DNA of 64,000 nucleotides, taken from the NCBI GenBank assembly GCA_017513125.1, contig JAFWDI010000001.1, forward strand, positions 62,001 through 126,000, written 5' to 3'. This document shows positions 1 through 64,000 of this stretch, in pieces. Under the pieces are notes generated by a model. It was given only the letters and a program-made list of their open reading frames with translations, did no database searches and had not been told where the DNA came from. The translations under genes and the position numbers were made by a program. The number at the start of each line of letters is the position of its first letter. Positions within the stretch are counted from its first letter, which is position 1. The stretch is from Lachnospiraceae bacterium (GTDB lineage: Bacteria; Bacillota; Clostridia; Lachnospirales; Lachnospiraceae).

Positions 1-1864
1 AGACGTCCGCCTCGGCGCAGGCGTCCGCGACGCAGCTCATGGCGCTGCCGAGCTCGCCGCACCACCCGATGACCGCGGGGATGATGCTCTTCCCCGCCAT
101 ATCGATCATGGTCTTCGCTTCGATATTAATGCTCTTCGCGTACGTCTCGTACATGATCTCCACGCGGGAGTCGAGCTCGGGCTTCGTAAAGACGCCGAAC
201 TTCTCGAAGAGTCTGACCGCCTTCTCCGAGCGGAGCACCTCGATCGCGTCCACCATCGAAGGAATGTTCGGAAGACCGCGGCGTGCGGCTTCCTCGAGCC
301 ACTCCTCGGAATAGCCGTTTCCGTTAAAGATGATCCTGCTGTGCTCGCTCAGATAACGCACGGTCAGGTCATGGACCGCCTGGTCGAAATCATCGGCGTA
401 CTCCAGAATGTCCGCGGCTTCCTTAAACGCCTCGGCTGTGATCGTGTTCAGGATCGTGTTCGTCGTCGCCACGGTATCGGAAGAGCCGACCATGCGGAAC
501 TCGAACTTATTCCCGGTGAACGCGAACGGCGACGTGCGGTTCCGGTCGGTCGCGTCCTTCGTAAACACGGGCAGGTGGCTCGCGCCGGTACTCAGGACTT
601 CGCGGCGGATGCTTTCGGTCGCCTCGCCCTTATAGATCAGCTGTTCAATGATATCCTGCAGCTGCTCGCCGAGGAACACCGAGATGACCGCGGGCGGGGC
701 CTCGTTCGAGCCGAGGCGGTGGTCATTGCCCACGTTCGCCGCGGAGAAGCGCAGCAGATCCGCGTGTTCGTCGATCGCCTTCAGGATACAGGCCAGGATC
801 AGCAGAAACTGCTTATTCTGGTGAGGGGTCTTGCCCGGCTTAAAGAGGTTGATCCCGTCGTTCGTGGTCAGCGACCAGTTATTATGCTTTCCGGATCCGT
901 TCACGCCTGCGAAAGGCTTCTCGTGCAGCAGGCACGCGAGCCCCTGGTCCTCGGCGACCTTCTTCAGGGTCTCCATGACGATCTGGTTCGCGTCGACGGC
1001 GATATTCGCCTCGCAGTAGATCGTGGCCAGCTCATGCTGCGCCGGCGCGGCCTCGTTATGCTCGGTCTTCGACATGACGCCCATCTTCCAGAGCTCCACG
1101 TTCACCGCGTGCATGAACTCGCCGATGCGCTTCGGGATGCGGCCGAAATAGTGGTCGTCCATCTCCTGGCCCTTCGGCGGCATGGCGCCGAACAGCGTGC
1201 GGCCCGCATAGATCAGGTCTTTCCGCTGCATGTACTTCGCGCGGTCTACGATAAAATACTCCTGCTCCGGGCCCACGGAAGGCGTCACATGCTTCGAAGT
1301 CGTGTTCCCGAACAGGCGGATGATCCGCATGCTCTGCTCGTCGATGCACTCCATCGACCGCAGCAGCGGGGTCTTCACGTCGAGCGCCTCGCCGGTGTAG
1401 GAGCAGAACGCGGTCGGGATGCAGAGCACCTTTCCGGTCGAATCCTCGCGGATGAACGCCCGCGAGGTGATGTCCCAGGTCGTGTAGCCGCGTGCCTCGA
1501 AGGTCGAGCGGATGCCGCCCGAAGGGAAGGACGAGGCGTCCGGCTCACCCTTGATCAGCTCTTTCCCGGAGAACTCGACGATGCCGTGGTCATGCCGCGG
1601 GATCGACACGAACGAGTCGTGCTTCTCCGCGGTCGTGCCGCTTAAGGGGCGGAACCAGTGCGTGTAATGTGTCGCGCCCTTCTCGATCGCCCAGTCCTTC
1701 ATGGCGTTCGCGACGACGTCAGCCGCTTCCATCGAGAGGTCGGTCCCCTCCTCGATGGCCTGGACCACCTCGTTAAACACCTTCTTCGGAAGGCGCTCGC
1801 GCATGACGGACTTGCTGAATACGTAAGTTCCGAAGATCTCGCTGACATTGACCGGTTCGATCAT
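1..1864 (-). CDS. glnN: Type III glutamine synthetase, 3' end outside the window
   Basis: Cytoplasmic enzyme that makes glutamine from glutamate, ammonia and ATP. The frame opens with ATG at 1862-1864 and stays open to base 1, giving about 621 codons of a family usually near 700 residues, so only the C-terminus is missing. The N-terminus ([19 protein letters not shown]) and the following [16 protein letters not shown] block are characteristic of the GlnN class found in Bacteroidetes and clostridia, not of GlnA. A strong ribosome-binding site (TAGGAGGAA, about 1872-1880) precedes the start. It is divergent from fba. The incomplete 3' end is caused by the window edge, not by a mutation. Confidence 0.93.
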
Positions 1865-1908
1865 CTGTGTTTCCTCCTAAAAGAATGCGCACAAAAAAAG
1901 TTGCGACC

Positions 1909-1914
1909 ATAATA
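1909..1914 (-). promoter_or_regulatory. Probable extended -10 element for glnN
   Basis: On the minus strand TATTAT is preceded by TG plus one base, the extended -10 pattern, about 45 bases ahead of the glnN start codon. No good -35 is visible, which fits an extended -10 promoter. Inferred from motif and position only. Confidence 0.45.
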
Positions 1915-1999
1915 GCACAGAATACGCGGGGATTTGTATATTTGACCGAAATCTTTTAAAAAACGTCTTATTTCCGTGCGAGTCAGGCGGTTTTACTTG

Positions 2000-2008
2000 T
2001 GTTATACT
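2000..2008 (+). promoter_or_regulatory. Probable extended -10 promoter for fba
   Basis: TGTTATACT is an extended -10 (TGn plus TATACT) about 70 bases ahead of the fba start codon. There is no clear -35 at the expected distance. The roughly 60-base leader holds the ribosome-binding site ACAGGAGGAA just before the start. Confidence 0.5.
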
Positions 2009-2076
2009 GGCAGTGTCGGAACATTGTATCGAAAAACCGCTGCGTTTTTTGTCTTTAGCTACAGGAGGAATCATAC

Positions 2077-3015
2077 ATGCCTTTAGTTGACACCAGGGAA
2101 ATGTTTAAAAAAGCCTATGACGGCGGTTATGCCGTCGGCGCCTTTAATGTAAATAACATGGAGATCGTCCAGGGAATCACCGAGGCGGCGCAGGAAGAGC
2201 ACGCCCCGCTGATCCTCCAGGTCTCGAAGGGCGCCCGCGCCTATGCGAACCACACCTATCTCGTGAAGCTGGTCGAGGCGGCGGTCATCGAGTGCCCCGA
2301 CATTCCGATCGCGCTGCATCTGGACCACGGTCCCGATTTCGAGACCTGCAAGTCCTGCATCGACGGCGGCTTCACCTCGGTCATGATCGACGCGAGCGGA
2401 AAGCCTTTCGAGGAAAACATCGAGATCACGAAGAAAGTCGTCGAGTACGCGCATGACCACGGCGTGGTCGTCGAAGCCGAACTCGGCACGCTGGCCGGCA
2501 TCGAGGACGAGGTCAAGGTCGCCGCGGGCGAGGCCAGCTACACCCGCCCCGAGGAGGTCGAGGAGTTCGTGAGCCGCACAGGCTGCGACTCGCTCGCGAT
2601 CGCGATCGGCACGAGCCACGGCGCATATAAGTTCAAGCCCGGCACGAAGCCGCAGCTGCGCTTCGACGTGCTCGAGGAAGTCTCCCGCAGACTTCCGGGC
2701 TTCCCGATCGTGCTCCACGGTTCTTCGAGCGTGCCGCAGGAGTACGTGGAGATGATCAACACCTACGGCGGGGCCATGCCCGGCGCCATCGGCGTTCCGG
2801 AAGATCAGCTGCGCCACGCCGCGTCGCTGTCGGTCTGTAAGATCAATATCGACTCCGACCTGCGCCTCGCGATGACCGGTACGATCCGGAAGTTCTTCGC
2901 GGAGCACCCGGACAAGTTCGATCCGCGCGAGTATCTGAAGCCTGCGCGCGCGAACCTGAAGGAGCTCGTGCGGCATAAGCTGATCGACGTGCTCGGCTGC
3001 GCGGGGAAGGCGTGA
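2077..3015 (+). CDS. fba: Class II fructose-1,6-bisphosphate aldolase
   Basis: Zinc-dependent aldolase that interconverts fructose-1,6-bisphosphate with dihydroxyacetone phosphate and glyceraldehyde-3-phosphate in glycolysis. The 312-residue product has the family hallmarks: AFNVNN near residue 22, the catalytic/metal-binding HLDHG block with Asp83 and His84, VEAELG with Glu135, a second zinc histidine at 181 (GTSHGAY), a third at 214 (VLHGSSS), and the phosphate-binding NIDSDLR near the C-terminus. Length is normal. The ATG follows a strong AGGAGGAA site. It is a single-gene unit followed by a hairpin shared with the convergent gene. Confidence 0.96.
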   Translation: MPLVDTREMFKKAYDGGYAVGAFNVNNMEIVQGITEAAQEEHAPLILQVSKGARAYANHTYLVKLVEAAVIECPDIPIALHLDHGPDFETCKSCIDGGFTSVMIDASGKPFEENIEITKKVVEYAHDHGVVVEAELGTLAGIEDEVKVAAGEASYTRPEEVEEFVSRTGCDSLAIAIGTSHGAYKFKPGTKPQLRFDVLEEVSRRLPGFPIVLHGSSSVPQEYVEMINTYGGAMPGAIGVPEDQLRHAASLSVCKINIDSDLRLAMTGTIRKFFAEHPDKFDPREYLKPARANLKELVRHKLIDVLGCAGKA

Positions 3016-3062
3016 TGTGGCGCCGACCCGAAGCGTCGAACCAGATAACAGAGCATAATAAA

Positions 3063-3100
3063 TCCCCCTCGCGAGCGTTTTCGAACGCTCCCAAGGGGGA
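3063..3100. terminator. Hairpin terminator between convergent genes
   Basis: Nested inverted repeat: inner GAGCGTT/AACGCTC around a TTCG loop (3073-3090) and outer TCCCCCT/AGGGGGA (3063-3069 with 3094-3100), flanked by AT-rich sequence on both sides. It lies between the ends of fba and the L,D-transpeptidase gene, so it probably serves both directions. Confidence 0.7.
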
Positions 3101-3126
3101 TATTATTATGCTTTGAATATTAAATG

Positions 3127-5586
3127 TTACTCACCTTCAGCCTCGGAAGACTCTTCCGGCGGCGGCGTGGGCGCTTCATAATAATAATTACAACCCGAAC
3201 AATTACCGCCTTCCTCGACATGATCACAGGGAGCTGTCGTTTCTGCAGTACATCCCGGATTCGTACAAATGGAAGTATGCGTTGTGGTTCCGTCATTATG
3301 CGTCGGAGTCCCCCAATTATGTCCGGTCGCCGGGATGCTTTCAGTCTCTTCTGCCCCACAGGAACAAGTACGTCTCTGACTTCCGGGTTCTTCGCAAGTT
3401 GCCGCCTGTGTCACAGTCCATGCACTCCAGTTGTGCTGATGCTGCGTCGGCGCTTCCGTCGAAGGCTCCGTCGAAGGCTCCGTCGCAGGCTCCGTTTCCG
3501 GCGGAGGCGTAGGAGTTGTCCCGTAGTTATGCCCGCAGCCCGAGCAAGTGCCGCCGCTCGTATGATCGCACGCCGCGGTCTCCGAGGCGCCGCAGGAGCA
3601 GGTATGTCTGTGGGTCGTCCCGCTGACGTACGTCCAGTCGCTCCAATCATGCGTCACGGTCACGGTGATATCCATTTCTCCGCCCAGATGCGTCTGATCC
3701 TGGTCCGCCGTGACGTGGATCGTCGCGGATCCCGCGCTCACCGCCGTGATCGTGCCGTCCTCGCTGACGGTCGCCACAGCCTCATTATCAGACACATAGT
3801 GGACGCCCGTCGCCGCCGTCGCGCCGATGCCCGCGCTCTGTCCGCAGTGCAGCGTGAAGCTCGTCTGAGGCGCCGTGAGTCCGGACTCCGCCAGGGCAGC
3901 GTAGGTCGCGCCGCCATAGACGATGACAGCCGTGCCCTCGTGGACGTTCGCAAACACGGTAGCGGCCGCACTCAGGGGCAGGTTCACACAGCCGTGGGAA
4001 CCGTTATACAGATATTCCGCGCCGCCGAACGCATCTCGCCAGGTGCCGTCATGGAGACCGATTCCGCCGTTGAACGGCATCCAGTAGTTCACGAACGAGC
4101 GGTAGCCGGGGCCGGTCAGGTAACGATTCGTCTGCTTCGAATAGATATGATAAACTCCGTTCGGCGTGGCCCAGCCCATCGAGACATTGCCCGATACGCA
4201 GGGCGCCGAGCAGACCAGCACTCCGCCGTTATAGCAGTACATCACCTGAGCGTTAAGGTTCAGTTCGACGTAGTTTCCGCCGAAGTCGACGAACTCAGCC
4301 GCCTCAGTCGCCGTGTCAAACGGCGCTGTGACCGTGCCGCCGGTCTGCTCCTGCAGGTTTTCGTAGACACGCTGGTAGAGGCCCGACGTGTTCACGCTCT
4401 GGCCGCCGCTGGCGACGCGGACGCTGATGTAGCTGCCCCCGGTCGTCCGGAACTGGCTCGTGCCGTAGGACACGGAGTGCGCGTTCGCGATCTCGGAAAC
4501 ATACTCGGAAAGCGCTGTGTCATCAATAAAGATCGAAAGCCCGTCGTAATCCACCGAGACCCAGTCGCGGATATGCTCCCAGTCGATCGTCTCATAGGTC
4601 GTCTCACGGCCGTCCGGCGTAAAGGACACCGTGATCTCCAGATCCTTATACGCGTTCGCGTGATCAAGCGCTTCCTGCACTTCCGGACTGTCCGTGCCGA
4701 GTTCGGGCTCGGTCACGTAGAAATCATCCATGGTGTAGGTCACCTCGGGATCGAGCTCGCTCACATGCTCGCCGACCTCCTCCGTGATTGCCTCCGCATC
4801 CAGCTGATATCCGGGAATCGCGTCTGCGACCACGAATTCATCCGCCTCTTCATCAAAGACCAGATACGCGTTCTTTGCTTCGCTTAAATCGACCGTATTT
4901 ACATAGGCGGCCAAATCGCGGTGGAAATCATTCAGATCATAGGTGTAAGGATCCTCGACCGTCAGTTCCCGCTCGGAGCCGAAGGTCTGCGCGTCGATCA
5001 TGCCCTGAAAGTCAATATCCTCGCGCAGCGCCATGGAGAGGTCCTCCGCGGTGGCGGTATAGGTGTAGTCGTCTCCCACGCGCACATTCAGCTCATAGTC
5101 CGCGAATGACGCGCTCAAAGCATCGCGCGCTTCGTCGGCGGTCATGCGGGAGACCGAGATCTCATTGATCGTCGTCCCGGAAGCGAATTTATTCCGGCCC
5201 GAAGCGATCACGCCTGCAACGCAGGCGACCGCTGCCACGGCGGCAATTCCGATGCCCACCGCAAGTTTCTTTCCCCGGCCTGCGCGCGGACGCGCGGACG
5301 CGGCGGATGCGGCTTCGGCGGTCTCTTCTCCGGCCGCCTCTGTGAACACATCTCCCTCCTCAAAGGATCCCGCGGTCTCATCGACCACCTCGGCACCCTC
5401 CGGGATCTCCTCGGCCAGGCTCTCTGCGTCTTCCGGAATCTCGCCGGTAAACTCGTCGTCCGGAAACTCATCCATGATCTTCTCGAACTCCTTACCGGGA
5501 TCCTTTTCGTCTATGATCTCGGCTCCGTCGATACTCAGATCGTCATCGAACAGGTCTTCCGCGTCGTTTTTCCAGTCGTCAAACAT
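3127..5586 (-). CDS. L,D-transpeptidase (YkuD) with Big2 domain and Cys-rich C-terminal repeats
   Basis: Membrane-anchored enzyme expected to form 3-3 peptidoglycan cross-links or attach proteins to peptidoglycan. I start it at ATG 5584-5586 (AGAGGAAG ahead), giving 819 residues; the open frame extends 36 codons further upstream without a better site. Order: very acidic cytoplasmic tail (1-100), one membrane helix (about 108-128), PG_binding_4-like region (about 135-440), YkuD domain with the catalytic His/Cys signature (HDG at 512, SHGCVNLP with Cys533), a Big2-like Ig fold (about 568-645), then a Cys-rich tail with Pro/Thr spacers and units such as TCSCGAEETESIPATGHNW and CDHxxxGGxCSGC. The tail is unusual for YkuD enzymes. 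Single-gene unit convergent with fba. Confidence 0.9.
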   Translation of the reverse strand: MFDDWKNDAEDLFDDDLSIDGAEIIDEKDPGKEFEKIMDEFPDDEFTGEIPEDAESLAEEIPEGAEVVDETAGSFEEGDVFTEAAGEETAEAASAASARPRAGRGKKLAVGIGIAAVAAVACVAGVIASGRNKFASGTTINEISVSRMTADEARDALSASFADYELNVRVGDDYTYTATAEDLSMALREDIDFQGMIDAQTFGSERELTVEDPYTYDLNDFHRDLAAYVNTVDLSEAKNAYLVFDEEADEFVVADAIPGYQLDAEAITEEVGEHVSELDPEVTYTMDDFYVTEPELGTDSPEVQEALDHANAYKDLEITVSFTPDGRETTYETIDWEHIRDWVSVDYDGLSIFIDDTALSEYVSEIANAHSVSYGTSQFRTTGGSYISVRVASGGQSVNTSGLYQRVYENLQEQTGGTVTAPFDTATEAAEFVDFGGNYVELNLNAQVMYCYNGGVLVCSAPCVSGNVSMGWATPNGVYHIYSKQTNRYLTGPGYRSFVNYWMPFNGGIGLHDGTWRDAFGGAEYLYNGSHGCVNLPLSAAATVFANVHEGTAVIVYGGATYAALAESGLTAPQTSFTLHCGQSAGIGATAATGVHYVSDNEAVATVSEDGTITAVSAGSATIHVTADQDQTHLGGEMDITVTVTHDWSDWTYVSGTTHRHTCSCGASETAACDHTSGGTCSGCGHNYGTTPTPPPETEPATEPSTEPSTEAPTQHQHNWSAWTVTQAATCEEPGSQRRTCSCGAEETESIPATGHNWGTPTHNDGTTTHTSICTNPGCTAETTAPCDHVEEGGNCSGCNYYYEAPTPPPEESSEAEGE

Positions 5587-5737
5587 GCTTATCTTACTTC
5601 CTCTTTGAATGATCGTTTGAACTGTTCCCGGTGCACACGCCGGTATCACATAATAAATCACGATATAGTTTAGCACAATCCCGCACGATGGCAAGGCTCA
5701 AAGTTGTATCGGCGCAGACCCCTGCCGGGCCGATTCA

Positions 5738-5788
5738 TTGACATTGACACCCGAAGGGGTAAAATGAAATAAGTATGACCTTTCATAC
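5738..5788 (+). promoter_or_regulatory. pncB promoter region with tandem -35 boxes and a palindrome
   Basis: Two adjoining TTGACA hexamers (5738-5743 and 5744-5749) each have a weak A/T-rich -10 candidate 17 bases on (5761-5766, 5767-5772). Just downstream GTATGA-CCTT-TCATAC (5773-5788) is a perfect 6-base inverted repeat and could be an operator. The regulator is unknown. Confidence 0.4.
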
Positions 5789-5814
5789 GATCATTATTAA
5801 GGCAGGTCTATCTT

Positions 5815-7260
5815 ATGGAAAAAAGAAATCTCACGCTGCTCACCGACCTCTATGAGCTCACGATGATGCAGGGCTATTTTCACAAGGAAATGAACCAGAC
5901 CGTCGTCTTCGACGCGTTCTACCGCAAAAACCCCAGCGGAAACGGTTTTGCGGTCTGCGCCGGTCTTGAGCAGGTCATCGACTACATTAATAATCTGAAC
6001 TTCGATAACGAAGCGATCGACTACCTGCGCTCCACCGGGCTGTTCGACGAGGAGTTTCTCCGCTATCTGCGGGGCTTCCACTTCTCCGGCGACATCTACG
6101 CGGTGCCCGAGGGGAACATCGTCTTCCCGAAGGAGCCCCTGATCAAGGTCGTCGCCCCGATCATGGAGGCGCAGCTGGTCGAGTCCGCGATGCTGAACAT
6201 TCTGAACCACCAGTGTCTGATCGCCACGAAGGCCTACCGCGTCACGCACGCCGCCGCAGGCGATCCGGTCATGGAGTTCGGTCTGCGCCGCGCGCAGGGT
6301 CCCGACGCCGGCATCTACGGCGCTCGGGCTGCGATGATCGGCGGCTGCTCGAGCACGTCGAACGTTCTGGCGGGCCAGACCTTCGACGTACCGGTCAGCG
6401 GCACGCATGCGCACAGCTGGATCATGAGCTTCCCGGATGAACTGTCTGCTTTCCGGACTTACGCGTCCATGTATCCGAACGCCTGCACGCTGCTCGTCGA
6501 CACCTACGACACGCTGCGCTCGGGCGTCCCGAACGCGATCAAGGTCTTCACGGAGATGCGCGAGTCCGGCGTGGAGCTGAAGCATTACGGCATCCGCCTC
6601 GACTCCGGCGACCTGGCCTATCTCTCGAAGCGCGCCCGCGTCATGCTCGACGAGGCCGGTTTCGAGGACGCGGTCATCACCGCGTCGAGCGACCTGGACG
6701 AAGACCTGATCACCTCCCTGAAGAATCAGGGCGCGAAGATCGGCGCCTGGGGCGTGGGCACGAACCTGATCACTTCGAAAGACTGCCCGTCGTTCGGCGG
6801 CGTGTATAAACTCACCGCGATCTGGGACGACGAGGTCGGCGGGTTCATCCCGAAGATCAAACTCTCCGAGAACACCGAAAAGATCACGAACCCCGGTAAT
6901 AAGACGACGTTCCGCATCTATGAGGAGCCCGCGCATAAGATGGTCGCGGATCTGATCTGCCTCGCGGGCGAGACGTTCGACACCACGCAGGACCTGACGA
7001 TCTTCGATCCGATCGAGACCTGGAAGCGCACGACGCTCGAAGGCGGCACCTACTCCATGGAGGAGCAGCTGGTAAAGGTCTTCGATCACGGACAGTGCAT
7101 CTATCACTCTCCCTCGGTCATGGAGATCCGCCGGCATTTCTTCGAAGAGCTGGATAAGCAGTGGGACGAGTCGAAACGTCTGATCAACCCGCACCGGGCG
7201 CACATCGACCTGTCCGACCGGCTGTTTAACATTAAGCGCGAACTGATGAACCGCCGCTGA
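5815..7260 (+). CDS. pncB: Nicotinate phosphoribosyltransferase
   Basis: Makes nicotinate mononucleotide from nicotinate and PRPP in the NAD salvage (Preiss-Handler) pathway. The 481-residue product has the family N-terminus (LLTDLYELTMMQGY), FGLRRAQGPDAG near residue 155 that binds the substrate, and the GTHAHSW motif (196-202) containing the histidine phosphorylated in this family, followed by a normal-length C-terminal domain. The ATG has only a modest ribosome-binding site (GGCAGGT). A GC-rich hairpin follows the stop. Confidence 0.95.
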   Translation: MEKRNLTLLTDLYELTMMQGYFHKEMNQTVVFDAFYRKNPSGNGFAVCAGLEQVIDYINNLNFDNEAIDYLRSTGLFDEEFLRYLRGFHFSGDIYAVPEGNIVFPKEPLIKVVAPIMEAQLVESAMLNILNHQCLIATKAYRVTHAAAGDPVMEFGLRRAQGPDAGIYGARAAMIGGCSSTSNVLAGQTFDVPVSGTHAHSWIMSFPDELSAFRTYASMYPNACTLLVDTYDTLRSGVPNAIKVFTEMRESGVELKHYGIRLDSGDLAYLSKRARVMLDEAGFEDAVITASSDLDEDLITSLKNQGAKIGAWGVGTNLITSKDCPSFGGVYKLTAIWDDEVGGFIPKIKLSENTEKITNPGNKTTFRIYEEPAHKMVADLICLAGETFDTTQDLTIFDPIETWKRTTLEGGTYSMEEQLVKVFDHGQCIYHSPSVMEIRRHFFEELDKQWDESKRLINPHRAHIDLSDRLFNIKRELMNRR

Positions 7261-7278
7261 CGGCTGATGCCTTAGACC

Positions 7279-7302
7279 GGCCCGGGCACCGCCCGGGCCT
7301 TT
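7279..7302 (+). terminator. Hairpin after pncB
   Basis: A perfect 9-base stem GGCCCGGGC/GCCCGGGCC (7279-7287, 7291-7299) with a 3-base loop is followed by a short T run (7300-7302). The T tract is short, so termination may be partial and plsC may be read through. Confidence 0.55.
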
Positions 7303-7331
7303 CCTGACCGTTCTGCTGAAGGAGCTTTGCC

Positions 7332-8123
7332 ATGCGCTCGATTCTGACCGCCATCATTCTCCTGTTCGGACTCTTTCCCTGTTCCCCCGTGCTCGGGATC
7401 TTCTGCCTGATCGGCCGGAAAGACCCGGACAGGTGTCACCGCATTTCGTTCCGCTTCGTGCAGGCATTCCTGCGCGCGGTCGTCCGCGTCTCGGGCGCAG
7501 AGATCGACGTGCGCGGCCGGGAAAACATCCCGCGCGACCGCAGCGCGGTCTTCATTTCGAACCACCGCAGCTATTACGATATCTTCATCACATATGCGCT
7601 GACCGAGCGCGAGATGGGCTACATCGCGAAGCAGGAGATCGCGAGGATCCCGCTCGTCGGGCGCTGGATGGCGAACATCCGATGCCTGTTCCTGAACCGC
7701 GAGGATCCGCGCGAGGGCATCAAGACCATTCAGGCCGGCGCCGCCCAGGTCGAAGCCGGCATCCCGATGTGGATCTTCGCCGAAGGCCACCGGACAGACG
7801 GCGACACGATGCTCCCATTCAAGGACGGCAGCTTTAAGCTCGCGACCAAGCCCGGCGCCCCGATCATCCCGGTGACGATCGAAGGGACCGAGCGGATCTT
7901 CGAGCAGCACATGCCCTGGGTCCGGAAGACGAAAGTCACGCTGATCTACGGAGAGCCGATCGAGACAGCCGGTCTGGACCGGAAGGCGCAGAAGGAGCTG
8001 GCCGGCCGGGTCCAGGACATCATCACCGCGGAGCTGCGGCAGCTGGCACTGGCCGAGGGACGCGAGCCGGCGGACCCCGCTGTCGACCCGGAGCTTTACG
8101 AGAAACAAAAAGCCGCCCGTTAA
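7332..8123 (+). CDS. plsC: 1-acyl-sn-glycerol-3-phosphate acyltransferase
   Basis: Membrane-associated acyltransferase that adds the second acyl chain to lysophosphatidate in phospholipid synthesis. In 263 residues there is an N-terminal hydrophobic stretch, the catalytic HX4D motif (NHRSYYD, His78/Asp83), and the second family block as EGHRTDGD (Glu151), a variant of the usual EGTR, then the VTIEGT and LIYGEPI regions. Ribosome-binding site AAGGAG precedes the ATG. Its stop codon shares bases with the stop of the convergent gene (TTAA). Confidence 0.92.
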   Translation: MRSILTAIILLFGLFPCSPVLGIFCLIGRKDPDRCHRISFRFVQAFLRAVVRVSGAEIDVRGRENIPRDRSAVFISNHRSYYDIFITYALTEREMGYIAKQEIARIPLVGRWMANIRCLFLNREDPREGIKTIQAGAAQVEAGIPMWIFAEGHRTDGDTMLPFKDGSFKLATKPGAPIIPVTIEGTERIFEQHMPWVRKTKVTLIYGEPIETAGLDRKAQKELAGRVQDIITAELRQLALAEGREPADPAVDPELYEKQKAAR

Positions 8124-9295
8124 GACTCTGCAGCCGTCACATCTACGGCCATATCCCAGCTGGTATCCAGGTTTCTGTTGATCAGGTACCAGCTGTTTTC
8201 TTCTTCCAGAAGAACATCATTTAACAGAATACCTGTCTCGGTATCTCCGAGTATAGGCACGTCTCTCTGAAGCAGCCGAAAATCTTCATCAAAATCAGCA
8301 TAATACATTCTGCCTCCCATGTACGCCCGTCCGGGTTCCTCGAGATCACTGCTGTAAAAAAGCCTGTAGCCGTAATCCGTCCTCTCTACCGCTGCCGGCT
8401 CCTGATCCTGACCAACTTCCGATTCCAGTAAAACGATGCTCTCTCCCCACGCGTTTCCTCTGTAGTCCAAGGAACTGCGGACGCAGATCGTGGATGCTGC
8501 CCGATCCAGCTCCTCATCTTCGTAAAACATCAGGAAGCGGCCGTCATCGAACCGCATCGTAATATCTTCAATGTTTCTGCCGACTGTCATGATATCCGTG
8601 ACATGTTCCCAGTTTACCAGATCGTCAGATCGGTAAAAACCTACCGTATACGTCCCGCAGGGCAGATTCGGGTACTTATTGTTGACATTGCCTCTAATCT
8701 CTGTCTCCGTAATGTAATAAGTATCACCTACCCGCGTAATCGTCGGGTCGATCATCAGCGCATCGCTGGTTTTGATCACATAATTTGAGATTATATTCAG
8801 GTTCTCATCCAAAGACACGATACCCAGCTGATGGTATCTGTTTCCGTATACAATGATTCCCTCTTCATCGATCGCATCGATCCAGGAGGAACTTACCGGA
8901 TAAGTCCTCCTGCTGCTCATATCTTTGTTAAAATAAGTCAGCTGTCCGTTTACAGAAGTGATGATGCCGTCCAGAAAAAATATCGCATCCCCGTGATACA
9001 AATGCCTGATCTCCGCGTACAATTCAGCCTGATAAATGCAGTGTTTCACAGAGCCTTCTTCTTCCGGCTTTTTATCGAAGCAAAATCTACGTATGGTTTT
9101 TTTAGCTGCGGAAATGTCTTCCTTGGATAGATCGATCGCGAATTTCGGAGAAAGATTCTCCGGTATGCAAAGAATCGGAAATGCGACAATGCCGGCCGCA
9201 ACCAGCACCGTGGCAATGAGACCTAAAAAAAAAGACGAGGAATGTTTTATTCTGTCGAAACCCAATGCTGCCATACTCCCGAGAACAGTCCTCAA
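8120..9295 (-). CDS. Membrane-anchored protein with GH43-like beta-propeller fold (putative)
   Basis: Function not assigned. The product is 384-391 residues: an N-terminal membrane helix (about FFLGLIATVLVAAGIVAF) and an extracytoplasmic region with repeated blades of the kind seen in five-bladed propeller glycosidases (SDALMIDPTITRVGDTYYI, GFYRSDDLVNWEHV, MRFDDGRFLMFYED, DYGYRLFYSSD). These blocks resemble the GH43/GH32 sugar-hydrolase fold, but I cannot confirm the catalytic acids. The frame begins at TTG 9295; ATG at 9274 is an equally plausible start and neither has a strong ribosome-binding site. The stop overlaps that of plsC by four bases. Base composition is less GC-rich than in neighbours, which may indicate later acquisition. 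Confidence 0.65.
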   Translation of the reverse strand: MRTVLGSMAALGFDRIKHSSSFFLGLIATVLVAAGIVAFPILCIPENLSPKFAIDLSKEDISAAKKTIRRFCFDKKPEEEGSVKHCIYQAELYAEIRHLYHGDAIFFLDGIITSVNGQLTYFNKDMSSRRTYPVSSSWIDAIDEEGIIVYGNRYHQLGIVSLDENLNIISNYVIKTSDALMIDPTITRVGDTYYITETEIRGNVNNKYPNLPCGTYTVGFYRSDDLVNWEHVTDIMTVGRNIEDITMRFDDGRFLMFYEDEELDRAASTICVRSSLDYRGNAWGESIVLLESEVGQDQEPAAVERTDYGYRLFYSSDLEEPGRAYMGGRMYYADFDEDFRLLQRDVPILGDTETGILLNDVLLEEENSWYLINRNLDTSWDMAVDVTAAES

Positions 9296-9387
9296 ATGAA
9301 CAAGGGTATCCTAACACTGTTTCATCGCTTCGTCAATCTCAGCAGGTTTCTCTGCAGTATACACACAGACCCGGTTTTATCAAACAA

Positions 9388-9415
9388 AAAAGAGAGCCCC
9401 GCAAGACTCTCTTTT
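9388..9415 (-). terminator. Terminator of the rplL operon
   Basis: AAAAGAGAG/CTCTCTTTT inverted repeat (9388-9396, 9407-9415) with a 10-base loop. On the minus strand it is followed by a run of T, a standard intrinsic terminator just after rplL. Confidence 0.8.
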
Positions 9416-9445
9416 CTAATCTCAAGATCCAATGTCAGGCTGTTA

Positions 9446-9820
9446 TTACTTGATGGTAACGACACCGCCCTCGGCCTCGATCGCGGCCTTCGCAGCCTCG
9501 GCCTCTTCCTTCGAGATGCCTTCCTTGATGACCTTCGGCGCGGAATCGACGGCTTCCTTCGCCTCCTTCAGGCCCAGGCCGGTCAGCTCGCGGACGACCT
9601 TGATGACCTTGACCTTGTTCGGGCCGATCTCGGTCAGCTCGACGTCAAACTCGGTCTTCTCTTCCTCAGCGGCAGCGGCGGGACCCGCGGCAGCCACGAC
9701 GACGCCCGCAGCGGCGGACACGCCAAACTCTTCCTCACAAGCCTTGACCAGCTCGTTCAGCTCCAGAACGGAGAGCTCCTTGATAGCCTCGATGATTTCA
9801 GCATTCGTTAACTTAGCCAT
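9446..9820 (-). CDS. rplL: 50S ribosomal protein L7/L12
   Basis: Flexible stalk protein of the large ribosomal subunit that recruits translation factors. The ATG at 9818-9820 with GGAGGAATATATC ahead gives 124 residues: N-terminal dimerisation domain, Ala/Gly-rich hinge (about 38-52), and the conserved C-terminal domain with the helix [16 protein letters not shown]. The open frame extends 30 codons upstream into the rplJ end, but the L12 N-terminus [13 protein letters not shown] fixes this start. Last gene of the operon, before a terminator. Confidence 0.97.
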
Positions 9821-9869
9821 GATATATTCCTCCAAATTTGAATATGAATGATTCTCGATCTCAGATCGG

Positions 9870-10388
9870 TCATGCCTCGGCAGCAGCCTCGGCGGGCGCG
9901 GCTTCGCCATCTTTCTCCGCGATCTGCTTGATCACGCGGGCGAAGTTCGCGATCGGCGCCTGGAAGCTGCCCAGCAGTCTTCCGAGGAGCTCCTCCCTGC
10001 CCGGGATGGTCGCGATCACCTCGATGGTGTCCTTGCCGTAAAAAGTTCCGTCTACCACACCGCCCTTAAGCTCCAGAGCGGGGGCCTCCTTGGCAAACTT
10101 ATACAGGATGCCTGCAGGAGCAGTTGCGTCTTCAGAAGAGACGGCGACAGCTGTCGGACCCTGCAGCAGCTCGGTCAGACCCTCGAAGGGAGTGTCCTTG
10201 ACCGCGAAACGCATCATGGTGTTCTTAAAGACCTTATAGGTCACGTTCGCCTCGCGGAGCTGCTTACGAAGTCTCGTATCCTGCTCCACCGTAAGGCCGG
10301 CGTAGTCCACCAGAACGGCTGCCTTGGCGTCAGACAGAAGATCGCTGATCTCCTGAACGATCGGTTGTTTTAATTCAACCTTAGCCAT
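9870..10388 (-). CDS. rplJ: 50S ribosomal protein L10
   Basis: Anchors the L12 stalk to 23S rRNA and is the usual autogenous regulator of the rplJL unit. The 172-residue product starts [14 protein letters not shown] and contains the conserved [18 protein letters not shown] block, KNTMMRFA and a C-terminal helix for L12 binding that ends in an Ala/Glu-rich tail. The ATG has a strong AGGAGGAACT site. A 273-base leader separates it from rplA, and rplL follows after about 50 bases. Confidence 0.96.
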
Positions 10389-10661
10389 ATGAGTTCCTCC
10401 TTATAAGATTTCGGTCCGAAGACCTTTCACTGCCGGAGGCGAAAGTTTCTAAAATGAAAACCGGTCTCCGCACGAAAACAGGCAGAGACCGGAACAGGAT
10501 TCCTTCGTCACTTCCTCGGCAGGCGGCTTCCGCCTTACGCCCCGGAGGGCACCTGCTGTCTTCGGCAGTTGAATACATATGCGGGTCGGTTCCGCCGCCG
10601 GAACGACCGTTTGTGATACTACCATCCGCGCCGGAACATGTCAAGCGCGATCATCCTGCGA
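10389..10661 (-). ncRNA. Probable L10 leader RNA upstream of rplJ
   Basis: The long untranslated stretch between rplA and rplJ is where Firmicutes carry the L10 leader, bound by L10(L12)4. It contains a strong hairpin, CCGGTCTC/GAGACCGG (10461-10468 with 10485-10492), followed on the minus strand by a T-rich run (10446-10460), which could act as an attenuator. I did not align it to the known consensus, so identity rests on position and the hairpin. Confidence 0.55.
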
Positions 10662-11357
10662 TCAGCCGGAGACCTTCGTGGGGTTCAGCTTCACGCCGGG
10701 GCCCATCGTGCTGGTCAGGGTCACGCTGCGGAAGAACTGGCCCTTCAGGGCAGCGGGGCGGGCCTTCGTGATGGCGCCCACCAGCGCGTCGAAGTTCTCC
10801 TTCAGCTGCTCTTCGGTGAAGGAAGCCTTACCGATCGGGCAGTGGATGATGTTCGTCTTATCCAGTCTGTACTCGACTTTACCGGCCTTCTGGTCCTTAA
10901 TGGCGCTCGCAACGTCCATCGTGACGGTACCGGTCTTCGGGTTCGGCATCAGGCCCTTCGGTCCGAGGACACGGCCGAGGCGTCCGACCACGCCCATCAT
11001 GTCGGGGGTCGCGATCACGACGTCGAAATCCAGCCAGCCGTCCTTCTGGATGCGGGGGATGAACTCCTCGCCGCCGACATAGTCGGCTCCGGCCGCCTGA
11101 GCCTCTTCGGCCTTCGCGTCCTTCGCGAACACGAGGATGCGGACGGTCTTGCCGGTGCCGTTCGGCAGAACGACAGCGCCTCTGACCTGCTGGTCGGCGT
11201 GACGGCCGTCGCAGCCGGTGCGGATGTGGAGCTCGACGGTCTCGTCGAACTTCGCCGAAGCGTTCTTCTTCACGATGCTGATGGCTTCCTCGGTCTCGTA
11301 CTGGACGGAGCGGTCGAAGTTCGCCATCGCAGCCTTATAATTCTTACTTCTCTTCAT
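10662..11357 (-). CDS. rplA: 50S ribosomal protein L1
   Basis: L1 binds 23S rRNA at the E-site stalk. The 231-residue product has the N-terminal KRSKNYK block, [25 protein letters not shown], the conserved [33 protein letters not shown] region and the C-terminal [14 protein letters not shown]. Length is normal. It lies between rplK (16-base gap) and the rplJ leader in the standard bacterial order. Confidence 0.97.
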
Positions 11358-11373
11358 CTCGATCTACCTCCGT

Positions 11374-11799
11374 TCACTCGGTGACAGTCAGACCCATGCT
11401 TCTGGCGGTACCCATGATCATGCTGGTAGCAGTCTCAAGGTTCGCAGCATTCAGGTCGGGCATCTTCAGCTGTGCGATCTCCTCGCACTGCGCCTTCGTA
11501 ACGGAACCCACCTTCGTCTTATTCGGGGTACCCGAACCGGACTGGACACCGGCAGCCTTCTTCAGCAGAACGGCTGCGGGCGGGGTCTTCGTGATGAAGC
11601 TGAAGCTTCTGTCCGCATAGACGGTGATGACCACGGGAATGATCATTCCCTGCTGGTCCTGAGTTCTGGCGTTGAACTCCTTCGTGAACTGCACGATGTT
11701 CACACCGTGCTGGCCCAGGGCAGGTCCGACGGGCGGAGCCGGAGTGGCCTGTCCCGCGGGAATCTGCAGCTTAATGTAGCCTGTGATCTTCTTTGCCAT
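11374..11799 (-). CDS. rplK: 50S ribosomal protein L11
   Basis: L11 forms the GTPase-associated centre with 23S rRNA and is needed for RelA activation. The 141-residue product shows the canonical N-terminus [41 protein letters not shown], and the C-terminal RNA-binding domain with [14 protein letters not shown] and [20 protein letters not shown]. Strong ribosome-binding site (AGGAGG) ahead of the ATG. It follows nusG after about 100 bases. Confidence 0.97.
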
Positions 11800-11901
11800 A
11801 TGGCACCTCCTTAAATACGCGCGCTAAGGCGCTTCGTGGTAATCGGGGGAGTACCCTCCCACACAATATCTTTCATCCGCGCGAACGCGGTGAATAACTG
11901 C

Positions 11902-12429
11902 TTATACCTTCTCCACCTCGAGGAAATTCAGTTCCACGGGCGTAGAACGGCCAAACATGGCGACGTTGATCGTGACGGTCTGCTTATTCTGGTTGATCTC
12001 GCTGATCTCGCCGACCGTATCCTTCCAGGCGCCGCTGATGACGCTGACCTTATCGCCGACTTCGAAATCGATCTCGATGTTAATGACCTGGCCCTCTTCC
12101 TGGATGCCGAGCTTTCTCATCTCCAGGTCGGACAGCGGCACGGGCTTCGATCCCGGGCCCACGAAACCGGTCACGCCGCGGGTGTTCCGGACGACGTACC
12201 AGGTCTCGTCGTTCATGATCATCTTCACGAGGACGTAACCGGGGAACATCTTCCGCTGCACCTGTCTGCGGGTACCGTTTTTCACCTCGATGACGTCCTC
12301 CATGGGAACGTTCACCTCGAGGATATAATCCTGCAGACCGCGGTTTTCGATCGCCTTCTCGAGATCGACCTTTACCTTATTTTCATAGCCTGAATAGGTA
12401 TGAACTACATACCAATACGCTTCTTCCAT
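11902..12429 (-). CDS. nusG: Transcription termination/antitermination protein NusG
   Basis: NusG binds RNA polymerase and links it to Rho or the ribosome. The 175-residue product has the NGN domain (WYVVHTYSGYENKVK, MFPGYVLVKM, WYVVRNTRGVTGFVG) and a C-terminal KOW domain with GDKVSVISGAWKDTVGEI. Length is normal. It starts 13 bases after secE in the expected secE-nusG pair. Confidence 0.97.
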   Translation of the reverse strand: MEEAYWYVVHTYSGYENKVKVDLEKAIENRGLQDYILEVNVPMEDVIEVKNGTRRQVQRKMFPGYVLVKMIMNDETWYVVRNTRGVTGFVGPGSKPVPLSDLEMRKLGIQEEGQVINIEIDFEVGDKVSVISGAWKDTVGEISEINQNKQTVTINVAMFGRSTPVELNFLEVEKV

Positions 12430-12442
12430 ATCCGCTCCCGAA

Positions 12443-12658
12443 TCACAGCGCGACCAGCAGGTTCACACCGTACTTTATGACAATGTCAAGCAGCGCGATG
12501 ATCACGGCGATCACGACAGCCGTCAGAATGACGACCACCACGCGCCGGAACCACGCCGGCCTGTCCAGCCATACGATCTTCTTAAACTCGGACTTCAGGT
12601 TCTTAAAGATCTGCTTCAGGTCCTTTTTTTCTTTGGCCTTTGCGGCTCTCTCTGCCAT
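12443..12658 (-). CDS. secE: Preprotein translocase subunit SecE
   Basis: Small essential subunit of the SecYEG channel. At 71 residues it has a charged N-terminus, the conserved amphipathic segment FKNLKSEFKKIVWLDRPAW and one C-terminal membrane helix (VVVILTAVVIAVIIALLDIV), the single-helix form found in Firmicutes. Sits between rpmG and nusG. Confidence 0.95.
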   Translation of the reverse strand: MAERAAKAKEKKDLKQIFKNLKSEFKKIVWLDRPAWFRRVVVVILTAVVIAVIIALLDIVIKYGVNLLVAL

Positions 12659-12682
12659 AATGACTCCTTCAGGGAAAAGACC

Positions 12683-12844
12683 TTATCTGGTCTCCTTATG
12701 CATGGTGTGAGTACGGCAGAATCTGCAGTACTTCTTCGTCTCCATACGCTCGGGATGAAGCTTCTTATCCTTCGTGGTGGTGTAGTTACGCTGCTTGCAC
12801 TCGGTGCACTCGAGCGTGACTCTCGTTCTTTTGCTTCCGGCCAT
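12683..12844 (-). CDS. rpmG: 50S ribosomal protein L33 (zinc-binding form)
   Basis: A 53-residue gene starting at ATG 12842-12844 behind GGAGGT. The translation begins [20 protein letters not shown] and ends HTMHKETR. It has two CxxC pairs (CTEC and CRFC), so it is the zinc-binding paralogue. First gene of the rpmG-secE-nusG-rplKAJL order, with a good sigma-A promoter upstream. Confidence 0.95.
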
Positions 12845-12941
12845 GATCAAACCTCCGTGTGGTACAAAATATATTCTGAAAAATCAATGCCCGGGCGAAA
12901 AAAGACAGACTAAAAAAAGAGCTTTTCGCCCTAGCTAAGCG

Positions 12942-12971
12942 ACTATATCACAGACTCTTTCACATCGTCAA
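12942..12971 (-). promoter_or_regulatory. Sigma-A promoter for the rpmG-secE-nusG-rpl operon
   Basis: On the minus strand TTGACG (12966-12971) and TATAGT (12942-12947) are 18 bases apart, about 100 bases ahead of rpmG. The -10 is preceded by TGA. Strong match and the only good promoter in the gap. Confidence 0.75.
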
Positions 12972-13006
12972 GGGAAAATTACGATCAAATATCGCGGTCC
13001 CGCGGA

Positions 13007-13816
13007 TCACGAAGGAACGATCTCCGATGCGCGCCGAAATGCTTCCGCGGTGTCGGCATTGACCGGATGCTTTCTGTAGTAACCGGTCAGCCGCAGGCGC
13101 GCGAAGATCCCCAGCGTACTGCGGAACATATCCGCCGCGTCGCGGATGCCGACGCGTCCCGCACCGCCGCGGGAGAATGTCACGTTCACCGGCATGCTCA
13201 CGATCTTCAGCCCGTGGGCGTGGATCAGGCAGAGCATCTCCGCGTCGAACGCGAAGCCCGTGACGCGGATCTGCGCGCAGACCTTCTTCATGACGTCGCC
13301 GCGGAACAGCTTCAGCCCGGTCTGCGTGTCGCGGACCGGAAGCCCCAGCAGGACCTTCATCAGCGCCGCGTAACCCCTGCTGTAGACCCTGCGCAGGAGC
13401 GGGGCGTCGACGTGCGAGGCGGGATGGAGTTTGCTCGCAATGACCGCGCCGGCACGCTCTTCCTTCATGACGTGCAGGAAGCGCTCCAGGTCGGAAGGGT
13501 CGAGGTCCATGTCCGCGTCGCAGAACGCGATGTAATGTCCTTTCGCGAAATGCGCCCCCACACAGAGCGCGCGTCCCTTTCCGCCGTGTCCGTTTTCCGC
13601 GATCAGGCGGATGCGCGGATCTTCCGCCGCCGCCCGGCGAGCCTCCTCCTGCGTGCGGTCTTCACTGCCGTCGTCCACGACCAGGACCTCAAAGTCACGG
13701 CAAAAGGCGGCGATCTTCTCAGACGCCGCCAATGCGTTTCGATATATGCAGGCCTCTTCGTTCCAGGCCGGTATGATCAGGGACAGGTGCTTTTCCAATG
13801 CCTTCCGCCGCCTCAC
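13007..13816 (-). CDS. Family 2 glycosyltransferase (dolichyl/polyprenyl-phosphate type)
   Basis: Expected to transfer a sugar from a nucleotide donor to a lipid-phosphate or wall acceptor. The 269-residue product has the GT-A fold motifs LSLIIPAWNEE, VVDDGSEDRT, GKGRALCVG, the DxD-type CDADMDLDPSD, and DTQTGLKLF typical of ALG5/DPM1-like enzymes. No C-terminal membrane helices. Its GTG start overlaps the cdaR stop (GTGA), so it is translationally coupled to the c-di-AMP operon. In many Firmicutes glmM is found in this place; here it is replaced by this enzyme. The acceptor cannot be told from sequence. Confidence 0.85.
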   Translation of the reverse strand: MRRRKALEKHLSLIIPAWNEEACIYRNALAASEKIAAFCRDFEVLVVDDGSEDRTQEEARRAAAEDPRIRLIAENGHGGKGRALCVGAHFAKGHYIAFCDADMDLDPSDLERFLHVMKEERAGAVIASKLHPASHVDAPLLRRVYSRGYAALMKVLLGLPVRDTQTGLKLFRGDVMKKVCAQIRVTGFAFDAEMLCLIHAHGLKIVSMPVNVTFSRGGAGRVGIRDAADMFRSTLGIFARLRLTGYYRKHPVNADTAEAFRRASEIVPS

Positions 13817-15138
13817 TCCCCTGTTCCGGGTATCTCATCCGACGAGCCTTCCGTGTTCTCCGGAACAGGCTCCCGTTCCGTGACACGCACGGTCACATAG
13901 GCCGGCTCCGCGCTCTCCACGCCTTCCGGCAGGGTCAGCGACAATTCTACTTCATGATCGCCCTCTTCCAGGCCGCTCACATCCGCGCGCGGCGAGAGCT
14001 CCGTCACTTCGATCCCGCTCAGGTCGTCGGCGATGCCGGTCAGGCGCAGGACGGCTCCGCCGGTCACGGTATACTCGTATGCGGTGTCCTCACCGGTCAA
14101 TGCCACCTCCGAAGCACGGACGTCAAAACCGTTCGTGACGAGTTCCTCGATGTTCATCGTGACCGTCACCGTCGGATCGCCGTCGATCCGAACGCCCTCG
14201 GGCAGATACCCGCTCAGGTCGATCTGGCAGACCACGTCCGCGTTCGCGCCCGTGACGTCGAGTTCGGGGCCGTCGACCACGATCGCCCGCACGCCCTCGA
14301 CCGCTTCCGCGCTGCCCATGAGCACCACGGAATCCCTGCTCGCGCTCACGCCGCGGTAGCGGAAGCCTTCGGCCACCGCGTCGGTGCCGGCGACCCGGAT
14401 ATCCAGCGTCGCCCCGACCGCCGAGAGGATCTCGATCCGCACATGCACGGTGTCGACTTCATCCGTACCGTCCGTCACGGTGATCTCGTCGGCGTACTCG
14501 CCCAGATCGATCTGCTGACCGCGGATATCGTAAAACTTCAGCAGGATGTCCTGCTCCACCTGGTCCACCGCCCCGGAAACGTCCACGACCGAGCCGACGG
14601 AATAGATCGAATTCAGGATCGAAACCGGTCCGCTGACGTAGACCGTCGGCGGGTCGATCACGATCTGGCCGACAGACAGTCCGTCCGCCAGCGCGCCTTC
14701 CGTCGTCACGCGGACGTTCATGGCCTGTGTCGTAATGCTTTCGGAAGTGATCCGCAGCGTGGTCGTGACGATCGTATAATCCTCGAGCGCACGCTCATCC
14801 CCGATGTAGACCACATCGACCGGAACCGCGCCGTTGATATCCGTGATCATGTTAAAATCCACGGATGCGCGGAAATCGTCCGCCGTAATGTCGCTGATCC
14901 GCGAACTGCGCGCATATGCGATGACCGTAGCGGTCGTCACTCCTCCCTGGACCTCATAGGACAGTCCGTTATCCGTAAACACTTCCGTGTTCTCGAAGGT
15001 GATCGGAATTCCGCTGATCCGCCGGCTGGTGACCGGATCGTCGGTGTTTTTGATCATGATCCAGACCAGAACGGCGGCCACGACGGCTATGATCCTGAAT
15101 GCGAGGAGTCTTTTTTTGGTAGGGCCTTTATCCTGCAT
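13813..15138 (-). CDS. cdaR: CdaA regulator, YbbR-domain protein
   Basis: Membrane protein that modulates the diadenylate cyclase CdaA. In 441 residues there is a short cytoplasmic N-terminus, one membrane helix (FRIIAVVAAVLVWIMI, about 14-30), then an extracytoplasmic region of about four YbbR repeats, each with the pattern of a short beta unit ending in V-x-V (for example VDFNMITDINGAVPVDVVYI). It overlaps cdaA by 11 bases and the downstream glycosyltransferase by 4 bases. The C-terminus is Glu/Ser/Gly-rich. Confidence 0.92.
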   Translation of the reverse strand: MQDKGPTKKRLLAFRIIAVVAAVLVWIMIKNTDDPVTSRRISGIPITFENTEVFTDNGLSYEVQGGVTTATVIAYARSSRISDITADDFRASVDFNMITDINGAVPVDVVYIGDERALEDYTIVTTTLRITSESITTQAMNVRVTTEGALADGLSVGQIVIDPPTVYVSGPVSILNSIYSVGSVVDVSGAVDQVEQDILLKFYDIRGQQIDLGEYADEITVTDGTDEVDTVHVRIEILSAVGATLDIRVAGTDAVAEGFRYRGVSASRDSVVLMGSAEAVEGVRAIVVDGPELDVTGANADVVCQIDLSGYLPEGVRIDGDPTVTVTMNIEELVTNGFDVRASEVALTGEDTAYEYTVTGGAVLRLTGIADDLSGIEVTELSPRADVSGLEEGDHEVELSLTLPEGVESAEPAYVTVRVTEREPVPENTEGSSDEIPGTGE

Positions 15139-15979
15139 CCTTCTGCCTCCTTATGCCCCATTTGAAACCGCGGGTCTCGGGATCCTTGACGAGCTTCATC
15201 AGTTCATCGCGAAGCTCCGCCGAGCTGAGACGGTCGGTCAGCGCGCCTTCGCGCGCGATGGAGATCCTGCCGGTCTCTTCGGACACGATCACGATCCACG
15301 CGTCGGTGACCTCGGAAAGGCCGAGGCCCGCACGGTGGCGGGTGCCGAGGTTCTTCGAGATCTCGGTGTTGTCCGACAGCGGCAGGTAGCAGGTCGCGGC
15401 CGCGACGCGGTCACCCCGGACGACGACCGCGCCGTCGTGAAGCGGAGTGTTATGCTCGAATATGTTCAGGAGAAGCGCGGACGTGACGACCGCGTCTACC
15501 TTAATACCGGTGCGCTCGATCTCGCTCATGGAGTTCGCGCGCTCGACGACGATCAGCGCGCCGGTCCGCGCGGCGCTCATCTGCTCGCAGGCCTGCACGA
15601 TCTCGTTCACCACCGAGGCGCCGAACTCGCCTTCATTGTGCGAAAAACCGAGATTGAATATACCCGCAAAGAATCCCCGCGAACCGAGCTGCTCCAGGAT
15701 CCGCCTGAGCTCCGGCTGCAGAATGACGACCAGAGCGATAAATCCCCAGCCCAGGATCTTATTCAGAAGCCAGGTAAGCGTATTCAGCTGGAACAGATTC
15801 ACCAGAACGTAGATCACGAGCAGGACCAGGAAGCCGCGGAGCACTCTCCACGCCCTGGTCCTCTGGATCCACAGAATCAGCTGGTAAAACACGATCGCGA
15901 TCACGATGATCTCGATCACGTCTCTTACGCCGATATGCGGAAGATTCAGAAGATTAATGATGTTCTGGAGAAATTCCAT
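15128..15979 (-). CDS. cdaA: Diadenylate cyclase (c-di-AMP synthase)
   Basis: Makes c-di-AMP from two ATP at the membrane; the messenger controls potassium, osmotic balance and wall homeostasis. The 283-residue product has three N-terminal membrane helices (about 20-40, 48-65, 74-90), a coiled-coil linker and the DAC domain with both active-site motifs, DGA (182-184) and GTRHRAG (212-218). Strong AGAGGAGG site ahead of the ATG. Third gene of a five-gene operon. Confidence 0.96.
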   Translation of the reverse strand: MEFLQNIINLLNLPHIGVRDVIEIIVIAIVFYQLILWIQRTRAWRVLRGFLVLLVIYVLVNLFQLNTLTWLLNKILGWGFIALVVILQPELRRILEQLGSRGFFAGIFNLGFSHNEGEFGASVVNEIVQACEQMSAARTGALIVVERANSMSEIERTGIKVDAVVTSALLLNIFEHNTPLHDGAVVVRGDRVAAATCYLPLSDNTEISKNLGTRHRAGLGLSEVTDAWIVIVSEETGRISIAREGALTDRLSSAELRDELMKLVKDPETRGFKWGIRRQKDAG

Positions 15980-15993
15980 GGAACCTCCTCTGA

Positions 15994-17211
15994 TCAGTCT
16001 TCGTCGTCAAACAGGTCTCCGACGGCAGCCGCCGTCTCCAGCACCGGAAGTTCTTCCGTCTGCGTGGACATGTTCACCACGGTCGTAACTTCCATCGCCG
16101 CATCCTCCGCCGCGGCGACTCCCTCGATCGTCGCGTCCAGAGGTTTCGTATTCGTCATTTCGGAGCTCTCCGCGGGCTCCTCGTCGTCAAACACACCCGT
16201 GTCGATCTCGGGTTCGAAGCCGAGATAGACCGCCAGGCGGTCCGGATCGTCGTTCAATGTCTTCCGGCGGCTCGTCGTAACGAACTTCTTCAGCTGCTTA
16301 TCCTCCGGATGGACGTCCATCTTCGGGACCGCTTTCACATAGTAAAAATACTCATCGTCCTCAAACTGCGTCTCCACCGTGCTGCGGTAGTCCACCTGAT
16401 ATAAGAAGAATCTCAGTATGAAGCCGAGCGCCGCACCGATTGCGATCCCGATCAGGGTCTGCGCGAAGGAGATGCGGTAGTCCAGCACCGCGGCCAGCAC
16501 GGTCTGCAGGATCAGGCAGGCGAGCGACCCGGCAATGACCGCCGCCTCCCAGTTATAGCGGACCGCCAGCTTCCGGATCGTGAACACAGCCAGAGCCGTC
16601 ACGCCGAACGCGATCAGACATCCGATGGTCTGCGGGCTGCAGAGCACGCCCGTGACCAGATACGTAAACTGCTGCGTCGACGTCAGCATGCTCGTTTCCG
16701 CGAGCAGGACAGAGTTCGCCGCGACCCAGGAAACGAAATAGCAGGCGATCACGCCGAAGAGCAGCGGAACCACGGAGATCCCGGTAAAGCACAGGCCGAT
16801 CACGACCGGCAGCGCACAGGGGATCTTCAGGAAAAACAGGATCGGCACGAGCAGCAGGATCAAGCTGTCGCCGGGGCTGAAGATATAGTAGCAGCACAGC
16901 ACGATCACCATAAAGACCGCGAACACCACCATAGCCAGCGGCGAGAGCGCGTACAGGTTCACCAGGACGGCCGCGCCGCAGATAAAGGCGGCGACGCCCC
17001 AGGGCACGAACGCACATACCGCGGCGAGCAGGACCGCTACCGGGGCCGAAGACATCACTCCCGAGAAGGGAATCGACGCCCGGATGCCCAGAAGCGTGAT
17101 CAGCGCCGCCGCGAACCGCAGCGCCGCCCGGACGTACTTCGCCCGCTCCGCGTAGAAAAGCTGCAGCTTATGGCGGAACTCTATGAGATTGGACAAACGT
17201 TCTTCATTCAT
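15994..17211 (-). CDS. Polytopic membrane protein of unknown function with acidic C-terminal tail
   Basis: Not assigned to a named family. The 405-residue product has about eight to ten hydrophobic helices between residues 28 and 270 followed by a soluble acidic tail (about 275-405) rich in Asp, Glu, Thr and Ala. It starts two bases after the upstream gene's stop and ends 14 bases before cdaA, so it is part of the cdaA operon and may act in envelope or osmotic homeostasis; that is an inference from context only. Start site lacks a clear ribosome-binding site, suggesting coupling to the gene ahead. Confidence 0.7.
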   Translation of the reverse strand: MNEERLSNLIEFRHKLQLFYAERAKYVRAALRFAAALITLLGIRASIPFSGVMSSAPVAVLLAAVCAFVPWGVAAFICGAAVLVNLYALSPLAMVVFAVFMVIVLCCYYIFSPGDSLILLLVPILFFLKIPCALPVVIGLCFTGISVVPLLFGVIACYFVSWVAANSVLLAETSMLTSTQQFTYLVTGVLCSPQTIGCLIAFGVTALAVFTIRKLAVRYNWEAAVIAGSLACLILQTVLAAVLDYRISFAQTLIGIAIGAALGFILRFFLYQVDYRSTVETQFEDDEYFYYVKAVPKMDVHPEDKQLKKFVTTSRRKTLNDDPDRLAVYLGFEPEIDTGVFDDEEPAESSEMTNTKPLDATIEGVAAAEDAAMEVTTVVNMSTQTEELPVLETAAAVGDLFDDED

Positions 17212-17213
17212 CG

Positions 17214-17585
17214 TTACTGTAGCCGTTTCAGCCTGCGAAGGCAGTCATTATACTCATTCAGCTGCTCTGCCTGTCCGATGTATCTCCTGCGGTAGTAAAA
17301 GAAGGACAGAATCAGGTAGATCAGGGCGGCGGCAATGTAGATCACCACGATCGCGGTCGTCCCGCGCGACACCGCGGCGCCGGTCTCCTCCGCAGCCGGC
17401 TGGACCTGCGTCATATAGAGTCCGAGCACGGACGCGAACGCGACCGTCACGCCGAGGAACGACCTCAGCATGCCGCGCGCGATATAGCCCGGGCGGGTCA
17501 TGGAGCGGATAAAAAAGATGCCCCTGTTCTCCCGCCGGATCGTCTCCGCTCTCGTCATCAGTCTGACCTTATACGGGTCCAGCAT
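17214..17585 (-). CDS. Small two-helix membrane protein
   Basis: Unrecognised. I start it at ATG 17583-17585 with GGAGATGGG ahead, giving 123 residues; the frame is open nine codons further up. It has a basic N-terminus (MLDPYKVRLMTRAETIRRE), two membrane helices (about GMLRSFLGVTVAFASVLGLY and AIVVIYIAAALIYLILSFFY) and a basic cytoplasmic end (RRRYIGQAEQLNEYND). First gene of the run leading to cdaA. Confidence 0.65.
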   Translation of the reverse strand: MLDPYKVRLMTRAETIRRENRGIFFIRSMTRPGYIARGMLRSFLGVTVAFASVLGLYMTQVQPAAEETGAAVSRGTTAIVVIYIAAALIYLILSFFYYRRRYIGQAEQLNEYNDCLRRLKRLQ

Positions 17586-17738
17586 ATCCCATCTCCCTGC
17601 GGCACAGCGCACCGCCGGCGGAGCCGTTCCGGCCCCGGGCGCTCATGGCTGTGCATACTTAGAAAGAGTTTATCACATATTAAGGAAACAATAAACTTTT
17701 CGAACTTTTCCGAACTGTTACAATTTCCGTGCGCCGCG

Positions 17739-18596
17739 TCACTTTCCGAGGAATTCCAGCAGTTCCGGAAGCCTCCGCTCCGCGTCGGAAAAGCCGAGGT
17801 CGTACAGCCGCTGGTTCACCTGCGCGTCCATCGTGTAGGTGCTCATCTTCAGGTCCGACTCCAGCGTGTAGAGAAACGCGCGGCCCTCGCGCTCCAGCCC
17901 GAAGAAATGCTCCTGGCATTCCCGGTACATGAGATGGCGGCGGTCCAGCGCCTTTACGATCTCGGGATACTTTCTGCAGAGAAATGCGTACAGCCTCCGG
18001 TGCCCCTCCGGCTGCTTTACGAACGCGCGCGGCTTCGAAAGGATCACGACGAGTTTATCGCATCCGCGCTCCATCGCGCGCTTCGTCGGGGCCGCGTCTA
18101 CCGTGCCGCCGTCGAAGTACGGGCGTCCGCCGATGAAGATCGGCCGGCACAGGGCCGGGAGCGCGCAGGACGCCATGATGTGCCGGTAGTCGTTCCGCCG
18201 CATGGACTCCTTCGGGAAGTACGCCGGCCGCCCGGTCAGCGCATCCGCCGCGCAGACCTCGTACTCGCCCGGCGCGGCCGAGAACGTATCGAAATCCAGC
18301 GGGTCGACCCCGCCCTCGTTCGTCATGTCCCCGTAGATGTGCTGCAGATTAAACATATTCCGCGTCTTCGCGTACGCGCGCAGCCCGAAATACAGCGGAT
18401 CCGAAATGTGTTCCACATAGTAGCGGCGGTTACGGTCGCGCTGACCCCCGAGGAACGACGCGATGTTCGCAGCGCCGGCCGAAACGCCGATATAATAGTC
18501 AAAAGTGATGCCGTGATCGAGGAATGAGTCCAGAACGCCCGCGCCGTACGCGCACTTCATGCCTCCTCCCTCCGCCACGAGTCCGATCTTCGTCAT
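17739..18596 (-). CDS. Patatin-like phospholipase
   Basis: Predicted lipid acyl hydrolase with a Ser-Asp dyad. From ATG 18594-18596 (AGGAGAACAC ahead) it is 285 residues; a longer open frame upstream has no family similarity. Motifs: oxyanion loop EGGGMKCAYGAGVLD, nucleophile elbow GVSAGA, and catalytic Asp in DGGTVDAAP, all in the right order as in YjjU/RssA-type bacterial patatins. No signal peptide or membrane helix, so cytoplasmic. Single gene, divergent from the oxidoreductase at 18705. Substrate unknown. Confidence 0.9.
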   Translation of the reverse strand: MTKIGLVAEGGGMKCAYGAGVLDSFLDHGITFDYYIGVSAGAANIASFLGGQRDRNRRYYVEHISDPLYFGLRAYAKTRNMFNLQHIYGDMTNEGGVDPLDFDTFSAAPGEYEVCAADALTGRPAYFPKESMRRNDYRHIMASCALPALCRPIFIGGRPYFDGGTVDAAPTKRAMERGCDKLVVILSKPRAFVKQPEGHRRLYAFLCRKYPEIVKALDRRHLMYRECQEHFFGLEREGRAFLYTLESDLKMSTYTMDAQVNQRLYDLGFSDAERRLPELLEFLGK

Positions 18597-18667
18597 GTGT
18601 GTTCTCCTGTGCAGTCTGACCGCCGCGGCGCACCGAAGTATGCGGTGTGTCCGCCCGCGGGCAATGT

Positions 18668-18673
18668 TATAAT
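18668..18673 (+). promoter_or_regulatory. Extended -10 for the oxidoreductase gene
   Basis: TATAAT preceded by TGT (extended -10) lies 32 bases ahead of the ATG at 18705, with AAGGAGG between. No clear -35 box. Confidence 0.5.
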
Positions 18674-18704
18674 AGGATATCATTATAGCACAAGGAGGCT
18701 TCTT

Positions 18705-19826
18705 ATGGGAAAGAACGCCGGGCGGGCCCTTCTGCCCGCGGATCAGCCGATCCGTGTGGGGATCGCGGGCTTCGGCATGTCGGGGCAGGTCTTTCACGCC
18801 CCGTTTCTGGACGCGGACCCGCGGTTTCGGATCGCAAAAGTGTTCGAGCGCAGCACGGAGCACGCCCGCGCGGAATATCCGTACGTACGGACGGTCCGGT
18901 CTTTCGGGGAGCTGCTCGGGGATGATATCGACCTCGTCGTACTCTGCACACCGAACGCGGAGCATCTGCCGATGGCGCTCGAGGCATTGGCCTCGGGAAA
19001 ACACGTGATCACGGAAAAGCCCGCCGCGGCAGCGGCGGCGGAAGCCGATGAGATGCGCGCGGCGGCAGAGCGCGCGGGCCGGCTTTTCACCGTGTTCCAG
19101 AACCGCAGGTTCGACGGAGACTTCCGGACCGTCCGGAAGCTGATCGGCGAAGGTGCGCTCGGAGACGTCGTCGACTACGAAGCGCATTATGACCGCTTCG
19201 TGACCGGCCCGGACCCGAAGGGCTGGCGGCAGGCCGGCGGGCGCGGCGTGGGAATTCTTCACGATCTGGGCGTTCACCTGATCGACCAGGCGTACGCGCT
19301 GTTCGGGATGCCGGAGGAATTGTACGCGGACTTTGCGAAGCAGCGGCCGGAGACTCCGGGACCGGACCGCTTCACGGTCACGCTGTACTATGCGTCCGGG
19401 CTGCGGGCGGTACTGTCGGCAGGCGAGGTCGCGGCTTGTCCCGGTCCGCACTTCGCCGTGCACGGGACGAAGGGAAGCTTTCTGAAATACGGCATGGATC
19501 CGCAGGAAGCGGCGCTTCAGAGCGGAAAACGGCCGGCGCGAAGACAGACGGGCCCCGGCCGGCAGGACTGCGGGCCGGACGACGGATGGGGCGCGGACGA
19601 CCCGGCGATGTACGGGACCCTGGCCCGGGTCCTCGATGACGGCAGCATCGCAAAAGAAAAAGTCCCCACGGTCTGCGGGGACTACGGTCTGTTTTATGAC
19701 GGGGTGTTCGAGGCGCTTACGGAGGGCGCCCCGCCGCCGGTCGATCCGGCGGAAGCCGCGGATGTGCTTCGGATCCTCGAAGCGTCTCTCGTCAGCGGGG
19801 AAGAAGGCCGCCGCATCAGGCTCTGA
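18705..19826 (+). CDS. Gfo/Idh/MocA-family NAD(P)-dependent oxidoreductase
   Basis: Predicted sugar or polyol dehydrogenase. I choose ATG 18705 (AAGGAGGCTTCTT ahead), giving 373 residues, over an open frame beginning at 18597. The Rossmann domain starts with VGIAGFGMSGQVFHAPFL, has CTPNAEHLPMALEALASGKHV and the family motif EKP (VITEKPAA), and the C-terminal domain carries the DLGVHLIDQAY helix with the conserved His. It most resembles YulF/YdgJ-like members. Alone on the plus strand; substrate cannot be told. Confidence 0.88.
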   Translation: MGKNAGRALLPADQPIRVGIAGFGMSGQVFHAPFLDADPRFRIAKVFERSTEHARAEYPYVRTVRSFGELLGDDIDLVVLCTPNAEHLPMALEALASGKHVITEKPAAAAAAEADEMRAAAERAGRLFTVFQNRRFDGDFRTVRKLIGEGALGDVVDYEAHYDRFVTGPDPKGWRQAGGRGVGILHDLGVHLIDQAYALFGMPEELYADFAKQRPETPGPDRFTVTLYYASGLRAVLSAGEVAACPGPHFAVHGTKGSFLKYGMDPQEAALQSGKRPARRQTGPGRQDCGPDDGWGADDPAMYGTLARVLDDGSIAKEKVPTVCGDYGLFYDGVFEALTEGAPPPVDPAEAADVLRILEASLVSGEEGRRIRL

Positions 19827-19828
19827 CT

Positions 19829-21175
19829 TTACGCTGCCGGCTCCTCTGCCGGTTCTTCCGCAGGTTCCTCTGCCGCTTCCGTCTCCGCGGGCCTTAACGC
19901 GCCGTAGCGCACGCCCGCTTCGAGGCCGCCCTCACGGTACTGGCCCAGTTCGCTGACCGTGACCATCTGGTATCCCTGCTCGCGGAGCCAGGGGATGAAG
20001 ACTTCGGCCGCGTCGATCGTCGTCGAATGGATATCATGCATCAGGACGATCGCGCCGTCAAAAATATCGTTCTGGATATGCCCGAAGATCGAGTCCACAT
20101 CCTTCTCCGCCCAGTCTCTGGTATCGACCGACCAAAGGATGATCGGGTCCGTGATATGCGCTCTGACACGTTCGTCGGTCTCTCCGTACGGGGGTCTTAA
20201 GAGCACGGTCTGCTGGCCGGTGATGTCCACGATCCGCTGGCGCATGCCGCCGATCTCCTGATCGATCTCCGCATCGCTGAGTGACGTCAGATGCGGGTGG
20301 TTCAGCGTGTGGCTGGCGATCTCGTTTCCTTCTTCATATGCGCGGCGTACGACGTCCTCGTTTCCGTCCAGGGCATACCCTACGACGAAGAACGTCGCAT
20401 GCGCGCCGTTTTCCCGCAGGATGTCGAGCAGACGGGATGTGTTGGCATTCTGCGGGCCGTCGTCAAAGGTCAATGCTATGACCGGCCGGTTCGGATCGAT
20501 CTCCGTGACCGGCGGCGGGAATGTCTCTGGTTCGGTCTCGGTCTCGGTCTCGGGCGGAAGGGTCTCGGTCTCCGGCGCCGGTGTTTCGACCGCTTCCGTA
20601 CTTTCCTCCAGAACGGCCGCGCCGCCCTGCCGGCCGCCGTTTTGCTCCTGCGCGCCGCGCAGACAGTAAGCCGCCTCCGCAGCCACTGCCAGCGCCATGA
20701 TCAGGCTGATGATCAGCACGATCATGCCTGTCTTTCTCTTATTTCTTCTCCGCCTTCCGCCGCTGTTTCCCGTCCTGGGATCGCCCGTCCTGCCGTTTCC
20801 GTTTCCGCCGGATGTGGGCCTGGCGTTCGCGGGCCTTCCGTTCGCAGGTCTTCCGTCCGGAGTCCTTCCGGCTGCGGTCCGGCCGTCGGCGGGTCTTCCG
20901 CCTGCAGGCCTTCCATTCGCAGTCCTGCTGCCCTCGGGTCTTCCGGCCGCGGTACGGCCGTCGGCGGGTCTTCCGCCCTCGGATCTTACGTTCGCGGTCC
21001 TTCCGGCTGCGGTACGGCCGTCGGCGGGTCTTCCGTTCGCAGGTCTGCCGTTCGCGGGCCTTTCGCCCGCAGGTCTTCCGCCCGCAGGCCTGCCGTTCGA
21101 CGCTCTGCCGCTTCCGCTGCCGCCGCCCGCCGGCCTGCCGCTCCCGGTTCTGTTGTTTCTGATTTCGTCGCTCAT
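19829..21175 (-). CDS. NodB polysaccharide deacetylase with a periodic arginine-rich cytoplasmic tail
   Basis: Predicted peptidoglycan or glycan N-deacetylase on the outer face of the membrane. From ATG 21173-21175 it is 448 residues. Residues 1-150 are a disordered basic tail with Arg at every fifth position from 24 to 119 (units like NGRPA, DGRTA); then RRRRNKRK, one membrane helix (about 151-172), a Glu/Thr/Pro linker, and a NodB domain with TFDDGPQ (Asp238/239), metal ligands in SHTLNHPH (His289, His293), RPPYGE and the C-terminal LMHDIH. The catalytic domain is complete. The start is uncertain: no ribosome-binding site, and an upstream GTG at 21208 is possible. The tail is not part of the known family. 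Confidence 0.88.
   Translation of the reverse strand: MSDEIRNNRTGSGRPAGGGSGSGRASNGRPAGGRPAGERPANGRPANGRPADGRTAAGRTANVRSEGGRPADGRTAAGRPEGSRTANGRPAGGRPADGRTAAGRTPDGRPANGRPANARPTSGGNGNGRTGDPRTGNSGGRRRRNKRKTGMIVLIISLIMALAVAAEAAYCLRGAQEQNGGRQGGAAVLEESTEAVETPAPETETLPPETETETEPETFPPPVTEIDPNRPVIALTFDDGPQNANTSRLLDILRENGAHATFFVVGYALDGNEDVVRRAYEEGNEIASHTLNHPHLTSLSDAEIDQEIGGMRQRIVDITGQQTVLLRPPYGETDERVRAHITDPIILWSVDTRDWAEKDVDSIFGHIQNDIFDGAIVLMHDIHSTTIDAAEVFIPWLREQGYQMVTVSELGQYREGGLEAGVRYGALRPAETEAAEEPAEEPAEEPAA
20819..21106 (-). repeat. Degenerate 15-bp tandem repeat coding for Arg-containing pentapeptides
   Basis: Twenty consecutive units of 15 bases within the deacetylase gene, each coding x-G-R-(P/T/S)-x or close variants, so Arg recurs every five residues (24 to 119). 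Codons vary between units, so the repeat is older than a fresh slippage product. Confidence 0.85.
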
Positions 21176-21390
21176 GTCATGTAAATCCAGAAAAACAATA
21201 AAAAACACCTGCTATTTATTCGGATTATACCACTTTCGGGCAGGCGGTGAAACTATCGAAATGTCACGATTCTCTATCAGATGCGGCTCGCAGGGTCCGG
21301 GGCGGCTCGCAGGGCCGCCCCGATAATACATAACAACGTTATGATACGTTTTCCGCCTCTTCCCCGTCCGTCCGCCGGCGATACGGGCAT

Positions 21391-21846
21391 TCAGATCTGC
21401 TCACCGACCGACTTTTCGCCGGTCACGATCTCCCCGAGACGGTTCGCCCCGCGCTCGAACGGCGCAGCGTAATAAGAGATCTGCTTCCGTTCCCTGCGCT
21501 TCCGAAAACCGGGCAGGCTGTTCCACAGCATGGACGGCAGCCCTACCGCAAACAGATACAGCGGCCCCAGCGCCAGGGACTGCACGGAATGTCCGTACTC
21601 ATGCACCAAAAGCTGACGGGCGGCATCCTCCCTGCCGATCTTTCCGCGCAGATGCGGATAGTAATACAGAGGGTCGTCCGTCAAAAAGATAAACTTCCCG
21701 AGCGAAACGCTCGAGGGACTTTTCCAGACCGTAACGCAGGCCCCGTGCCAGCGGAAATGCCGCTCGCGCCGGTGCCGCAGGTACAGCATCGCGCCGGCGG
21801 CGGTCTGGAAAAATCCCCAGGTCCATTGGATCAATGTAAATAACAT
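21391..21846 (-). CDS. Small membrane protein with an HEYGH motif
   Basis: Uncharacterised. The 151-residue product begins with a hydrophobic helix (FTLIQWTWGFFQTAAGAMLY), has a central region with FIFLTDDP and an HExxH motif, VHEYGHSVQSLALGPLYLF, followed by a second hydrophobic segment and a basic C-terminus. HExxH plus the membrane setting suggests a zinc-peptidase-like protein, but such small proteins are not proven proteases. The start is weakly supported; 20 bases separate it from the DmpA-type gene upstream, so they may be co-transcribed. Confidence 0.65.
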   Translation of the reverse strand: MLFTLIQWTWGFFQTAAGAMLYLRHRRERHFRWHGACVTVWKSPSSVSLGKFIFLTDDPLYYYPHLRGKIGREDAARQLLVHEYGHSVQSLALGPLYLFAVGLPSMLWNSLPGFRKRRERKQISYYAAPFERGANRLGEIVTGEKSVGEQI

Positions 21847-21865
21847 AGCTCAGACACGCTCCGTG

Positions 21866-22870
21866 TCAGATCAGGCCCAGATCCCGCGCCGAAGGGAAGC
21901 CGTAGGCGCCGTCCGCGCTCTCGACAGCCCGGAGGATCGCTCCGCTGATCACCTCCGCGGCCAGCGTTCCGACCAGGTCCATGTTCGACACGACTTCTCC
22001 GACCGAGACCGCATAGATGCTGTCGCCGTCCATCGAAGTGTGGACCGGACGGATCGACCGCGCATAGCCGTCGTGCGCCATGCCCGCGATCTTGCAGAGC
22101 TGCGGTTTCTCGAAGCGGGCATTCGTGATCACCACGGCCAGTGTCGTATTCGCCGCGAACGCGTTCCAGCCGGGAAGAGACATGACTTTCATGATCTCCG
22201 AAGTGCTGCGAAGGCCCTTCCGGTCCTCCGTGAGAAGTCCCGCGATCTGCCGTCCGCTCTCCGGATCGATGACGTCGCCCAGCGCATTCAAAGCGACGAC
22301 CGCGCCGACCTGCAGATCGCCGATCTGCAGCGCGAAGCTCCCGATTCCGGTCTTCATGCCGGTGTCCATACCCAGCGTCTTTCCTACCGTGGCGCCGCAG
22401 CCAGCGCCGTAATTTCCGTCGCGATAATTCGGCTCTTCAAGCGCACGCCGGGCCGCCTCGCGGCCCATGGCCTTGTCCGGTCTCACGGACACGTCTCCGA
22501 CCGTCAGGTCGAAAAGATCCGACTGCACGACCAGAGGGACTTTCGCCACGCCTACGTCCAGACCGTATCCCCGCTCCTCGAGCAGCTCCATCACGCCGCC
22601 CGCGGCATCCAGTCCGTACGCGCTGCCGCCGGCGAGGACGACCGCATGAATGACGTCGGCCGCCGCGAGGGGCTTCAGCAGTTCGCTTTCCCGCGAGGCG
22701 GGACCGCCTCCGCGCACGTCCAGTCCGGCGCGCATGCCGTTCTCGTTCAGGAAGACCGTGCAGCCCGTGCCGGCCGCCTCATTCTCCGTCTGTCCGATCC
22801 GGATGCCTGCGATCTCCGTCACCGGGATCTCCCGGGCCGCTTCAGGTGCCGCACTGTGAGTTTCGACCAT
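21866..22870 (-). CDS. P1 (DmpA/S58) family peptidase
   Basis: N-terminal-nucleophile aminopeptidase/amidase of the DmpA-BapA-ThnT group, which activates itself by self-cleavage. The 334-residue product has the N-terminal GIRIGQTENEAAGTGCTVFL block, RGGGPASRESELL, VVLAGGSAYGLDAAGG and the cleavage region NTTLAVVITNA. Here the residue after the conserved Asn is Thr rather than the Ser of DmpA, as in ThnT. Strong AAAGGAGAA site ahead of the ATG. Natural substrate unknown. Confidence 0.9.
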   Translation of the reverse strand: MVETHSAAPEAAREIPVTEIAGIRIGQTENEAAGTGCTVFLNENGMRAGLDVRGGGPASRESELLKPLAAADVIHAVVLAGGSAYGLDAAGGVMELLEERGYGLDVGVAKVPLVVQSDLFDLTVGDVSVRPDKAMGREAARRALEEPNYRDGNYGAGCGATVGKTLGMDTGMKTGIGSFALQIGDLQVGAVVALNALGDVIDPESGRQIAGLLTEDRKGLRSTSEIMKVMSLPGWNAFAANTTLAVVITNARFEKPQLCKIAGMAHDGYARSIRPVHTSMDGDSIYAVSVGEVVSNMDLVGTLAAEVISGAILRAVESADGAYGFPSARDLGLI

Positions 22871-22987
22871 TTTGATATTCTCCTTTGGATATGATCTCGG
22901 TTCCGAACAAGCAGCGCCGAAAGCGGCAGCTGCGGAGTTTCCTGTTTACAGTCATTATACTTCACTTTCGGATATATGGGGCATGAA

Positions 22988-23020
22988 ATGACCCCACAGC
23001 CTCTTTCGCTGCGGGGTCAT
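22988..23020 (-). terminator. Hairpin after the glutathione peroxidase gene
   Basis: ATGACCCC-A-CAGC pairs with GCTG-C-GGGGTCAT (22988-23000, 23008-23020) around a CTCTTTC loop, just after the peroxidase stop. The following T tract is weak (TTTC), so efficiency is uncertain. Confidence 0.55.
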
Positions 23021-23042
23021 CCATGCTTATCCTCCGCCCTGT

Positions 23043-23588
23043 TTACAGCGCGGCAGCGACTGCGTCTCTGACTTCCTTCATGTCCACGGTAGGCTCGAAC
23101 CTCGCGATGACCCTGCCTTCCCGGTCGATCAGAAACTTCGTGAAGTTCCAGCCGATGTAGGTCTTATCGCCGTACTTCTTATTATTCATGGCAGCGAACT
23201 TATTCAGCGCCGCATTCTTCAGGCCTTTTCCGAAGCCTTCAAAAGGCTTTTCCGAAGCCAGCCAGGCGAACAGCGGATCGGCCGTCTCGCCGTTCACGTC
23301 GATCTTTTTAAACTGCGGGAATTCCGTGCCGAACTTCAGCGTGCAGAACTCGTGGATCTCGTCGTCGCTGCCGGGGGCCTGGTTCGCAAACTGGTTGCAG
23401 GGGAAGTCCAGGATCTCCAGACCCTGCTCCTTCATCTCCTTATACATCTCTTCCAGAGGTTTATAATGCGGAGTAAAGCCGCAGCCAGTAGCCGTATTGA
23501 CGATCAGCAGGACTTTGCCCCGATACTCCGACAGGCTCACATCATTGCCCTGTCTGTCCTTCACTGTAAAATCATAAACTGTTTTCAT
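23043..23588 (-). CDS. Glutathione peroxidase family thiol peroxidase
   Basis: Reduces hydroperoxides, in bacteria usually with thioredoxin. From ATG 23586-23588 (AAGGAG ahead) it is 181 residues with the family motifs VNTATGCGFTPHYKPLEEMY (peroxidatic Cys36, not selenocysteine), LDFPCNQFANQAPG (resolving Cys and catalytic Gln), and GWNFTKFLIDREGRV. It follows the OhrR-type regulator by 17 bases in one transcript, so peroxide control is likely. Confidence 0.94.
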   Translation of the reverse strand: MKTVYDFTVKDRQGNDVSLSEYRGKVLLIVNTATGCGFTPHYKPLEEMYKEMKEQGLEILDFPCNQFANQAPGSDDEIHEFCTLKFGTEFPQFKKIDVNGETADPLFAWLASEKPFEGFGKGLKNAALNKFAAMNNKKYGDKTYIGWNFTKFLIDREGRVIARFEPTVDMKEVRDAVAAAL

Positions 23589-23605
23589 GGTACTGCTCCT
23601 TCCGG

Positions 23606-24058
23606 TCATGTTTCTTTTCCAACGCGCTGGTTATCCAGCAGTTCATACAGCAGTGAATAGAGCTGCTGCGCCTTTTCGAGAGGCAGGTCAATGCAGCCCG
23701 CCACCTTTCCGGGAACATCTTTGGCTCTCTCCTGCAGTGCTTTCCCTTCTTCGGTGAGGGTGATCACGACTACGCGGTTATCATCCTCGCTCCGCTTCCT
23801 TTCGACATATCCCGCCTGCTGCATCTTTTTCAGCAAAGGAGAGACGGTCCCGTTATCCAGCATCAGCCTATCGCAGATCTCGCCGACCGTGATCCCGTCC
23901 TTCTCCCACAGCACCAGGAAAACGATGTACTGCGTATAAGTGAGGCCCAGCGGCTTCAGCCAGGGAGTATAAAGACCGATCACATTCCTTGACGCCGCAT
24001 AAAGCGGAAAGCAAAGCTGATTAGCCAGCTTCATGGCTTCATGATAATCAAATTCCAT
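23606..24058 (-). CDS. ohrR: OhrR-type organic peroxide sensor, MarR family
   Basis: Winged-helix repressor that senses organic hydroperoxides through one N-terminal cysteine. The 150-residue product has LANQLCFPLYAASRNVIGLY with Cys16 and the nearby Tyr residues, then TYTQYIVFLVLWEKDG, LDNGTVSPLLKKMQQAGYV and KRSEDDNRVVVITLTEEG, closely matching Bacillus OhrR from memory. No second cysteine near the C-terminus, so a 1-Cys type. It heads a two-gene unit with the peroxidase and lies beside a 14-base inverted repeat that is its likely operator. Confidence 0.9.
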   Translation of the reverse strand: MEFDYHEAMKLANQLCFPLYAASRNVIGLYTPWLKPLGLTYTQYIVFLVLWEKDGITVGEICDRLMLDNGTVSPLLKKMQQAGYVERKRSEDDNRVVVITLTEEGKALQERAKDVPGKVAGCIDLPLEKAQQLYSLLYELLDNQRVGKET

Positions 24059-24070
24059 ATAATGCCCCCT

Positions 24071-24119
24071 AACTATGTTTGATACAATTATATTTTATCA
24101 AATATAGTTCAAATGTCAA
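24071..24119 (-). promoter_or_regulatory. Probable OhrR operator and promoter
   Basis: AACTATGTTTGATA (24071-24084) and TATCAAATATAGTT (24096-24109) form an inverted repeat with 13 of 14 matches around an 11-base AT-rich centre. TTGACA on the minus strand (24114-24119) is a good -35, and AT-rich -10 candidates lie inside the repeat. This is the layout of an autoregulated OhrR promoter. Confidence 0.65.
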
Positions 24120-24163
24120 ACATTTTTTTGCCTGCCGGAGATATGCGGAATCCGTCCGCTAAA

Positions 24164-24197
24164 AAAGGACATCTCCCGTCTCCGGGAAATGTCCTTT
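24164..24197 (-). terminator. Terminator of rplM-rpsI
   Basis: AAAGGACAT/ATGTCCTTT (24164-24172, 24189-24197) with an inner TCCCG/CGGGA stem. On the minus strand it ends in six T bases. Lies 26 bases after rpsI. Confidence 0.85.
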
Positions 24198-24222
24198 CAT
24201 AACCATATGATCGGCAGTCCGA

Positions 24223-24618
24223 TTATCTCTTCGAGAACTGAGGCGCGCGGCGTGCAGCCTTGAGGCCGTACTTCTTACGCTCTTTCATTCTCGGATCGCG
24301 GGTCAGGTATCCGGCCTTCTTCAGGATCGGACGATAGTCCTCGCCCGCCTCCAGAAGGGCTCTGGAGATACCGTGGCGGATCGCGCCGGCCTGGCCGGTG
24401 AAACCGCCGCCCTGGACGCTCACCTGAACGTCGAACTTATCCGTGGTCTCGGTCGCCACGAGCGGCTGACGCACGATCAGCTTCAGGGTCTCGAGATCGA
24501 AATAGTCGTCGATATCACGCTTATTGATCGTGATCTTTCCGGTGCCGGGCGTCAGGTAAACGCGCGCGACAGACGTTTTTCTTCTACCGGTTCCGTAGTA
24601 CTTAGTCTTCGTAGCCAC
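24223..24618 (-). CDS. rpsI: 30S ribosomal protein S9
   Basis: Small-subunit protein whose C-terminal tail reaches the P site. The 131-residue product shows [19 protein letters not shown], the [20 protein letters not shown] region and the invariant [18 protein letters not shown]-terminus ending in KR. It starts with GTG at 24616-24618 behind AAAGGAGGGG. Follows rplM by 14 bases. Confidence 0.97.
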
Positions 24619-24632
24619 TGTCTACCCCTCCT

Positions 24633-25061
24633 TTAAAAAGCAAGCTCTTCCGGCTTCTGCGCGGCGTGCGGATGATCCGGGCCCGCGTACACGAACATCT
24701 TCTTGATCATCTGGCGGCCCAGAGGTCCCTTCGGGAGCATGCCCTTCACGGCATACTCGACGGCAGCGGTGGGCTTCCGGATCATGAGATCCTTCAGGGT
24801 GATGGACTTCATGCCTCCGACATAGTCAGAGTGATGATAGTACACCTTCTGCAGCAGCTTCTTACCGGTCACTTTGACCTTATCCGCGTTAACGATGATC
24901 ACATAGTCGCCGGTGTCGATCGAGGGAGTGAAGGTGGGCTTGTGCTTACCGCGCAGAACCTTCGCCACTTCCGAAGCCAGGCGACCCAGGGTCTGTCCTT
25001 CCGCGTCGACCACGTACCACTTTCTCTCGATGTTGGACTGGCCGGCCATGAACGTCTTCAT
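24633..25061 (-). CDS. rplM: 50S ribosomal protein L13
   Basis: Early-assembly large-subunit protein. The true start is ATG 25059-25061 (TTAGGAGGATCG ahead), giving 142 residues with the N-terminus [52 protein letters not shown] and [20 protein letters not shown]. The frame is open further upstream through the leader but this part is not coding. Operon rplM-rpsI. Confidence 0.97.
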
Positions 25062-25262
25062 AGGTTCGATCCTCCTAAATGTGTGCGGCCTTTCGGCCGT
25101 TAATGCTGTTTTCAATGTCTGCCCGCCCGGTCTTCGCTTCCCGCGCAGGGGGCTCAATCCCGCGCCGTCCGCATCCGATCCGGATACCGGCAATGCCTGC
25201 GCCGCAGCGGTTCGGGTGTCTCCGGGGCTAATGGCGGCACCGCAGGCGCATACTGCGACAAG
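25062..25262 (-). ncRNA. Probable L13 leader RNA
   Basis: About 200 bases of untranslated leader separate the promoter at 25270-25298 from rplM. Firmicutes carry an L13-responsive leader here. A CGGCC-TTT-CGGCCG hairpin (around 25086-25098) sits 25 bases ahead of the start codon, and the distal part is GC-rich with self-complementary patches. Identity rests on position; I could not test it against the consensus. Together with the promoters on either side this accounts for the 360-base gap from 25062 to 25421; I see no other gene there. Confidence 0.45.
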
Positions 25263-25269
25263 CCTAAAT

Positions 25270-25298
25270 AGTATAAGCCACGCGGTTTCGGGTGTCAA
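25270..25298 (-). promoter_or_regulatory. Strong sigma-A promoter for rplM-rpsI
   Basis: On the minus strand TTGACA (25293-25298) and TATACT (25270-25275) are exactly 17 bases apart, near consensus. Confidence 0.85.
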
Positions 25299-25383
25299 TG
25301 CGAAAATGCGGCATTTTGCGGCTTTTCCGACATTTTTTGCGGGGCGCGCAGCGTGGGAGCGGTACCGGAAATCTTACAAAATA

Positions 25384-25413
25384 TTTACAAAACCGCCGCA
25401 TCTGTTGTATGTA
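25384..25413 (+). promoter_or_regulatory. Candidate promoter immediately before the gene at 25422
   Basis: TTTACA (25384-25389) and TATGTA (25408-25413) with an 18-base spacer would place the transcription start within a few bases of the ATG at 25422. No ribosome-binding site lies between, so a leaderless transcript is possible. Confidence 0.4.
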
Positions 25414-25421
25414 TACCTTAT

Positions 25422-26888
25422 ATGATACGCCGCAAGCGCAAAACCACATATTATTCGAACACGCAGGGCAGCCTCGGCCTCAGCGACACGGCTATCAAAC
25501 GCCGCCGCCAGAAGCGGAAGCAGGCCCTGATCATTGCGCTCATCGCCATCGAGGCCGTCGTCGTCTTCGGCGTGATCGGCTTCGCGGTCCATAACCGCCG
25601 GGTCCGGGATGCTGCCGAGGCCGCGCTTCAGGCCGAACGCGAGACCGCCGAGTCCCTTCCGCTGATCTCGATCACCGAGTCATTGCCCGAGAACCCGCTC
25701 GCGGACGAATACTGGGGCGAGCTCATCCACGCACCCCGCGCGATCGCGCACCAGCGCCTGAACGTGCACGGCATCTACATGAACACCGGCCTGAACCTCG
25801 AGGAGGAGCTCGATCTGATCAGCCGTACCGAACTGAACGCGGTCGTCATTAACCTGAAGGAGGGCGACGGCGTCTACTTCAACTCGCAGAATGAGCTCGC
25901 GCGCTCCGTCGGCGGATATTATATGCGGCTGTCCGTCGACCTTCCCGAGATCGTCCGCCAGTGTCACGAGCGCGGCGTCTGGGTCATCGGCCGCATCGTC
26001 TGCTTTAAAGATCCCATGCTGGCCGAAGCTTATCCGGAGCGCGCGCTGTGCGACGCAGACGGAAACGTGCTGCATTTTAACACCGAGAGCCGCATGGCCT
26101 TCCTCGACCCCTACAACCCCGACAACTGGGACTACTGTATCGATCTCGCGCTCGAGGCGATCGAACTGGGCGTCGACGAGATCCAGTTCGACTATGTACG
26201 TTTCCCGACCGGTTCCACGGTCGAGGGCGTCCAGCCGACCTACCGCGAGGCGGAAAACATTCCCACGACCTACGACGCGATCAACCGCTTCCTGCAGACC
26301 GCGCGCATCCGTATCCAGGACACCTACGGGGTGCCGGTCTCGGGCGACGTGTTCGGCATTTCCCTGACCAGCCGGAGCGACGGCGCGCTGATCGGACAGG
26401 ACTGGCCGACCATCGGCTTCACCGGCGTCGATTCGGTGTGTCCCATGGTCTATCCGTCGCACTACGCGCTCGGGACCACACTGAACGGCGTGGAGTTCCC
26501 GACCCCGGATACGCACCCTTACGAAGTCATGTATAACGCGCTCATGGTCGGCCGCGAGTTCCACGAGCAGGAAGGCTACGCCGTCGTGCGCCCGTACATC
26601 CAGGCGTTCACGGCGAGCTACATCGGCGAGGGGAATTACATGGTCTACGATTATAACGCGATCAATGACCAGATCTGCGCCCTGCAGGACGCGGGGCTCG
26701 ACGAGTTCATTCTCTGGAGTCCGAACCCGAATTATCCCGAGGGGCAGTATTCGGGCAATGCCGAGCTCGCGGAAGGCGAGCGGCCCGGCGAGACCGCGCA
26801 GGGACGCGTGGAGGAGACGGAAACAGAAAGCGAAGAAACTCAAGACGCAGCAGGCGAAGGCGAAACCCTGCCGGCCCCGGAAGAATGA
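25422..26888 (+). CDS. Membrane-anchored putative glycoside hydrolase (DUF4015-like)
   Basis: Predicted extracytoplasmic TIM-barrel glycosidase. I start at ATG 25422 (488 residues); the frame is open 23 codons upstream. A very basic N-terminus (RRRQKRKQ) precedes one membrane helix (ALIIALIAIEAVVVFGVIGFAV), then the catalytic-type domain with VHGIYMNTGLNLEEELDLI, GVWVIGRIVCFKD, FLDPYNPDNWDYCIDLALEA, DEIQFDYVRFPTG and SVCPMVYPSHY, all typical of the DUF4015/GHL10-like putative glycosidases. The C-terminus is a Glu/Thr-rich tail. No clear ribosome-binding site. Substrate not known; a wall glycan is plausible. Confidence 0.85.
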   Translation: MIRRKRKTTYYSNTQGSLGLSDTAIKRRRQKRKQALIIALIAIEAVVVFGVIGFAVHNRRVRDAAEAALQAERETAESLPLISITESLPENPLADEYWGELIHAPRAIAHQRLNVHGIYMNTGLNLEEELDLISRTELNAVVINLKEGDGVYFNSQNELARSVGGYYMRLSVDLPEIVRQCHERGVWVIGRIVCFKDPMLAEAYPERALCDADGNVLHFNTESRMAFLDPYNPDNWDYCIDLALEAIELGVDEIQFDYVRFPTGSTVEGVQPTYREAENIPTTYDAINRFLQTARIRIQDTYGVPVSGDVFGISLTSRSDGALIGQDWPTIGFTGVDSVCPMVYPSHYALGTTLNGVEFPTPDTHPYEVMYNALMVGREFHEQEGYAVVRPYIQAFTASYIGEGNYMVYDYNAINDQICALQDAGLDEFILWSPNPNYPEGQYSGNAELAEGERPGETAQGRVEETETESEETQDAAGEGETLPAPEE

Positions 26889-26912
26889 TCGATGCCGGCT
26901 TTTCCCGAATAT

Positions 26913-26946
26913 AAACAGGGCATGCGCTTTTGCGCATGCCCTGTTT
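26913..26946. terminator. Bidirectional terminator
   Basis: Perfect 15-base stem AAACAGGGCATGCGC/GCGCATGCCCTGTTT (26913-26927, 26932-26946) with a TTTT loop, between convergent genes ending at 26888 and 26991. Confidence 0.88.
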
Positions 26947-26990
26947 TACTTGAAATCAGCCGTTCTTCCAAATCGTCTTTTGCGTCTTAC

Positions 26991-27698
26991 CTATCGCGCT
27001 TTCTTGCGGGATACGGCAGCAACCGCAGCCGTTACGCCCGCGATGGCCATGACGCCCGCCAGCAGTACTGTCCGGCTCGGATCACCGGTGACCGGCGAAG
27101 CCGCGGCATTGTGGGCCGGAGCTGCCGTGGTCGTGTTTGCCGGAGTTGAAGAAGTCGTGTTTGCGGGAGTCGACGGAGTCGTACTCGCAGGAGTCGACGG
27201 GGTCGTACTCGCAGGAGTCGACGGGGTCGTCTCTGCAGGAGCCTCGGTCTCTTCACTCGCAGCAGCGGTATTCTTCGCAACCACGCAGACCGGCGACAGG
27301 CTGTTAAACGTCGCATCGATCGAAGGGCCTTCTCCGCTGGCGACGATCTCCCACTCATAGGAATCTTCGGGTAAATGCAGGACATACAGCGTCTGCCCGT
27401 CCGTACCTTCCACATGGAGGCTGAGCGTTACAGGAAACGCAGTACCCTCAGCGACCACGAGATCCTTGAACCAAAGGACCGTGGCGGTACCGCCTCCCAG
27501 CAGGGCGGCAAGCTCATCATCCGTCGGATAGACCTTGTCGGACGCTTCATATACAGTAACATCGATCTCCGCGCCGTTCTGATCCACAGCCTTGGTGATC
27601 TCAGTCGTCTCTGTAGTACTCCCCGCCGCGAAAGCTGTCATTCCGAAAAGAGAAACAGCTATTATGCAGGCAAGGACAGAACATACTATTTTTTTCAT
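26991..27698 (-). CDS. Secreted surface protein with Thr/Ser/Pro repeats and SPVTGD sorting signal
   Basis: Function unknown. The 235-residue product has a signal peptide (MKKIVCSVLACIIAVSLFGMTAFAAG), a globular region of about 115 residues with beta character (DVTVYEASDKVYPTDDEL, TLSLHVEGTDGQTLYVL, YEWEIVASGE), a stalk of repeated TPSTPAST-like octads (157-190), and a C-terminal SPVTGD motif (201-206), hydrophobic segment and RKKAR tail. This is the layout of a sortase-anchored protein of the SPxTG type found in Lachnospiraceae. Strong AAGGAGG site ahead of the ATG. Confidence 0.82.
   Translation of the reverse strand: MKKIVCSVLACIIAVSLFGMTAFAAGSTTETTEITKAVDQNGAEIDVTVYEASDKVYPTDDELAALLGGGTATVLWFKDLVVAEGTAFPVTLSLHVEGTDGQTLYVLHLPEDSYEWEIVASGEGPSIDATFNSLSPVCVVAKNTAAASEETEAPAETTPSTPASTTPSTPASTTPSTPANTTSSTPANTTTAAPAHNAAASPVTGDPSRTVLLAGVMAIAGVTAAVAAVSRKKAR
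27129..27230 (-). repeat. 24-bp tandem repeat coding for TPSTPAST octads
   Basis: About four units of 24 bases in the gene for the surface protein, coding TPSTPAS/NT variants that form the stalk between the globular domain and the anchor. Units are nearly identical at the DNA level, so copy-number change by slippage is likely. Confidence 0.8.
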
Positions 27699-27766
27699 TG
27701 GTATCTACCTCCTTTTTAAAAGAAACAGCGTTTCAAGTATCTCCAGCGGCAGGATTTCCGAAAATT

Positions 27767-28741
27767 TTATGCAGCCCTGTCGTAAAAGATCTGAATCAGC
27801 AGCGCCTTCAGTGCACGGTCATCCACATAGAACTCATCATGCAGCTCTCCCTCAACATCTGTCCCAGGAAGCCGCAAAGCGTTCTCTGCCAGCGAACACT
27901 GTGATATCTCATACATAGTCATCAGGTTCATATCCGTCGTAAGATCATGCTTCACCGTGTTATATATGGTCAGAAGCCGAAGAGCGGGAAGCTCCGCCAC
28001 CTGACGAAAAACCTCTTTCAAAAACCAGCTCTGGCGATCCATGCGCCCGTTGTTCGAGGCAAACATCTCCGTGTCCCGATGCTGCAGAAAATACACCGCC
28101 TGTTCGCCGTTTAACGGAATAGTCGCGCCCTCTGTCCAGGTCGGATCCAGGTCCGTACAGTCTTCCGGAAGAACCAGCGTTATACCGCCCATGGCATCCA
28201 CGATCTCGGCGATCCCCTGCAGGGTGATCGAACAGTACCGGTCGATCGGCATTCCCTGCAGCAGGTTCGAAACCGTCTGTTCCATCAGTCTGCAGCTCTC
28301 CTCGGCCGTCCGCCCGAACAGATACTGCATATTCAGATGCATGGTACCGGAAAAGGCATACGTTCCCTGATCGTTATAGACGTCGACCGTCGTCATGGTA
28401 TCCCGCGAAATCATAATCGGCTGAATCGTCCGTGCTTCGCGGTCCATCACCAGAACCATGACCGCATCCGCCCGGTATCCGGCGCCGTCATCCGTATCCC
28501 AGCTGTCCACACCCATGCACAGGATCGTAGTAATATTACGATTTAGCCTCCACGCTCCTTCGTACCGTCCGGCGCCAGCCGTTCTGCTGTTGCCCGATAT
28601 ATCAGCCGTTTCATTCCGTTCACGCATTGAAACAAAACGGTTTACCGAAATATGCCGAAAAAACAGCAACAAAAAAAACGCAGCTGTGACTGCAGCTGCG
28701 ATAAAAACACATATTCTGATAGTTCTGCGTGTGCCAGGCAT
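27767..28741 (-). CDS. LytR-CpsA-Psr (LCP) family protein, short form
   Basis: Expected to attach anionic or other glycopolymers from a lipid carrier to peptidoglycan. The 324-residue product has a short cytoplasmic N-terminus, one membrane helix (ICVFIAAAVTAAFFLLLFF) and the LCP domain with the conserved order ILCMGVDSWDTDDG, RADAVMVLVMD, MISRDTMTTVDVY, LDAMGGITL-like (VDAMGGITLVLP) and FLQHRDTEM/DRQSWFLKEV. Start codon has no good ribosome-binding site. A promoter lies at 28784-28812. It ends 68 bases before the surface protein gene, which may be co-transcribed. Confidence 0.87.
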   Translation of the reverse strand: MPGTRRTIRICVFIAAAVTAAFFLLLFFRHISVNRFVSMRERNETADISGNSRTAGAGRYEGAWRLNRNITTILCMGVDSWDTDDGAGYRADAVMVLVMDREARTIQPIMISRDTMTTVDVYNDQGTYAFSGTMHLNMQYLFGRTAEESCRLMEQTVSNLLQGMPIDRYCSITLQGIAEIVDAMGGITLVLPEDCTDLDPTWTEGATIPLNGEQAVYFLQHRDTEMFASNNGRMDRQSWFLKEVFRQVAELPALRLLTIYNTVKHDLTTDMNLMTMYEISQCSLAENALRLPGTDVEGELHDEFYVDDRALKALLIQIFYDRAA

Positions 28742-28783
28742 GCCGTTATGTCGAAACCATGATGCTGTATTAAAGTTTAAGCA

Positions 28784-28812
28784 ATTATAAATCCGTATCC
28801 GGTTAAAAGCAA
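28784..28812 (-). promoter_or_regulatory. Promoter for the LCP gene
   Basis: Minus-strand TTGCTT (28807-28812) and TATAAT (28784-28789) are 17 bases apart, about 43 bases ahead of the start codon. Confidence 0.6.
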
Positions 28813-28936
28813 GCCTCCCGGGAATATCCTGTTCAAATCATGAAAAACGATAGAGTACAGATACCTTCCCCGAGGGCAGTACCCGGGCGTTGCAGAGTTC
28901 ACAGAGGATTTTCGGTCTGACGAAGCAACGCTCTCA

Positions 28937-29674
28937 TCACTCCGCGCTCCCGCTCTCTTCAGGGATCGCCGACAGTTCCAGATAGAGAATCATCTCCTCG
29001 CCGCCGTTCTCCAGCGTCATGCGCATAAGACCGTCCGCCTGCATGGCAAGCGTCACGGAGACGTCGCCTCCCGCGTATACCAGCGCACCGTTCTCCTCCG
29101 TCATATCCACGATGACGTCTCCGAACAGCGGGCCGCCCAGAGCCGCCCGCGGCGCCTCGATGTAGACGTCCGTGACTTCGTTCACGCTCTCCGCGGTCAA
29201 AATCGCGCCCGCGGTCTCCACGAACCGGCTTCTCCAGTAGCCATTGAACACCTCGGAATCCACATCCGTGAGCAGTTCGGCGGGCGAATAAGCTCCCGCT
29301 GCCTGAATTTCGCGGTTAAAGTAAACATTCGATCCCGGCCAGAAAAGCTGTTCTCCCTGTACAGTCAGAGTCGCCGTTTCATCCGCCTCCAGAACAATGC
29401 CCTCATCGGAAAGTCTCCACGAGCCGTTTTCTTCACCGCCCGCAAAAGTAATGATATAACTGCCGTCGGCGTTCAGATCCAGTACCATCTCCATGCCGCC
29501 GACCAGTCCGTACCACGCGCCCGCATATTCATCTTCCGGGCCGAACTCCTCCGCCGCAGGCTGACCGCCGGCAGTCTCTTCCTGCGTCTCCGCAGTCTCT
29601 CCGCCGGCATTGCCGCAGGCAGCCAATGCCGCAGCCATGGAAAGCGCCAGCAACATGATGACTATCTTTTTCAT
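28937..29674 (-). CDS. Lipoprotein of unknown function
   Basis: From ATG 29672-29674 (AAAGGAG ahead) it is 245 residues. The N-terminus is a lipoprotein signal (KKIVIMLLALSMAAALAAC, with lipobox LAAC), followed by a Glu/Thr-rich linker and a beta-rich region with two similar parts: WYGLVGGMEMVLDLNADGSY and the later GGDVSVTLAMQADGLMRM. This two-part pattern is common in clostridial lipoproteins of unknown role. It begins 29 bases after the 1017-residue secreted protein and is in the same transcript. Confidence 0.75.
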   Translation of the reverse strand: MKKIVIMLLALSMAAALAACGNAGGETAETQEETAGGQPAAEEFGPEDEYAGAWYGLVGGMEMVLDLNADGSYIITFAGGEENGSWRLSDEGIVLEADETATLTVQGEQLFWPGSNVYFNREIQAAGAYSPAELLTDVDSEVFNGYWRSRFVETAGAILTAESVNEVTDVYIEAPRAALGGPLFGDVIVDMTEENGALVYAGGDVSVTLAMQADGLMRMTLENGGEEMILYLELSAIPEESGSAE

Positions 29675-29703
29675 GCCGTATCTCCTTTCGCTGCCCGTGC
29701 ACA

Positions 29704-32700
29704 TCATGAATATACCGTCATACTATCGATCACTTCCGACGTACAGGTCTGTCCGTCCGCATCCGTAACGATAATATAGTATTGATTTCCCGTCGTCTGG
29801 CGGAGATATTCCATCTCGCCGTCCGCTGAAGGAGCAAACACATAATACTCGTACTGCCCCTGCAGCCTTATGACAAAGGGAGCCATGTCTTCCGCGTTCT
29901 GGACCGTGATCGTCCTCCGGGTCAGATCGCTCCGGACCGAGTTCGTGCCCATAAAGCGCAGCTCATGCAGTTCCACCGTAAACGGAGCCCTGCCGCCCGC
30001 AAAAGCAAACGCATACTCATATGTCCTCTCTCCCGCAACATGATAACTGGACGGAATAATGCCGCCGTTCAGATATGTCAGTGCTATCCCGACTTCCGCC
30101 GTTCCCGAGACAGCGGACTCACCGCTGCGGCTGTCCGTGACCACGCAGCGGTACCGGCCGCAGACGGCACTCGCATAGCCGGAATACGCCAGATAAGGTC
30201 CATACGTATACGGATGATCGACCCACTCGCCGTTATTATCCCACTGCCACTGATACACGAGATGATCGTTTTCCCCGTCATAGGCGCGGGCACCGCAGTG
30301 AAGGAGCAGCCCGTAATTCACATTTCCGGTCCGCGAAGGTTCGTACATCACATCCTGCGGATCTTCCGTGATGTAAGGAGCGGTACTCGCAGCCTCCACC
30401 GAAATCGCGCCGACCATCTGGAACGTATCGTCCGCATCCCAGATGTAACAGAAATAATACCCGGGCTGTTCCGCCCACGCTGTACCAAGCGTGGAATTCC
30501 GCGTGCCCGTCGAGATCATTCTCTGACCGCCTTCAAAGCCGATCCATTCCCATTCGTAAGTGTACGGCGCCCGGCCGCCTTCGACCTCGACTTCCAGATG
30601 GCATCCGCCGGAATCCGGCATCACGGTGTCTTCCGTATAGCGCACCACCTGAAAGACGCTGTCCGTTACCGCGGCTGCGGCGGAGTTGGCCCAGCGGCCC
30701 GTGGCATCCTCTATATAAAAGACATACTCACCGGTCTCTGTAGCCGTTACACTCGTTTCCGGCTCATCGCGGGTCTCGGTAAAATAAGATTCTCCGTTCC
30801 GGTAGAGTGTATAGGTAAAAGGCGGCGTGCCGTCCGCTATCGCCACGCTGAGAGCATGGCCGCTTCCGTCCGACGGCAGCGAACCGCTCTCCGGTTCCCG
30901 AGTGATCTCCAGGTGCGGATGATCCACGGATATAACAGCGTTCACCGTCTCGCCCATGGCGTCCGTGATGACAAACGAGTAAAGCCCCGGATCGCTGATA
31001 TTCATGTTGAAGTCCGTCGACTCCGTGGCGTAGCTGTCAACGACTTCTCCGTCACGAGTCTCTTCAACGAAATACGCCGGAACGCCGCCGCCGATATGCA
31101 TCTCCACAGGCGCCTTTCCGGTCTCCGGATCGATCACATATTCGAGCTGATCCGTCGTGATCCACAGCGGATCCGCTTCATAGACCGTGACGGTCTCCGA
31201 CCGGACCACCGTCCCGTCCAGGTCTGATACCAGGCAGAAGTAATCCCCTTCCTGCGCGGCGCCATAAGGAGAATCATACCAGTCCAGCCATTCTCCGTCC
31301 GGCGTGCCGTTATCCCTGCGCCACTCAAATATGTACGGGGTTTCCGTATCATAGGGCGTCCCGCCCGCGGCCCGACAGGTGAGTTCGACGTTGTCCCGAC
31401 CGGAGATGTTCCGGTTCCGGGGCTGCTCCGTGATGTGCAGAGGCTCGCGCACCTCAGCTTCCTGCGAAGTTACCCTGTGGCCCGCTTCATCCCGTACCAC
31501 GCAGTAATAGCGACCGGGCTCATAGACCGTGCGGGAAGGAAGGTCGTCCCCTTCCAAAACATGATCAAACAGATTCAGTTCGACCGCTTCCAGGCCCTGT
31601 CGCTGGATGGTTCCTCCGTATGAATAGATGCCTGTCGCCGCGGACACGGCCGCAGGATCCAGGACTGTGCTGACCGCATTGTGGAACTCGGATGCAAATC
31701 CGTCTCTGTAATCATTTAACGCAGCCGCGACCGCAGAGATCCGACTGTCCGTAATAGTATCGAGTATACTTGTCGCTATCCCGCCGGTGATCACATGCCA
31801 CTCATACGTGTACGGCGGTGTGCCTCCCTCGGCCGAAAGCTCCAGGTAAAAGCTGCTGCCGCTGTCCAGCACCCCGCCTTCGGGCTGCTGTGTGATGACC
31901 AGGTCATCAGAGTTCTCCACTCCCGGAGGAAGATTGCGCAGAGAATGGAACAGGCTGATCGTGGCCGGAACGATCTCCGTCTCGGTCTCGCCGCAGCGGC
32001 GGCAGGTCCGTGTATGGACGCCGTCCGTGAGGCCGGACGGTTCCGTGGTCCCGGTGGTATCCCAGTCATGACCCAGTGCGGGAATCGACTCGGTGCGGGT
32101 CTGTCCGCAGTTCGCGCAGCGGAAGGTACGGACGCCCGCTGCGGTGCACGTGGCCGCAGTGCTCACCGTGCCGCCGTCCCAGCTGTGACCGGCCGCGGCG
32201 ATCTGCTCGGTGCGGGTCTGCCCGCAGTTCGAACACCGGAAAGTACGGACGCCCGCAGCCGTACAGGTGGCTGCTGTGGTCACCGTGCCCCCGTCCCAGT
32301 GGTGGCCGGTCGCGGCGATCTGCTCGGTGCGGGTCTGTCCGCAGCTCGTGCAGCGGAAGGTACGGACACCCGCCGCAGTGCACGTGGCCGCAGTGCTCAC
32401 CGTGCCGCCGTCCCATGTATGCTGTCCCGTAGCCGGAATCTGTTCTGTTCGTCTTTCTCCGCACCGGGTACAGGTGAATGTCCGAACGCCTGCAGTAATG
32501 CAGGTCGCCGCCGTGGTCACTTCGCCGCTGTTCCAGCTGTGGCCGAGCGGTCCGGATTCATCATACTCGTTCATTCCGCAGATCGAACATGTACGCACTA
32601 CGTCCCCGCCCTCGGTACATGTGGCCGGACTGCGCCCGCCCGGAACCCATGGGCCCCAATTATGCTGACATTCATCAGCATAGGCCGTCGCAGGTATCAG

Positions 32701-32757
32701 TGTCAAAGCCAGCAGAAGTGCCAATGAGAGGCTCAGTATCTTTCGCATTTGTTTCAT
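29704..32757 (-). CDS. Large secreted protein with Cys-rich repeats and Ig-like domains
   Basis: Unknown function. The 1017-residue product has a signal peptide (about 1-27, ending TAYAD), then six Cys-rich units (about 30-266; four are nearly identical 39-40-mers of the form HxWDGGTVxTAATCTAAGVR followed by TFRCxxCGQTRTEQI), then about seven Ig-like beta units, each opening with a pattern like ITxQPEGG and containing GGTPPYTYEW. No sortase motif, lipobox or C-terminal membrane helix, so it may be free, held by a partner, or held by its repeats. ATG overlaps the ispD stop (ATGA). The unit is also related to the C-terminal tail of the L,D-transpeptidase at 3127. Confidence 0.82.
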   Translation of the reverse strand: MKQMRKILSLSLALLLALTLIPATAYADECQHNWGPWVPGGRSPATCTEGGDVVRTCSICGMNEYDESGPLGHSWNSGEVTTAATCITAGVRTFTCTRCGERRTEQIPATGQHTWDGGTVSTAATCTAAGVRTFRCTSCGQTRTEQIAATGHHWDGGTVTTAATCTAAGVRTFRCSNCGQTRTEQIAAAGHSWDGGTVSTAATCTAAGVRTFRCANCGQTRTESIPALGHDWDTTGTTEPSGLTDGVHTRTCRRCGETETEIVPATISLFHSLRNLPPGVENSDDLVITQQPEGGVLDSGSSFYLELSAEGGTPPYTYEWHVITGGIATSILDTITDSRISAVAAALNDYRDGFASEFHNAVSTVLDPAAVSAATGIYSYGGTIQRQGLEAVELNLFDHVLEGDDLPSRTVYEPGRYYCVVRDEAGHRVTSQEAEVREPLHITEQPRNRNISGRDNVELTCRAAGGTPYDTETPYIFEWRRDNGTPDGEWLDWYDSPYGAAQEGDYFCLVSDLDGTVVRSETVTVYEADPLWITTDQLEYVIDPETGKAPVEMHIGGGVPAYFVEETRDGEVVDSYATESTDFNMNISDPGLYSFVITDAMGETVNAVISVDHPHLEITREPESGSLPSDGSGHALSVAIADGTPPFTYTLYRNGESYFTETRDEPETSVTATETGEYVFYIEDATGRWANSAAAAVTDSVFQVVRYTEDTVMPDSGGCHLEVEVEGGRAPYTYEWEWIGFEGGQRMISTGTRNSTLGTAWAEQPGYYFCYIWDADDTFQMVGAISVEAASTAPYITEDPQDVMYEPSRTGNVNYGLLLHCGARAYDGENDHLVYQWQWDNNGEWVDHPYTYGPYLAYSGYASAVCGRYRCVVTDSRSGESAVSGTAEVGIALTYLNGGIIPSSYHVAGERTYEYAFAFAGGRAPFTVELHELRFMGTNSVRSDLTRRTITVQNAEDMAPFVIRLQGQYEYYVFAPSADGEMEYLRQTTGNQYYIIVTDADGQTCTSEVIDSMTVYS
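32071..32541 (-). repeat. 117-bp tandem repeat coding for Cys-rich units
   Basis: Four consecutive units of about 117-120 bases (residues 73-229 of the secreted protein). DNA identity between units is high, for example in the segments coding for TFRCxxCGQTRTEQI, so recombination could change the copy number. Confidence 0.85.
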
Positions 32758-33527
32758 AAGCCGCCTCCTTTTTCCAGGTATTGTATGTCTTCCGGGGTCG
32801 TCACCTTCAGGTTCGCGGGCGATCCGTATACCAGCTTTACTTCCGCCCCGACCGCTCGCGCGAGCATCGCGTCGTCAGTTACTTTCAGGGCGGCTTTTTC
32901 TGCCCCGCGGAGCCCCCGGTACCATTCATGCGCCCGCAGAATCAGCTCCGTGCGGAAGGTCTGAGGGGTCTGCGCCGCGCAAAGCATATCGCGTTCGGGG
33001 ACATCTGCCAGTAGTTTTCCGTCTGTGCCGCCGCGTACATAGACCGTGTCCTTCACAGGAGTGACCGGGACCGCGGCGCCGCACTCTTCGGCGCCCGCCA
33101 TGGCCTCCTTGAGAATATCGCGTGTGACGAACGGCCGCGCCGCGTCATGAATCCAGACAAAGTCCGAATCCGAGCAGGCTTTCAGTCCTTCATAGACCGA
33201 ATCATGCCGCTCGGCACCGCCGGGGACAATGATGATGCGCTCCGCGGTCTTCGGAGCACCGCTTTCGGCATTGTGCGGAAGCACCATCTGCGGCAAGATC
33301 TTCTCCCGCACATAGTCCTCATCGCCGGCGGGCACCACGATTACGACCGGATTCGCACCCGCCTCCAGAAACGTCTCTACGCTGTGACACAGCATAGGCC
33401 GCCCGCCGACCGGCAGGTACTGCTTCGGCACGTCCGTTCCGGCGCGCAGGCCTTTACCCGCCGCAACGATCACAGCCGCCCGTCTGAGCCCGCGGTCATT
33501 CGCTTCGTTTTTCGTGTCATTGCCCAT
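32754..33527 (-). CDS. ispD: 2-C-methyl-D-erythritol 4-phosphate cytidylyltransferase
   Basis: Third enzyme of the MEP isoprenoid pathway, joining CTP and methylerythritol phosphate. In 257 residues it has the nucleotide-binding AAVIVAAGKGLRAGTDVPKQ start, VWIHDAARPFVT, ERDMLCAAQTPQTF and KVTDDAMLARAVG motifs. Good GAGGGAG site. It follows gatB after a hairpin and its stop overlaps the start of the 1017-residue secreted protein, a coupling with no obvious metabolic link. Confidence 0.95.
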   Translation of the reverse strand: MGNDTKNEANDRGLRRAAVIVAAGKGLRAGTDVPKQYLPVGGRPMLCHSVETFLEAGANPVVIVVPAGDEDYVREKILPQMVLPHNAESGAPKTAERIIIVPGGAERHDSVYEGLKACSDSDFVWIHDAARPFVTRDILKEAMAGAEECGAAVPVTPVKDTVYVRGGTDGKLLADVPERDMLCAAQTPQTFRTELILRAHEWYRGLRGAEKAALKVTDDAMLARAVGAEVKLVYGSPANLKVTTPEDIQYLEKGGGL

Positions 33528-33551
33528 AAGGACTCCCTCGATCGAACCAAA

Positions 33552-33586
33552 AAGCGCCGCGGTCCGCCTATGCGTCCCCGGCGCTT
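33552..33586 (-). terminator. Hairpin after gatB
   Basis: AAGCGCCG/CGGCGCTT (33552-33559, 33579-33586) followed on the minus strand by TTT. The loop is long (19 bases), so it may be only a partial terminator between gatCAB and ispD. Confidence 0.5.
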
Positions 33587-33596
33587 CTTCAGCATT

Positions 33597-35036
33597 TTAC
33601 TCATCCAGCAGCTCCGCCAGCATCCGGTTCACGGTGCCGGGATCCGCCTTCCCCTTCATGGCCTTCATGGTCTGGCCGACCAAAGCGCCGATCGCCTTCT
33701 TTTTTCCGCCCTTATAGTCCGCGACGGACTTCGGGTTATCCGCGATCACCTGCTCGATGACCGCGCGCAGGGCGTCGTCGTCCTGCTCCATGATCAGGCC
33801 CTTCTCCTCGACGTAGGCGGCCGGGTCCACAGCCTCGCGGAACATGGCCTCGAAGACCTCGCGGGAAGTCGGACGATTGATCTTGCCCGCGTCGAGCAGA
33901 CCGATCAGCGCAGCGAGCTGCTCCGCGGTGAACTTCAGGTCGGATGCGTCGACGCCGTCCTCCTTCATCAGGCGCAGCGTGTCGACCATCAGCCAGTTCG
34001 AGACTTCCTTCGGCTTACAGCCCAGGGCCACCGCGCCCTCGAACATGTCGGCGAGCGCCTTCGTTCCGGTCAGGATGTCCGCGTCGTACTCGGGCAGCGC
34101 GTAATCGTCGATATAGCGCGCCTTCTTCTCCGCGCGCATCTCGGGCTCGCGCGACTTGATCTCCGCGAGAAACTCCTCGCTGATCTCGATCGGAGGCAGG
34201 TCGGGCTCCGGGAAATACCGGTAGTCCTGCGCGTCCTCCTTCGAGCGCATCGCGTAGCTCGCACCCTTCGCGTCGTCCCAGCGGCGGGTCTCCTGCCGCA
34301 CGGTGCCGCCGTCCTCGATCAGGTCGATCTGGCGGGCCGCCTCGGCTTCGATCGCGCGGGCAATGGCCTTAAACGAGTTCAGGTTCTTCATCTCGGTGCG
34401 GGTGCCGAACTCCTCCGCGCCCGCCTCGCGGACCGACAGGTTCACGTCGGCACGCATGGAGCCCTCCTGCATCTTGCAGTCGGACACGCCCAGATACTCG
34501 ATCGTCGACTTCAGATTCGTCAGGTAGCTGATGACCTCATCCGCCGAGCGCATGTCGGGCTCGGACACGATCTCGATCAGCGGCACGCCGCAGCGGTTAA
34601 AGTCGATCAGCGACTGACCCGTCCACTCGTCGTGGATGAGCTTTCCGGCGTCCTCCTCCATGTGGATCTCGTGCAGGCGGATGAACTTCTCGCCGCCGTC
34701 CTTCGTCTCGATCGTCACGCCGCCGTTCCGGCAGATCGGCAGGTACAGCTGCGAGATCTGGTAGGCCTTCGGCAGGTCGGGATAAAAGTAGTTCTTCCGG
34801 TCGAACTTGCACTTCCGCGTGATGTCGCAGCCGAGCGCCAGGCCCACGGCCGCCGCGAACTCGACGACCTTTTTATTCAGCGTGGGCAATGTCCCGGGCA
34901 TGCCCGAGCACACCGGGCAGCAGTGCGTGTTCGGCTCTCCGCCGAACTCCGTCGTGCACCCGCAGAAGATCTTCGTCTTCGTGGCCAGCTCGACATGGAC
35001 TTCCAGGCCGATCACGATCTCATATTCTTTACTCAT
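33597..35036 (-). CDS. gatB: Asp-tRNA(Asn)/Glu-tRNA(Gln) amidotransferase subunit B
   Basis: Kinase/tRNA-binding subunit of GatCAB, which corrects mischarged tRNA. The 479-residue product has YEIVIGLEVHVELATKTKIFC, CPVCSGMPGTLP (zinc site), KCKFDRKNYFYPDLPKAYQISQ split across the usual block, EEDAGKLIHD, and a C-terminal YqeY-like tail domain. Start overlaps the gatA stop (ATGA). Confidence 0.97.
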   Translation of the reverse strand: MSKEYEIVIGLEVHVELATKTKIFCGCTTEFGGEPNTHCCPVCSGMPGTLPTLNKKVVEFAAAVGLALGCDITRKCKFDRKNYFYPDLPKAYQISQLYLPICRNGGVTIETKDGGEKFIRLHEIHMEEDAGKLIHDEWTGQSLIDFNRCGVPLIEIVSEPDMRSADEVISYLTNLKSTIEYLGVSDCKMQEGSMRADVNLSVREAGAEEFGTRTEMKNLNSFKAIARAIEAEAARQIDLIEDGGTVRQETRRWDDAKGASYAMRSKEDAQDYRYFPEPDLPPIEISEEFLAEIKSREPEMRAEKKARYIDDYALPEYDADILTGTKALADMFEGAVALGCKPKEVSNWLMVDTLRLMKEDGVDASDLKFTAEQLAALIGLLDAGKINRPTSREVFEAMFREAVDPAAYVEEKGLIMEQDDDALRAVIEQVIADNPKSVADYKGGKKKAIGALVGQTMKAMKGKADPGTVNRMLAELLDE

Positions 35037-36505
35037 GCCCGGCCTCCTTTCCGCTCCTTCGCGGCCTGCTCATAGGTATACGCCGCGCGGATGATCGTCT
35101 TATCGCAGAACGTGTTCCCGAGGATCTGCATTCCGATCGGCAGGCCCTTCGCGTCCTGCCCCACCGGCACCGTGATGCCGGGCAGGCCCGCCAGGTTCAC
35201 GGAGACCGTGTAGATGTCGCTCAGGTACATCTTCAGCGGGTCGGACAGGCTCTCGCCCTTCTTCGGTGCGGTCGTCGGAGCCGCCGGCGCGAGAATCACG
35301 TCGTACTTTGCGAAGGCCTCGTCGAACGCCTTCTTAATGCAGGCGCGGACCTTCAGCGCTTTATTATAATACGCGTCGTAATAACCCGAACTCAGCACGA
35401 ACGCGCCGATCATCAGCCGGCGCTTCACCTCGGTGCCGAAGCCCTCGGAACGGCTGCGCTTATAGATGTCCTGCAGATCCTCGAAGCGCTCCGTGCGGTA
35501 GCCGTACTTCACGCCGTCGAAGCGCGACAGGTTCGAGCTGCACTCCGCCATGGCAATGACGTAGTAAGCCGGAATCGCATAATCGACCATCGGCAGGTCG
35601 AACTCCTCGATCTCGGCGCCCTCCGCGCGCAGCACCTCCGCCGCGGCGAGGACCGCCTCCTTCACTTCATGGTCCAGACCCTCGCCGAAATACGAGGACG
35701 GGATGCCGATCTTCATGCCCTTCACGTCGCGCACGAGCGCATCGGTATAATGCATATCGATCGCGGGATCGCCCGCGGAAGTCGAATCGCGCTCGTCATG
35801 TCCCGCAATGGTCTCGAGGACCGCCGCGCAGTCTGAGACCGTGTGCGCCAGGGGGCCGATCTGGTCGAGCGAGGATCCGTAGGCGATCAGTCCGTAGCGC
35901 GAGACCGCGCCGTAGGTGGGCTTCATGCCGACGACGCCGCAGTAGCTCGCGGGCTGGCGAATGGATCCGCCGGTGTCGGTGCCCAGCGCGTAAGGCGCCA
36001 GATAAGCGCCGACCGCCGCGGCCGAGCCGCCCGACGAACCGCCGGGAACGTGCTCCGGGTCCACGGGGTTCCCGGTCGGGCCGAAATACGAAGTCTCGGT
36101 CGTGCTGCCCATGGCGAACTCGTCCATGTTCGCCTTTCCGAGGATGACCGCGCCGGCGTCCAGCAGTTTCTGCACCGCGGTCGCGGTGTAGGGCGGACGG
36201 AAGTTATAGAGGATCTTCGAAGCGCAGGTCGTCAGCAGTCCCTTCGTGCAGAGGTTATCCTTCAGCGCGACGGGGACGCCGGCGAGCGGGCCGGTCAGTT
36301 CGCCGGCCTCGATCTTCGCCTGCACTTCTGCGGCGCGGGCGCGGGCCTCGTCGGCCAGCACCGTGATGTAGCTGTGGAAACGGCCGTCCTCCGCCGCGAT
36401 CTTCTCCAGATACGCGTCGACCGCCTCGGGCGAGGTCGTGCGGCCTTCCTTTATGGCCTGTCCCAGCTCGAGCGCGGACAGGGAAATGATCTCAGATGCA
36501 GTCAT
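35033..36505 (-). CDS. gatA: Asp-tRNA(Asn)/Glu-tRNA(Gln) amidotransferase subunit A
   Basis: Amidase subunit that releases ammonia from glutamine. I start at ATG 36503-36505 with GGAG six bases ahead (490 residues), not at the TTG four codons upstream. The amidase signature is complete: VALKDNLCTKG (catalytic Lys), GGSSGGSAAAVGAYLAPYALGTDTGG split across the Ser/cis-Ser region, and GYRTERFEDLQDIYKRSRSE. Middle gene of gatC-gatA-gatB, overlapping gatB by 4 bases. Confidence 0.96.
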   Translation of the reverse strand: MTASEIISLSALELGQAIKEGRTTSPEAVDAYLEKIAAEDGRFHSYITVLADEARARAAEVQAKIEAGELTGPLAGVPVALKDNLCTKGLLTTCASKILYNFRPPYTATAVQKLLDAGAVILGKANMDEFAMGSTTETSYFGPTGNPVDPEHVPGGSSGGSAAAVGAYLAPYALGTDTGGSIRQPASYCGVVGMKPTYGAVSRYGLIAYGSSLDQIGPLAHTVSDCAAVLETIAGHDERDSTSAGDPAIDMHYTDALVRDVKGMKIGIPSSYFGEGLDHEVKEAVLAAAEVLRAEGAEIEEFDLPMVDYAIPAYYVIAMAECSSNLSRFDGVKYGYRTERFEDLQDIYKRSRSEGFGTEVKRRLMIGAFVLSSGYYDAYYNKALKVRACIKKAFDEAFAKYDVILAPAAPTTAPKKGESLSDPLKMYLSDIYTVSVNLAGLPGITVPVGQDAKGLPIGMQILGNTFCDKTIIRAAYTYEQAAKERKGGRA

Positions 36506-36518
36506 AGTGTTCTCCAAA

Positions 36519-36812
36519 TCAATTAAACGTCGGCGGCACGACGGCGCAGCCGTCCTGCTCCTCGGGGGCGTTCGAAAGGATGTTCTCGCGGTCGGGGCCG
36601 TTTATCACGACGTCCTCGCGGAATACGTTCTTCACCGGGTTTACATGCGACATGGGCTCGACGTCTTCCGTGTCCAGCTCGTTCATCGTATCCATGTAGC
36701 CCAGGATCTCCTCCAGGTCCTTCTTCGTCCGCTCCTTCTCGGCTTCGGAAAGCTCGAGCTTCGCGAGCGCCGCCACGTATTCGACGGTCTGATCGGTAAT
36801 GCTTACAGCCAT
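36519..36812 (-). CDS. gatC: Asp-tRNA(Asn)/Glu-tRNA(Gln) amidotransferase subunit C
   Basis: Small subunit that stabilises GatA. True start is ATG 36810-36812 behind AGGAGGCCCC, giving 97 residues: [45 protein letters not shown] and a C-terminal [20 protein letters not shown]. The open frame runs on upstream but is not coding. First gene of the operon. Confidence 0.96.
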
Positions 36813-37031
36813 GGGGCCTCCTTTTGCAATGCTTTCGCTATGCTTTTTATAGTACTTCCGCGCCGCGGGAGACCCCCGCGTCCGCGAAATGCATATAATC
36901 GGTAGTAGTTTAGCATTTTTCGCCTGAAAAATCACTCTTTCGGGGCAAATCAAAATAAGGTATATTTAATTAGTTTGAAAGAACAGATGCGGGCCTGCCG
37001 AAAAAGGTCCGGAAAGATAAGGAGTCAGATC

Positions 37032-38414
37032 ATGAAAAATTATGATGTTGTCATTGTCGGAGCGGGCCCCGGCGGCATCTTCTGCGCCTACGAGCTCGAG
37101 AAGCTCGACCCCTCCCTGAAGATCGCGGTGTTCGAATCCGGAAACCGGCTGGAGAAGAGACATTGCCCGATCGACGGAGATAAAATAAAGAGCTGCATCA
37201 AATGCCCGGTCTGCGCCATCATGAGCGGCTTCGGCGGCGCGGGCGCGTTCTCCGACGGAAAGTATAACATCACGAACGACTTCGGCGGCACGCTCTACGA
37301 GCACATCGGGAAGGAAAAGGCTCTCGAGCTCATGCACTACGTCGATACGATCAACTGCGCGCACGGCGGAGCCGAGACGAAGATGTACTCGACCGCGGGC
37401 ACCGACCTGAAGAAGGTCTGCCTGCAGAATAAATTAAAGCTTCTCGACGCGCAGGTGCGCCATCTGGGCACCGACGTGAACTACACCGTGCTCGAAAACA
37501 TCTTCGCGGAGCTCGAGCCGAAGGTCGACTTCTTCTTCCGCACACCCGTCGAGAGCGTCGAGAAGACTGAGAACGGATATGTCGTGCGCTATCAGGAGAG
37601 CGGGCAGCCCGCCGAGGCGTCCTGCCGCGAATGCGTGATCTCGGTCGGCCGCAGCGGCTCGAAGTGGATGGAGCAGCTCTGCCGGAACATGGGCATCGAG
37701 ACGCACTCGAACCGCGTCGACATCGGCGTGCGCGTCGAGCTGCCCGCGGTGATCTTCTCCGCGCTCACCGACGAGCTTTACGAGTCGAAGATCACCTACC
37801 GCACCGAGGTCTATGAGGATAACGTCCGCACGTTCTGCATGAACCCGCGCGGCGTCGTCGTAAACGAAAACACGAACGGGATCGTCACCGTGAACGGCCA
37901 CAGCTATAACGACCCCGCCCTCCACACCGAGAACACCAACTTCGCGCTGCTGGTGTCGAAGCATTTCTCGGAGCCGTTCGAGGATTCGAACGGTTACGGC
38001 GAGAGCATTGCCCGCCTGTCGAACATGCTCGGCGGCGGCGTGATCCTGCAGCGTTTCGGCGACCTGATCCGCGGACGCCGCACGAACTGGAAGCGTGTGG
38101 AAGAGTCCACGACGCGGCCGACCCTGCAGGCGACCCCCGGTGACCTGAGCCTGGTGCTGCCGAAGCGCATCCTCGACGACATCGTCGAGATGATCTACGC
38201 GCTGGACAAGATCGCGCCCGGCACGGCGAACGACGACACGCTGCTCTACGGCGTCGAAGTGAAGTTCTATAACATGGAAGTCGCGATCGACGAGAACCTT
38301 GAGACCGCGCATAAGGGCCTGTACGTCATCGGCGACGGCAGCGGCGTGACGCACTCGCTGTCGCACGCGTCGGCGAGCGGCGTGTACGTGGCGCGGAAGA
38401 TTGCAGAGGTGTAA
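37032..38414 (+). CDS. FAD-dependent oxidoreductase (COG2509-like) with a Cys cluster
   Basis: Uncharacterised flavoprotein. From ATG 37032 (AAGGAG ahead) it is 460 residues. It has the dinucleotide-binding VVIVGAGPGGIFCAYELE, then HCPIDGDKIKSCIKCPVC (Cys45, 55, 58, 61) and GFGGAGAFSDGKYN, and a C-terminal FAD-binding YVIGDGSGVTHSLSHASASG. This is the layout of the uncharacterised FAD-dependent dehydrogenases of COG2509; the Cys cluster could hold a metal or iron-sulfur centre. Single-gene unit followed by a strong terminator. Substrate unknown. Confidence 0.87.
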   Translation: MKNYDVVIVGAGPGGIFCAYELEKLDPSLKIAVFESGNRLEKRHCPIDGDKIKSCIKCPVCAIMSGFGGAGAFSDGKYNITNDFGGTLYEHIGKEKALELMHYVDTINCAHGGAETKMYSTAGTDLKKVCLQNKLKLLDAQVRHLGTDVNYTVLENIFAELEPKVDFFFRTPVESVEKTENGYVVRYQESGQPAEASCRECVISVGRSGSKWMEQLCRNMGIETHSNRVDIGVRVELPAVIFSALTDELYESKITYRTEVYEDNVRTFCMNPRGVVVNENTNGIVTVNGHSYNDPALHTENTNFALLVSKHFSEPFEDSNGYGESIARLSNMLGGGVILQRFGDLIRGRRTNWKRVEESTTRPTLQATPGDLSLVLPKRILDDIVEMIYALDKIAPGTANDDTLLYGVEVKFYNMEVAIDENLETAHKGLYVIGDGSGVTHSLSHASASGVYVARKIAEV

Positions 38415-38466
38415 CTGTGCGAGGCGGCGAACCATCTCGTTCGGGAAACACAGCCGAAACAGAAAA

Positions 38467-38492
38467 GCAAGGGGCATGCCCCTTGCTTTTTT
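38467..38492. terminator. Terminator after the flavoprotein gene
   Basis: A 20-base perfect palindrome (38467-38486; GCAAGGGG arm) followed by six T bases. Also near the end of the convergent hydrolase gene. Confidence 0.88.
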
Positions 38493-38512
38493 CGATATGA
38501 TCATTCACGATC

Positions 38513-39514
38513 TCAATTCAGATATTCCGTAAAGAACGTCTCCATCTTATCGAAAGGAATCGCATCCTTTCCGCCGCCGTCATACAGGTCCGTGTGGCTC
38601 GCGCCCGGGATCAGATACAGTTCCTTATTCTCCGCATACCTGCTGTCCTTCACCATGTTCGCGTAGGCGTCTTTCCCGAAGTAGCACGAGTGCGCCTTGT
38701 CTCCGTGGACGATCAGGACCGCGCTGCGGATCTCGTTCGAGTACTGCAGGATCGGCTGGTTCAGGAACGACTCGCAGCCGATCACGGTCCAGCCGTCGTT
38801 CGAATTCCCGGAGCGGACATGATATCCGCGCGGGGTCTTATAGTAGTCATAGTAATCCGCCACGAACCAGGGCGCGTCCTCCGGAAGCGGGTCGACCACG
38901 CCGCCGGCCTGCTGATACGCACCGGCTTTCAGATCCGCGAGCCGCTGCGCGCACAGGGCCGCGCGCTTCTCATACCGCGCCTCCTCGCTGTCTTCGGAGT
39001 CGAAGTATCCCTTCGCGTTTACGCGCGTCATGTCGTACATGGTCGAAGCCACCGTCGCCTTCACACGGGTGTCGAGGGCCGCGGCATTGATCGCCATGCC
39101 GCCCCAGCCACAGATGCCGATGATCCCGATGCGGTCCGGGTCAGCCAGCTCGTGCAGCGAGAGGAAGTCCACTGCCGCCATGAAATCCTCGGTGTTGATG
39201 TCGGGCGACGCCATCCGGCGGGGCTCGCCGCCGCTCTCGCCGGTGAACGAGGGATCGAAAGCCAGGGTCAGGAAGCCGCGCTCCGCCATGGTCTGGGCGT
39301 AGAGGCCCGAACACTGTTCCTTCACGGCGCCGAACGGTCCGCTGACCGCGATGGCCGGAAGCCGCCCTTCCGCGCCCTTAGGCACGTAGAGATCCGCCGC
39401 CAGCGTGATGCCGTAGCGGTTCACGAATGTGACCTTGCTGTGATCGACCTTATCGCTTTTTCGGAACGTCTTATCCCACTCCTGCACCAGTTTCAGCTCT
39501 TCTTTTTTCATCAT
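38513..39514 (-). CDS. Alpha/beta hydrolase with a cysteine nucleophile
   Basis: Predicted cytoplasmic hydrolase of the dienelactone-hydrolase/YcjY-like group. The 333-residue product has the nucleophile elbow GICGWGG with Cys135 in place of Ser, LTLAFDPSFTGESGG ahead of it, the acid region VLIVHGDKAHS and the catalytic His in GASHTDLYD. Starts with two ATG codons behind AGGAGGAACAGG. Divergent from the MerR regulator, whose operator-like dyad lies in its promoter, so it is the likely target. Substrate unknown. Confidence 0.85.
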   Translation of the reverse strand: MMKKEELKLVQEWDKTFRKSDKVDHSKVTFVNRYGITLAADLYVPKGAEGRLPAIAVSGPFGAVKEQCSGLYAQTMAERGFLTLAFDPSFTGESGGEPRRMASPDINTEDFMAAVDFLSLHELADPDRIGIIGICGWGGMAINAAALDTRVKATVASTMYDMTRVNAKGYFDSEDSEEARYEKRAALCAQRLADLKAGAYQQAGGVVDPLPEDAPWFVADYYDYYKTPRGYHVRSGNSNDGWTVIGCESFLNQPILQYSNEIRSAVLIVHGDKAHSCYFGKDAYANMVKDSRYAENKELYLIPGASHTDLYDGGGKDAIPFDKMETFFTEYLN

Positions 39515-39551
39515 GTCCTGTTCCTCCTGCGGATTTTGTATTACAATACAG

Positions 39552-39582
39552 ACGATAATACCTGAACCTGACTTCAGGTCAA
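39552..39582 (-). promoter_or_regulatory. MerR-type promoter with internal dyad
   Basis: ACCTGAA-6-TTCAGGT (39560-39579) is a perfect dyad lying between a minus-strand -35, TTGACC (39577-39582), and -10 candidates TATTAT (16-base spacer) or TATCGT (39552-39557, 19-base spacer). A dyad in a long spacer is the typical MerR-family architecture. It would drive the hydrolase. Confidence 0.7.
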
Positions 39583-39603
39583 GGTCTTTTTCGGGGGTCT
39601 TAT

Positions 39604-40443
39604 ATGTATACCATCGGACAAGTATCGGAAATGTTCTCTCTCCCGGTCTCGACGCTGCGCTATTACGACCGCGAGGGGCTTCTGCCCGGCATGGAGCGTC
39701 AGTCCGGCATACGAAAGTTCGGCGAGCAGCAGCTCGAGGCGCTCCGCGTCATCGAGTGCCTGAAAGCCTCCGGGCTGGAGATCCGCGAGATCCGGCAGTT
39801 TATGGCCTGGTGTGCCGAAGGGCCCTCCACCTACCCGCAGCGCAGGCAGCTGTTCGAGGCCCGGAAAGCCGCGGTCGAGGAAGAGATGCGGCGGCTGGAA
39901 GAGACACTGGCCATGGTGCGGTTCAAGTGCTGGTACTATGACACTGCCATAAAGGAAGGCGGCGAGGACGGCACGCTGGCCGGCATTCCGGAAACGCTCC
40001 CGCCGGAGATCCGCGCGCTGTATGACCGCTGTCACGCGGCGGAGACCGAGGCGGCGGAAGGCGGGTCCGCGGAAAGCAGTGCGGCGGAAAGCGGAAAAAA
40101 AAGCAGCGCTCCCGCAGCGCCGCTGTCCTTCATCCCGGCCATCCCCGCGAAGGAGTCGGTCACACGCGGCGAGCCCCTGAACGTGCTCGGCGGCGCAGCC
40201 AACGACGGCCCCGCCCGCACCGCGGAGATCACGGTATGGGGCAGGGCCGACGATGATTGGAAAGCGCTCCTGACCGCATCCGAGGAGATCGCCGCCGGGG
40301 AGCATAAACATCTGTACTACACGCTGACTCCCGAGATGATCGCCTCCGCTTCCGCGTCAGGCGAGGTCGAGGAGCTCGAACTTCTGATCTCGGACCGGAA
40401 GCCCGGGCCGGGGCAGACCGGAAAGTTCGTGTTTATCGACTGA
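39604..40443 (+). CDS. MerR-family regulator with an additional C-terminal domain
   Basis: Transcription regulator. The 279-residue product starts with the MerR winged helix (YTIGQVSEMFSLPVSTLRYY, GLLPG, IRKFGEQQLEALRVIECLK) and a helical dimerisation region to about residue 115. Family members usually end near 120-150; here an Ala/Ser/Glu-rich linker (about 140-165) is followed by about 110 residues with beta character (TAEITVWGRADDDWKALL, HLYYTLTPEMI, VEELELLISDRKPG). This may be a ligand-binding domain, not recognised. GGGGG ribosome-binding site six bases ahead of the ATG. Its 3' end overlaps that of the TIR-kinase gene by 11 bases. Confidence 0.85.
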   Translation: MYTIGQVSEMFSLPVSTLRYYDREGLLPGMERQSGIRKFGEQQLEALRVIECLKASGLEIREIRQFMAWCAEGPSTYPQRRQLFEARKAAVEEEMRRLEETLAMVRFKCWYYDTAIKEGGEDGTLAGIPETLPPEIRALYDRCHAAETEAAEGGSAESSAAESGKKSSAPAAPLSFIPAIPAKESVTRGEPLNVLGGAANDGPARTAEITVWGRADDDWKALLTASEEIAAGEHKHLYYTLTPEMIASASASGEVEELELLISDRKPGPGQTGKFVFID

Positions 40444-41755
40444 AGAACCGGCGGATGCCGCGTTTCCTCGCCAGTTTCTGCGAAAGCTTATCGATATGAT
40501 CCAGATCATACTGCATCTCCCGCAGGTCCTGATAGCGGTCCTCCGGGTTTCGTTCCATGCACTTCCCGATGATATACTCCAGCCCTAAAGACACGTGCGG
40601 GTTCTTTTGTCTGATCGGGTAGATCGCATAGGGCGGCTGGGACGGATCCTTTCCGATCACCAGGGCATACAGCGTCATCCCCAGAGCGTAGATATCCGTT
40701 CTCTTATCGATCACGCCCTCATATTTCTCCGGTGCGGCATAATAAGTGGTGCCTATCCGGGCAGTGTCTTCATCCGGATACGCGGAATACTCCAGCGCCG
40801 TCCCGAAATCGATCAGAGAGATCTTTCCGTCAGACTTCAGCATAATATTTCTCGGATGAATGTCGTTATGAATGATCGCCGGGATCTGCGTGTGCAGATA
40901 ACCCAGCACGCCGCAGAGCTGTCCGGCCCACTCGATCACACGCACCTCGCTTACGGCTCCCTGCTCTGCGATAACACGGCTGAGGGGAACGCCCTCGATA
41001 TAATCCATGACCACCATAAGATAACGGTCCGTCTGAATCATGTCTGCTATGGAGGGCAGTCCGGGATGGCTCAGCCTGTTCAGGATACTGATCTCGACTG
41101 AGACCCTGGCCGCAAACCGGCTGAAGTTCTCTTCGGTGTTCTCAATGATCTTTACTGCCCACTTTTTCTTCGTTATGACATGCTCCGCCAGATACACCCT
41201 GGCAAAAATGCCCGAGCCCAGCATGCTGACGATCCGGTACTTCCCATCGATCACGGAGCCGGGCCCCAGGTCCTTTTCGGGCATCTCCGATGCGGCGGGA
41301 AGGCCCCTGTCTTCCGTCTGATCGACAGCCGCCTCTTCGCAGACTGTCTCACCGCTCTCCGTATAGGCAGTCACACTGCGGAGCAGTTTCTTTATGTCCT
41401 CGGAGTCCTGAACGATCTTCTGAACCGCCACGACCTGATCCGTAGATATATATAATTCAAATTCATCGTTCAGGATCACATCTTCGATCCGGACGGGAAT
41501 CACCGGCTTACGGTAGTTCACCGCCCGTTCGACTTCCTTAGCGACCCAGACAGAGTTCTGCGCGTCCTGGGAGAGCATCAGCAAAAGGCACGCGCACTCT
41601 TTCACGGCGCGGTTTATCACCTGTGCATATTTACTCCCCGGGGGAATATCCCCCGGGGCCATCCATGTCTCAATGCCTTTGCACTTTAACAGCTCTCTCA
41701 TCGCATCTGCCGATGCCTGATTTTTCGTACTGTAACTGATAAAAACGTATCCCAT
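40433..41755 (-). CDS. TIR domain fused to a Ser/Thr protein kinase
   Basis: Cytoplasmic signalling protein of unusual make-up, 440 residues. N-terminal TIR_2-type domain (about 1-130): YVFISYSTKNQ, WMAPGDIPPGSKY (BB-loop) and WVAKEVERA with Glu74 in the position of the NAD-hydrolysing glutamate. A linker of about 40 residues follows, then a Hanks-type kinase (about 172-425): LGSGIFARVYLAEH, Lys202 in WAVKII, Glu221, catalytic loop HNDIHPRNIM (Asp298, Asn303; HRD Arg is Asn and the usual Lys is His), DFG (316-318), AAPEKYEG. No membrane helix. The ATG has only a weak GAGAAC site. Function unknown; could be an NAD-consuming effector controlled by phosphorylation, or a phospho-signalling adaptor. 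Confidence 0.92.
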   Translation of the reverse strand: MGYVFISYSTKNQASADAMRELLKCKGIETWMAPGDIPPGSKYAQVINRAVKECACLLLMLSQDAQNSVWVAKEVERAVNYRKPVIPVRIEDVILNDEFELYISTDQVVAVQKIVQDSEDIKKLLRSVTAYTESGETVCEEAAVDQTEDRGLPAASEMPEKDLGPGSVIDGKYRIVSMLGSGIFARVYLAEHVITKKKWAVKIIENTEENFSRFAARVSVEISILNRLSHPGLPSIADMIQTDRYLMVVMDYIEGVPLSRVIAEQGAVSEVRVIEWAGQLCGVLGYLHTQIPAIIHNDIHPRNIMLKSDGKISLIDFGTALEYSAYPDEDTARIGTTYYAAPEKYEGVIDKRTDIYALGMTLYALVIGKDPSQPPYAIYPIRQKNPHVSLGLEYIIGKCMERNPEDRYQDLREMQYDLDHIDKLSQKLARKRGIRRFFSR

Positions 41756-41757
41756 GT

Positions 41758-41805
41758 TCTCGTTCCGGCTTCAGGTGCAACACTCTCGTTCCGGTAATCA
41801 TTATA
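41758..41805 (-). promoter_or_regulatory. -10 box and 11-bp direct repeats ahead of the TIR-kinase gene
   Basis: Minus-strand TATAAT (41800-41805) lies 45 bases ahead of the ATG, without a recognisable -35. Between it and the start the 11-mer TCTCGTTCCGG occurs twice (41758-41768, 41784-41794), 26 bases apart. The copies may bind a regulator or be chance. Confidence 0.4.
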
Positions 41806-41830
41806 CACCATACCCGAAGCCGGCAGCCAG

Positions 41831-42610
41831 TCAGTTCATCCGGTAAGTCACCGTCACATTCGCGGCGATCTCGGTCTGGCCGGGCTGGATCGAGATCGAA
41901 CCGGCGTCCATAGCCGCGGCTTCCTCCAGAGCGAAATTGGCCGAGCGCCCGTACCGGGCCGAGGTATCCTGCCAGCCCTCGGTGATCGTAAGGACCTCTC
42001 CCAGCGATCTGCCGGCAGCCTCCGCCAGAGCCTCCGCCTTCAGTCTCGCGTCCGCCACCGCCTGCGCGAGCGCCTGACGGTAGGCCTCGTCATAGCCGCT
42101 GCAGAGCAGGCTGATGTTGTCGATGCTGTTGATCCCCGCGGCCACGCATGCCGACAGCAGTTCTCCCAGATCCTCGATATCCTGGTCCCGGACCGTCATC
42201 GACGTGGTGACGACATATCCGATGATGCGCTGGTCCCCGCGCTCCGAATAATCATACTGCGGATACATGTTGTAGTTGGAGGTGCGGATGCTGGTCTCCT
42301 CGATCCCGCGTCCGGTCAGGACCGCGATCACATCGTTTACCGCCTCGCTGTTCCGGGTCTGCGCCGCTTCCGCGGTCGTCTCCTGCGTCGTCACGCCGAA
42401 GGAGACCGATGCCTTATCCGGCACCAGGCTCACGGTCGACGATGCGACGACAGTGACCTCCGAGGCACGCCCGGACGTCCCGGAAGAGCCGGTATCCGAC
42501 GACGAGCCCCCGGATGCGGCGTCGGCCGACGCGGCGCCGCAGCTCGTGATCCCGAGAATCACCGCGAGTGCCAGAGCCGAGCATGCGGCTGCTTTGATGA
42601 TCTGTTTCAT
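41831..42610 (-). CDS. SIMPL-domain (DUF541) lipoprotein
   Basis: From ATG 42608-42610 (AAAAGGGAGGAAT ahead) it is 259 residues. The N-terminus is a lipoprotein signal with lipobox ITSC, followed by a Ser/Gly-rich linker and a SIMPL domain: ASEVTVVASSTVSLVPDKAS, VNDVIAVLTGRGIEETSI, YNMYPQYDY, DIEDLGELLSACVAAG, ALAQAVADARLKAEALAEAAG and VTYRMN at the end. Family members are surface or periplasmic oligomeric proteins of unclear role. Monocistronic by position. Confidence 0.9.
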   Translation of the reverse strand: MKQIIKAAACSALALAVILGITSCGAASADAASGGSSSDTGSSGTSGRASEVTVVASSTVSLVPDKASVSFGVTTQETTAEAAQTRNSEAVNDVIAVLTGRGIEETSIRTSNYNMYPQYDYSERGDQRIIGYVVTTSMTVRDQDIEDLGELLSACVAAGINSIDNISLLCSGYDEAYRQALAQAVADARLKAEALAEAAGRSLGEVLTITEGWQDTSARYGRSANFALEEAAAMDAGSISIQPGQTEIAANVTVTYRMN

Positions 42611-42730
42611 GGCATATTCCTCCCTTTTCAGGCTGATAAGTTTTCGTTTCATGAACTTCTGCCTATAATCACAGTATTCAGGAGAAAATGTCTCAGTGCA
42701 ATGATTATTTTTTCCTCCTCCCTGCAAAGT

Positions 42731-42760
42731 AAAGGCCCGGCCGATAAAGCCGGGTCTTTT
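42731..42760 (-). terminator. Terminator of the ABC exporter operon
   Basis: GGCCCGGC/GCCGGGTC (42734-42741, 42749-42756, one G-U pair) with flanking AAA/TTT, followed on the minus strand by a T-rich run. Lies after the second exporter gene and before the SIMPL gene. Confidence 0.7.
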
Positions 42761-42807
42761 CCTGTGTTTTTCCGGTTTCCGCCGCTCGTCGGATCCTTCG
42801 GCGGCCG

Positions 42808-44736
42808 TCAGCCTTCGGTCACTGCATTGCCCGTATACAGCTGATAGTACCGGCCCTTCGCCTCGATCAGCTCGTCGTGGTCGCCGCGCTCGATGATGTG
42901 GCCGCCCTCGACGACCATAATGCAGTTCGCGTTCATGATCGTCGACAGCCGGTGCGCGATGACGAACGTCGTGCGTCCCGCCATCAGCGCATCCATGCCC
43001 GCCTGTACGTGCATCTCGGTGCGGGTATCGATCGAGGACGTCGCCTCGTCGAGGATCAGCACCGGCGCGTCCTCGATGGTCGCGCGCGCGATCGACAGCA
43101 GCTGCCGCTGGCCCTGCGAGAGGTTCGCGCCGTTTCCGGTCAGCATCGTGTGGTAGCCCTCCGGCAGCCTCCGGATGAAGCCGTCCGCGTTCGCGATCTT
43201 CGCGGCCTCGATGACTTCCTCGTCGGTCGCGTCGAGCCGGCCGAAGCGGATATTGTCCATGACCGTGCCGGTAAACAGGTTCGTATCCTGCAGCACGACG
43301 CCGAGCGACCGGCGCAGATCCGACTTCTTAATGTCTTTGATGTCGATCCCGTCGTAGAGGATCTGCCCGCGCTGGATGTCGTAGAACCGCGTGATCAGGT
43401 TCGTGATCGTGGTCTTTCCGGCGCCGGTCGAACCGACCAGAGCGATCTTCTGACCGGGTTTCGCGTACATATTGATATCGTAAAGGATCTGTTTCTCGGG
43501 AACGTAGGAGAAATCCACGTCCTCGAAGCGGACGCCGCCGCGGACCTTCACGTAGGAGGGCTCGCCGCCGTTTTCCGCCGGAACCTTCCACGCCCAGACG
43601 CCGGTGCGCTCCGCGGCCTCGGTCAATGTCCCGTCCTCCGCCTCGTTCGCATAGACCAGCGTGACCTTTCCGTCGTCATCCTCCGGAGTCTCGTCCAGCA
43701 GGGCGAACACGCGCTGCGCGCCGGCCTGCGCCATGACGACCGCCGACAGCTGCATACTGATCTGCGTCACGGGCATCGTGAAGTTCCGGTTCAGGGTCAG
43801 GAAGCTGACCAGGCTGCCGAGCGTCAGGCTCGTGAAGCCGCTGATCGCGACCACGGAACCCAGTACCGCGCAGAGAACGTAGGAGATATAAGCCACGTTC
43901 GCGTTCAGGGGCATCAGCATGCTCGCGAGCTTATTCGCGCGGCTGGCACTGGCACGCAGGTCTTCATTGATCGCCGAGAACTCCTCGACCGCCTTCTCCT
44001 CGTGGCAGAAGACCTTGACGACCTTCTGGCCGCCCATCATCTCCTCGATGTAGCCGTTCACCTTACCCAGCGCCATCTGCTGCTTCGTGAAGTACTTCGA
44101 AGACAGTCCGCCGAGCTTTCCGGCCATCATGATCATGATGAAGACCATCACCAGCGTCAGGATCGTCAGCGGGATGTTCAGGATCAGCATGCTGATGAAC
44201 GCGAGGATGATCGTGACCGACGAGTTCAGCAGCTGCGGAATGGTCTGGTTTACCATCTGGCGCAGCGTGTCGATATCGTTCGTGTAGACCGACATGATGT
44301 CGCCGTGCGCGTGCGTGTCGAAATAGCCGATCGGCAGCGACTCCATCTTCGCGAACACTTCTTTCCGCAGGCTCAGCATCGTGTCCTGCGTGATGTACAT
44401 CATCAGGCGCTGATACGCGTAGGTCGCGATGATGCCGCAGGCGAACAGGACGCCCAGCCGCACCAGCCTCCAGGCCAGCGGGCTGAAGTCCGGCTGCGCC
44501 TGATGCGTGAGCGGAATGATGTAATCGTCGATCAGCGTCCGCAGGAACATGGAGTTCACGATATGCACGAATGCCGAGAACAGGATGCAGCAGACGACCA
44601 CGACGGCCTTCACTTTATTTTTCGAGAGCGTGTAAGCCAGGACCCTCTTCAGGACGGGTCCGATCTGGCTGACTTCTTTAAAGCTGACGCCGGCTCTTCT
44701 GGGAGGCGGTCCCTGATGTGCTCTGTTTTCTGCCAT
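42808..44736 (-). CDS. ABC exporter half-transporter, canonical ATPase site
   Basis: Membrane-embedded half of a multidrug-type exporter. I start at ATG 44734-44736 behind AAGGAGGAAG (642 residues). Six membrane helices in the first 330 residues, then a nucleotide-binding domain with Walker A VGSTGAGKTT, signature LSQGQRQ, Walker B LILDEATSS with the catalytic Glu, and H-loop VIAHRLS. A non-standard insert (about residues 360-395: TLTEAAERTGVWAWKVPAENGGE) lies ahead of the NBD. Pairs with the adjacent half at 44753; regulated by the MarR gene at the head of the operon. Confidence 0.93.
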   Translation of the reverse strand: MAENRAHQGPPPRRAGVSFKEVSQIGPVLKRVLAYTLSKNKVKAVVVVCCILFSAFVHIVNSMFLRTLIDDYIIPLTHQAQPDFSPLAWRLVRLGVLFACGIIATYAYQRLMMYITQDTMLSLRKEVFAKMESLPIGYFDTHAHGDIMSVYTNDIDTLRQMVNQTIPQLLNSSVTIILAFISMLILNIPLTILTLVMVFIMIMMAGKLGGLSSKYFTKQQMALGKVNGYIEEMMGGQKVVKVFCHEEKAVEEFSAINEDLRASASRANKLASMLMPLNANVAYISYVLCAVLGSVVAISGFTSLTLGSLVSFLTLNRNFTMPVTQISMQLSAVVMAQAGAQRVFALLDETPEDDDGKVTLVYANEAEDGTLTEAAERTGVWAWKVPAENGGEPSYVKVRGGVRFEDVDFSYVPEKQILYDINMYAKPGQKIALVGSTGAGKTTITNLITRFYDIQRGQILYDGIDIKDIKKSDLRRSLGVVLQDTNLFTGTVMDNIRFGRLDATDEEVIEAAKIANADGFIRRLPEGYHTMLTGNGANLSQGQRQLLSIARATIEDAPVLILDEATSSIDTRTEMHVQAGMDALMAGRTTFVIAHRLSTIMNANCIMVVEGGHIIERGDHDELIEAKGRYYQLYTGNAVTEG

Positions 44737-44752
44737 AACAGTCTTCCTCCTT

Positions 44753-46513
44753 TCAGCCCGGCTCGTCGAAATCCGCACCGTTCGTCTGCGTCTGGTAGAT
44801 GTCGCGGTAGATCTCGTTCGTTTCCAGGAGCGCTTCGTGCGTGTCGAACGCGTCCACGCGGCCGTCGTCCATGACGATGATCCGGTCGGCGTTCATCACC
44901 GACGCCACGCGCTGGGCAATGATCAGTGTCGTCATGCCCGGCACCCGCTCGGTCAGCGCGGCGCGGAGCTTCGCGTCGGTCGCGGTGTCGACCGCGGAGG
45001 TCGAGTCGTCGAGGATCAGGATCTTCGGGCTCTTCATGAGCGCGCGGGCAATGCAGAGCCGCTGGCGCTGTCCGCCCGAGACATTGGCGCCGCCCTGCTC
45101 GATCCAGGTCTCGTATTTATCCGGGAAATTCTGAATGAACTCGTCCGCGCAGGCGATCTCGCAGGCCTCGCGGCACTCTTCCTCGGTCGCGTCCGCTTTA
45201 CCCCAGCGGAGGTTGTCGAGGATGGTCCCGGAGAACAGCACGTTCTTCTGCAGCACGACCGAAACGCTGTTTCTCAGCGCTTCCAGATCGTACTCGCGGA
45301 CGTCGTGCCCGCCGACCTTCACCGCTCCCTCGTTCACATCGTAGAGGCGGCTGATCAGGTTCACGAAACTCGACTTTCCGCTACCGGTGCCGCCGATCAC
45401 GCCGATCACCTCGCCGGAGCGGATATGCAGGTCAATGCCGCGCAGCACATACTCGCCTTCGGTCTTTGAGAAGTCCTCATTCTTCGACGTATAGGCGAAG
45501 TTCACATTTTCAAAATCGATCGAGCCGTCCGGCACCTCGAACAGCGGATCCTCAGGATCCGTGATGTCCGGCTCCTCGTCCAGGACCTGCGCGATGCGGT
45601 TCGCGCTCGCCATCGACATCGAGACCATGACGAAGATCATCGACATCATCATCAGGTTCATCAGAATCTGCATGACGTAGCTGAACATCGACGTGAGCTG
45701 GCCGGTCGTGAACTGGTCCGCCACGATCAGTCTGGCGCCGAACCAGGACAGTGCGATCATGCAGAAGTGGATCGCGATCATCATGACGGGCATGTTCATG
45801 ATGACGATCTTCTCGGCCTTGATAGAAAGGTTCCTCAGATAGGCCGCCGCGTACTCGAAGCGCTGGTTCTCATACTCCTCGCGCACGAACGACTTCACGA
45901 CACGGATCGCGGTGACGTTCTCCTGCACGCTGGTGTTCAGGTCGTCGTAGCGGTCGAACACGGTGCGGAAGATCGGCAGTGCCTTCCGGATGATCAGCAT
46001 GATCATCGAGAACAGGATAATGATCGCCACGACGAAGATCAGCGACAGCTTCGCATTCAGCATGAAGCAGGCGACCAGCGAACCGACCAGCATCAGCGGT
46101 GCGCGGGACATGATGCGAATCACCATCATAAAAGCGTTCTGAACATTCGTGACGTCCGTCGTCAGGCGGGTCACGAGACCGGCCGTGCTGAACCGGTCGA
46201 TGTTCGCGAACGCGAACGTCTGGATTTTCTCATACATGTGGCGGCGCAGGTTCGCCGCCAGGCCCGTCGAAGCATCTGCCGCGAGGCGGGCGCCCATCAC
46301 GCCGAAGAACAGCGCGACAAACGCCATGATCAGCATCAGTCCGCCGTAAACGAGCACGTTATGCATGTTTCCGACCGACACGCCCCGGTCGATCAGAAAC
46401 GAGATCACGATGGGAAGCAGCACGTCGATCACGACCTCGCACAGGGTCATGATCGGCGAGAGGATCGCGGACCTCTTATACTTTCCCAGGTTTCCCACCA
46501 ATGTTTTCAGCAA
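44753..46513 (-). CDS. ABC exporter half-transporter, degenerate ATPase site
   Basis: Partner half, 586 residues, with a TTG start at 46511-46513 behind AGGAGGAAGAACA. Six membrane helices, then an NBD with Walker A IGGTGSGKSS, signature VSGGQRQ and Walker B ILILDDSTSAVD, where the catalytic Glu is Asp, and a switch region with VIAQRVAS-like IIAQRVAS in which the His is replaced by Gln. This asymmetry is characteristic of heterodimeric exporters (BmrCD, LmrCD, TM287/288 type). It sits between the MarR gene and the canonical half. Confidence 0.94.
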   Translation of the reverse strand: MLKTLVGNLGKYKRSAILSPIMTLCEVVIDVLLPIVISFLIDRGVSVGNMHNVLVYGGLMLIMAFVALFFGVMGARLAADASTGLAANLRRHMYEKIQTFAFANIDRFSTAGLVTRLTTDVTNVQNAFMMVIRIMSRAPLMLVGSLVACFMLNAKLSLIFVVAIIILFSMIMLIIRKALPIFRTVFDRYDDLNTSVQENVTAIRVVKSFVREEYENQRFEYAAAYLRNLSIKAEKIVIMNMPVMMIAIHFCMIALSWFGARLIVADQFTTGQLTSMFSYVMQILMNLMMMSMIFVMVSMSMASANRIAQVLDEEPDITDPEDPLFEVPDGSIDFENVNFAYTSKNEDFSKTEGEYVLRGIDLHIRSGEVIGVIGGTGSGKSSFVNLISRLYDVNEGAVKVGGHDVREYDLEALRNSVSVVLQKNVLFSGTILDNLRWGKADATEEECREACEIACADEFIQNFPDKYETWIEQGGANVSGGQRQRLCIARALMKSPKILILDDSTSAVDTATDAKLRAALTERVPGMTTLIIAQRVASVMNADRIIVMDDGRVDAFDTHEALLETNEIYRDIYQTQTNGADFDEPG

Positions 46514-46532
46514 TGTTCTTCCTCCTCAGGTC

Positions 46533-46961
46533 TCAGTGCATCCTGTCGATGTTCTGATAAATGATCTCCAGCATCCGGCGGAGTTCGGAGACCTCTTCTT
46601 CCGTGAGCGGCGCCAGCATGGCCTTTTCGCGGGCCAGTGTGGTCTGCTCGATCTCCCATCCCATGGCACGGGACTCGTCGGTCAGGCGGACGATCTTATT
46701 TCTCTTATCCGTCTCATCCGTGCGGGTCACGACGTGCCCGGCTCTCTCCATGCGCGAAATGATCCCGACGACGGTCGGGTGAGACACTTCCATGAAGGTC
46801 TCGATCTCCTTCTGCGTCGCCTCGCCGTCGTGATGATTCAGGTACGCGTGCACCCGGCACTGGGACAGGGTCAGGTTATGCTCGACCATGTCCGCGTCCG
46901 CGCGCATGCGCAGCTTATCGCTGATGCTCTTGATCAGGTATCCGATGTTTTTTTCTTTCAT
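46533..46961 (-). CDS. MarR-family regulator of the ABC exporter
   Basis: Winged-helix regulator, 142 residues: NLTLSQCRVHAYLNHHDGEA, TQKEIETFMEVSHPTVVGII recognition helix, MERAGHVVTRTDETDKRNKIV wing. It is the first gene of the operon with the two exporter halves (19-base gap), the common self-regulated MarR-exporter layout. No strong ribosome-binding site at this ATG. A palindrome 56 bases upstream is its likely operator. Confidence 0.9.
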   Translation of the reverse strand: MKEKNIGYLIKSISDKLRMRADADMVEHNLTLSQCRVHAYLNHHDGEATQKEIETFMEVSHPTVVGIISRMERAGHVVTRTDETDKRNKIVRLTDESRAMGWEIEQTTLAREKAMLAPLTEEEVSELRRMLEIIYQNIDRMH

Positions 46962-47016
46962 GACATACCGCGGACGCCTCTCCGGTCTCCCGGACCGGGC
47001 TCCGCCCTCCTCAAAT

Positions 47017-47059
47017 GTAGCATGCTACTTATTTTGACACCGTGCCCGGTAAGTGTCAA
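47017..47059 (-). promoter_or_regulatory. Promoter and palindromic operator of the MarR-ABC operon
   Basis: GTAGCATGCTAC (47017-47028) is a perfect 12-base palindrome. A minus-strand -35, TTGACA (47054-47059), lies upstream with AT-rich -10 candidates (around 47030-47036) adjoining the palindrome, so a bound MarR dimer would block transcription. Confidence 0.55.
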
Positions 47060-47124
47060 GTGCTTTTCACGGCCATTTACGCGAAAAACCGCCCGGATTC
47101 CGGTTTCGGACGGCGGCAAAGAAA

Positions 47125-47156
47125 AACGGACTGCCGGAGCATTCCGGCAGTCCGTT
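47125..47156 (-). terminator. Terminator of the long LCP gene
   Basis: AACGGACTGCCGGA/TCCGGCAGTCCGTT (47125-47138, 47143-47156) with a 4-base loop, followed on the minus strand by TTT and C/T-rich sequence. Confidence 0.82.
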
Positions 47157-47188
47157 ATCCGGTTTTCGAAAGCGCTCCGCTCCGCGGA

Positions 47189-49180
47189 TCAGCTCACCTC
47201 GCTCGCGACCACCGCGGCGTACTGCTGAGCCTGCGCGCTCGGCTGGTAGCCCGGCAGATCGAACAGGTATTCGTAGATCCAGCTGACGTCGGACAGGGTA
47301 TCCGACGAATACACCACGCTCGCTCCGAACGCCCTTCCCACCATCCGGTGATCGACCTCCCCGTCGCTGCGGGGGAACCCGGCGGTGTCCGCCAGGTTCA
47401 TGGTCTTCAGGACCGGGATCAGTCCGAGGACCTCGTTCAGCGAGAGACTGGTCTCGATCTTCGGCCAGATCACGCGCGCCGCGTTCATCAGGCGCAGGAT
47501 CGATCCGCTCTTCGCTTTCTGGAAGAGCGCCGAGAGCACCTCGCGCTGGCGTTCCGACCGTCCGAAATCGCCCGAGGAGTATCCCGGAACGTCCGTGTAG
47601 CGGATGCGGCAGTACGAGACCGCCTGAAGTCCGGTCAAATTCTGCGGGCCGGCTTCCGTGACGAACTGCGGTTCCACGCCGCAGGCCTGGGCCGTGTTCT
47701 CGATATAGCCGTTCAGGTCGATGATCATCTCCACCGGAACGTTCACCTCGACGCCGCCGAGCAGATCGATGGCCTCGGCGACATTGTCCCAGCCCATGGT
47801 CACGTACTCGTTGATGCGGGTGTCATAGTTCACGTTCAATGCATTGATCGCCGAGATCGAATCCCCGTGCCGGAAGATGTTCGTCAGCTTATCCGTGTAA
47901 CCGGTCTCGTCCGCCAGATACAGGTCGCGGTAGAACGAGAGCATGCGGATCTCGCCGGTATCCTTATTAATATTCACGAGGATATCCACGTCGCCGCCGT
48001 TCACGTCGCCCGCGGTGCCGTCGGTACCCAGGACCAGGATGCTGAGATAGTCGTCCCAGACGTCGTAGTTCGGGTCAATGTCGTTATGCAGCACGTTCGC
48101 CTCGCCCTGGTAGCCGCGGCTGAACCAGACTTTAAACGCGACGATGCCGCCCACGGCCAGGATCGCGAGGATGATCACGATCGCGAGGATGACCTTCAGG
48201 GCGCGGTGCTTCTTCTTCGGGCGGCTGCCGCGGCTTCCGCCGTCATAGCCGTCCGGCTCCCGGCCTCCTCTGCCCCGGCCGCCGGATCCTCCCCGTCCGC
48301 CGGAACCGCCCCGCCCGCCGGCCGATCTTCCGCGGCCGGTATAGCTGGAGCCGTAATCCTCCTCATCGTAGTAATCCTCATCCGCCCAGCGGCCGCCGTA
48401 GCGGTCGCCGGCGTAACGGTCGTCAGCGTAACGGTCATCGGCGTAACCGCTGTCTTCGTAAGGAGCATATCTGCGCTCCGCTCGCGCGCGGCGCGTCTGC
48501 GCCTCGGCCACGGCTCTGCGGCGTTTGGCCGCGAAAGTGCGCTCATCCTCCTCCATCATCCGCTCGATCTCATCGCGGTCGATCGGATCGTAGGAAGGTT
48601 CGCGCCGGGCCGGACGCTGCTGCACGGGTCGCTGCTGCACCGGTCTCTGCTGCGCCGGTCTCTGCTGCGCCGGTCTCCTCTCCGCGGGATCGCGGTTCGC
48701 CAGTCTCCCGGCGTCGCTGCCGTAATCCTGTGCACGGCGGTACTCCGCCGCCGGGCGCTGCTGTGCCGGACGCTGCTGCGCGGGTCTCTGCTGCACCGGG
48801 CGTCTGCGCGGGGCCTGCGTTTCGTCATATCTATCCGGCTCCGCGCCGAGCACTTCGCTGCGGCGTCTTCTGGCGGGCGCCTGTTCAGGGCCCGGCCGGA
48901 CATTTCCGCGATCAGCGTACCGCGGGTCCGCCCCGCGCCGCTCACGGGGTTCCGCGTTCCGCGCGCCGCTCACGGTAGTCCCCCGGTTTGCCAGTCTCCC
49001 GGCGTCGCCGCCCAGACTCTCACGCCGGTTCGAAAGCGCTTCGCGGCCGCCGCGCTCGATGCGCTCGACCTCGTCCATATCAAAACGGTACTCGTCATCA
49101 TAACGGTCCGTGTTCATGTAGCGCCTGCCGGGTTCGCGCCCCGTGCGCCTTCTCATATCGTCTCTGCCGCTTCCTGCCAT
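47189..49180 (-). CDS. LCP-family protein with a 328-residue low-complexity cytoplasmic tail
   Basis: Expected glycopolymer-peptidoglycan ligase. The 663-residue product has a complete LCP domain after a membrane helix (about 329-350): LSILVLGTDGTAGDV, DVDILVNINKDTGEIRMLSFYRDLYL, RINEYVTMGWDNVAEAIDLLGGVEV, GLQAVSYCRIRYTD and FGRSERQREVL. Residues 1-328 are cytoplasmic and disordered: GDAGRLANR twice, two tracts of QQRPA/V units (about 126-191), acidic-basic DDRYA units (about 246-264) and a GGRGGSG tract (about 289-307), ending in PKKKHR. Family tails are usually under 100 residues. AAAGGAACC site ahead of the ATG. Confidence 0.9.
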   Translation of the reverse strand: MAGSGRDDMRRRTGREPGRRYMNTDRYDDEYRFDMDEVERIERGGREALSNRRESLGGDAGRLANRGTTVSGARNAEPRERRGADPRYADRGNVRPGPEQAPARRRRSEVLGAEPDRYDETQAPRRRPVQQRPAQQRPAQQRPAAEYRRAQDYGSDAGRLANRDPAERRPAQQRPAQQRPVQQRPVQQRPARREPSYDPIDRDEIERMMEEDERTFAAKRRRAVAEAQTRRARAERRYAPYEDSGYADDRYADDRYAGDRYGGRWADEDYYDEEDYGSSYTGRGRSAGGRGGSGGRGGSGGRGRGGREPDGYDGGSRGSRPKKKHRALKVILAIVIILAILAVGGIVAFKVWFSRGYQGEANVLHNDIDPNYDVWDDYLSILVLGTDGTAGDVNGGDVDILVNINKDTGEIRMLSFYRDLYLADETGYTDKLTNIFRHGDSISAINALNVNYDTRINEYVTMGWDNVAEAIDLLGGVEVNVPVEMIIDLNGYIENTAQACGVEPQFVTEAGPQNLTGLQAVSYCRIRYTDVPGYSSGDFGRSERQREVLSALFQKAKSGSILRLMNAARVIWPKIETSLSLNEVLGLIPVLKTMNLADTAGFPRSDGEVDHRMVGRAFGASVVYSSDTLSDVSWIYEYLFDLPGYQPSAQAQQYAAVVASEVS
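48608..48805 (-). repeat. Two tracts of 15-bp repeats coding for QQRPA/QQRPV
   Basis: In the LCP tail, residues 126-143 and 168-191 are made of QQRPA or QQRPV pentapeptides, again giving Arg every five residues. Between them lies a second copy of GDAGRLANR, so the tail looks built by duplication. Confidence 0.8.
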
Positions 49181-49349
49181 GTAGGTTCCTTTCCGCCGCG
49201 GACCCGGGCCCGGCGGCTCTTACGTCTGAAAACAGACAAAGCATTCGAGCGGGGATATTTTACATCATCGCCGGAGCCGGCGCACCGTTTCCGCCGCGAT
49301 ATATGGAAACTATTAAGAATGTGTGCGGTTTTCGTAAGAAACCGGGACT

Positions 49350-50186
49350 TCAGTCTTTGCCCGTCGCCGCAGTCACGAAAAACACCTTCCGCACCCCCGC
49401 GCGCTTCAGCACGCCCGCGCAGGCATCCAGCGTGCTGCCGGTCGTATAGGTGTCAGCCTCGAGGATCGCACGCCCGGGCACGCGGACGGTCCCGGGCGCC
49501 AATGCCAGCGCCGCCGCGAGATTTCGCGTCCGCTCCTCGCCGTCGAGCTCCTTCATGGGCTTCGTCGGGCGGGTGCGCGCGAGCATCTCGTATACAGTAT
49601 ACGCACCGTCGTTCCGCGTCTCGCCGGCTGGATAGGCGCTGCTCCGCCGCATCTCCTCACGGTTCAATGCCTTCGCCAGCTCCTCCGCGAGCAGCTTCGC
49701 CTGGTCGAAGCCGCGCTCGGCGAGCTTCTTCGGGTGCAGCGGCACCGGCACCAGAGCACGCGCCTCCATCGCGCGGATCTCGATCCGGAGTTCACGCGCC
49801 GTCATCTCCGCGAGCCGCGGCGCGAGGTCCCTGCGGTTCAGAAACTTATAACGGGCCATCAGCTCCGATACCTCTTCCGTATAGACCAGCAGCGACCGGC
49901 CGCTGTCGAAGATGTGCCCGCGCCCTTCCTCCCGCCGGCGCCGGCAGTCACCGCACAGTTCCTCTTCCGGCAGCCCGAGCGCTTTTCCGCAGCACAGACA
50001 GAACTCTTTCCCGACGAGGGGAAGCTTCGGTGCACACTTCGCGCAGATCATGCGCTCCCGCTCCTCCGGCTCTAGCAGCTCGCCGCAGAACATGCAGCGG
50101 GGCGGATAGAGAAGGCCCGCCGCCAGCTCGGCCGCGCCGGCGCATTTTCGCGCAAATCTGTTTAATAACACATGTTTTTTATCCAT
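49350..50186 (-). CDS. comF: ComF family phosphoribosyltransferase-like protein
   Basis: Linked to DNA uptake and processing in competent bacteria. From ATG 50184-50186 (AGGGGTAG ahead) it is 278 residues, with an N-terminal zinc finger region (PPRCMFCGELLEP, CAKCAP, CLCCGKALG, CGDCRRR) and a PRT domain with VPVPLHPKKLAERGFDQAKLLAEEL. The PRPP loop reads LEADTYTTGSTLDAC where the family usually has DDVxTTG, so the first Asp pair is altered. Downstream of recD2. Confidence 0.9.
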   Translation of the reverse strand: MDKKHVLLNRFARKCAGAAELAAGLLYPPRCMFCGELLEPEERERMICAKCAPKLPLVGKEFCLCCGKALGLPEEELCGDCRRRREEGRGHIFDSGRSLLVYTEEVSELMARYKFLNRRDLAPRLAEMTARELRIEIRAMEARALVPVPLHPKKLAERGFDQAKLLAEELAKALNREEMRRSSAYPAGETRNDGAYTVYEMLARTRPTKPMKELDGEERTRNLAAALALAPGTVRVPGRAILEADTYTTGSTLDACAGVLKRAGVRKVFFVTAATGKD

Positions 50187-50301
50187 GAATCTACCCCTGT
50201 GAGTCCGTGTCTGAACACTGTACCACACAGGGGTATATTTTGTAAACTCATTCGGTAATCCTGGGCTGCCCGCTGCAGCGAGGCTTCCTGCCCGCAGCGC
50301 C

Positions 50302-52563
50302 TCACAGCTCCTGCGGATCTTCCTCCGGCTCCGAGTAGAGCCGCAGGAACTCCCGAAGCCCGGTGAAGCGGCGGATCTCCGAGACATTGTCGATCATGTT
50401 CATGAACATCCGCTCGCTGCCCACGACACAGACGCAGGACTTCGCGCGCGTCACCGCAGTGTACAGGAGATTCCGGGTCATGAGCATCGCCGGTCCCGAC
50501 AGCAGAGGAAGCACGACCGCGGGGTATTCGCTGCCCTGCGACTTATGAATCGTAATCGCAAAAGCATGTTCGAGCTGGTCGGCGTTCTTAAACGGATAGA
50601 CCACGATGCGGCCCTCGTCGAACTCGACCTCGATCTCCTCGGAAAAGTGGTTGATGTCGCGGATAATGCCCATGTCGCCGTTAAACACGCCGGTCCCGAC
50701 GTCCACCGCGATCCCGTAGCGGTTCCGCACTTCCCACTCGGCCTGATAGTCGTTTTTGATCTGCATGATCTTGTCGCCGACGCGCAGTGTGCGGCCGCCG
50801 AAGACCGCCTCGGCCTTATCCCCCGAGGGCGGGTTCAGGTACTGCTGGAAGATCTTGTTCAGCCGCTCGACGCCGAGATTTCCCGCCCGCATCGGCGTCA
50901 TGACCTGGATCTCGTAGGGATCCGCATTCACGTAGCCGGGGAGCTTCTCCTTCACCAGCGTGATGCACGCGCTGATGATGCGGTCGGCCTCGCCTCGCTC
51001 GACGAACAGAAAGTCGCGGCTCTTCGCGCGCAGGTCGACGTGCCTGCCCCGGTTTATCTCATGCGCGTTCACGACGATGTCGGAGCCCTCCGACTGTCGG
51101 AAGATGCGCGAGAGCCTGCTCACATGAAAGACGTCCGCCTCGATCATGTCGCGGAGGACATTGCCCGGGCCCACCGAGGGCAGCTGGTCCACGTCGCCGA
51201 CGAATACGAGCCGCGCCCCGTAAGGCACCGCTTTCATCAGGGCGCTGAGCAGGAAGATATCGACCATCGAGGTCTCGTCAATGATGATCACGTCCGCCTC
51301 CAGCGGCCGATCCTCGTTCCGCGCAAAGAACATCCGCTCGCGGTTCTCGTCGCCCGGAACCCCGGACAGTTCGAGCATGCGGTGGACCGTCGACGCGTCA
51401 CGCCCGGTCGCCTCGGACATGCGCTTCGCAGCGCGCCCGGTCGGCGCCGCCAGCAGGATATCGAGCCCCTCGGCCTCGAACAGATCGAGCATGATCATGA
51501 TCGTCGTGGTCTTTCCGGTGCCGGGGCCGCCTGTCAGGATGCTCACGCCGTGCTTCACCGCAGCAAGCACCGCTTCTCTCTGCGCCGCGTCCAGTTCCAC
51601 GCCGCGCGCCCGCTCGAAACCGGCGATCCGCGCGGCATAGGCTTCCTCATCGATCCCGCAGACCTGATCCAGCTCCAGCAGCTTCCTCGCGGCTGCGGTC
51701 TCATGCCGGTGGATCTCCGCCCGGTAGACGAAGCGCCGTACCTCGGCGGTCTCTTCCTCTTCCTTCACGCGCACGACGATCCGGCGGTCGTAGACCAGAT
51801 CTTCGACCTGCTCCTCGACCATCTCCGGTGTCACCGCGAGCATCTCCGCGGCTTCTTCGATCAATGCCTCCATCGGCAGGCACGTATGTCCGTTCCCTTC
51901 CGCGATCGTCAGCGTGTAGACGATGCCCGACCGGATCCGGAACTCCGAATCCGCCCGGATGCCCACCTTCTCCGCGATCTCGTCGGCGGTCTTGAAGCCC
52001 ACGCCGAAAATATCGTCCGCCATGCGGTAGGGGTTTTCGCGGATCGTCGTGTAGATGCCGTCGCCGTAGGCGTCGTAGATCTTCTTCGCGAGTTTCGGGC
52101 TGATCCCGTACTGCTGGAGGAACATCATCGCGTCCCGCTGGTCCTTCTTCTCCGCGACCTGCGATCCGATGATCAGCGCTGTCCGCATCGAGATGCCCTT
52201 CACCTCGGCCAGGCGCTCGGGTTCCTGCTCGATCACGCGGATCGTGTCGTCCCCGAAGCGCTTCACGATGCGCAGCGCGAGAGCCTCGCCGATGCCCTTG
52301 ATCAGGCCGCTGCCCAGATACTTCGCAACCAGGATCGGATCGTCCGGGATCCGGTGCGTGTACGAGGAGACGTTCATCTGCTCGCCGTAGACCTTATGGA
52401 CGATGACCTGCCCGGTCGCCTCGATGTACTCGCCGGCGTCCACGTCGGGCAGGCGCCCCGTAAGGGTACGCTCGTCTCCGTCCACGTCGATCTCGATGAC
52501 CGAGTAGCCGCTCTCTTCGGACCGGAACACTATTCTTTCCACATAACCAGTCCAGGTCTCCAA
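50302..52563 (-). CDS. recD2: RecD2-type ATP-dependent DNA helicase
   Basis: 5'-3' superfamily 1B helicase that acts without RecBC. The 753-residue product starts with TTG 52561-52563 behind GGAGGAGAG. It has the N-terminal OB-like region (GYVERIVFRSEESGYSVIEI), helix-hairpin-helix segments, Walker A LTGGPGTGKTTT, motif II IIIDETSMVD, QLPSVGPGN, and the C-terminal AITIHKSQGSEYPAVVLPL and LLYTAVTRAK. Length is typical. 115 bases ahead of comF. Confidence 0.95.
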   Translation of the reverse strand: METWTGYVERIVFRSEESGYSVIEIDVDGDERTLTGRLPDVDAGEYIEATGQVIVHKVYGEQMNVSSYTHRIPDDPILVAKYLGSGLIKGIGEALALRIVKRFGDDTIRVIEQEPERLAEVKGISMRTALIIGSQVAEKKDQRDAMMFLQQYGISPKLAKKIYDAYGDGIYTTIRENPYRMADDIFGVGFKTADEIAEKVGIRADSEFRIRSGIVYTLTIAEGNGHTCLPMEALIEEAAEMLAVTPEMVEEQVEDLVYDRRIVVRVKEEEETAEVRRFVYRAEIHRHETAAARKLLELDQVCGIDEEAYAARIAGFERARGVELDAAQREAVLAAVKHGVSILTGGPGTGKTTTIMIMLDLFEAEGLDILLAAPTGRAAKRMSEATGRDASTVHRMLELSGVPGDENRERMFFARNEDRPLEADVIIIDETSMVDIFLLSALMKAVPYGARLVFVGDVDQLPSVGPGNVLRDMIEADVFHVSRLSRIFRQSEGSDIVVNAHEINRGRHVDLRAKSRDFLFVERGEADRIISACITLVKEKLPGYVNADPYEIQVMTPMRAGNLGVERLNKIFQQYLNPPSGDKAEAVFGGRTLRVGDKIMQIKNDYQAEWEVRNRYGIAVDVGTGVFNGDMGIIRDINHFSEEIEVEFDEGRIVVYPFKNADQLEHAFAITIHKSQGSEYPAVVLPLLSGPAMLMTRNLLYTAVTRAKSCVCVVGSERMFMNMIDNVSEIRRFTGLREFLRLYSEPEEDPQEL

Positions 52564-52661
52564 ACTCTCTCCTCCGCGGACAATGACAGCGTATCCGCAC
52601 GCCGGCCCTTCCGGCCGGACGCCGGACCGCGCCGGCTCATCCGCCGCATGGTGTAAAAGAA

Positions 52662-52687
52662 GCTCCCGTCACAAACATGACGGGAGC
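52662..52687 (-). terminator. Terminator after mreB
   Basis: GCTCCCGTCA/TGACGGGAGC (52662-52671, 52678-52687), 6-base loop, followed on the minus strand by TTCTTTTAC. Separates mreB from recD2. Confidence 0.78.
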
Positions 52688-52741
52688 AGGAAAACTTCAG
52701 GTACGGGGCACGGCCGAAAGGGCCATGCCGGCGCCGCAGAC

Positions 52742-53728
52742 TTATCTGCGGTTCTGGAACTCGATGAATCGGCCGGTACCGATGGCCACCGCGGTCATGG
52801 GATCGTCGGCGATCATCGTGTTGATGCCGGTGCGCTCCTGGATCAGCTGGTCCAGGCCGCCCAGCAGGCTGCCGCCGCCGGTCATCACGATGCCGCGGTC
52901 GAACACGTCCGCCGCGAGTTCCGGCGGGGTGCGCTCGAGGACGTTCCGGATCTCGTCGATGATCGTCATCGCCGGCTCGCGCAGCGCCTCCAGAGTCTCC
53001 TCGCTCGTCACGGAGATCGTCTTCGGCAGACCGGTAACGAGGTTGCGGCCCTTTACATCCATCGCCAGCGTCTCGGGGCGCTTATACGCGCAGCCGATCT
53101 CGATCTTAATGTTCTCAGCCGTGCGCTCGCCGATCAGCAGGTTATGCTTCTTACGCATATAGCGCACGATGGCCTCATCGAAGTCATCGCCCGCGATCTT
53201 CACGGACGCGCTCGTGACGGTGCCGCCCAGCGAGAGCACCGCGATATCGCTGGTGCCGCCGCCGATGTCGACGATCATGTTTCCGAAAGGCTTATAGATG
53301 TCGATGCCCGCGCCGATCGCAGCCGCGACGGGCTCCTCGATGATCGCCACTTCGCGGGCGCCGGCCTGGTAGGTCGCGTCCTCGACGGCCTTCTTCTCGA
53401 CTTCGGTCGCGCCGCTCGGGATGCAGACCGCAATGCGGGGCTTCCGGAAGCTCTTTCCGCCCATCGCCTTCTCGATGAAGAACTTCAGCATGCGCTCGGT
53501 CACCTGGTAATCCGAGATGACGCCCTGGCGCAGCGGACGGACGGCCACGATGTTTCCGGGGGTACGCCCGATCATCAGGCGCGCCTCCTCACCGATGGCG
53601 CGGATCTGGTTCGTGTCGCGGTCGAAGGCCACCACCGAGGGCTCCTTCAGCACGACGCCTCTTCCCTTTATATAGACCAGGACGCTCGCGGTACCCAGGT
53701 CAATGCCGATATCATTAGAAAAAACCAT
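52742..53728 (-). CDS. mreB: Actin-like cell-shape protein MreB/Mbl
   Basis: Bacterial actin that directs rod-shaped wall growth. The 328-residue product has the phosphate-1 loop NDIGIDLGTASVLVY, VAVCIPSGATEVEKKAV-like (RIAVCIPSG), phosphate-2 IVDIGGGTSDIAVLSLGG and the adenosine motif VMTGGGSLLGGLDQLI. Length is slightly short but normal for the Mbl branch. GGAGG ahead of the ATG. No mreC or mreD follow, so it may be the solitary Mbl-type paralogue. Confidence 0.95.
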   Translation of the reverse strand: MVFSNDIGIDLGTASVLVYIKGRGVVLKEPSVVAFDRDTNQIRAIGEEARLMIGRTPGNIVAVRPLRQGVISDYQVTERMLKFFIEKAMGGKSFRKPRIAVCIPSGATEVEKKAVEDATYQAGAREVAIIEEPVAAAIGAGIDIYKPFGNMIVDIGGGTSDIAVLSLGGTVTSASVKIAGDDFDEAIVRYMRKKHNLLIGERTAENIKIEIGCAYKRPETLAMDVKGRNLVTGLPKTISVTSEETLEALREPAMTIIDEIRNVLERTPPELAADVFDRGIVMTGGGSLLGGLDQLIQERTGINTMIADDPMTAVAIGTGRFIEFQNRR

Positions 53729-53781
53729 GATTCCTCCGAATGGTCAAAAATATATTCTCACAGGCAATTTCACGCCTGTTT

Positions 53782-53810
53782 ATTCTATCGCAAAACGCGG
53801 GCTTTTGAAA
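53782..53810 (-). promoter_or_regulatory. Promoter for mreB
   Basis: Minus-strand TTTCAA (53805-53810) and TAGAAT (53782-53787) are 17 bases apart, 54 bases ahead of the start codon. The -10 is good, the -35 weak. The remaining part of the gap to 53956 shows no gene. Confidence 0.5.
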
Positions 53811-53956
53811 TAGCCAATGGCCTTTCACAACCTAAAGAAACTGTAAAAAAAGTCGGACCATAATGCTAACAGACATCACAACTTTCTGTCAAGCGGGCGG
53901 TTTCGCCGGAGAACTCTGCGTGAAACACACTGACAGCGGCCTCTCCGGCCCGTAAA

Positions 53957-53980
53957 GAGGCCCGCGCGAACGCGGGCCTC
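53957..53980 (-). terminator. Terminator of the DUF169 redox operon
   Basis: GAGGCCCGCG/CGCGGGCCTC (53957-53966, 53971-53980) with a CGAA loop, followed on the minus strand by TTTAC. Located 30 bases after the reductase stop. Confidence 0.8.
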
Positions 53981-54010
53981 AGGAAAATCACGGTGTCGGG
54001 AACGATCACG

Positions 54011-55657
54011 TCATCCCTCGTCCACCCACATCCAGTGGGCGCAGAAACCGCCCGTGACATTCTTTGCGTCAAAGCCGTTCTGCGAAAGAATATTACAGGC
54101 GTTCCAGGCGCGGCCGCCGACCCAGCAGCTGACCAGGTACTTCTTCGACTTGTCCAGCTCGCCCATGCGCGCGCGGAGTTCGTCGAGCGGGATATTGATC
54201 GCACCCTCGAAATGTCCGTCCTCGAACTCTTCGACCGTGCGCACGTCGAGGATGACCGTGTCGGGATCCTCCGCGGCCTGCGCGAGCGCATCCTGCGCCG
54301 TGATCAGCCGCTCCTCGCCGCGCAGCGAGTTCGACGCGACCATACCCAGAAGGATGACCGGATCCTTCGCGGAGCCGTAAGGCGGCGCATAGCACAGATC
54401 CAGGTTCTCCAGGTCGAAGACCGTCAGGCCGCCCATGATCGCGGTGGCGATCACGTCGATCCGCTTATCCACGCCGTGCCAGCCGATGCCCTGGCAGCCC
54501 AGGATCTTTCCGGTGGACTTCTCATAGATCAGCTTCAGGATCAGGGTCGCCGCGGTGGGGTAATAGCTGGCATTGCTCGCCGAAGGCAGCCAGACCACCT
54601 CGTAATCGCGCTCCTGCGCCTTCGCCTCCTTCTCGATCATGCCGGTCTTCGCGACGCACAGGGCTCCGGTCTTAATGATGGTCGTGCCCACGACGCCGCG
54701 GAAGGTCATGTGTCTGCCGCAGGCGTTCGCGCCCGCGATGCGGCCCTGCTTATTCGCGGTGCCCGCGAGCGAGTTGCGGATCTTCTTTCCGGAGACCAGG
54801 TTCACGGACTCGACGATGTCTCCCGCCGCGAACACGTCGGGCAGGTTCGTGCGCATGCACCCGTCGACCTCGATGCCGCCTGCCGGGCCCATCTTCACGC
54901 CCGCGTCCTTCGCGAGCTGCAGTCTGGGCCGGACGCCCACTGCCATGATGACCATGTCGGTGTCCAGAACGCTGCCGTCGGACAGCACCGCCTGCTCGGC
55001 CTTTCCGCTGCCCTTCACCTCCGAAAGGCCCACGCCGATTCGGACCTTCACGCCGCGCGTCTCCAGATGGCGCTCCAGCGGCGGAGAGAACTCCGGATCC
55101 AGGATCGACAGCAGCTGCGGTGCGAACTCCACGAGCGTGGTATCCACGCCCCTCTGCGCCAGCTCGTCCGCGGTCTCGAGGCCGATAAAGCCTCCGCCCA
55201 CGACGACGGCTTTCTTCGCGCCCGCGCCGAGAGCGGCCATGATCTTATCCACGTCCGGGACGGTGAAGACATTGTACACGCCGGGAAGATCATTTCCGGG
55301 GATCGGCGGGTTCACCGGCTCGCCGCCCGTGGCCAGCACCAGTTTATCGTACGTCTCCTCGAACGGTCCCGCGGGGCTCTCGCCGCGCACGACCTTCTTC
55401 TCCGGGTCGAACGACGTCACTTTATGGAACAGGCGCACGTCAATGTTATAGCGCGACTTGAACATTTCCGGGGAAACCAGGATCAGGTTCTCGCGCTCCG
55501 GGATGGTCCCGCCCACATAGTAGGGCAGGCCGCAGTTCGCGAACGAGACATACTCGCCCTGCTCGAGAATGATGATCTCGGCATTTTCATCCGTGCGCCG
55601 TGCCTTCGCGGCAGCGCCCGCTCCGGCGGCCACGCCGCCGATAACTACTATTTTCAT
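54011..55657 (-). CDS. CoA-disulfide reductase with C-terminal rhodanese domain
   Basis: Flavoprotein of the CoADR-Rhd/Nsr type, known to reduce CoA disulfides, CoA persulfide or polysulfide with NAD(P)H. The 548-residue product has FAD-binding VVIGGVAAGAGAAAKARR, the active Cys42 in SFANCGLPYYVGG, the NAD-binding VVGGGFIGLETADELA, VFAAGDI, and after about residue 450 a rhodanese domain with LDVRTVEEFEDGHFEGAINI and the sulfur-carrying Cys511 in SCWVGGRA. Both active cysteines are present. Last gene of a five-gene operon with DUF169 and C_GCAxxG_C_C genes. Confidence 0.92.
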   Translation of the reverse strand: MKIVVIGGVAAGAGAAAKARRTDENAEIIILEQGEYVSFANCGLPYYVGGTIPERENLILVSPEMFKSRYNIDVRLFHKVTSFDPEKKVVRGESPAGPFEETYDKLVLATGGEPVNPPIPGNDLPGVYNVFTVPDVDKIMAALGAGAKKAVVVGGGFIGLETADELAQRGVDTTLVEFAPQLLSILDPEFSPPLERHLETRGVKVRIGVGLSEVKGSGKAEQAVLSDGSVLDTDMVIMAVGVRPRLQLAKDAGVKMGPAGGIEVDGCMRTNLPDVFAAGDIVESVNLVSGKKIRNSLAGTANKQGRIAGANACGRHMTFRGVVGTTIIKTGALCVAKTGMIEKEAKAQERDYEVVWLPSASNASYYPTAATLILKLIYEKSTGKILGCQGIGWHGVDKRIDVIATAIMGGLTVFDLENLDLCYAPPYGSAKDPVILLGMVASNSLRGEERLITAQDALAQAAEDPDTVILDVRTVEEFEDGHFEGAINIPLDELRARMGELDKSKKYLVSCWVGGRAWNACNILSQNGFDAKNVTGGFCAHWMWVDEG

Positions 55658-55730
55658 AGGTTATACCTCTCCATACAACCCTCCGCGCGGAAGGCCCGCG
55701 CGGAGGTCCATTATGACAGTACGGTTCCGA

Positions 55731-56543
55731 TCAGTGTTCCCAGACCTCGCTCTCGTCCAGGCCCCAGATCCGGTAAAGCTCATTATAGAACGGCGGGCGG
55801 GCGAAGTTATACTTCATGATCAGCTTCATGCCCTTATAGCCCACGGTGCGGCCGTCGATCAGGCGGCAGCCGGTCATCAGCTCGTCGAGCTTTGCCGGCG
55901 GCACGGACAGGATGATCTCGTTCTTATCCGACAGCGCGCGCTCCTGATCGCCCGGATCCGGGATCGTGATGCGGTACTCCTGGTTCAGATACGCTTCCAC
56001 GATCGAGTGGATGCAGGAGTCGATCGCGTCGAAGGAGGTCTCCAGCATCTTGCCGGTCTGGCTCTTGATGCCCCAGATCATGAAGCGGAGCTGGAAGTTG
56101 TTATCACAGTTGATCAGGATCATATCCGGCTCGAACTGCGCGTCCTGCATCGGGGCGATCAGCAGGCCCTTGTACTTGTTCGCGGGCAGCTTCGGGAACT
56201 TCGCGAAGAACGCTCTCGCGGCATCCATGTCCGCGATGCCCAGAGCGCCCGCCACGATCTCGAACGACTCCATGCCGGGCTCGCACTCCACATGGCCCAG
56301 GCCGATCAGCGGGTTCCAGCACCAGTGATCTTCCTTCACGATATAGACGGTCTTTCCCTCGCGCTTCGTCAGGGCAATGGCCTGGCACAGAGCCATGTGC
56401 TCGCCTCTCTCGCGCGGACGGTACGCGTCCTCGGGAACGATCGACTCATCCTCGACGAATTTATACGCCTGGATGTTCAGGGTCAGGTCCATCAGTTCCT
56501 TCAGTTCCTTCGCATAAGCATGCATTTTTTCGATATCAAACAT
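55731..56543 (-). CDS. DUF169 family protein, second copy
   Basis: Unknown function. The 270-residue product is a paralogue of the one at 57663; shared blocks include ERGEHMALCQAIALTKREGK, KEDHWCWNPLIGLG, AQFEPDMILINCDN, SGKML-like TGKMLE, DSCIHS and IPDPGDQERALSDKNEI. The conserved Cys residues (MxxCQ, EDHWC, DSCxHS) point to a metal or thiol role. Good AAGGGAGA site. Between the C_GCAxxG_C_C gene and the CoA-disulfide reductase. Confidence 0.88.
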   Translation of the reverse strand: MFDIEKMHAYAKELKELMDLTLNIQAYKFVEDESIVPEDAYRPRERGEHMALCQAIALTKREGKTVYIVKEDHWCWNPLIGLGHVECEPGMESFEIVAGALGIADMDAARAFFAKFPKLPANKYKGLLIAPMQDAQFEPDMILINCDNNFQLRFMIWGIKSQTGKMLETSFDAIDSCIHSIVEAYLNQEYRITIPDPGDQERALSDKNEIILSVPPAKLDELMTGCRLIDGRTVGYKGMKLIMKYNFARPPFYNELYRIWGLDESEVWEH

Positions 56544-56624
56544 TTCTGTCTCCCTTCTTAATATGCGCCTCTGCGGCGCCGGTCTCCGCGTTTCGCCGGC
56601 CGGTCAATGCCGGCCGCCGCGCTT

Positions 56625-57128
56625 TTACTCATCCTCCAGCAGCATCTCCGCCGCCAGTCTCGTCGCCGTCGCCACGGTCTCCGCGCACTTCTCGACGTGG
56701 CCGGGCAAGGTCAGGAACTCCTGCGCCTCGGCGTCGTCCAGAAGGTTATACGAACGGCCGAACAGCTTCTCGTGCACCTTCGGGCACATGATCGAGCCCA
56801 TCTCGGCGATGAACTTATCCCGGTACATCGAGAAATGCATCGCGGTCTTCCCGAAGGCCTCGTCGTCCTGCAGCTCTTCCTCGATCGTCGAGTTATACTT
56901 CAGGCCGACCGCCAGCAGGCCGCAGCAGTAGGCTCCGCAGCTGCCCGAGGCGCTGCCGGTGCCGCCGCACAGGGACGCGCTGGCCTTGATCATCTCGTCC
57001 GGGATCCAGTCAAAATACGACTTCAGACCCACCAGCGTACTGCGCGAGCAGACGTCGTCGCGGATCTGCGCCTTTACGCCCTCCTCCACGCATTTGTCGA
57101 TAATGGCTTTCTTTTCTTCCTGTGTCAT
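56625..57128 (-). CDS. C_GCAxxG_C_C family redox-type protein
   Basis: Small protein of a family named for its Cys pattern. The 167-residue product has ASLCGGTGSASGSCGAYCCG (Cys54, 64, 68, 69) plus Cys13 and Cys27 and further Cys near 115 and in HVEKCAE. The family is thought to be redox-active or metal-binding, often beside oxidoreductases; the reaction is unknown. AGGAGGAGAT site ahead of the ATG. Third gene of the operon. Confidence 0.9.
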   Translation of the reverse strand: MTQEEKKAIIDKCVEEGVKAQIRDDVCSRSTLVGLKSYFDWIPDEMIKASASLCGGTGSASGSCGAYCCGLLAVGLKYNSTIEEELQDDEAFGKTAMHFSMYRDKFIAEMGSIMCPKVHEKLFGRSYNLLDDAEAQEFLTLPGHVEKCAETVATATRLAAEMLLEDE

Positions 57129-57176
57129 ATGATCTCCTCCTTATCCGTTCCGGCCCCTCTCCGGCCGTATTCCTGT

Positions 57177-57617
57177 TCAGATCTCGTCGTGCAGATGCTC
57201 GAAGACGCGGTCGAGAAGCTCGAACAGCTTCACCCGCTCCTCCGGCGACAGCACATGTTCCATCCGGCGGTCATACTCATGCCGCACGGCCACGAGCCCG
57301 TCGTAAAGGCCTTCGCCTTTCGGGGTCATGTAGACGTTCTTCACGCGGCGGTCGGTCCCGTCGAACGCATAGTCGAGCAGGCCCTTATCCTTCATGCGGC
57401 TTAAGATTCCGCTCACAGCCTGGTGGGACGTGTCGAGGATGTTCTCGATCTCGCTCTGGGAGCATTTCCCTCCGTGCTCGCAGATATACAGGATAATGCG
57501 CCCCTGCGCGAACGTGAGGCCCTGCGGAGCCACGGCCTGGTTCGCCATGCGCTCGACCTCGTCCACGACGCGTCTCATCTTAAAACCCAGGACTTCCTGT
57601 TCTTCCAGCCGTTCCAT
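57177..57617 (-). CDS. MarR-family regulator in the DUF169 operon
   Basis: Winged-helix regulator, 146 residues: GLTFAQGRIILYICEHGGKC, SQSEIENILDTSHQAVSGIL recognition helix, MKDKGLLDYAFDGTDRRVKN wing. Cys52 is in the DNA-binding half and no other Cys is present, so a thiol switch is possible but unproven. GGAGGTGATC site. Second gene, between the first DUF169 gene and the C_GCAxxG_C_C gene, and the probable controller of the operon. Confidence 0.9.
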   Translation of the reverse strand: MERLEEQEVLGFKMRRVVDEVERMANQAVAPQGLTFAQGRIILYICEHGGKCSQSEIENILDTSHQAVSGILSRMKDKGLLDYAFDGTDRRVKNVYMTPKGEGLYDGLVAVRHEYDRRMEHVLSPEERVKLFELLDRVFEHLHDEI

Positions 57618-57662
57618 AGATCACCTCCAGCCGAAGTCTTCGTCCGCGGCCGACGGTCTCCG

Positions 57663-58472
57663 TCAGGATTTCGTCCAGACGTCTCCCGTGGCGAGGCCCC
57701 AGCCCTCGAACATCTCGTTATAGAACACCGGACGCGGGAAGTCATACCACATGGACATGCTCATCTCCTGATAGCCGAAGTTCACATTCGCCAGGAACTG
57801 CAGCACTTCGACGATCTCGGAGACTTTCTCCGCGCGCATCGTGAACATGACTTCGTCCTCGTCCGTCAGGGCGCGCTCATACTCGCCCGGATCCGGGAAG
57901 GTGATGTTGAAATCCTGGCCGTTCAGGACGGGGATGGACGAATGCACGCACGAATCGACCGGGTCCAGTTTCAGTTCCAGCATCTTTCCGGAGTGGAACT
58001 TCGCGGCCATCTGCAGGCTGCGGATCTGGCCCGGACGGCAGTAGACCGTCACGAGGTCGGGCTCGAACTGGCAGCTCCTGAGCGGAGCGATCGTGAAGCC
58101 GATGATGCCTTCTTCCTTCAGTCTGGGATACTCGTTCTTAAAGTATTCGATGCTCTTCTGGCGGTCGTCCACGAAGAACTTGTCTCCGTACTTCTCCGCG
58201 TCGCCCTCCTTCAGCGGGCAGATGCCGAACGACACCAGCGGCCACACGCACCAGTGATCTTCCTTCAGCATCGTGATCGCCTGGCGGTCGCGCCGCACGG
58301 CGGCGTAAGCCTGGCACATGGCCATATGCTGGCCGCGGTCCGCGAACGGACGCCAGCTGTTCTCCGGAATCGGATCTCCCTCACGCAGCAGCTTAAACGC
58401 GATGGGCGAATACCGCAGCAGGAGCAGACGCTCAAGCTTCGTACCGAGTTCGTTATATTCCTGTACCGTCAT
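57663..58472 (-). CDS. DUF169 family protein, first copy
   Basis: Unknown function; 269 residues, first gene of the operon behind AAAGGAGATC. Shares with its paralogue at 55731 the blocks RGQHMAMCQAYAAVRRDRQ, KEDHWCVWPLVSFGI, CQFEPDLVTVYCRPGQ, SGKMLELKLDPVDSCVHS and FPDPGEYERALTDEDEV. Divergence is considerable, so the duplication is old and the two may form a heteromer or act on different ligands. Confidence 0.88.
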   Translation of the reverse strand: MTVQEYNELGTKLERLLLLRYSPIAFKLLREGDPIPENSWRPFADRGQHMAMCQAYAAVRRDRQAITMLKEDHWCVWPLVSFGICPLKEGDAEKYGDKFFVDDRQKSIEYFKNEYPRLKEEGIIGFTIAPLRSCQFEPDLVTVYCRPGQIRSLQMAAKFHSGKMLELKLDPVDSCVHSSIPVLNGQDFNITFPDPGEYERALTDEDEVMFTMRAEKVSEIVEVLQFLANVNFGYQEMSMSMWYDFPRPVFYNEMFEGWGLATGDVWTKS

Positions 58473-58565
58473 GATGATCTCCTTTCAGGCTGTACAGCCC
58501 TGTAGATGAAGCGCCCGCGACCGGGCAATGCCGCCTGTCCGGCAGTCTTCCGTGCGCCCGGGAAT

Positions 58566-58613
58566 CAAAAAAGGCAACACGTTACATTTCTGTAATCAGT
58601 GTATGCCTTTTTC
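58566..58613 (-). terminator. Possible terminator after the LtaS-like gene
   Basis: AAAAAAGGC and ACAC (58567-58580) can pair with GTGT and GCCTTTTT (58600-58612) around the TTACA/TGTAA core, giving a long imperfect hairpin with A and T flanks. It may end transcription from the LtaS-like gene, but it overlaps the promoter of the next operon. Confidence 0.4.
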
Positions 58614-58626
58614 GCATTCAGGTCAA
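58582..58626 (-). promoter_or_regulatory. Promoter and probable MarR operator of the DUF169 operon
   Basis: Minus-strand TTGACC (58621-58626) and TACACT (58598-58603) are 17 bases apart. Directly downstream at the expected transcription start lies TTACA-TTTC-TGTAA (58582-58595), a perfect inverted repeat. A dimeric MarR bound there would block initiation. Confidence 0.7.
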
Positions 58627-58668
58627 TATTCATTTCCGGGCCGCACAGGCCCGAAGCCCGCAGCGCGG

Positions 58669-61203
58669 TCAGCCGCCCGCCGCGGCCTCCCGCAGGCCCG
58701 CATAGCCCTGGGCCATGTGATCCTCGCCGTCTTCCCCATGCACGCCCTCAGGCGACCCGAGCAGGTCGAACAGATCGTCCTGCCGGTTATTTCCGCCGAA
58801 CGTGTAGTTATACTGCCACATCCAGTAGTCATTGACCACGTTCTGGATCTCCGGCGTGGCATGCACCTGGTCCCAGGCCGTAAAGTTTCCGTCCGCGTCG
58901 ATCAGGCCCATGTGGCCGATGACCGGATACTGTTCCATCTGGTCGAGCAGGAACTCCTGGTACTCCGTGGTCTCGACGCCCGCATAGCGGAGAGCCAGCG
59001 CTCCGAGATAGTTCGCGGACAGATCGTCGATCTCCTCGAACTCCCAGTCGTAGTTCGTCCAGATGAACGCCGGGGTCACGTAGCGCAGCTCGTACTGCTC
59101 CGAGGAGAGCGTGCCCACGTCCTGACCGAACAGGTCGTTCTGGAACGCGGTGCCCAGCGAAGGCCAGTGGTCGCCGAAGAAGACGATCATCGTGGGCTCG
59201 TCGACGTTCTCGAAATAGTTCAGCAGATAATCCAGCGCCTGGTTCGAGTATTTCAGCAGCGTCAGGTACTGGTTCGCCTTCCCGTAGTAGTCGTCGCTGT
59301 AGTAATAGACGTCCTGATTGAAGTTGTAGCCCGTGTAAGTGTAGGCGCCGTGGTTCTGCATCGTGATGTTATAGATGAAGAGCGGCTGGCCTTCGGGCTT
59401 ATCCTCATACAGATCCGTGATGAACCGGTAGTCCGCCATGTCGCTGACGTAGTCGCGCAGAGTCTCGTAACCCTGATAGTCGTCGATCGCGTAAAACTCG
59501 TCGAAGCCCATGTAGTCGTAAACGACGTTCCGCTTCCAGTTCTCGGGCAGATTCGGATGCATGGCCACGGTGCGCCAGCCCTGCTCGCGCAGGATGCTCG
59601 CGAGGCTGTATTCATTGTCCTGCGAATACAGATAGTACGGCGAAGTGCCCGAAGGCAGGAACGTCGTGCTGTTTCCGGTCAGGACCATGTACTCTGAAGT
59701 GCTGGTGCCGGAACCGTACACGTCCATATGCAGGCGCGTCGTGAACGTGTGCTCGTCCGCGTAGAGCCTGTCGAGCACGGACCAGACGTTCTCGCTGACT
59801 TCGATGTCCCGGACGTAGCGGAAGTCGGCGTAGCTCTCGTTCATGATGAAGATGATGTTCGTCGGTGTGATGTTCTCCGTCTCCGGCCCGCGTTCGACCC
59901 CGTCCGCGAGTTCCCGCAGCGAGTCCACACTGTAGCCGTCCGGCGAGGCAATGATCATGTCCCCGATCGAACTGAATGTGTTCAGCATGTAGCCATGCGC
60001 CTGATAGCTCTCGGTCAGACGCCAGTAACGCACGGTGATCCCGCGGTACGCGAGAAACTCCGTAAAGATCAGCAGACCGATAAAGATGACCGGCAGAACG
60101 CCGCCGATGACCGCTCCGATCAGATGTTTCCGTCCGTGCATGGGTTCGATGCGGCATTTGCTGGTAAACACGAACAGCGCCCAGGCCATCAGCAGCGCCG
60201 CGATCACGCCGTAGGTAAAGACCCAGCTGTAGGTGCCCGCCACGGTGAACGCGGTGTTTGCCGCCGCGAAATCGTAGGGCATGATCGGGTCGCCTTTCCA
60301 GCTCGAGACGAAATAGTTCGTGATGCCGTAGCTCGTGAAGATGATCTGCAGCAGCATCGACATGACGCGGACGCGCCCGGTCAGGAACCAGAAGAAACAG
60401 AAGATCGCGTAGAATATGGCGATGTTGTATCCCCAGGCGTAGTACTCCATCGTCGAAACATAGCCGTTCGCGGTCTCGAATGTGATCAGCGTGAAGAGCG
60501 GGGTCAGCCCGAGGAACAGGTTCTTCGCGATCTTCCCTGCCTTTTCATAGCGTGCTTTCGCCTTCTCGCTCAGATCCGACGGGTCCAGGTCGAACAGTCC
60601 GAAGAACAGCAGCAGGATGCCGCATGCGCCCAGGACCGCCATCGCGCCGATGCGGTAATGGAAGAACGTGACCGAAAGCGCGGACTGTCCCTCGCGCAGG
60701 CTCATCTCGTTATGGAACGCGGGGAAGACCCGCTCCCAGCGCTCGGGCAGCTTATACATCCGCACCATCGGGGCTTCCGAGATCTGCGTCGGAGTGTTCA
60801 GCGCGTGGATCGTAAGGACGTAGGTCTCGCCTTTCTCGAAGTGGATCTCTCCGACCGGGAGGTTCACGGTCATGTTTTCGCCCTGCCCCTGCAGGCCGAT
60901 GTTCTGCGAGAAGACGGTATTGCCTTCCTCGTTCGCGATCGACACTTCGAGAGTGCCGATCTGATCGCGGCAGTTGTCTACGGTGAAGGAAATGTCGACG
61001 ATGTCGCCGTGGATCGCGACGATATCCTGCGTGACGGTACGGTCATCCACCAGGCGGACCCACGAAAACGCCTCCTCGCTGCCGTAGATCAGGCTCTCGC
61101 CCGCGACCGAGGAAAAGTTCTTAATGCATAAAAAGACCAGAAAAATAAAAAAGCAGATCGAAAAGACCAGTGTGGCCTTACCTTTTGCGACTTTTAAGTT
61201 CAA
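58669..61203 (-). CDS. LtaS-like phosphoglycerol transferase (sulfatase fold) with extra N-terminal domain
   Basis: Predicted extracytoplasmic enzyme that builds or decorates a glycerol-phosphate polymer. The 844-residue product starts with TTG 61201-61203 (GGACGGAG ahead). Order: membrane helix (about 11-27), an extracytoplasmic beta-domain (about 35-155), about five membrane helices (about 185-390), then the catalytic domain with NESYAD (Glu456), the nucleophile Thr500 in YGSGTSTSEYMVLTG, and metal-binding FFGDHWP. Standard LtaS is about 650 residues and has no such N-terminal domain. The C-terminus has a Gly/Ala-rich end. Single-gene unit. Confidence 0.88.
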   Translation of the reverse strand: MNLKVAKGKATLVFSICFFIFLVFLCIKNFSSVAGESLIYGSEEAFSWVRLVDDRTVTQDIVAIHGDIVDISFTVDNCRDQIGTLEVSIANEEGNTVFSQNIGLQGQGENMTVNLPVGEIHFEKGETYVLTIHALNTPTQISEAPMVRMYKLPERWERVFPAFHNEMSLREGQSALSVTFFHYRIGAMAVLGACGILLLFFGLFDLDPSDLSEKAKARYEKAGKIAKNLFLGLTPLFTLITFETANGYVSTMEYYAWGYNIAIFYAIFCFFWFLTGRVRVMSMLLQIIFTSYGITNYFVSSWKGDPIMPYDFAAANTAFTVAGTYSWVFTYGVIAALLMAWALFVFTSKCRIEPMHGRKHLIGAVIGGVLPVIFIGLLIFTEFLAYRGITVRYWRLTESYQAHGYMLNTFSSIGDMIIASPDGYSVDSLRELADGVERGPETENITPTNIIFIMNESYADFRYVRDIEVSENVWSVLDRLYADEHTFTTRLHMDVYGSGTSTSEYMVLTGNSTTFLPSGTSPYYLYSQDNEYSLASILREQGWRTVAMHPNLPENWKRNVVYDYMGFDEFYAIDDYQGYETLRDYVSDMADYRFITDLYEDKPEGQPLFIYNITMQNHGAYTYTGYNFNQDVYYYSDDYYGKANQYLTLLKYSNQALDYLLNYFENVDEPTMIVFFGDHWPSLGTAFQNDLFGQDVGTLSSEQYELRYVTPAFIWTNYDWEFEEIDDLSANYLGALALRYAGVETTEYQEFLLDQMEQYPVIGHMGLIDADGNFTAWDQVHATPEIQNVVNDYWMWQYNYTFGGNNRQDDLFDLLGSPEGVHGEDGEDHMAQGYAGLREAAAGG

Positions 61204-61401
61204 TGCTCCGTCCTTCCGGTGGACGCACCCGGCGCGAAAACCCGTGCGCCGGAATATGTCGGATTATGAGAATCAGATCAAACAACTTGTTTATTATACA
61301 TACTCCCGGGACTTTCGCCACTTAAAATCCTTTGTTTTTTTCTAAAGTAAAAAGAAATTTAAGAATTCTTAATCGGCGGGGCGAACCGGAACGTATTCGT
61401 G

Positions 61402-61407
61402 TATACT
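61402..61407 (+). promoter_or_regulatory. -10 box immediately before mutS2
   Basis: TATACT ends six bases before the ATG at 61414, so transcription would start at or next to the start codon. No -35 consensus and no ribosome-binding site are seen. Confidence 0.45.
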
Positions 61408-61413
61408 TACTTT

Positions 61414-63906
61414 ATGAATACGAAGGCACTGCACACACTCGAATATGACAAGATCGTCGCGCAGCTCTCCGAGTTCGCGCAGACCGCGGCCGGAAAGCGG
61501 CGCTGCGAGGCGCTGGTTCCGATGGACGACGTTGACGACGTCCGCGAGGCGCTGGCGTTCGTCAGCGACGCGAGGGACCGTGTGCGCCGGAACGGGCGGC
61601 TGTCGCTCGGCGGCGCGCGGGACATCACCTCCGTGCTCGCCGGCGCGCGCATCGGGGCCGTTCTCACGATTCCGGAACTGCTGGACGCGGCCTCGGTCCT
61701 CGAGACCGCGGAGCACGCGCGCTCCTGGGGAAAGACCGGCGACGGCGGGAACGGAGAAGACGGCCGCGATTCGCTCTGGCTGCATTTCGAACGTCTGGAG
61801 GGCGAGCCCTCGGTCTCGCGCGAGATCCGCCGCTGCCTGCTCTCGGACGACGAAGTCGCGAACGACGCGAGCCCGGGCCTAAAGACCGTCCGGCGCCAGC
61901 TCGCGAACAGCGAAGGCCAGATCCACACCCAGCTGAACCGCGTGCTGAACGCCTCGCGCGACATGCTGCAGGACGCGATCGTCACCATGCGCGGCGGGCG
62001 CTACTGCCTGCCCGTAAAGGCCGAGTATAAGGGCCGCTTCCCCGGCATGGTCCACGACCAGAGTTCATCCGGCTCGACGTACTTCATCGAGCCGATGTCC
62101 GTCGTGAAGCTGAACAATGAGATCCGCGAACTCCAGATCCAGGAGCAGAAAGAGATCGAAAAGGTCCTCGCGAAGCTCTCCGGCCTGGCCGCCGGCTGCG
62201 CCGACATCCTGAAGGAGGACACGGAGGTCCTCTCCGATCTCGACTTCATCTTCGCGAAAGCCGCGTTCGCGGACGCGCTCGACGCGGAGGCGCCGAAGTT
62301 TAACGACCGCAGGACCATTGACCTGAGGAACGCCCGCCATCCCCTGCTCTACCGGACGGAGGGACTCTCGCGCGCAGAGGCGAAGAAAAAGGTCGTCCCG
62401 ATCAGCGTGAAGCTCGGCGGCGATTACGATCTGCTCGTGATCACCGGTCCGAACACCGGCGGAAAAACGGTCTCGCTGAAGACCGTGGGGCTGCTGTGCC
62501 TGATGGGGCAGGCCGGACTGCACATCCCCGCGGACGACGGTTCCGAGCTGGGCCTGTTCACCGAGGTCTTCGCGGACATCGGCGACGAGCAGAGCATCGA
62601 ACAGAGCCTTTCGACCTTCTCCGCGCACATGACGAATATCGTGCAGATCCTCGCGCAGGCGGACGAAAACAGCCTCTGCCTGTTCGACGAGCTCGGGGCG
62701 GGCACGGACCCGACCGAGGGCGCCGCTCTCGCGATGGCGATCCTGGACCATCTGCACCAGCAGGGCATCCGAACGATGGCTACGACCCACTACAGCGAGC
62801 TGAAGGTCTACGCGCTGCAGTCGTTCGGGGTCGAGAACGCCTCGTGCGAGTTCGACGTCGAGTCGCTGCGTCCGACCTACCGGCTGCTGACCGGCATTCC
62901 CGGGAAGAGCAATGCCTTCGCGATCGCCTCGAAACTCGGCGTCGACGATCTGGTCATCGAGCAGGCGAAGGGCTACATCTCCCACGAAGAACTCGCGTTC
63001 GAGGACGTGATCAGCGACCTCGAGGAGACCCGGAAGGAGCTCGACAGCGAGCGCAGCGAGGCCGCAAAGTACCGCGATGAGATCGAACGGCTGCGGACGA
63101 AGATGGCCGGCACCGAAAAGTCGCTGGCCGCGCGCCGCGAGAAGCTGATGGCTGAGGCTGACGAGGAGGCACGGCAGGTACTGCAGGAGGCGAAGGACTT
63201 CGTCGACGAGACGATCCGCAGCGTCCGGAAGGTCACGGACGACCGCGAGATCATGAAGAGCCTCGAGCGCGAACGGCAGAAACTGAACGCACGGCTGAAG
63301 GACGCGGACGCGAAGCGTGCCGCGGCGGGGGCCGGCAGCAGCCGCGTGCAGGGAGCCGAGGATCCCGAGAGCGGAGTCATTGACCGTCCGCTCGCGAAGG
63401 AGGACCTGCATATCGGCGACCGGGTCCATGTGATCTCGATGGGCGTCGACGGCACGGTCAGCACACTGCCGAACTCGAAGGGCGACCTCTTCGTCCAGAT
63501 GGGCATCCTGCGCTCGAAAGTGAAGCTGTCGGACGTGCGGCTGATGGCCGAAGACAGCATCAGCTTCACGGACAAGGACGACAGGAAGCACAGCGAAGCG
63601 CGCACGAAGACCGGCCGGCACGCGGGCCGGGGCGACATCGATATGTCGAAGGCCATGAGCGTAGCGGGCGAGCTGAACCTGATCGGAAAGACGACCGACG
63701 AGGCGCTTCCGCTGCTGGACAAATACCTCGACGACGCCTACCTCGCGCGGAAAGAGACCGCGCGGATCATCCACGGGCGCGGCACAGGCGCGCTGAAGGA
63801 CGCGGTCCGGAGCATGCTGCGGAAGCATCCGCACGTGAAAAGCTACCGCTTCGGCGAGTTCAATGAAGGCGGAAACGGCGTGACCGTGGTGACCTTTAAG
63901 GAATAG
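61414..63906 (+). CDS. mutS2: MutS2 endonuclease/ribosome-rescue ATPase
   Basis: MutS-family ATPase linked to recombination suppression and splitting of collided ribosomes. I start at ATG 61414 (830 residues), not the GTG five codons upstream. It lacks the MutS mismatch-binding domain and has core domain (HTLEYDKIVAQLSEFAQT), clamp, Walker A ITGPNTGGKTVSLK, Walker B LFDELGAGTDPTEGAAL, a coiled-coil segment (about 515-640), KOW-like region and a C-terminal Smr nuclease domain (SVAGELNLIGKTTDEALPLL, RIIHGRGTGALK, HPHVKSYRFGEFNEGGNGVT). Usual length is about 780-800. No ribosome-binding site. Confidence 0.95.
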   Translation: MNTKALHTLEYDKIVAQLSEFAQTAAGKRRCEALVPMDDVDDVREALAFVSDARDRVRRNGRLSLGGARDITSVLAGARIGAVLTIPELLDAASVLETAEHARSWGKTGDGGNGEDGRDSLWLHFERLEGEPSVSREIRRCLLSDDEVANDASPGLKTVRRQLANSEGQIHTQLNRVLNASRDMLQDAIVTMRGGRYCLPVKAEYKGRFPGMVHDQSSSGSTYFIEPMSVVKLNNEIRELQIQEQKEIEKVLAKLSGLAAGCADILKEDTEVLSDLDFIFAKAAFADALDAEAPKFNDRRTIDLRNARHPLLYRTEGLSRAEAKKKVVPISVKLGGDYDLLVITGPNTGGKTVSLKTVGLLCLMGQAGLHIPADDGSELGLFTEVFADIGDEQSIEQSLSTFSAHMTNIVQILAQADENSLCLFDELGAGTDPTEGAALAMAILDHLHQQGIRTMATTHYSELKVYALQSFGVENASCEFDVESLRPTYRLLTGIPGKSNAFAIASKLGVDDLVIEQAKGYISHEELAFEDVISDLEETRKELDSERSEAAKYRDEIERLRTKMAGTEKSLAARREKLMAEADEEARQVLQEAKDFVDETIRSVRKVTDDREIMKSLERERQKLNARLKDADAKRAAAGAGSSRVQGAEDPESGVIDRPLAKEDLHIGDRVHVISMGVDGTVSTLPNSKGDLFVQMGILRSKVKLSDVRLMAEDSISFTDKDDRKHSEARTKTGRHAGRGDIDMSKAMSVAGELNLIGKTTDEALPLLDKYLDDAYLARKETARIIHGRGTGALKDAVRSMLRKHPHVKSYRFGEFNEGGNGVTVVTFKE

Positions 63907-63916
63907 ACCCGGGTGA

Positions 63917-63946
63917 TTGACAAACATATAACAAATCTTCTATAAT
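63917..63946 (+). promoter_or_regulatory. Sigma-A promoter for a gene beyond the right edge
   Basis: TTGACA (63917-63922) and TATAAT (63941-63946) with an 18-base spacer. A strong ribosome-binding site AAGGAGG (63991-63997) stands at the window end, so the start codon should lie within ten bases of the edge. The gene itself is not visible. Confidence 0.8.
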
Positions 63947-64000
63947 TTTACGGCGAAAAACATTGCAAAAGCCTGTTCCCGCAGGCAGCCAAGGAGGAAA

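Follow-up and report, generated by a model that had tools for sequence, protein, structure and literature searches.

The 64,000-nucleotide stretch of Lachnospiraceae DNA analyzed here (the window) carries two proteins of DUF169 (PF02596), an uncharacterized family of archaea and anaerobic bacteria, beside a CoA-disulfide reductase-rhodanese (CoADR-rhodanese), and this raises two questions: whether the cluster is a regulated system acting on persulfides or disulfides, and whether it ties DUF169 to sulfur chemistry, as had originally been predicted. The cluster is best read as a thiol/persulfide operon of a known kind, assembled locally and linked to a MarR gene, that carries two DUF169 proteins.

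Organization of the gene cluster

Gene calling and Pfam searches revealed five minus-strand genes in the transcription order DUF169, MarR, C_GCAxxG_C_C (PF09719), DUF169 and CoADR-rhodanese, separated by gaps of 45-81 bases, in agreement with the original prediction. They encode DUF169A (positions 57663-58472; 269 aa; Pfam 116.1 bits), a MarR-family regulator (57177-57617; 146 aa; MarR_2 domain at 58.3 bits, cut-off 27), a C_GCAxxG_C_C protein (56625-57128; 167 aa; Pfam 55.6 bits, cut-off 27), DUF169B (55731-56543; 270 aa; Pfam 115 bits) and an Npsr/CoAPR-like CoA-disulfide/persulfide reductase with a C-terminal rhodanese (54011-55657; 548 aa; Pyr_redox_2, Pyr_redox_dim and Rhodanese domains), all five scoring above the Pfam gathering cut-off; a transporter is not encoded among them. 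Each gene starts with ATG preceded by a Shine-Dalgarno-like sequence, and the codon bias is native (GC3 0.82-0.87, compared to a mean of 0.80, sd 0.08, for the genes of the window). Conserved cysteines are indeed present in four of the five products (DUF169A, DUF169B, the PF09719 protein and the reductase), and the MarR protein also has two cysteines, at positions 46 and 52.

A single continuous transcript across the five genes is predicted and likely, although not certain, because a GC hairpin with an 11-bp stem and no U-tract folds in the gap between DUF169B and the reductase (55680-55706, minus strand), where it may stabilize or partly end the transcript. At the end of the cluster, where a terminator had been proposed, a strong GC hairpin with a 10-bp stem is present (53957-53980, minus strand; -30.9 kcal/mol), but only UUU follows the stem. 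The proposed promoter fared less well: the sigma-70-like candidate TTGACC-17-TACACT (58598-58626, minus strand; 9/12) is not above chance, four promoter-type matches being observed in the region against 2.9 expected. It overlaps an AT-rich extended palindrome (58562-58612, minus strand) with the core TTACAGAAATGTAA at 58582-58595; arms and core read AAAAAGGCA...TTACAGAAATGTAA...TGCCTTTTTT, and the 15-base core pattern occurs only once in the genome. The operator-like dyad of the original prediction is real, but it is a candidate either for the MarR operator or, equally well, for the intrinsic terminator of the same-strand sulfatase gene just upstream of it, since its RNA folds with -23.7 kcal/mol and is followed by six U. 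An Rfam match to V_AS7 at the 5' end of the reductase gene lay far under the gathering threshold and is probably explained by coding homology.

The reductase, the regulator and the PF09719 protein

Pfam searches and full-length alignment to 3nta and 8a56 showed that the reductase consists of an FAD/NAD disulfide oxidoreductase, a dimerization domain and a C-terminal rhodanese, and that both catalytic cysteines are kept, Cys42 within the motif SFANCGLPYY and Cys511 in the rhodanese. The best PDB matches were Npsr of Shewanella (3nta) and the CoA-persulfide reductase of Enterococcus (8a56), and the full-length domain order, Cys42 and the rhodanese cysteine match the Npsr/CoAPR enzymes of Shewanella loihica (3nta), Enterococcus faecalis (8a56) and Archaeoglobus (6pfz), a family for which mechanism and structures are published (PMC7969121, PMC9405070). 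The protein scored 431.2 bits with the strict CoA-disulfide reductase model TIGR03385, below the NCBIfam cut-off of 578.8, and is not classed as an enzyme of that strict type. By its domains and cysteines it is of the Npsr/CoA-persulfide reductase type, and NADH-dependent reduction of persulfides or polysulfides is predicted. Its closest relative (53% identity) has as neighbors, as judged by reading the sequences, a CoA-transferase, an acyl-CoA dehydrogenase, electron-transfer proteins and a TetR-like gene, with no sulfur genes among them. At 24 other clostridial CoADR-rhodanese loci, a local regulator was often near (ArsR in seven, Crp/Fnr in three), sulfur-relay genes (TusA, rhodanese, thioredoxin) were common, and a PF09719 gene lay two genes away in one.

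The pairing of a regulator with such an enzyme has a precedent in Bacteroides fragilis, where the MarR protein BmoR was experimentally shown to repress its own operon, which includes a CoADR-rhodanese gene (PMC6158253). That operon (BF638R_0572-bmoR), like the predicted one of the window, combines a MarR gene with a CoA-disulfide reductase-rhodanese gene; it is linked to thiol/disulfide balance and has an inverted repeat in its promoter. In contrast, the Bacteroides enzyme adds TusA and DsrE domains, whereas in the 548-aa protein no domain follows the rhodanese; promoter binding and repression were demonstrated in Bacteroides, whereas the window has a candidate palindrome only; and the available text of that report describes neither a DUF169 nor a PF09719 gene. 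The cst-like operon of Enterococcus faecalis (CstR, RhdA, RhdB, CoAPR; PMC9405070) likewise places a CoA-persulfide reductase under a dedicated repressor, but this is CstR rather than MarR, and the partners are rhodaneses rather than DUF169 or PF09719 proteins. The cluster is thus a local variant of the known theme of a regulator with a CoA-persulfide reductase.

The MarR protein itself is distant from its relatives: no close orthologue was present in 97 further genomes from its family and order (best match 32%), and the nearest relatives are only 24-32% identical. Cys46 and Cys52 are absent from these relatives, and an argument from conservation for a thiol switch was rejected. Among named relatives, the ligand-type BilQ matched best, at a score far under its cut-off.

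The product of 56625-57128 has all four family cysteines (Cys27, Cys64, Cys115 and Cys148 in the alignment) and did not reach the cut-off of NCBIfam TIGR01909 (33.3 compared to 47.4 bits), so that on sequence grounds it belongs, as a divergent member, to the Pfam family PF09719 only. A link of PF09719 to split-Soret cytochrome was discarded, as 1h21 was matched only at E 0.41.

Cysteines, fold and phylogeny of the DUF169 proteins

Both DUF169 proteins are clear members of PF02596/COG2043 (Pfam cut-off 27). They share 34% identity and fall in different subclades of the tree. Cys53, Cys75 and Cys175 of DUF169A align with Cys53, Cys75 and Cys177 of DUF169B, and these three positions are conserved in 74, 75 and 78, respectively, of 78 proteins. 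Relatives of DUF169A numbered 26, at 49-71% identity, the nearest being from Oscillospiraceae/Clostridiales metagenome-assembled genomes, and a second A-type copy was absent from the sampled genomes of the source genome's own family. The AlphaFold model of DUF169A was a confident fold (pLDDT 91); Foldseek retrieved no significant match in the PDB or among viral models (best E 0.13 and 0.51), the best score by VIA (Z 4.2) was within noise, and a sequence search of the PDB gave nothing significant. Given three cysteines near-invariant across the family and the position of sister-clade genes beside importers, DUF169 is expected to bind a metal or an Fe-S cluster through cysteines and to act on a small molecule. 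In Desulfovibrio, a fitness effect under nitrate is reported for a DUF169 gene that adjoins a TauE-like gene (PMC4001038).

Proposed function of the cluster

Taken together, the locus would be a five-gene transcription unit under its own MarR control with an Npsr/CoAPR-type CoA-persulfide/polysulfide reductase as catalytic core and the DUF169 proteins as passengers or auxiliary components, an account to which we give an even chance. The rhodanese Cys511 would take up sulfane sulfur, bound CoA would carry it from Cys511 to Cys42, and reduction by FAD and NADH would yield sulfide, so that persulfides or disulfides would be kept out of the CoA and thiol pool. The PF09719 protein would serve as a cysteine-rich redox partner, and the two DUF169 proteins would be passengers or auxiliary enzymes, with a role not derivable from the locus. 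The evidence includes the Npsr/CoAPR domain plan, BmoR, the regulators at the 24 clostridial loci, the short gaps, the ribosome-binding sites and the DUF169 cysteines; on the other side stand an arrangement seen in no other searched genome, the orphan MarR, the chance-level promoter, the ambiguous dyad, the hairpin before the reductase and the non-sulfur neighbors of its closest relative. Of the persulfide/disulfide sensing and reduction system first proposed, the MarR-linked reductase unit is retained because of Cys42 and Cys511, the clostridial neighbor genes and the BmoR precedent, but the part assigned to DUF169 is not.

Conservation of the arrangement was assessed with the 26 genome loci holding DUF169A relatives and with loci from whole-genome searches; these searches included 397 genomes of the family, drawn from about 330 genera, with DUF169 loci read from the DUF169-positive ones. 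A second family-wide draw was largely nested in the first and added zero new DUF169 genomes. The five-gene arrangement was absent from all other genomes searched, including the DUF169-positive ones of the 397. A CoADR-rhodanese or a relative of the cluster's MarR was near none of the 69 other DUF169 loci, and PF09719 was near only two, leaving the proposed place of DUF169 in sulfur chemistry unsupported; since the grouping was seen in no other searched genome, the cluster is no proof that DUF169 acts on sulfur. The expected co-occurrence across genomes thus fails for gene adjacency, and at the genome level DUF169 and PF09719 showed a weak trend confounded by taxonomy (33/38 compared to 39/58, p 0.03).

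This lack of conservation also fits a loose accretion, in which DUF169A, DUF169B, the PF09719 protein and the reductase, joined by chance or horizontal transfer, would share a transcript and no common pathway, and their order would carry no particular significance. The different subclades and nearest relatives of the two DUF169 proteins point the same way, as do the Oscillospiraceae/Clostridiales kin of DUF169A and its single occurrence in the sampled genomes of the family. However, the native codon bias, the regular short gaps and a ribosome-binding site for each gene argue against it, and family-conserved cysteines in four of five products make the set more coherent than a random one, so that we regard accretion as possible but somewhat unlikely.

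Association of DUF169 with importers and metal-related genes

Phylogeny separated the clade of the window from an importer-linked clade of PF02596/COG2043. By sequence match, importer genes adjoin DUF169 in 18 of the 22 members of the latter compared to 2 of the 42 members of the clade of the window (p 3e-10); the types are NlpA/MetQ (nine), ECF of the ABC_cobalt type (six) and NMT1-like/OpuC-like (three), and two further members were read as adjoining amino-acid-type and dipeptide-type ABC importers. DUF169 might therefore primarily process, sense or bind small molecules imported by ABC or ECF systems, and in the window such a compound would be detoxified or reduced with the reductase, the MarR protein sensing the compound rather than persulfide, for which its distant affinity to the ligand-type BilQ also speaks. 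We consider this explanation unlikely: the importer link is not shared by the clade of the window, and no transporter is encoded in the operon; moreover, the variety of importer types does not indicate a single substrate, and the six ECF loci are closely related among themselves. No TPP, SAM or cobalamin riboswitch was found upstream of the DUF169-importer units as a clue to the substrate.

A role of DUF169 in metal homeostasis rather than sulfur reduction, with the near-invariant Cys53, Cys75 and Cys175 binding a metal or an Fe-S cluster, is suggested by three loci of the window's clade. In one (L027), DUF169 lies 3 bases after a Fur gene and also follows a zinc-type ABC-3 permease gene; in the two others (L035, with a 4-base gap, and L075), it adjoins DUF364/DUF4213 'putative heavy-metal chelation' proteins. 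These are three loci only, however, and upstream of DUF169 there is no metal riboswitch of Rfam, the NiCo riboswitch of L027 being downstream of it; a metal-handling role is held to be quite improbable. For PF02596, three testable handles were gained, namely the near-invariant cysteines, a fold predicted with confidence that resembles no solved structure significantly, and a clade whose genes adjoin importers of unrelated types. They open the function to direct biochemical test, and they speak for importers or metal chemistry no less than for sulfur.

That the DUF169 proteins of the window's clade are cysteine-ligated (metal or Fe-S) enzymes that act in pairs of divergent paralogues, the pair of this operon working with the CoA-persulfide reductase and the PF09719 protein in sulfur or thiol chemistry, is very improbable; if true, it would be the first role assigned to PF02596. 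Tandem pairs of divergent DUF169 proteins recur at other loci.

Gene organization and transcription signals

Profile matches and gene positions confirmed the originally predicted gene list of five minus-strand genes, which lie between a gene for a sulfatase-domain membrane protein (58669-61203) and mreB (52742-53728). In the order of transcription, they encode a DUF169 protein (PF02596; DUF169A, 57663-58472), a MarR regulator (57177-57617), a C_GCAxxG_C_C protein (PF09719; 56625-57128), a second DUF169 protein (DUF169B, 55731-56543), and a CoA-disulfide/persulfide reductase with a C-terminal rhodanese domain (CoADR-rhodanese; 54011-55657, 548 amino acids). The genes are separated by 45, 48, 81, and 73 bases, each has an ATG start preceded by a Shine-Dalgarno-like sequence, and their GC3 is 0.82-0.87, compared to a window mean of 0.80 (sd 0.08). 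One transcript for all five genes is predicted, this being the simplest reading.

The proposed promoter with an operator-like dyad and the proposed single terminator held in part. The dyad, an AT-rich palindrome at 58562-58612 upstream of DUF169A, is real, with a 15-base core pattern (ATTACANNNNTGTAA) found once in the 2.2 Mb assembly, but promoter-like sequences such as the candidate TTGACC-17-TACACT number four in the region, where 2.9 are expected. As RNA, the dyad gives a hairpin of -23.7 kcal/mol followed by six U, and it is located about 57 bases past the stop codon of the sulfatase gene, which is on the same strand; judged from sequence, it can be a candidate MarR operator, equally a terminator for the sulfatase gene, or both at once. 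At the end of the operon, the hairpin is strong but its U-tract is poor, and a further 11-bp hairpin separates DUF169B from the reductase gene.

The reductase and its regulators

Among solved structures, the reductase is closest to Shewanella Npsr (3nta, E 5e-139) and to a CoA-persulfide reductase (8a56, E 2e-137); both alignments run through the rhodanese domain, with Cys42 and Cys511 in place. Its score of 431 is below the cut-off of 579 for the strict equivalog model of CoA-disulfide reductase. Enzymes of this type are published as reductases of persulfides and polysulfide, and the Archaeoglobus Npsr leaves CoA disulfide unreduced (PMC7969121).

A dedicated repressor governs the CoA-persulfide reductase of Enterococcus (PMC9405070), and the MarR protein BmoR of Bacteroides fragilis binds and represses its own operon, which encodes a CoADR-rhodanese-TusA-DsrE protein (PMC6158253). 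Among 24 clostridial CoADR-rhodanese loci outside the window, a neighbour was of ArsR type in seven and of Crp/Fnr type in three, and TusA, rhodanese, or thioredoxin accompanied the enzyme in several (one ArsR and one TusA were profile-checked, the other names being readings of the sequences); none of the 24 had a MarR related to that of the window. Because of the Enterococcus repressor, BmoR, and these clostridial regulators, a regulator with a CoADR-rhodanese enzyme is an already known theme, of which the operon is a variation with MarR as a less usual partner.

The operon is most likely a local thiol/persulfide unit, in which MarR would sense a stress compound, the reductase would clear persulfide or disulfide, the PF09719 protein would assist, and both DUF169 proteins would participate in some unspecified manner.

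A weak Rfam match to the Vibrio antisense RNA V_AS7 (55470-55638, plus strand; 45.8 bits, gathering score 90) overlaps the beginning of the reductase gene in antisense and is probably coding homology. Elsewhere in the window, a ribosomal protein L10 leader scores above gathering at 10446-10583 (minus strand).

Conservation of the gene set

Genomes carrying DUF169 numbered 23 among 397 sampled from the family (about 330 genera), 20 among 391 from the class, and 6 among 325 from the order. In a survey of 69 DUF169 loci outside the window (L-numbers denote loci, G-numbers genomes), no CoADR-rhodanese was found in reach of DUF169, weak matches of up to 56 bits being other oxidoreductases, and no relative of the window's MarR was nearby. 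PF09719 was near DUF169 in two of the 69, adjoining it beside an NlpA-type importer in L113 (G680) and 2.3 kb away in L075 (G149); for the 42 loci that came from unbiased searches, the chance expectation is about 0.3 (P 0.04). At the genome level, PF09719 was present in 33 of 38 genomes with DUF169 vs. 39 of 58 relatives without it (p 0.03), groups whose taxonomic composition is not the same. Both results hint weakly at an association and do not amount to a conserved system. The co-occurrence of DUF169, PF09719, and CoADR-rhodanese, on which the original prediction was staked, is thus absent from these neighbourhoods. A sulfur role of DUF169 rests on the single arrangement in the window, which is not repeated in the 69 loci, and is unlikely.

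The window's own genome has four DUF169 copies. The two outside the window, on contigs C33 and C13 (L007:7424-8185 and L008:7659-8486), comprise one from a distant clade and one 38% identical to DUF169A; neither has PF09719, a relative of the window's MarR, or CoADR-rhodanese alongside, and one weak oxidoreductase match (19 bits) lies at the L008 edge.

The window's PF09719 protein is divergent (55.6 bits, under the TIGR01909 cut-off) and keeps all four family cysteines. The literature found assigns the family no function; its members include selenoproteins (PMC13188914), and a Desulfococcus member is induced on acetone (PMC4103992). In G149, L146:3968-8481 encodes on one strand ArsR, an 833-aa CoADR-rhodanese fusion, a Nitro_FeMo-Co protein, and PF09719, placing PF09719 near a persulfide reductase in the genome that also has it near DUF169 (L075).

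DUF169 proteins and their genomic contexts

The DUF169 context data are a more useful result than the operon. In an alignment of 78 proteins, Cys53 (74/78), Cys75 (75/78), and Cys175 (78/78) are near-invariant, and in an AlphaFold model (mean pLDDT 91, pTM 0.87) each lies at or just ahead of a helix start. The three cysteines suggest a putative metal or Fe-S site. No significant match was found among solved or viral structures, which does not in itself prove a new fold.

A tree of the 78 proteins, made by a quick method and with some long branches, placed both window proteins in separate subclades of one 42-protein clade, DUF169A with Oscillospiraceae/Clostridiales MAG proteins (71%) and DUF169B with G631. 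By sequence match, importers are associated with another clade, of 22 proteins (18/22 vs. 2/42 in the window's clade; p 3e-10, optimistic as near relatives were counted separately). The importers are NlpA/MetQ-type ABC systems in nine loci (L064, L065, L067, L072, L076, L110, L113, L115, L120), ECF systems whose S component is of the ABC_cobalt type in six (L010, L111, L112, L114, L116, L117), and NMT1-like or OpuC-like in three (L062, L068, L118); two more members adjoin amino-acid-type and dipeptide-type ABC genes, as read from the sequences. In this clade, DUF169 is at the end of the importer gene clusters, and the importer types are unrelated.

The window's 42-protein clade had no common neighbour. 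Isolated metal-type neighbours occur in three of its loci: L027:2299-4563 carries an ABC-3 metal permease, a Fur-family regulator, DUF169, and then a NiCo riboswitch ahead of a cation-efflux-like gene, while DUF169 adjoins DUF364/DUF4213 (putative heavy-metal chelation) proteins in L035:7227-8819 and L075:6743-10667. In seven loci, divergent DUF169 genes form tandem pairs whose two members come from different subclades (L012:2232-3877, L015:7159-8804, L022:7161-8807, L032:7839-9500, L033:36-1687, L034:1488-3152, and L036:7998-9660), which suggests that such paralogues work together.
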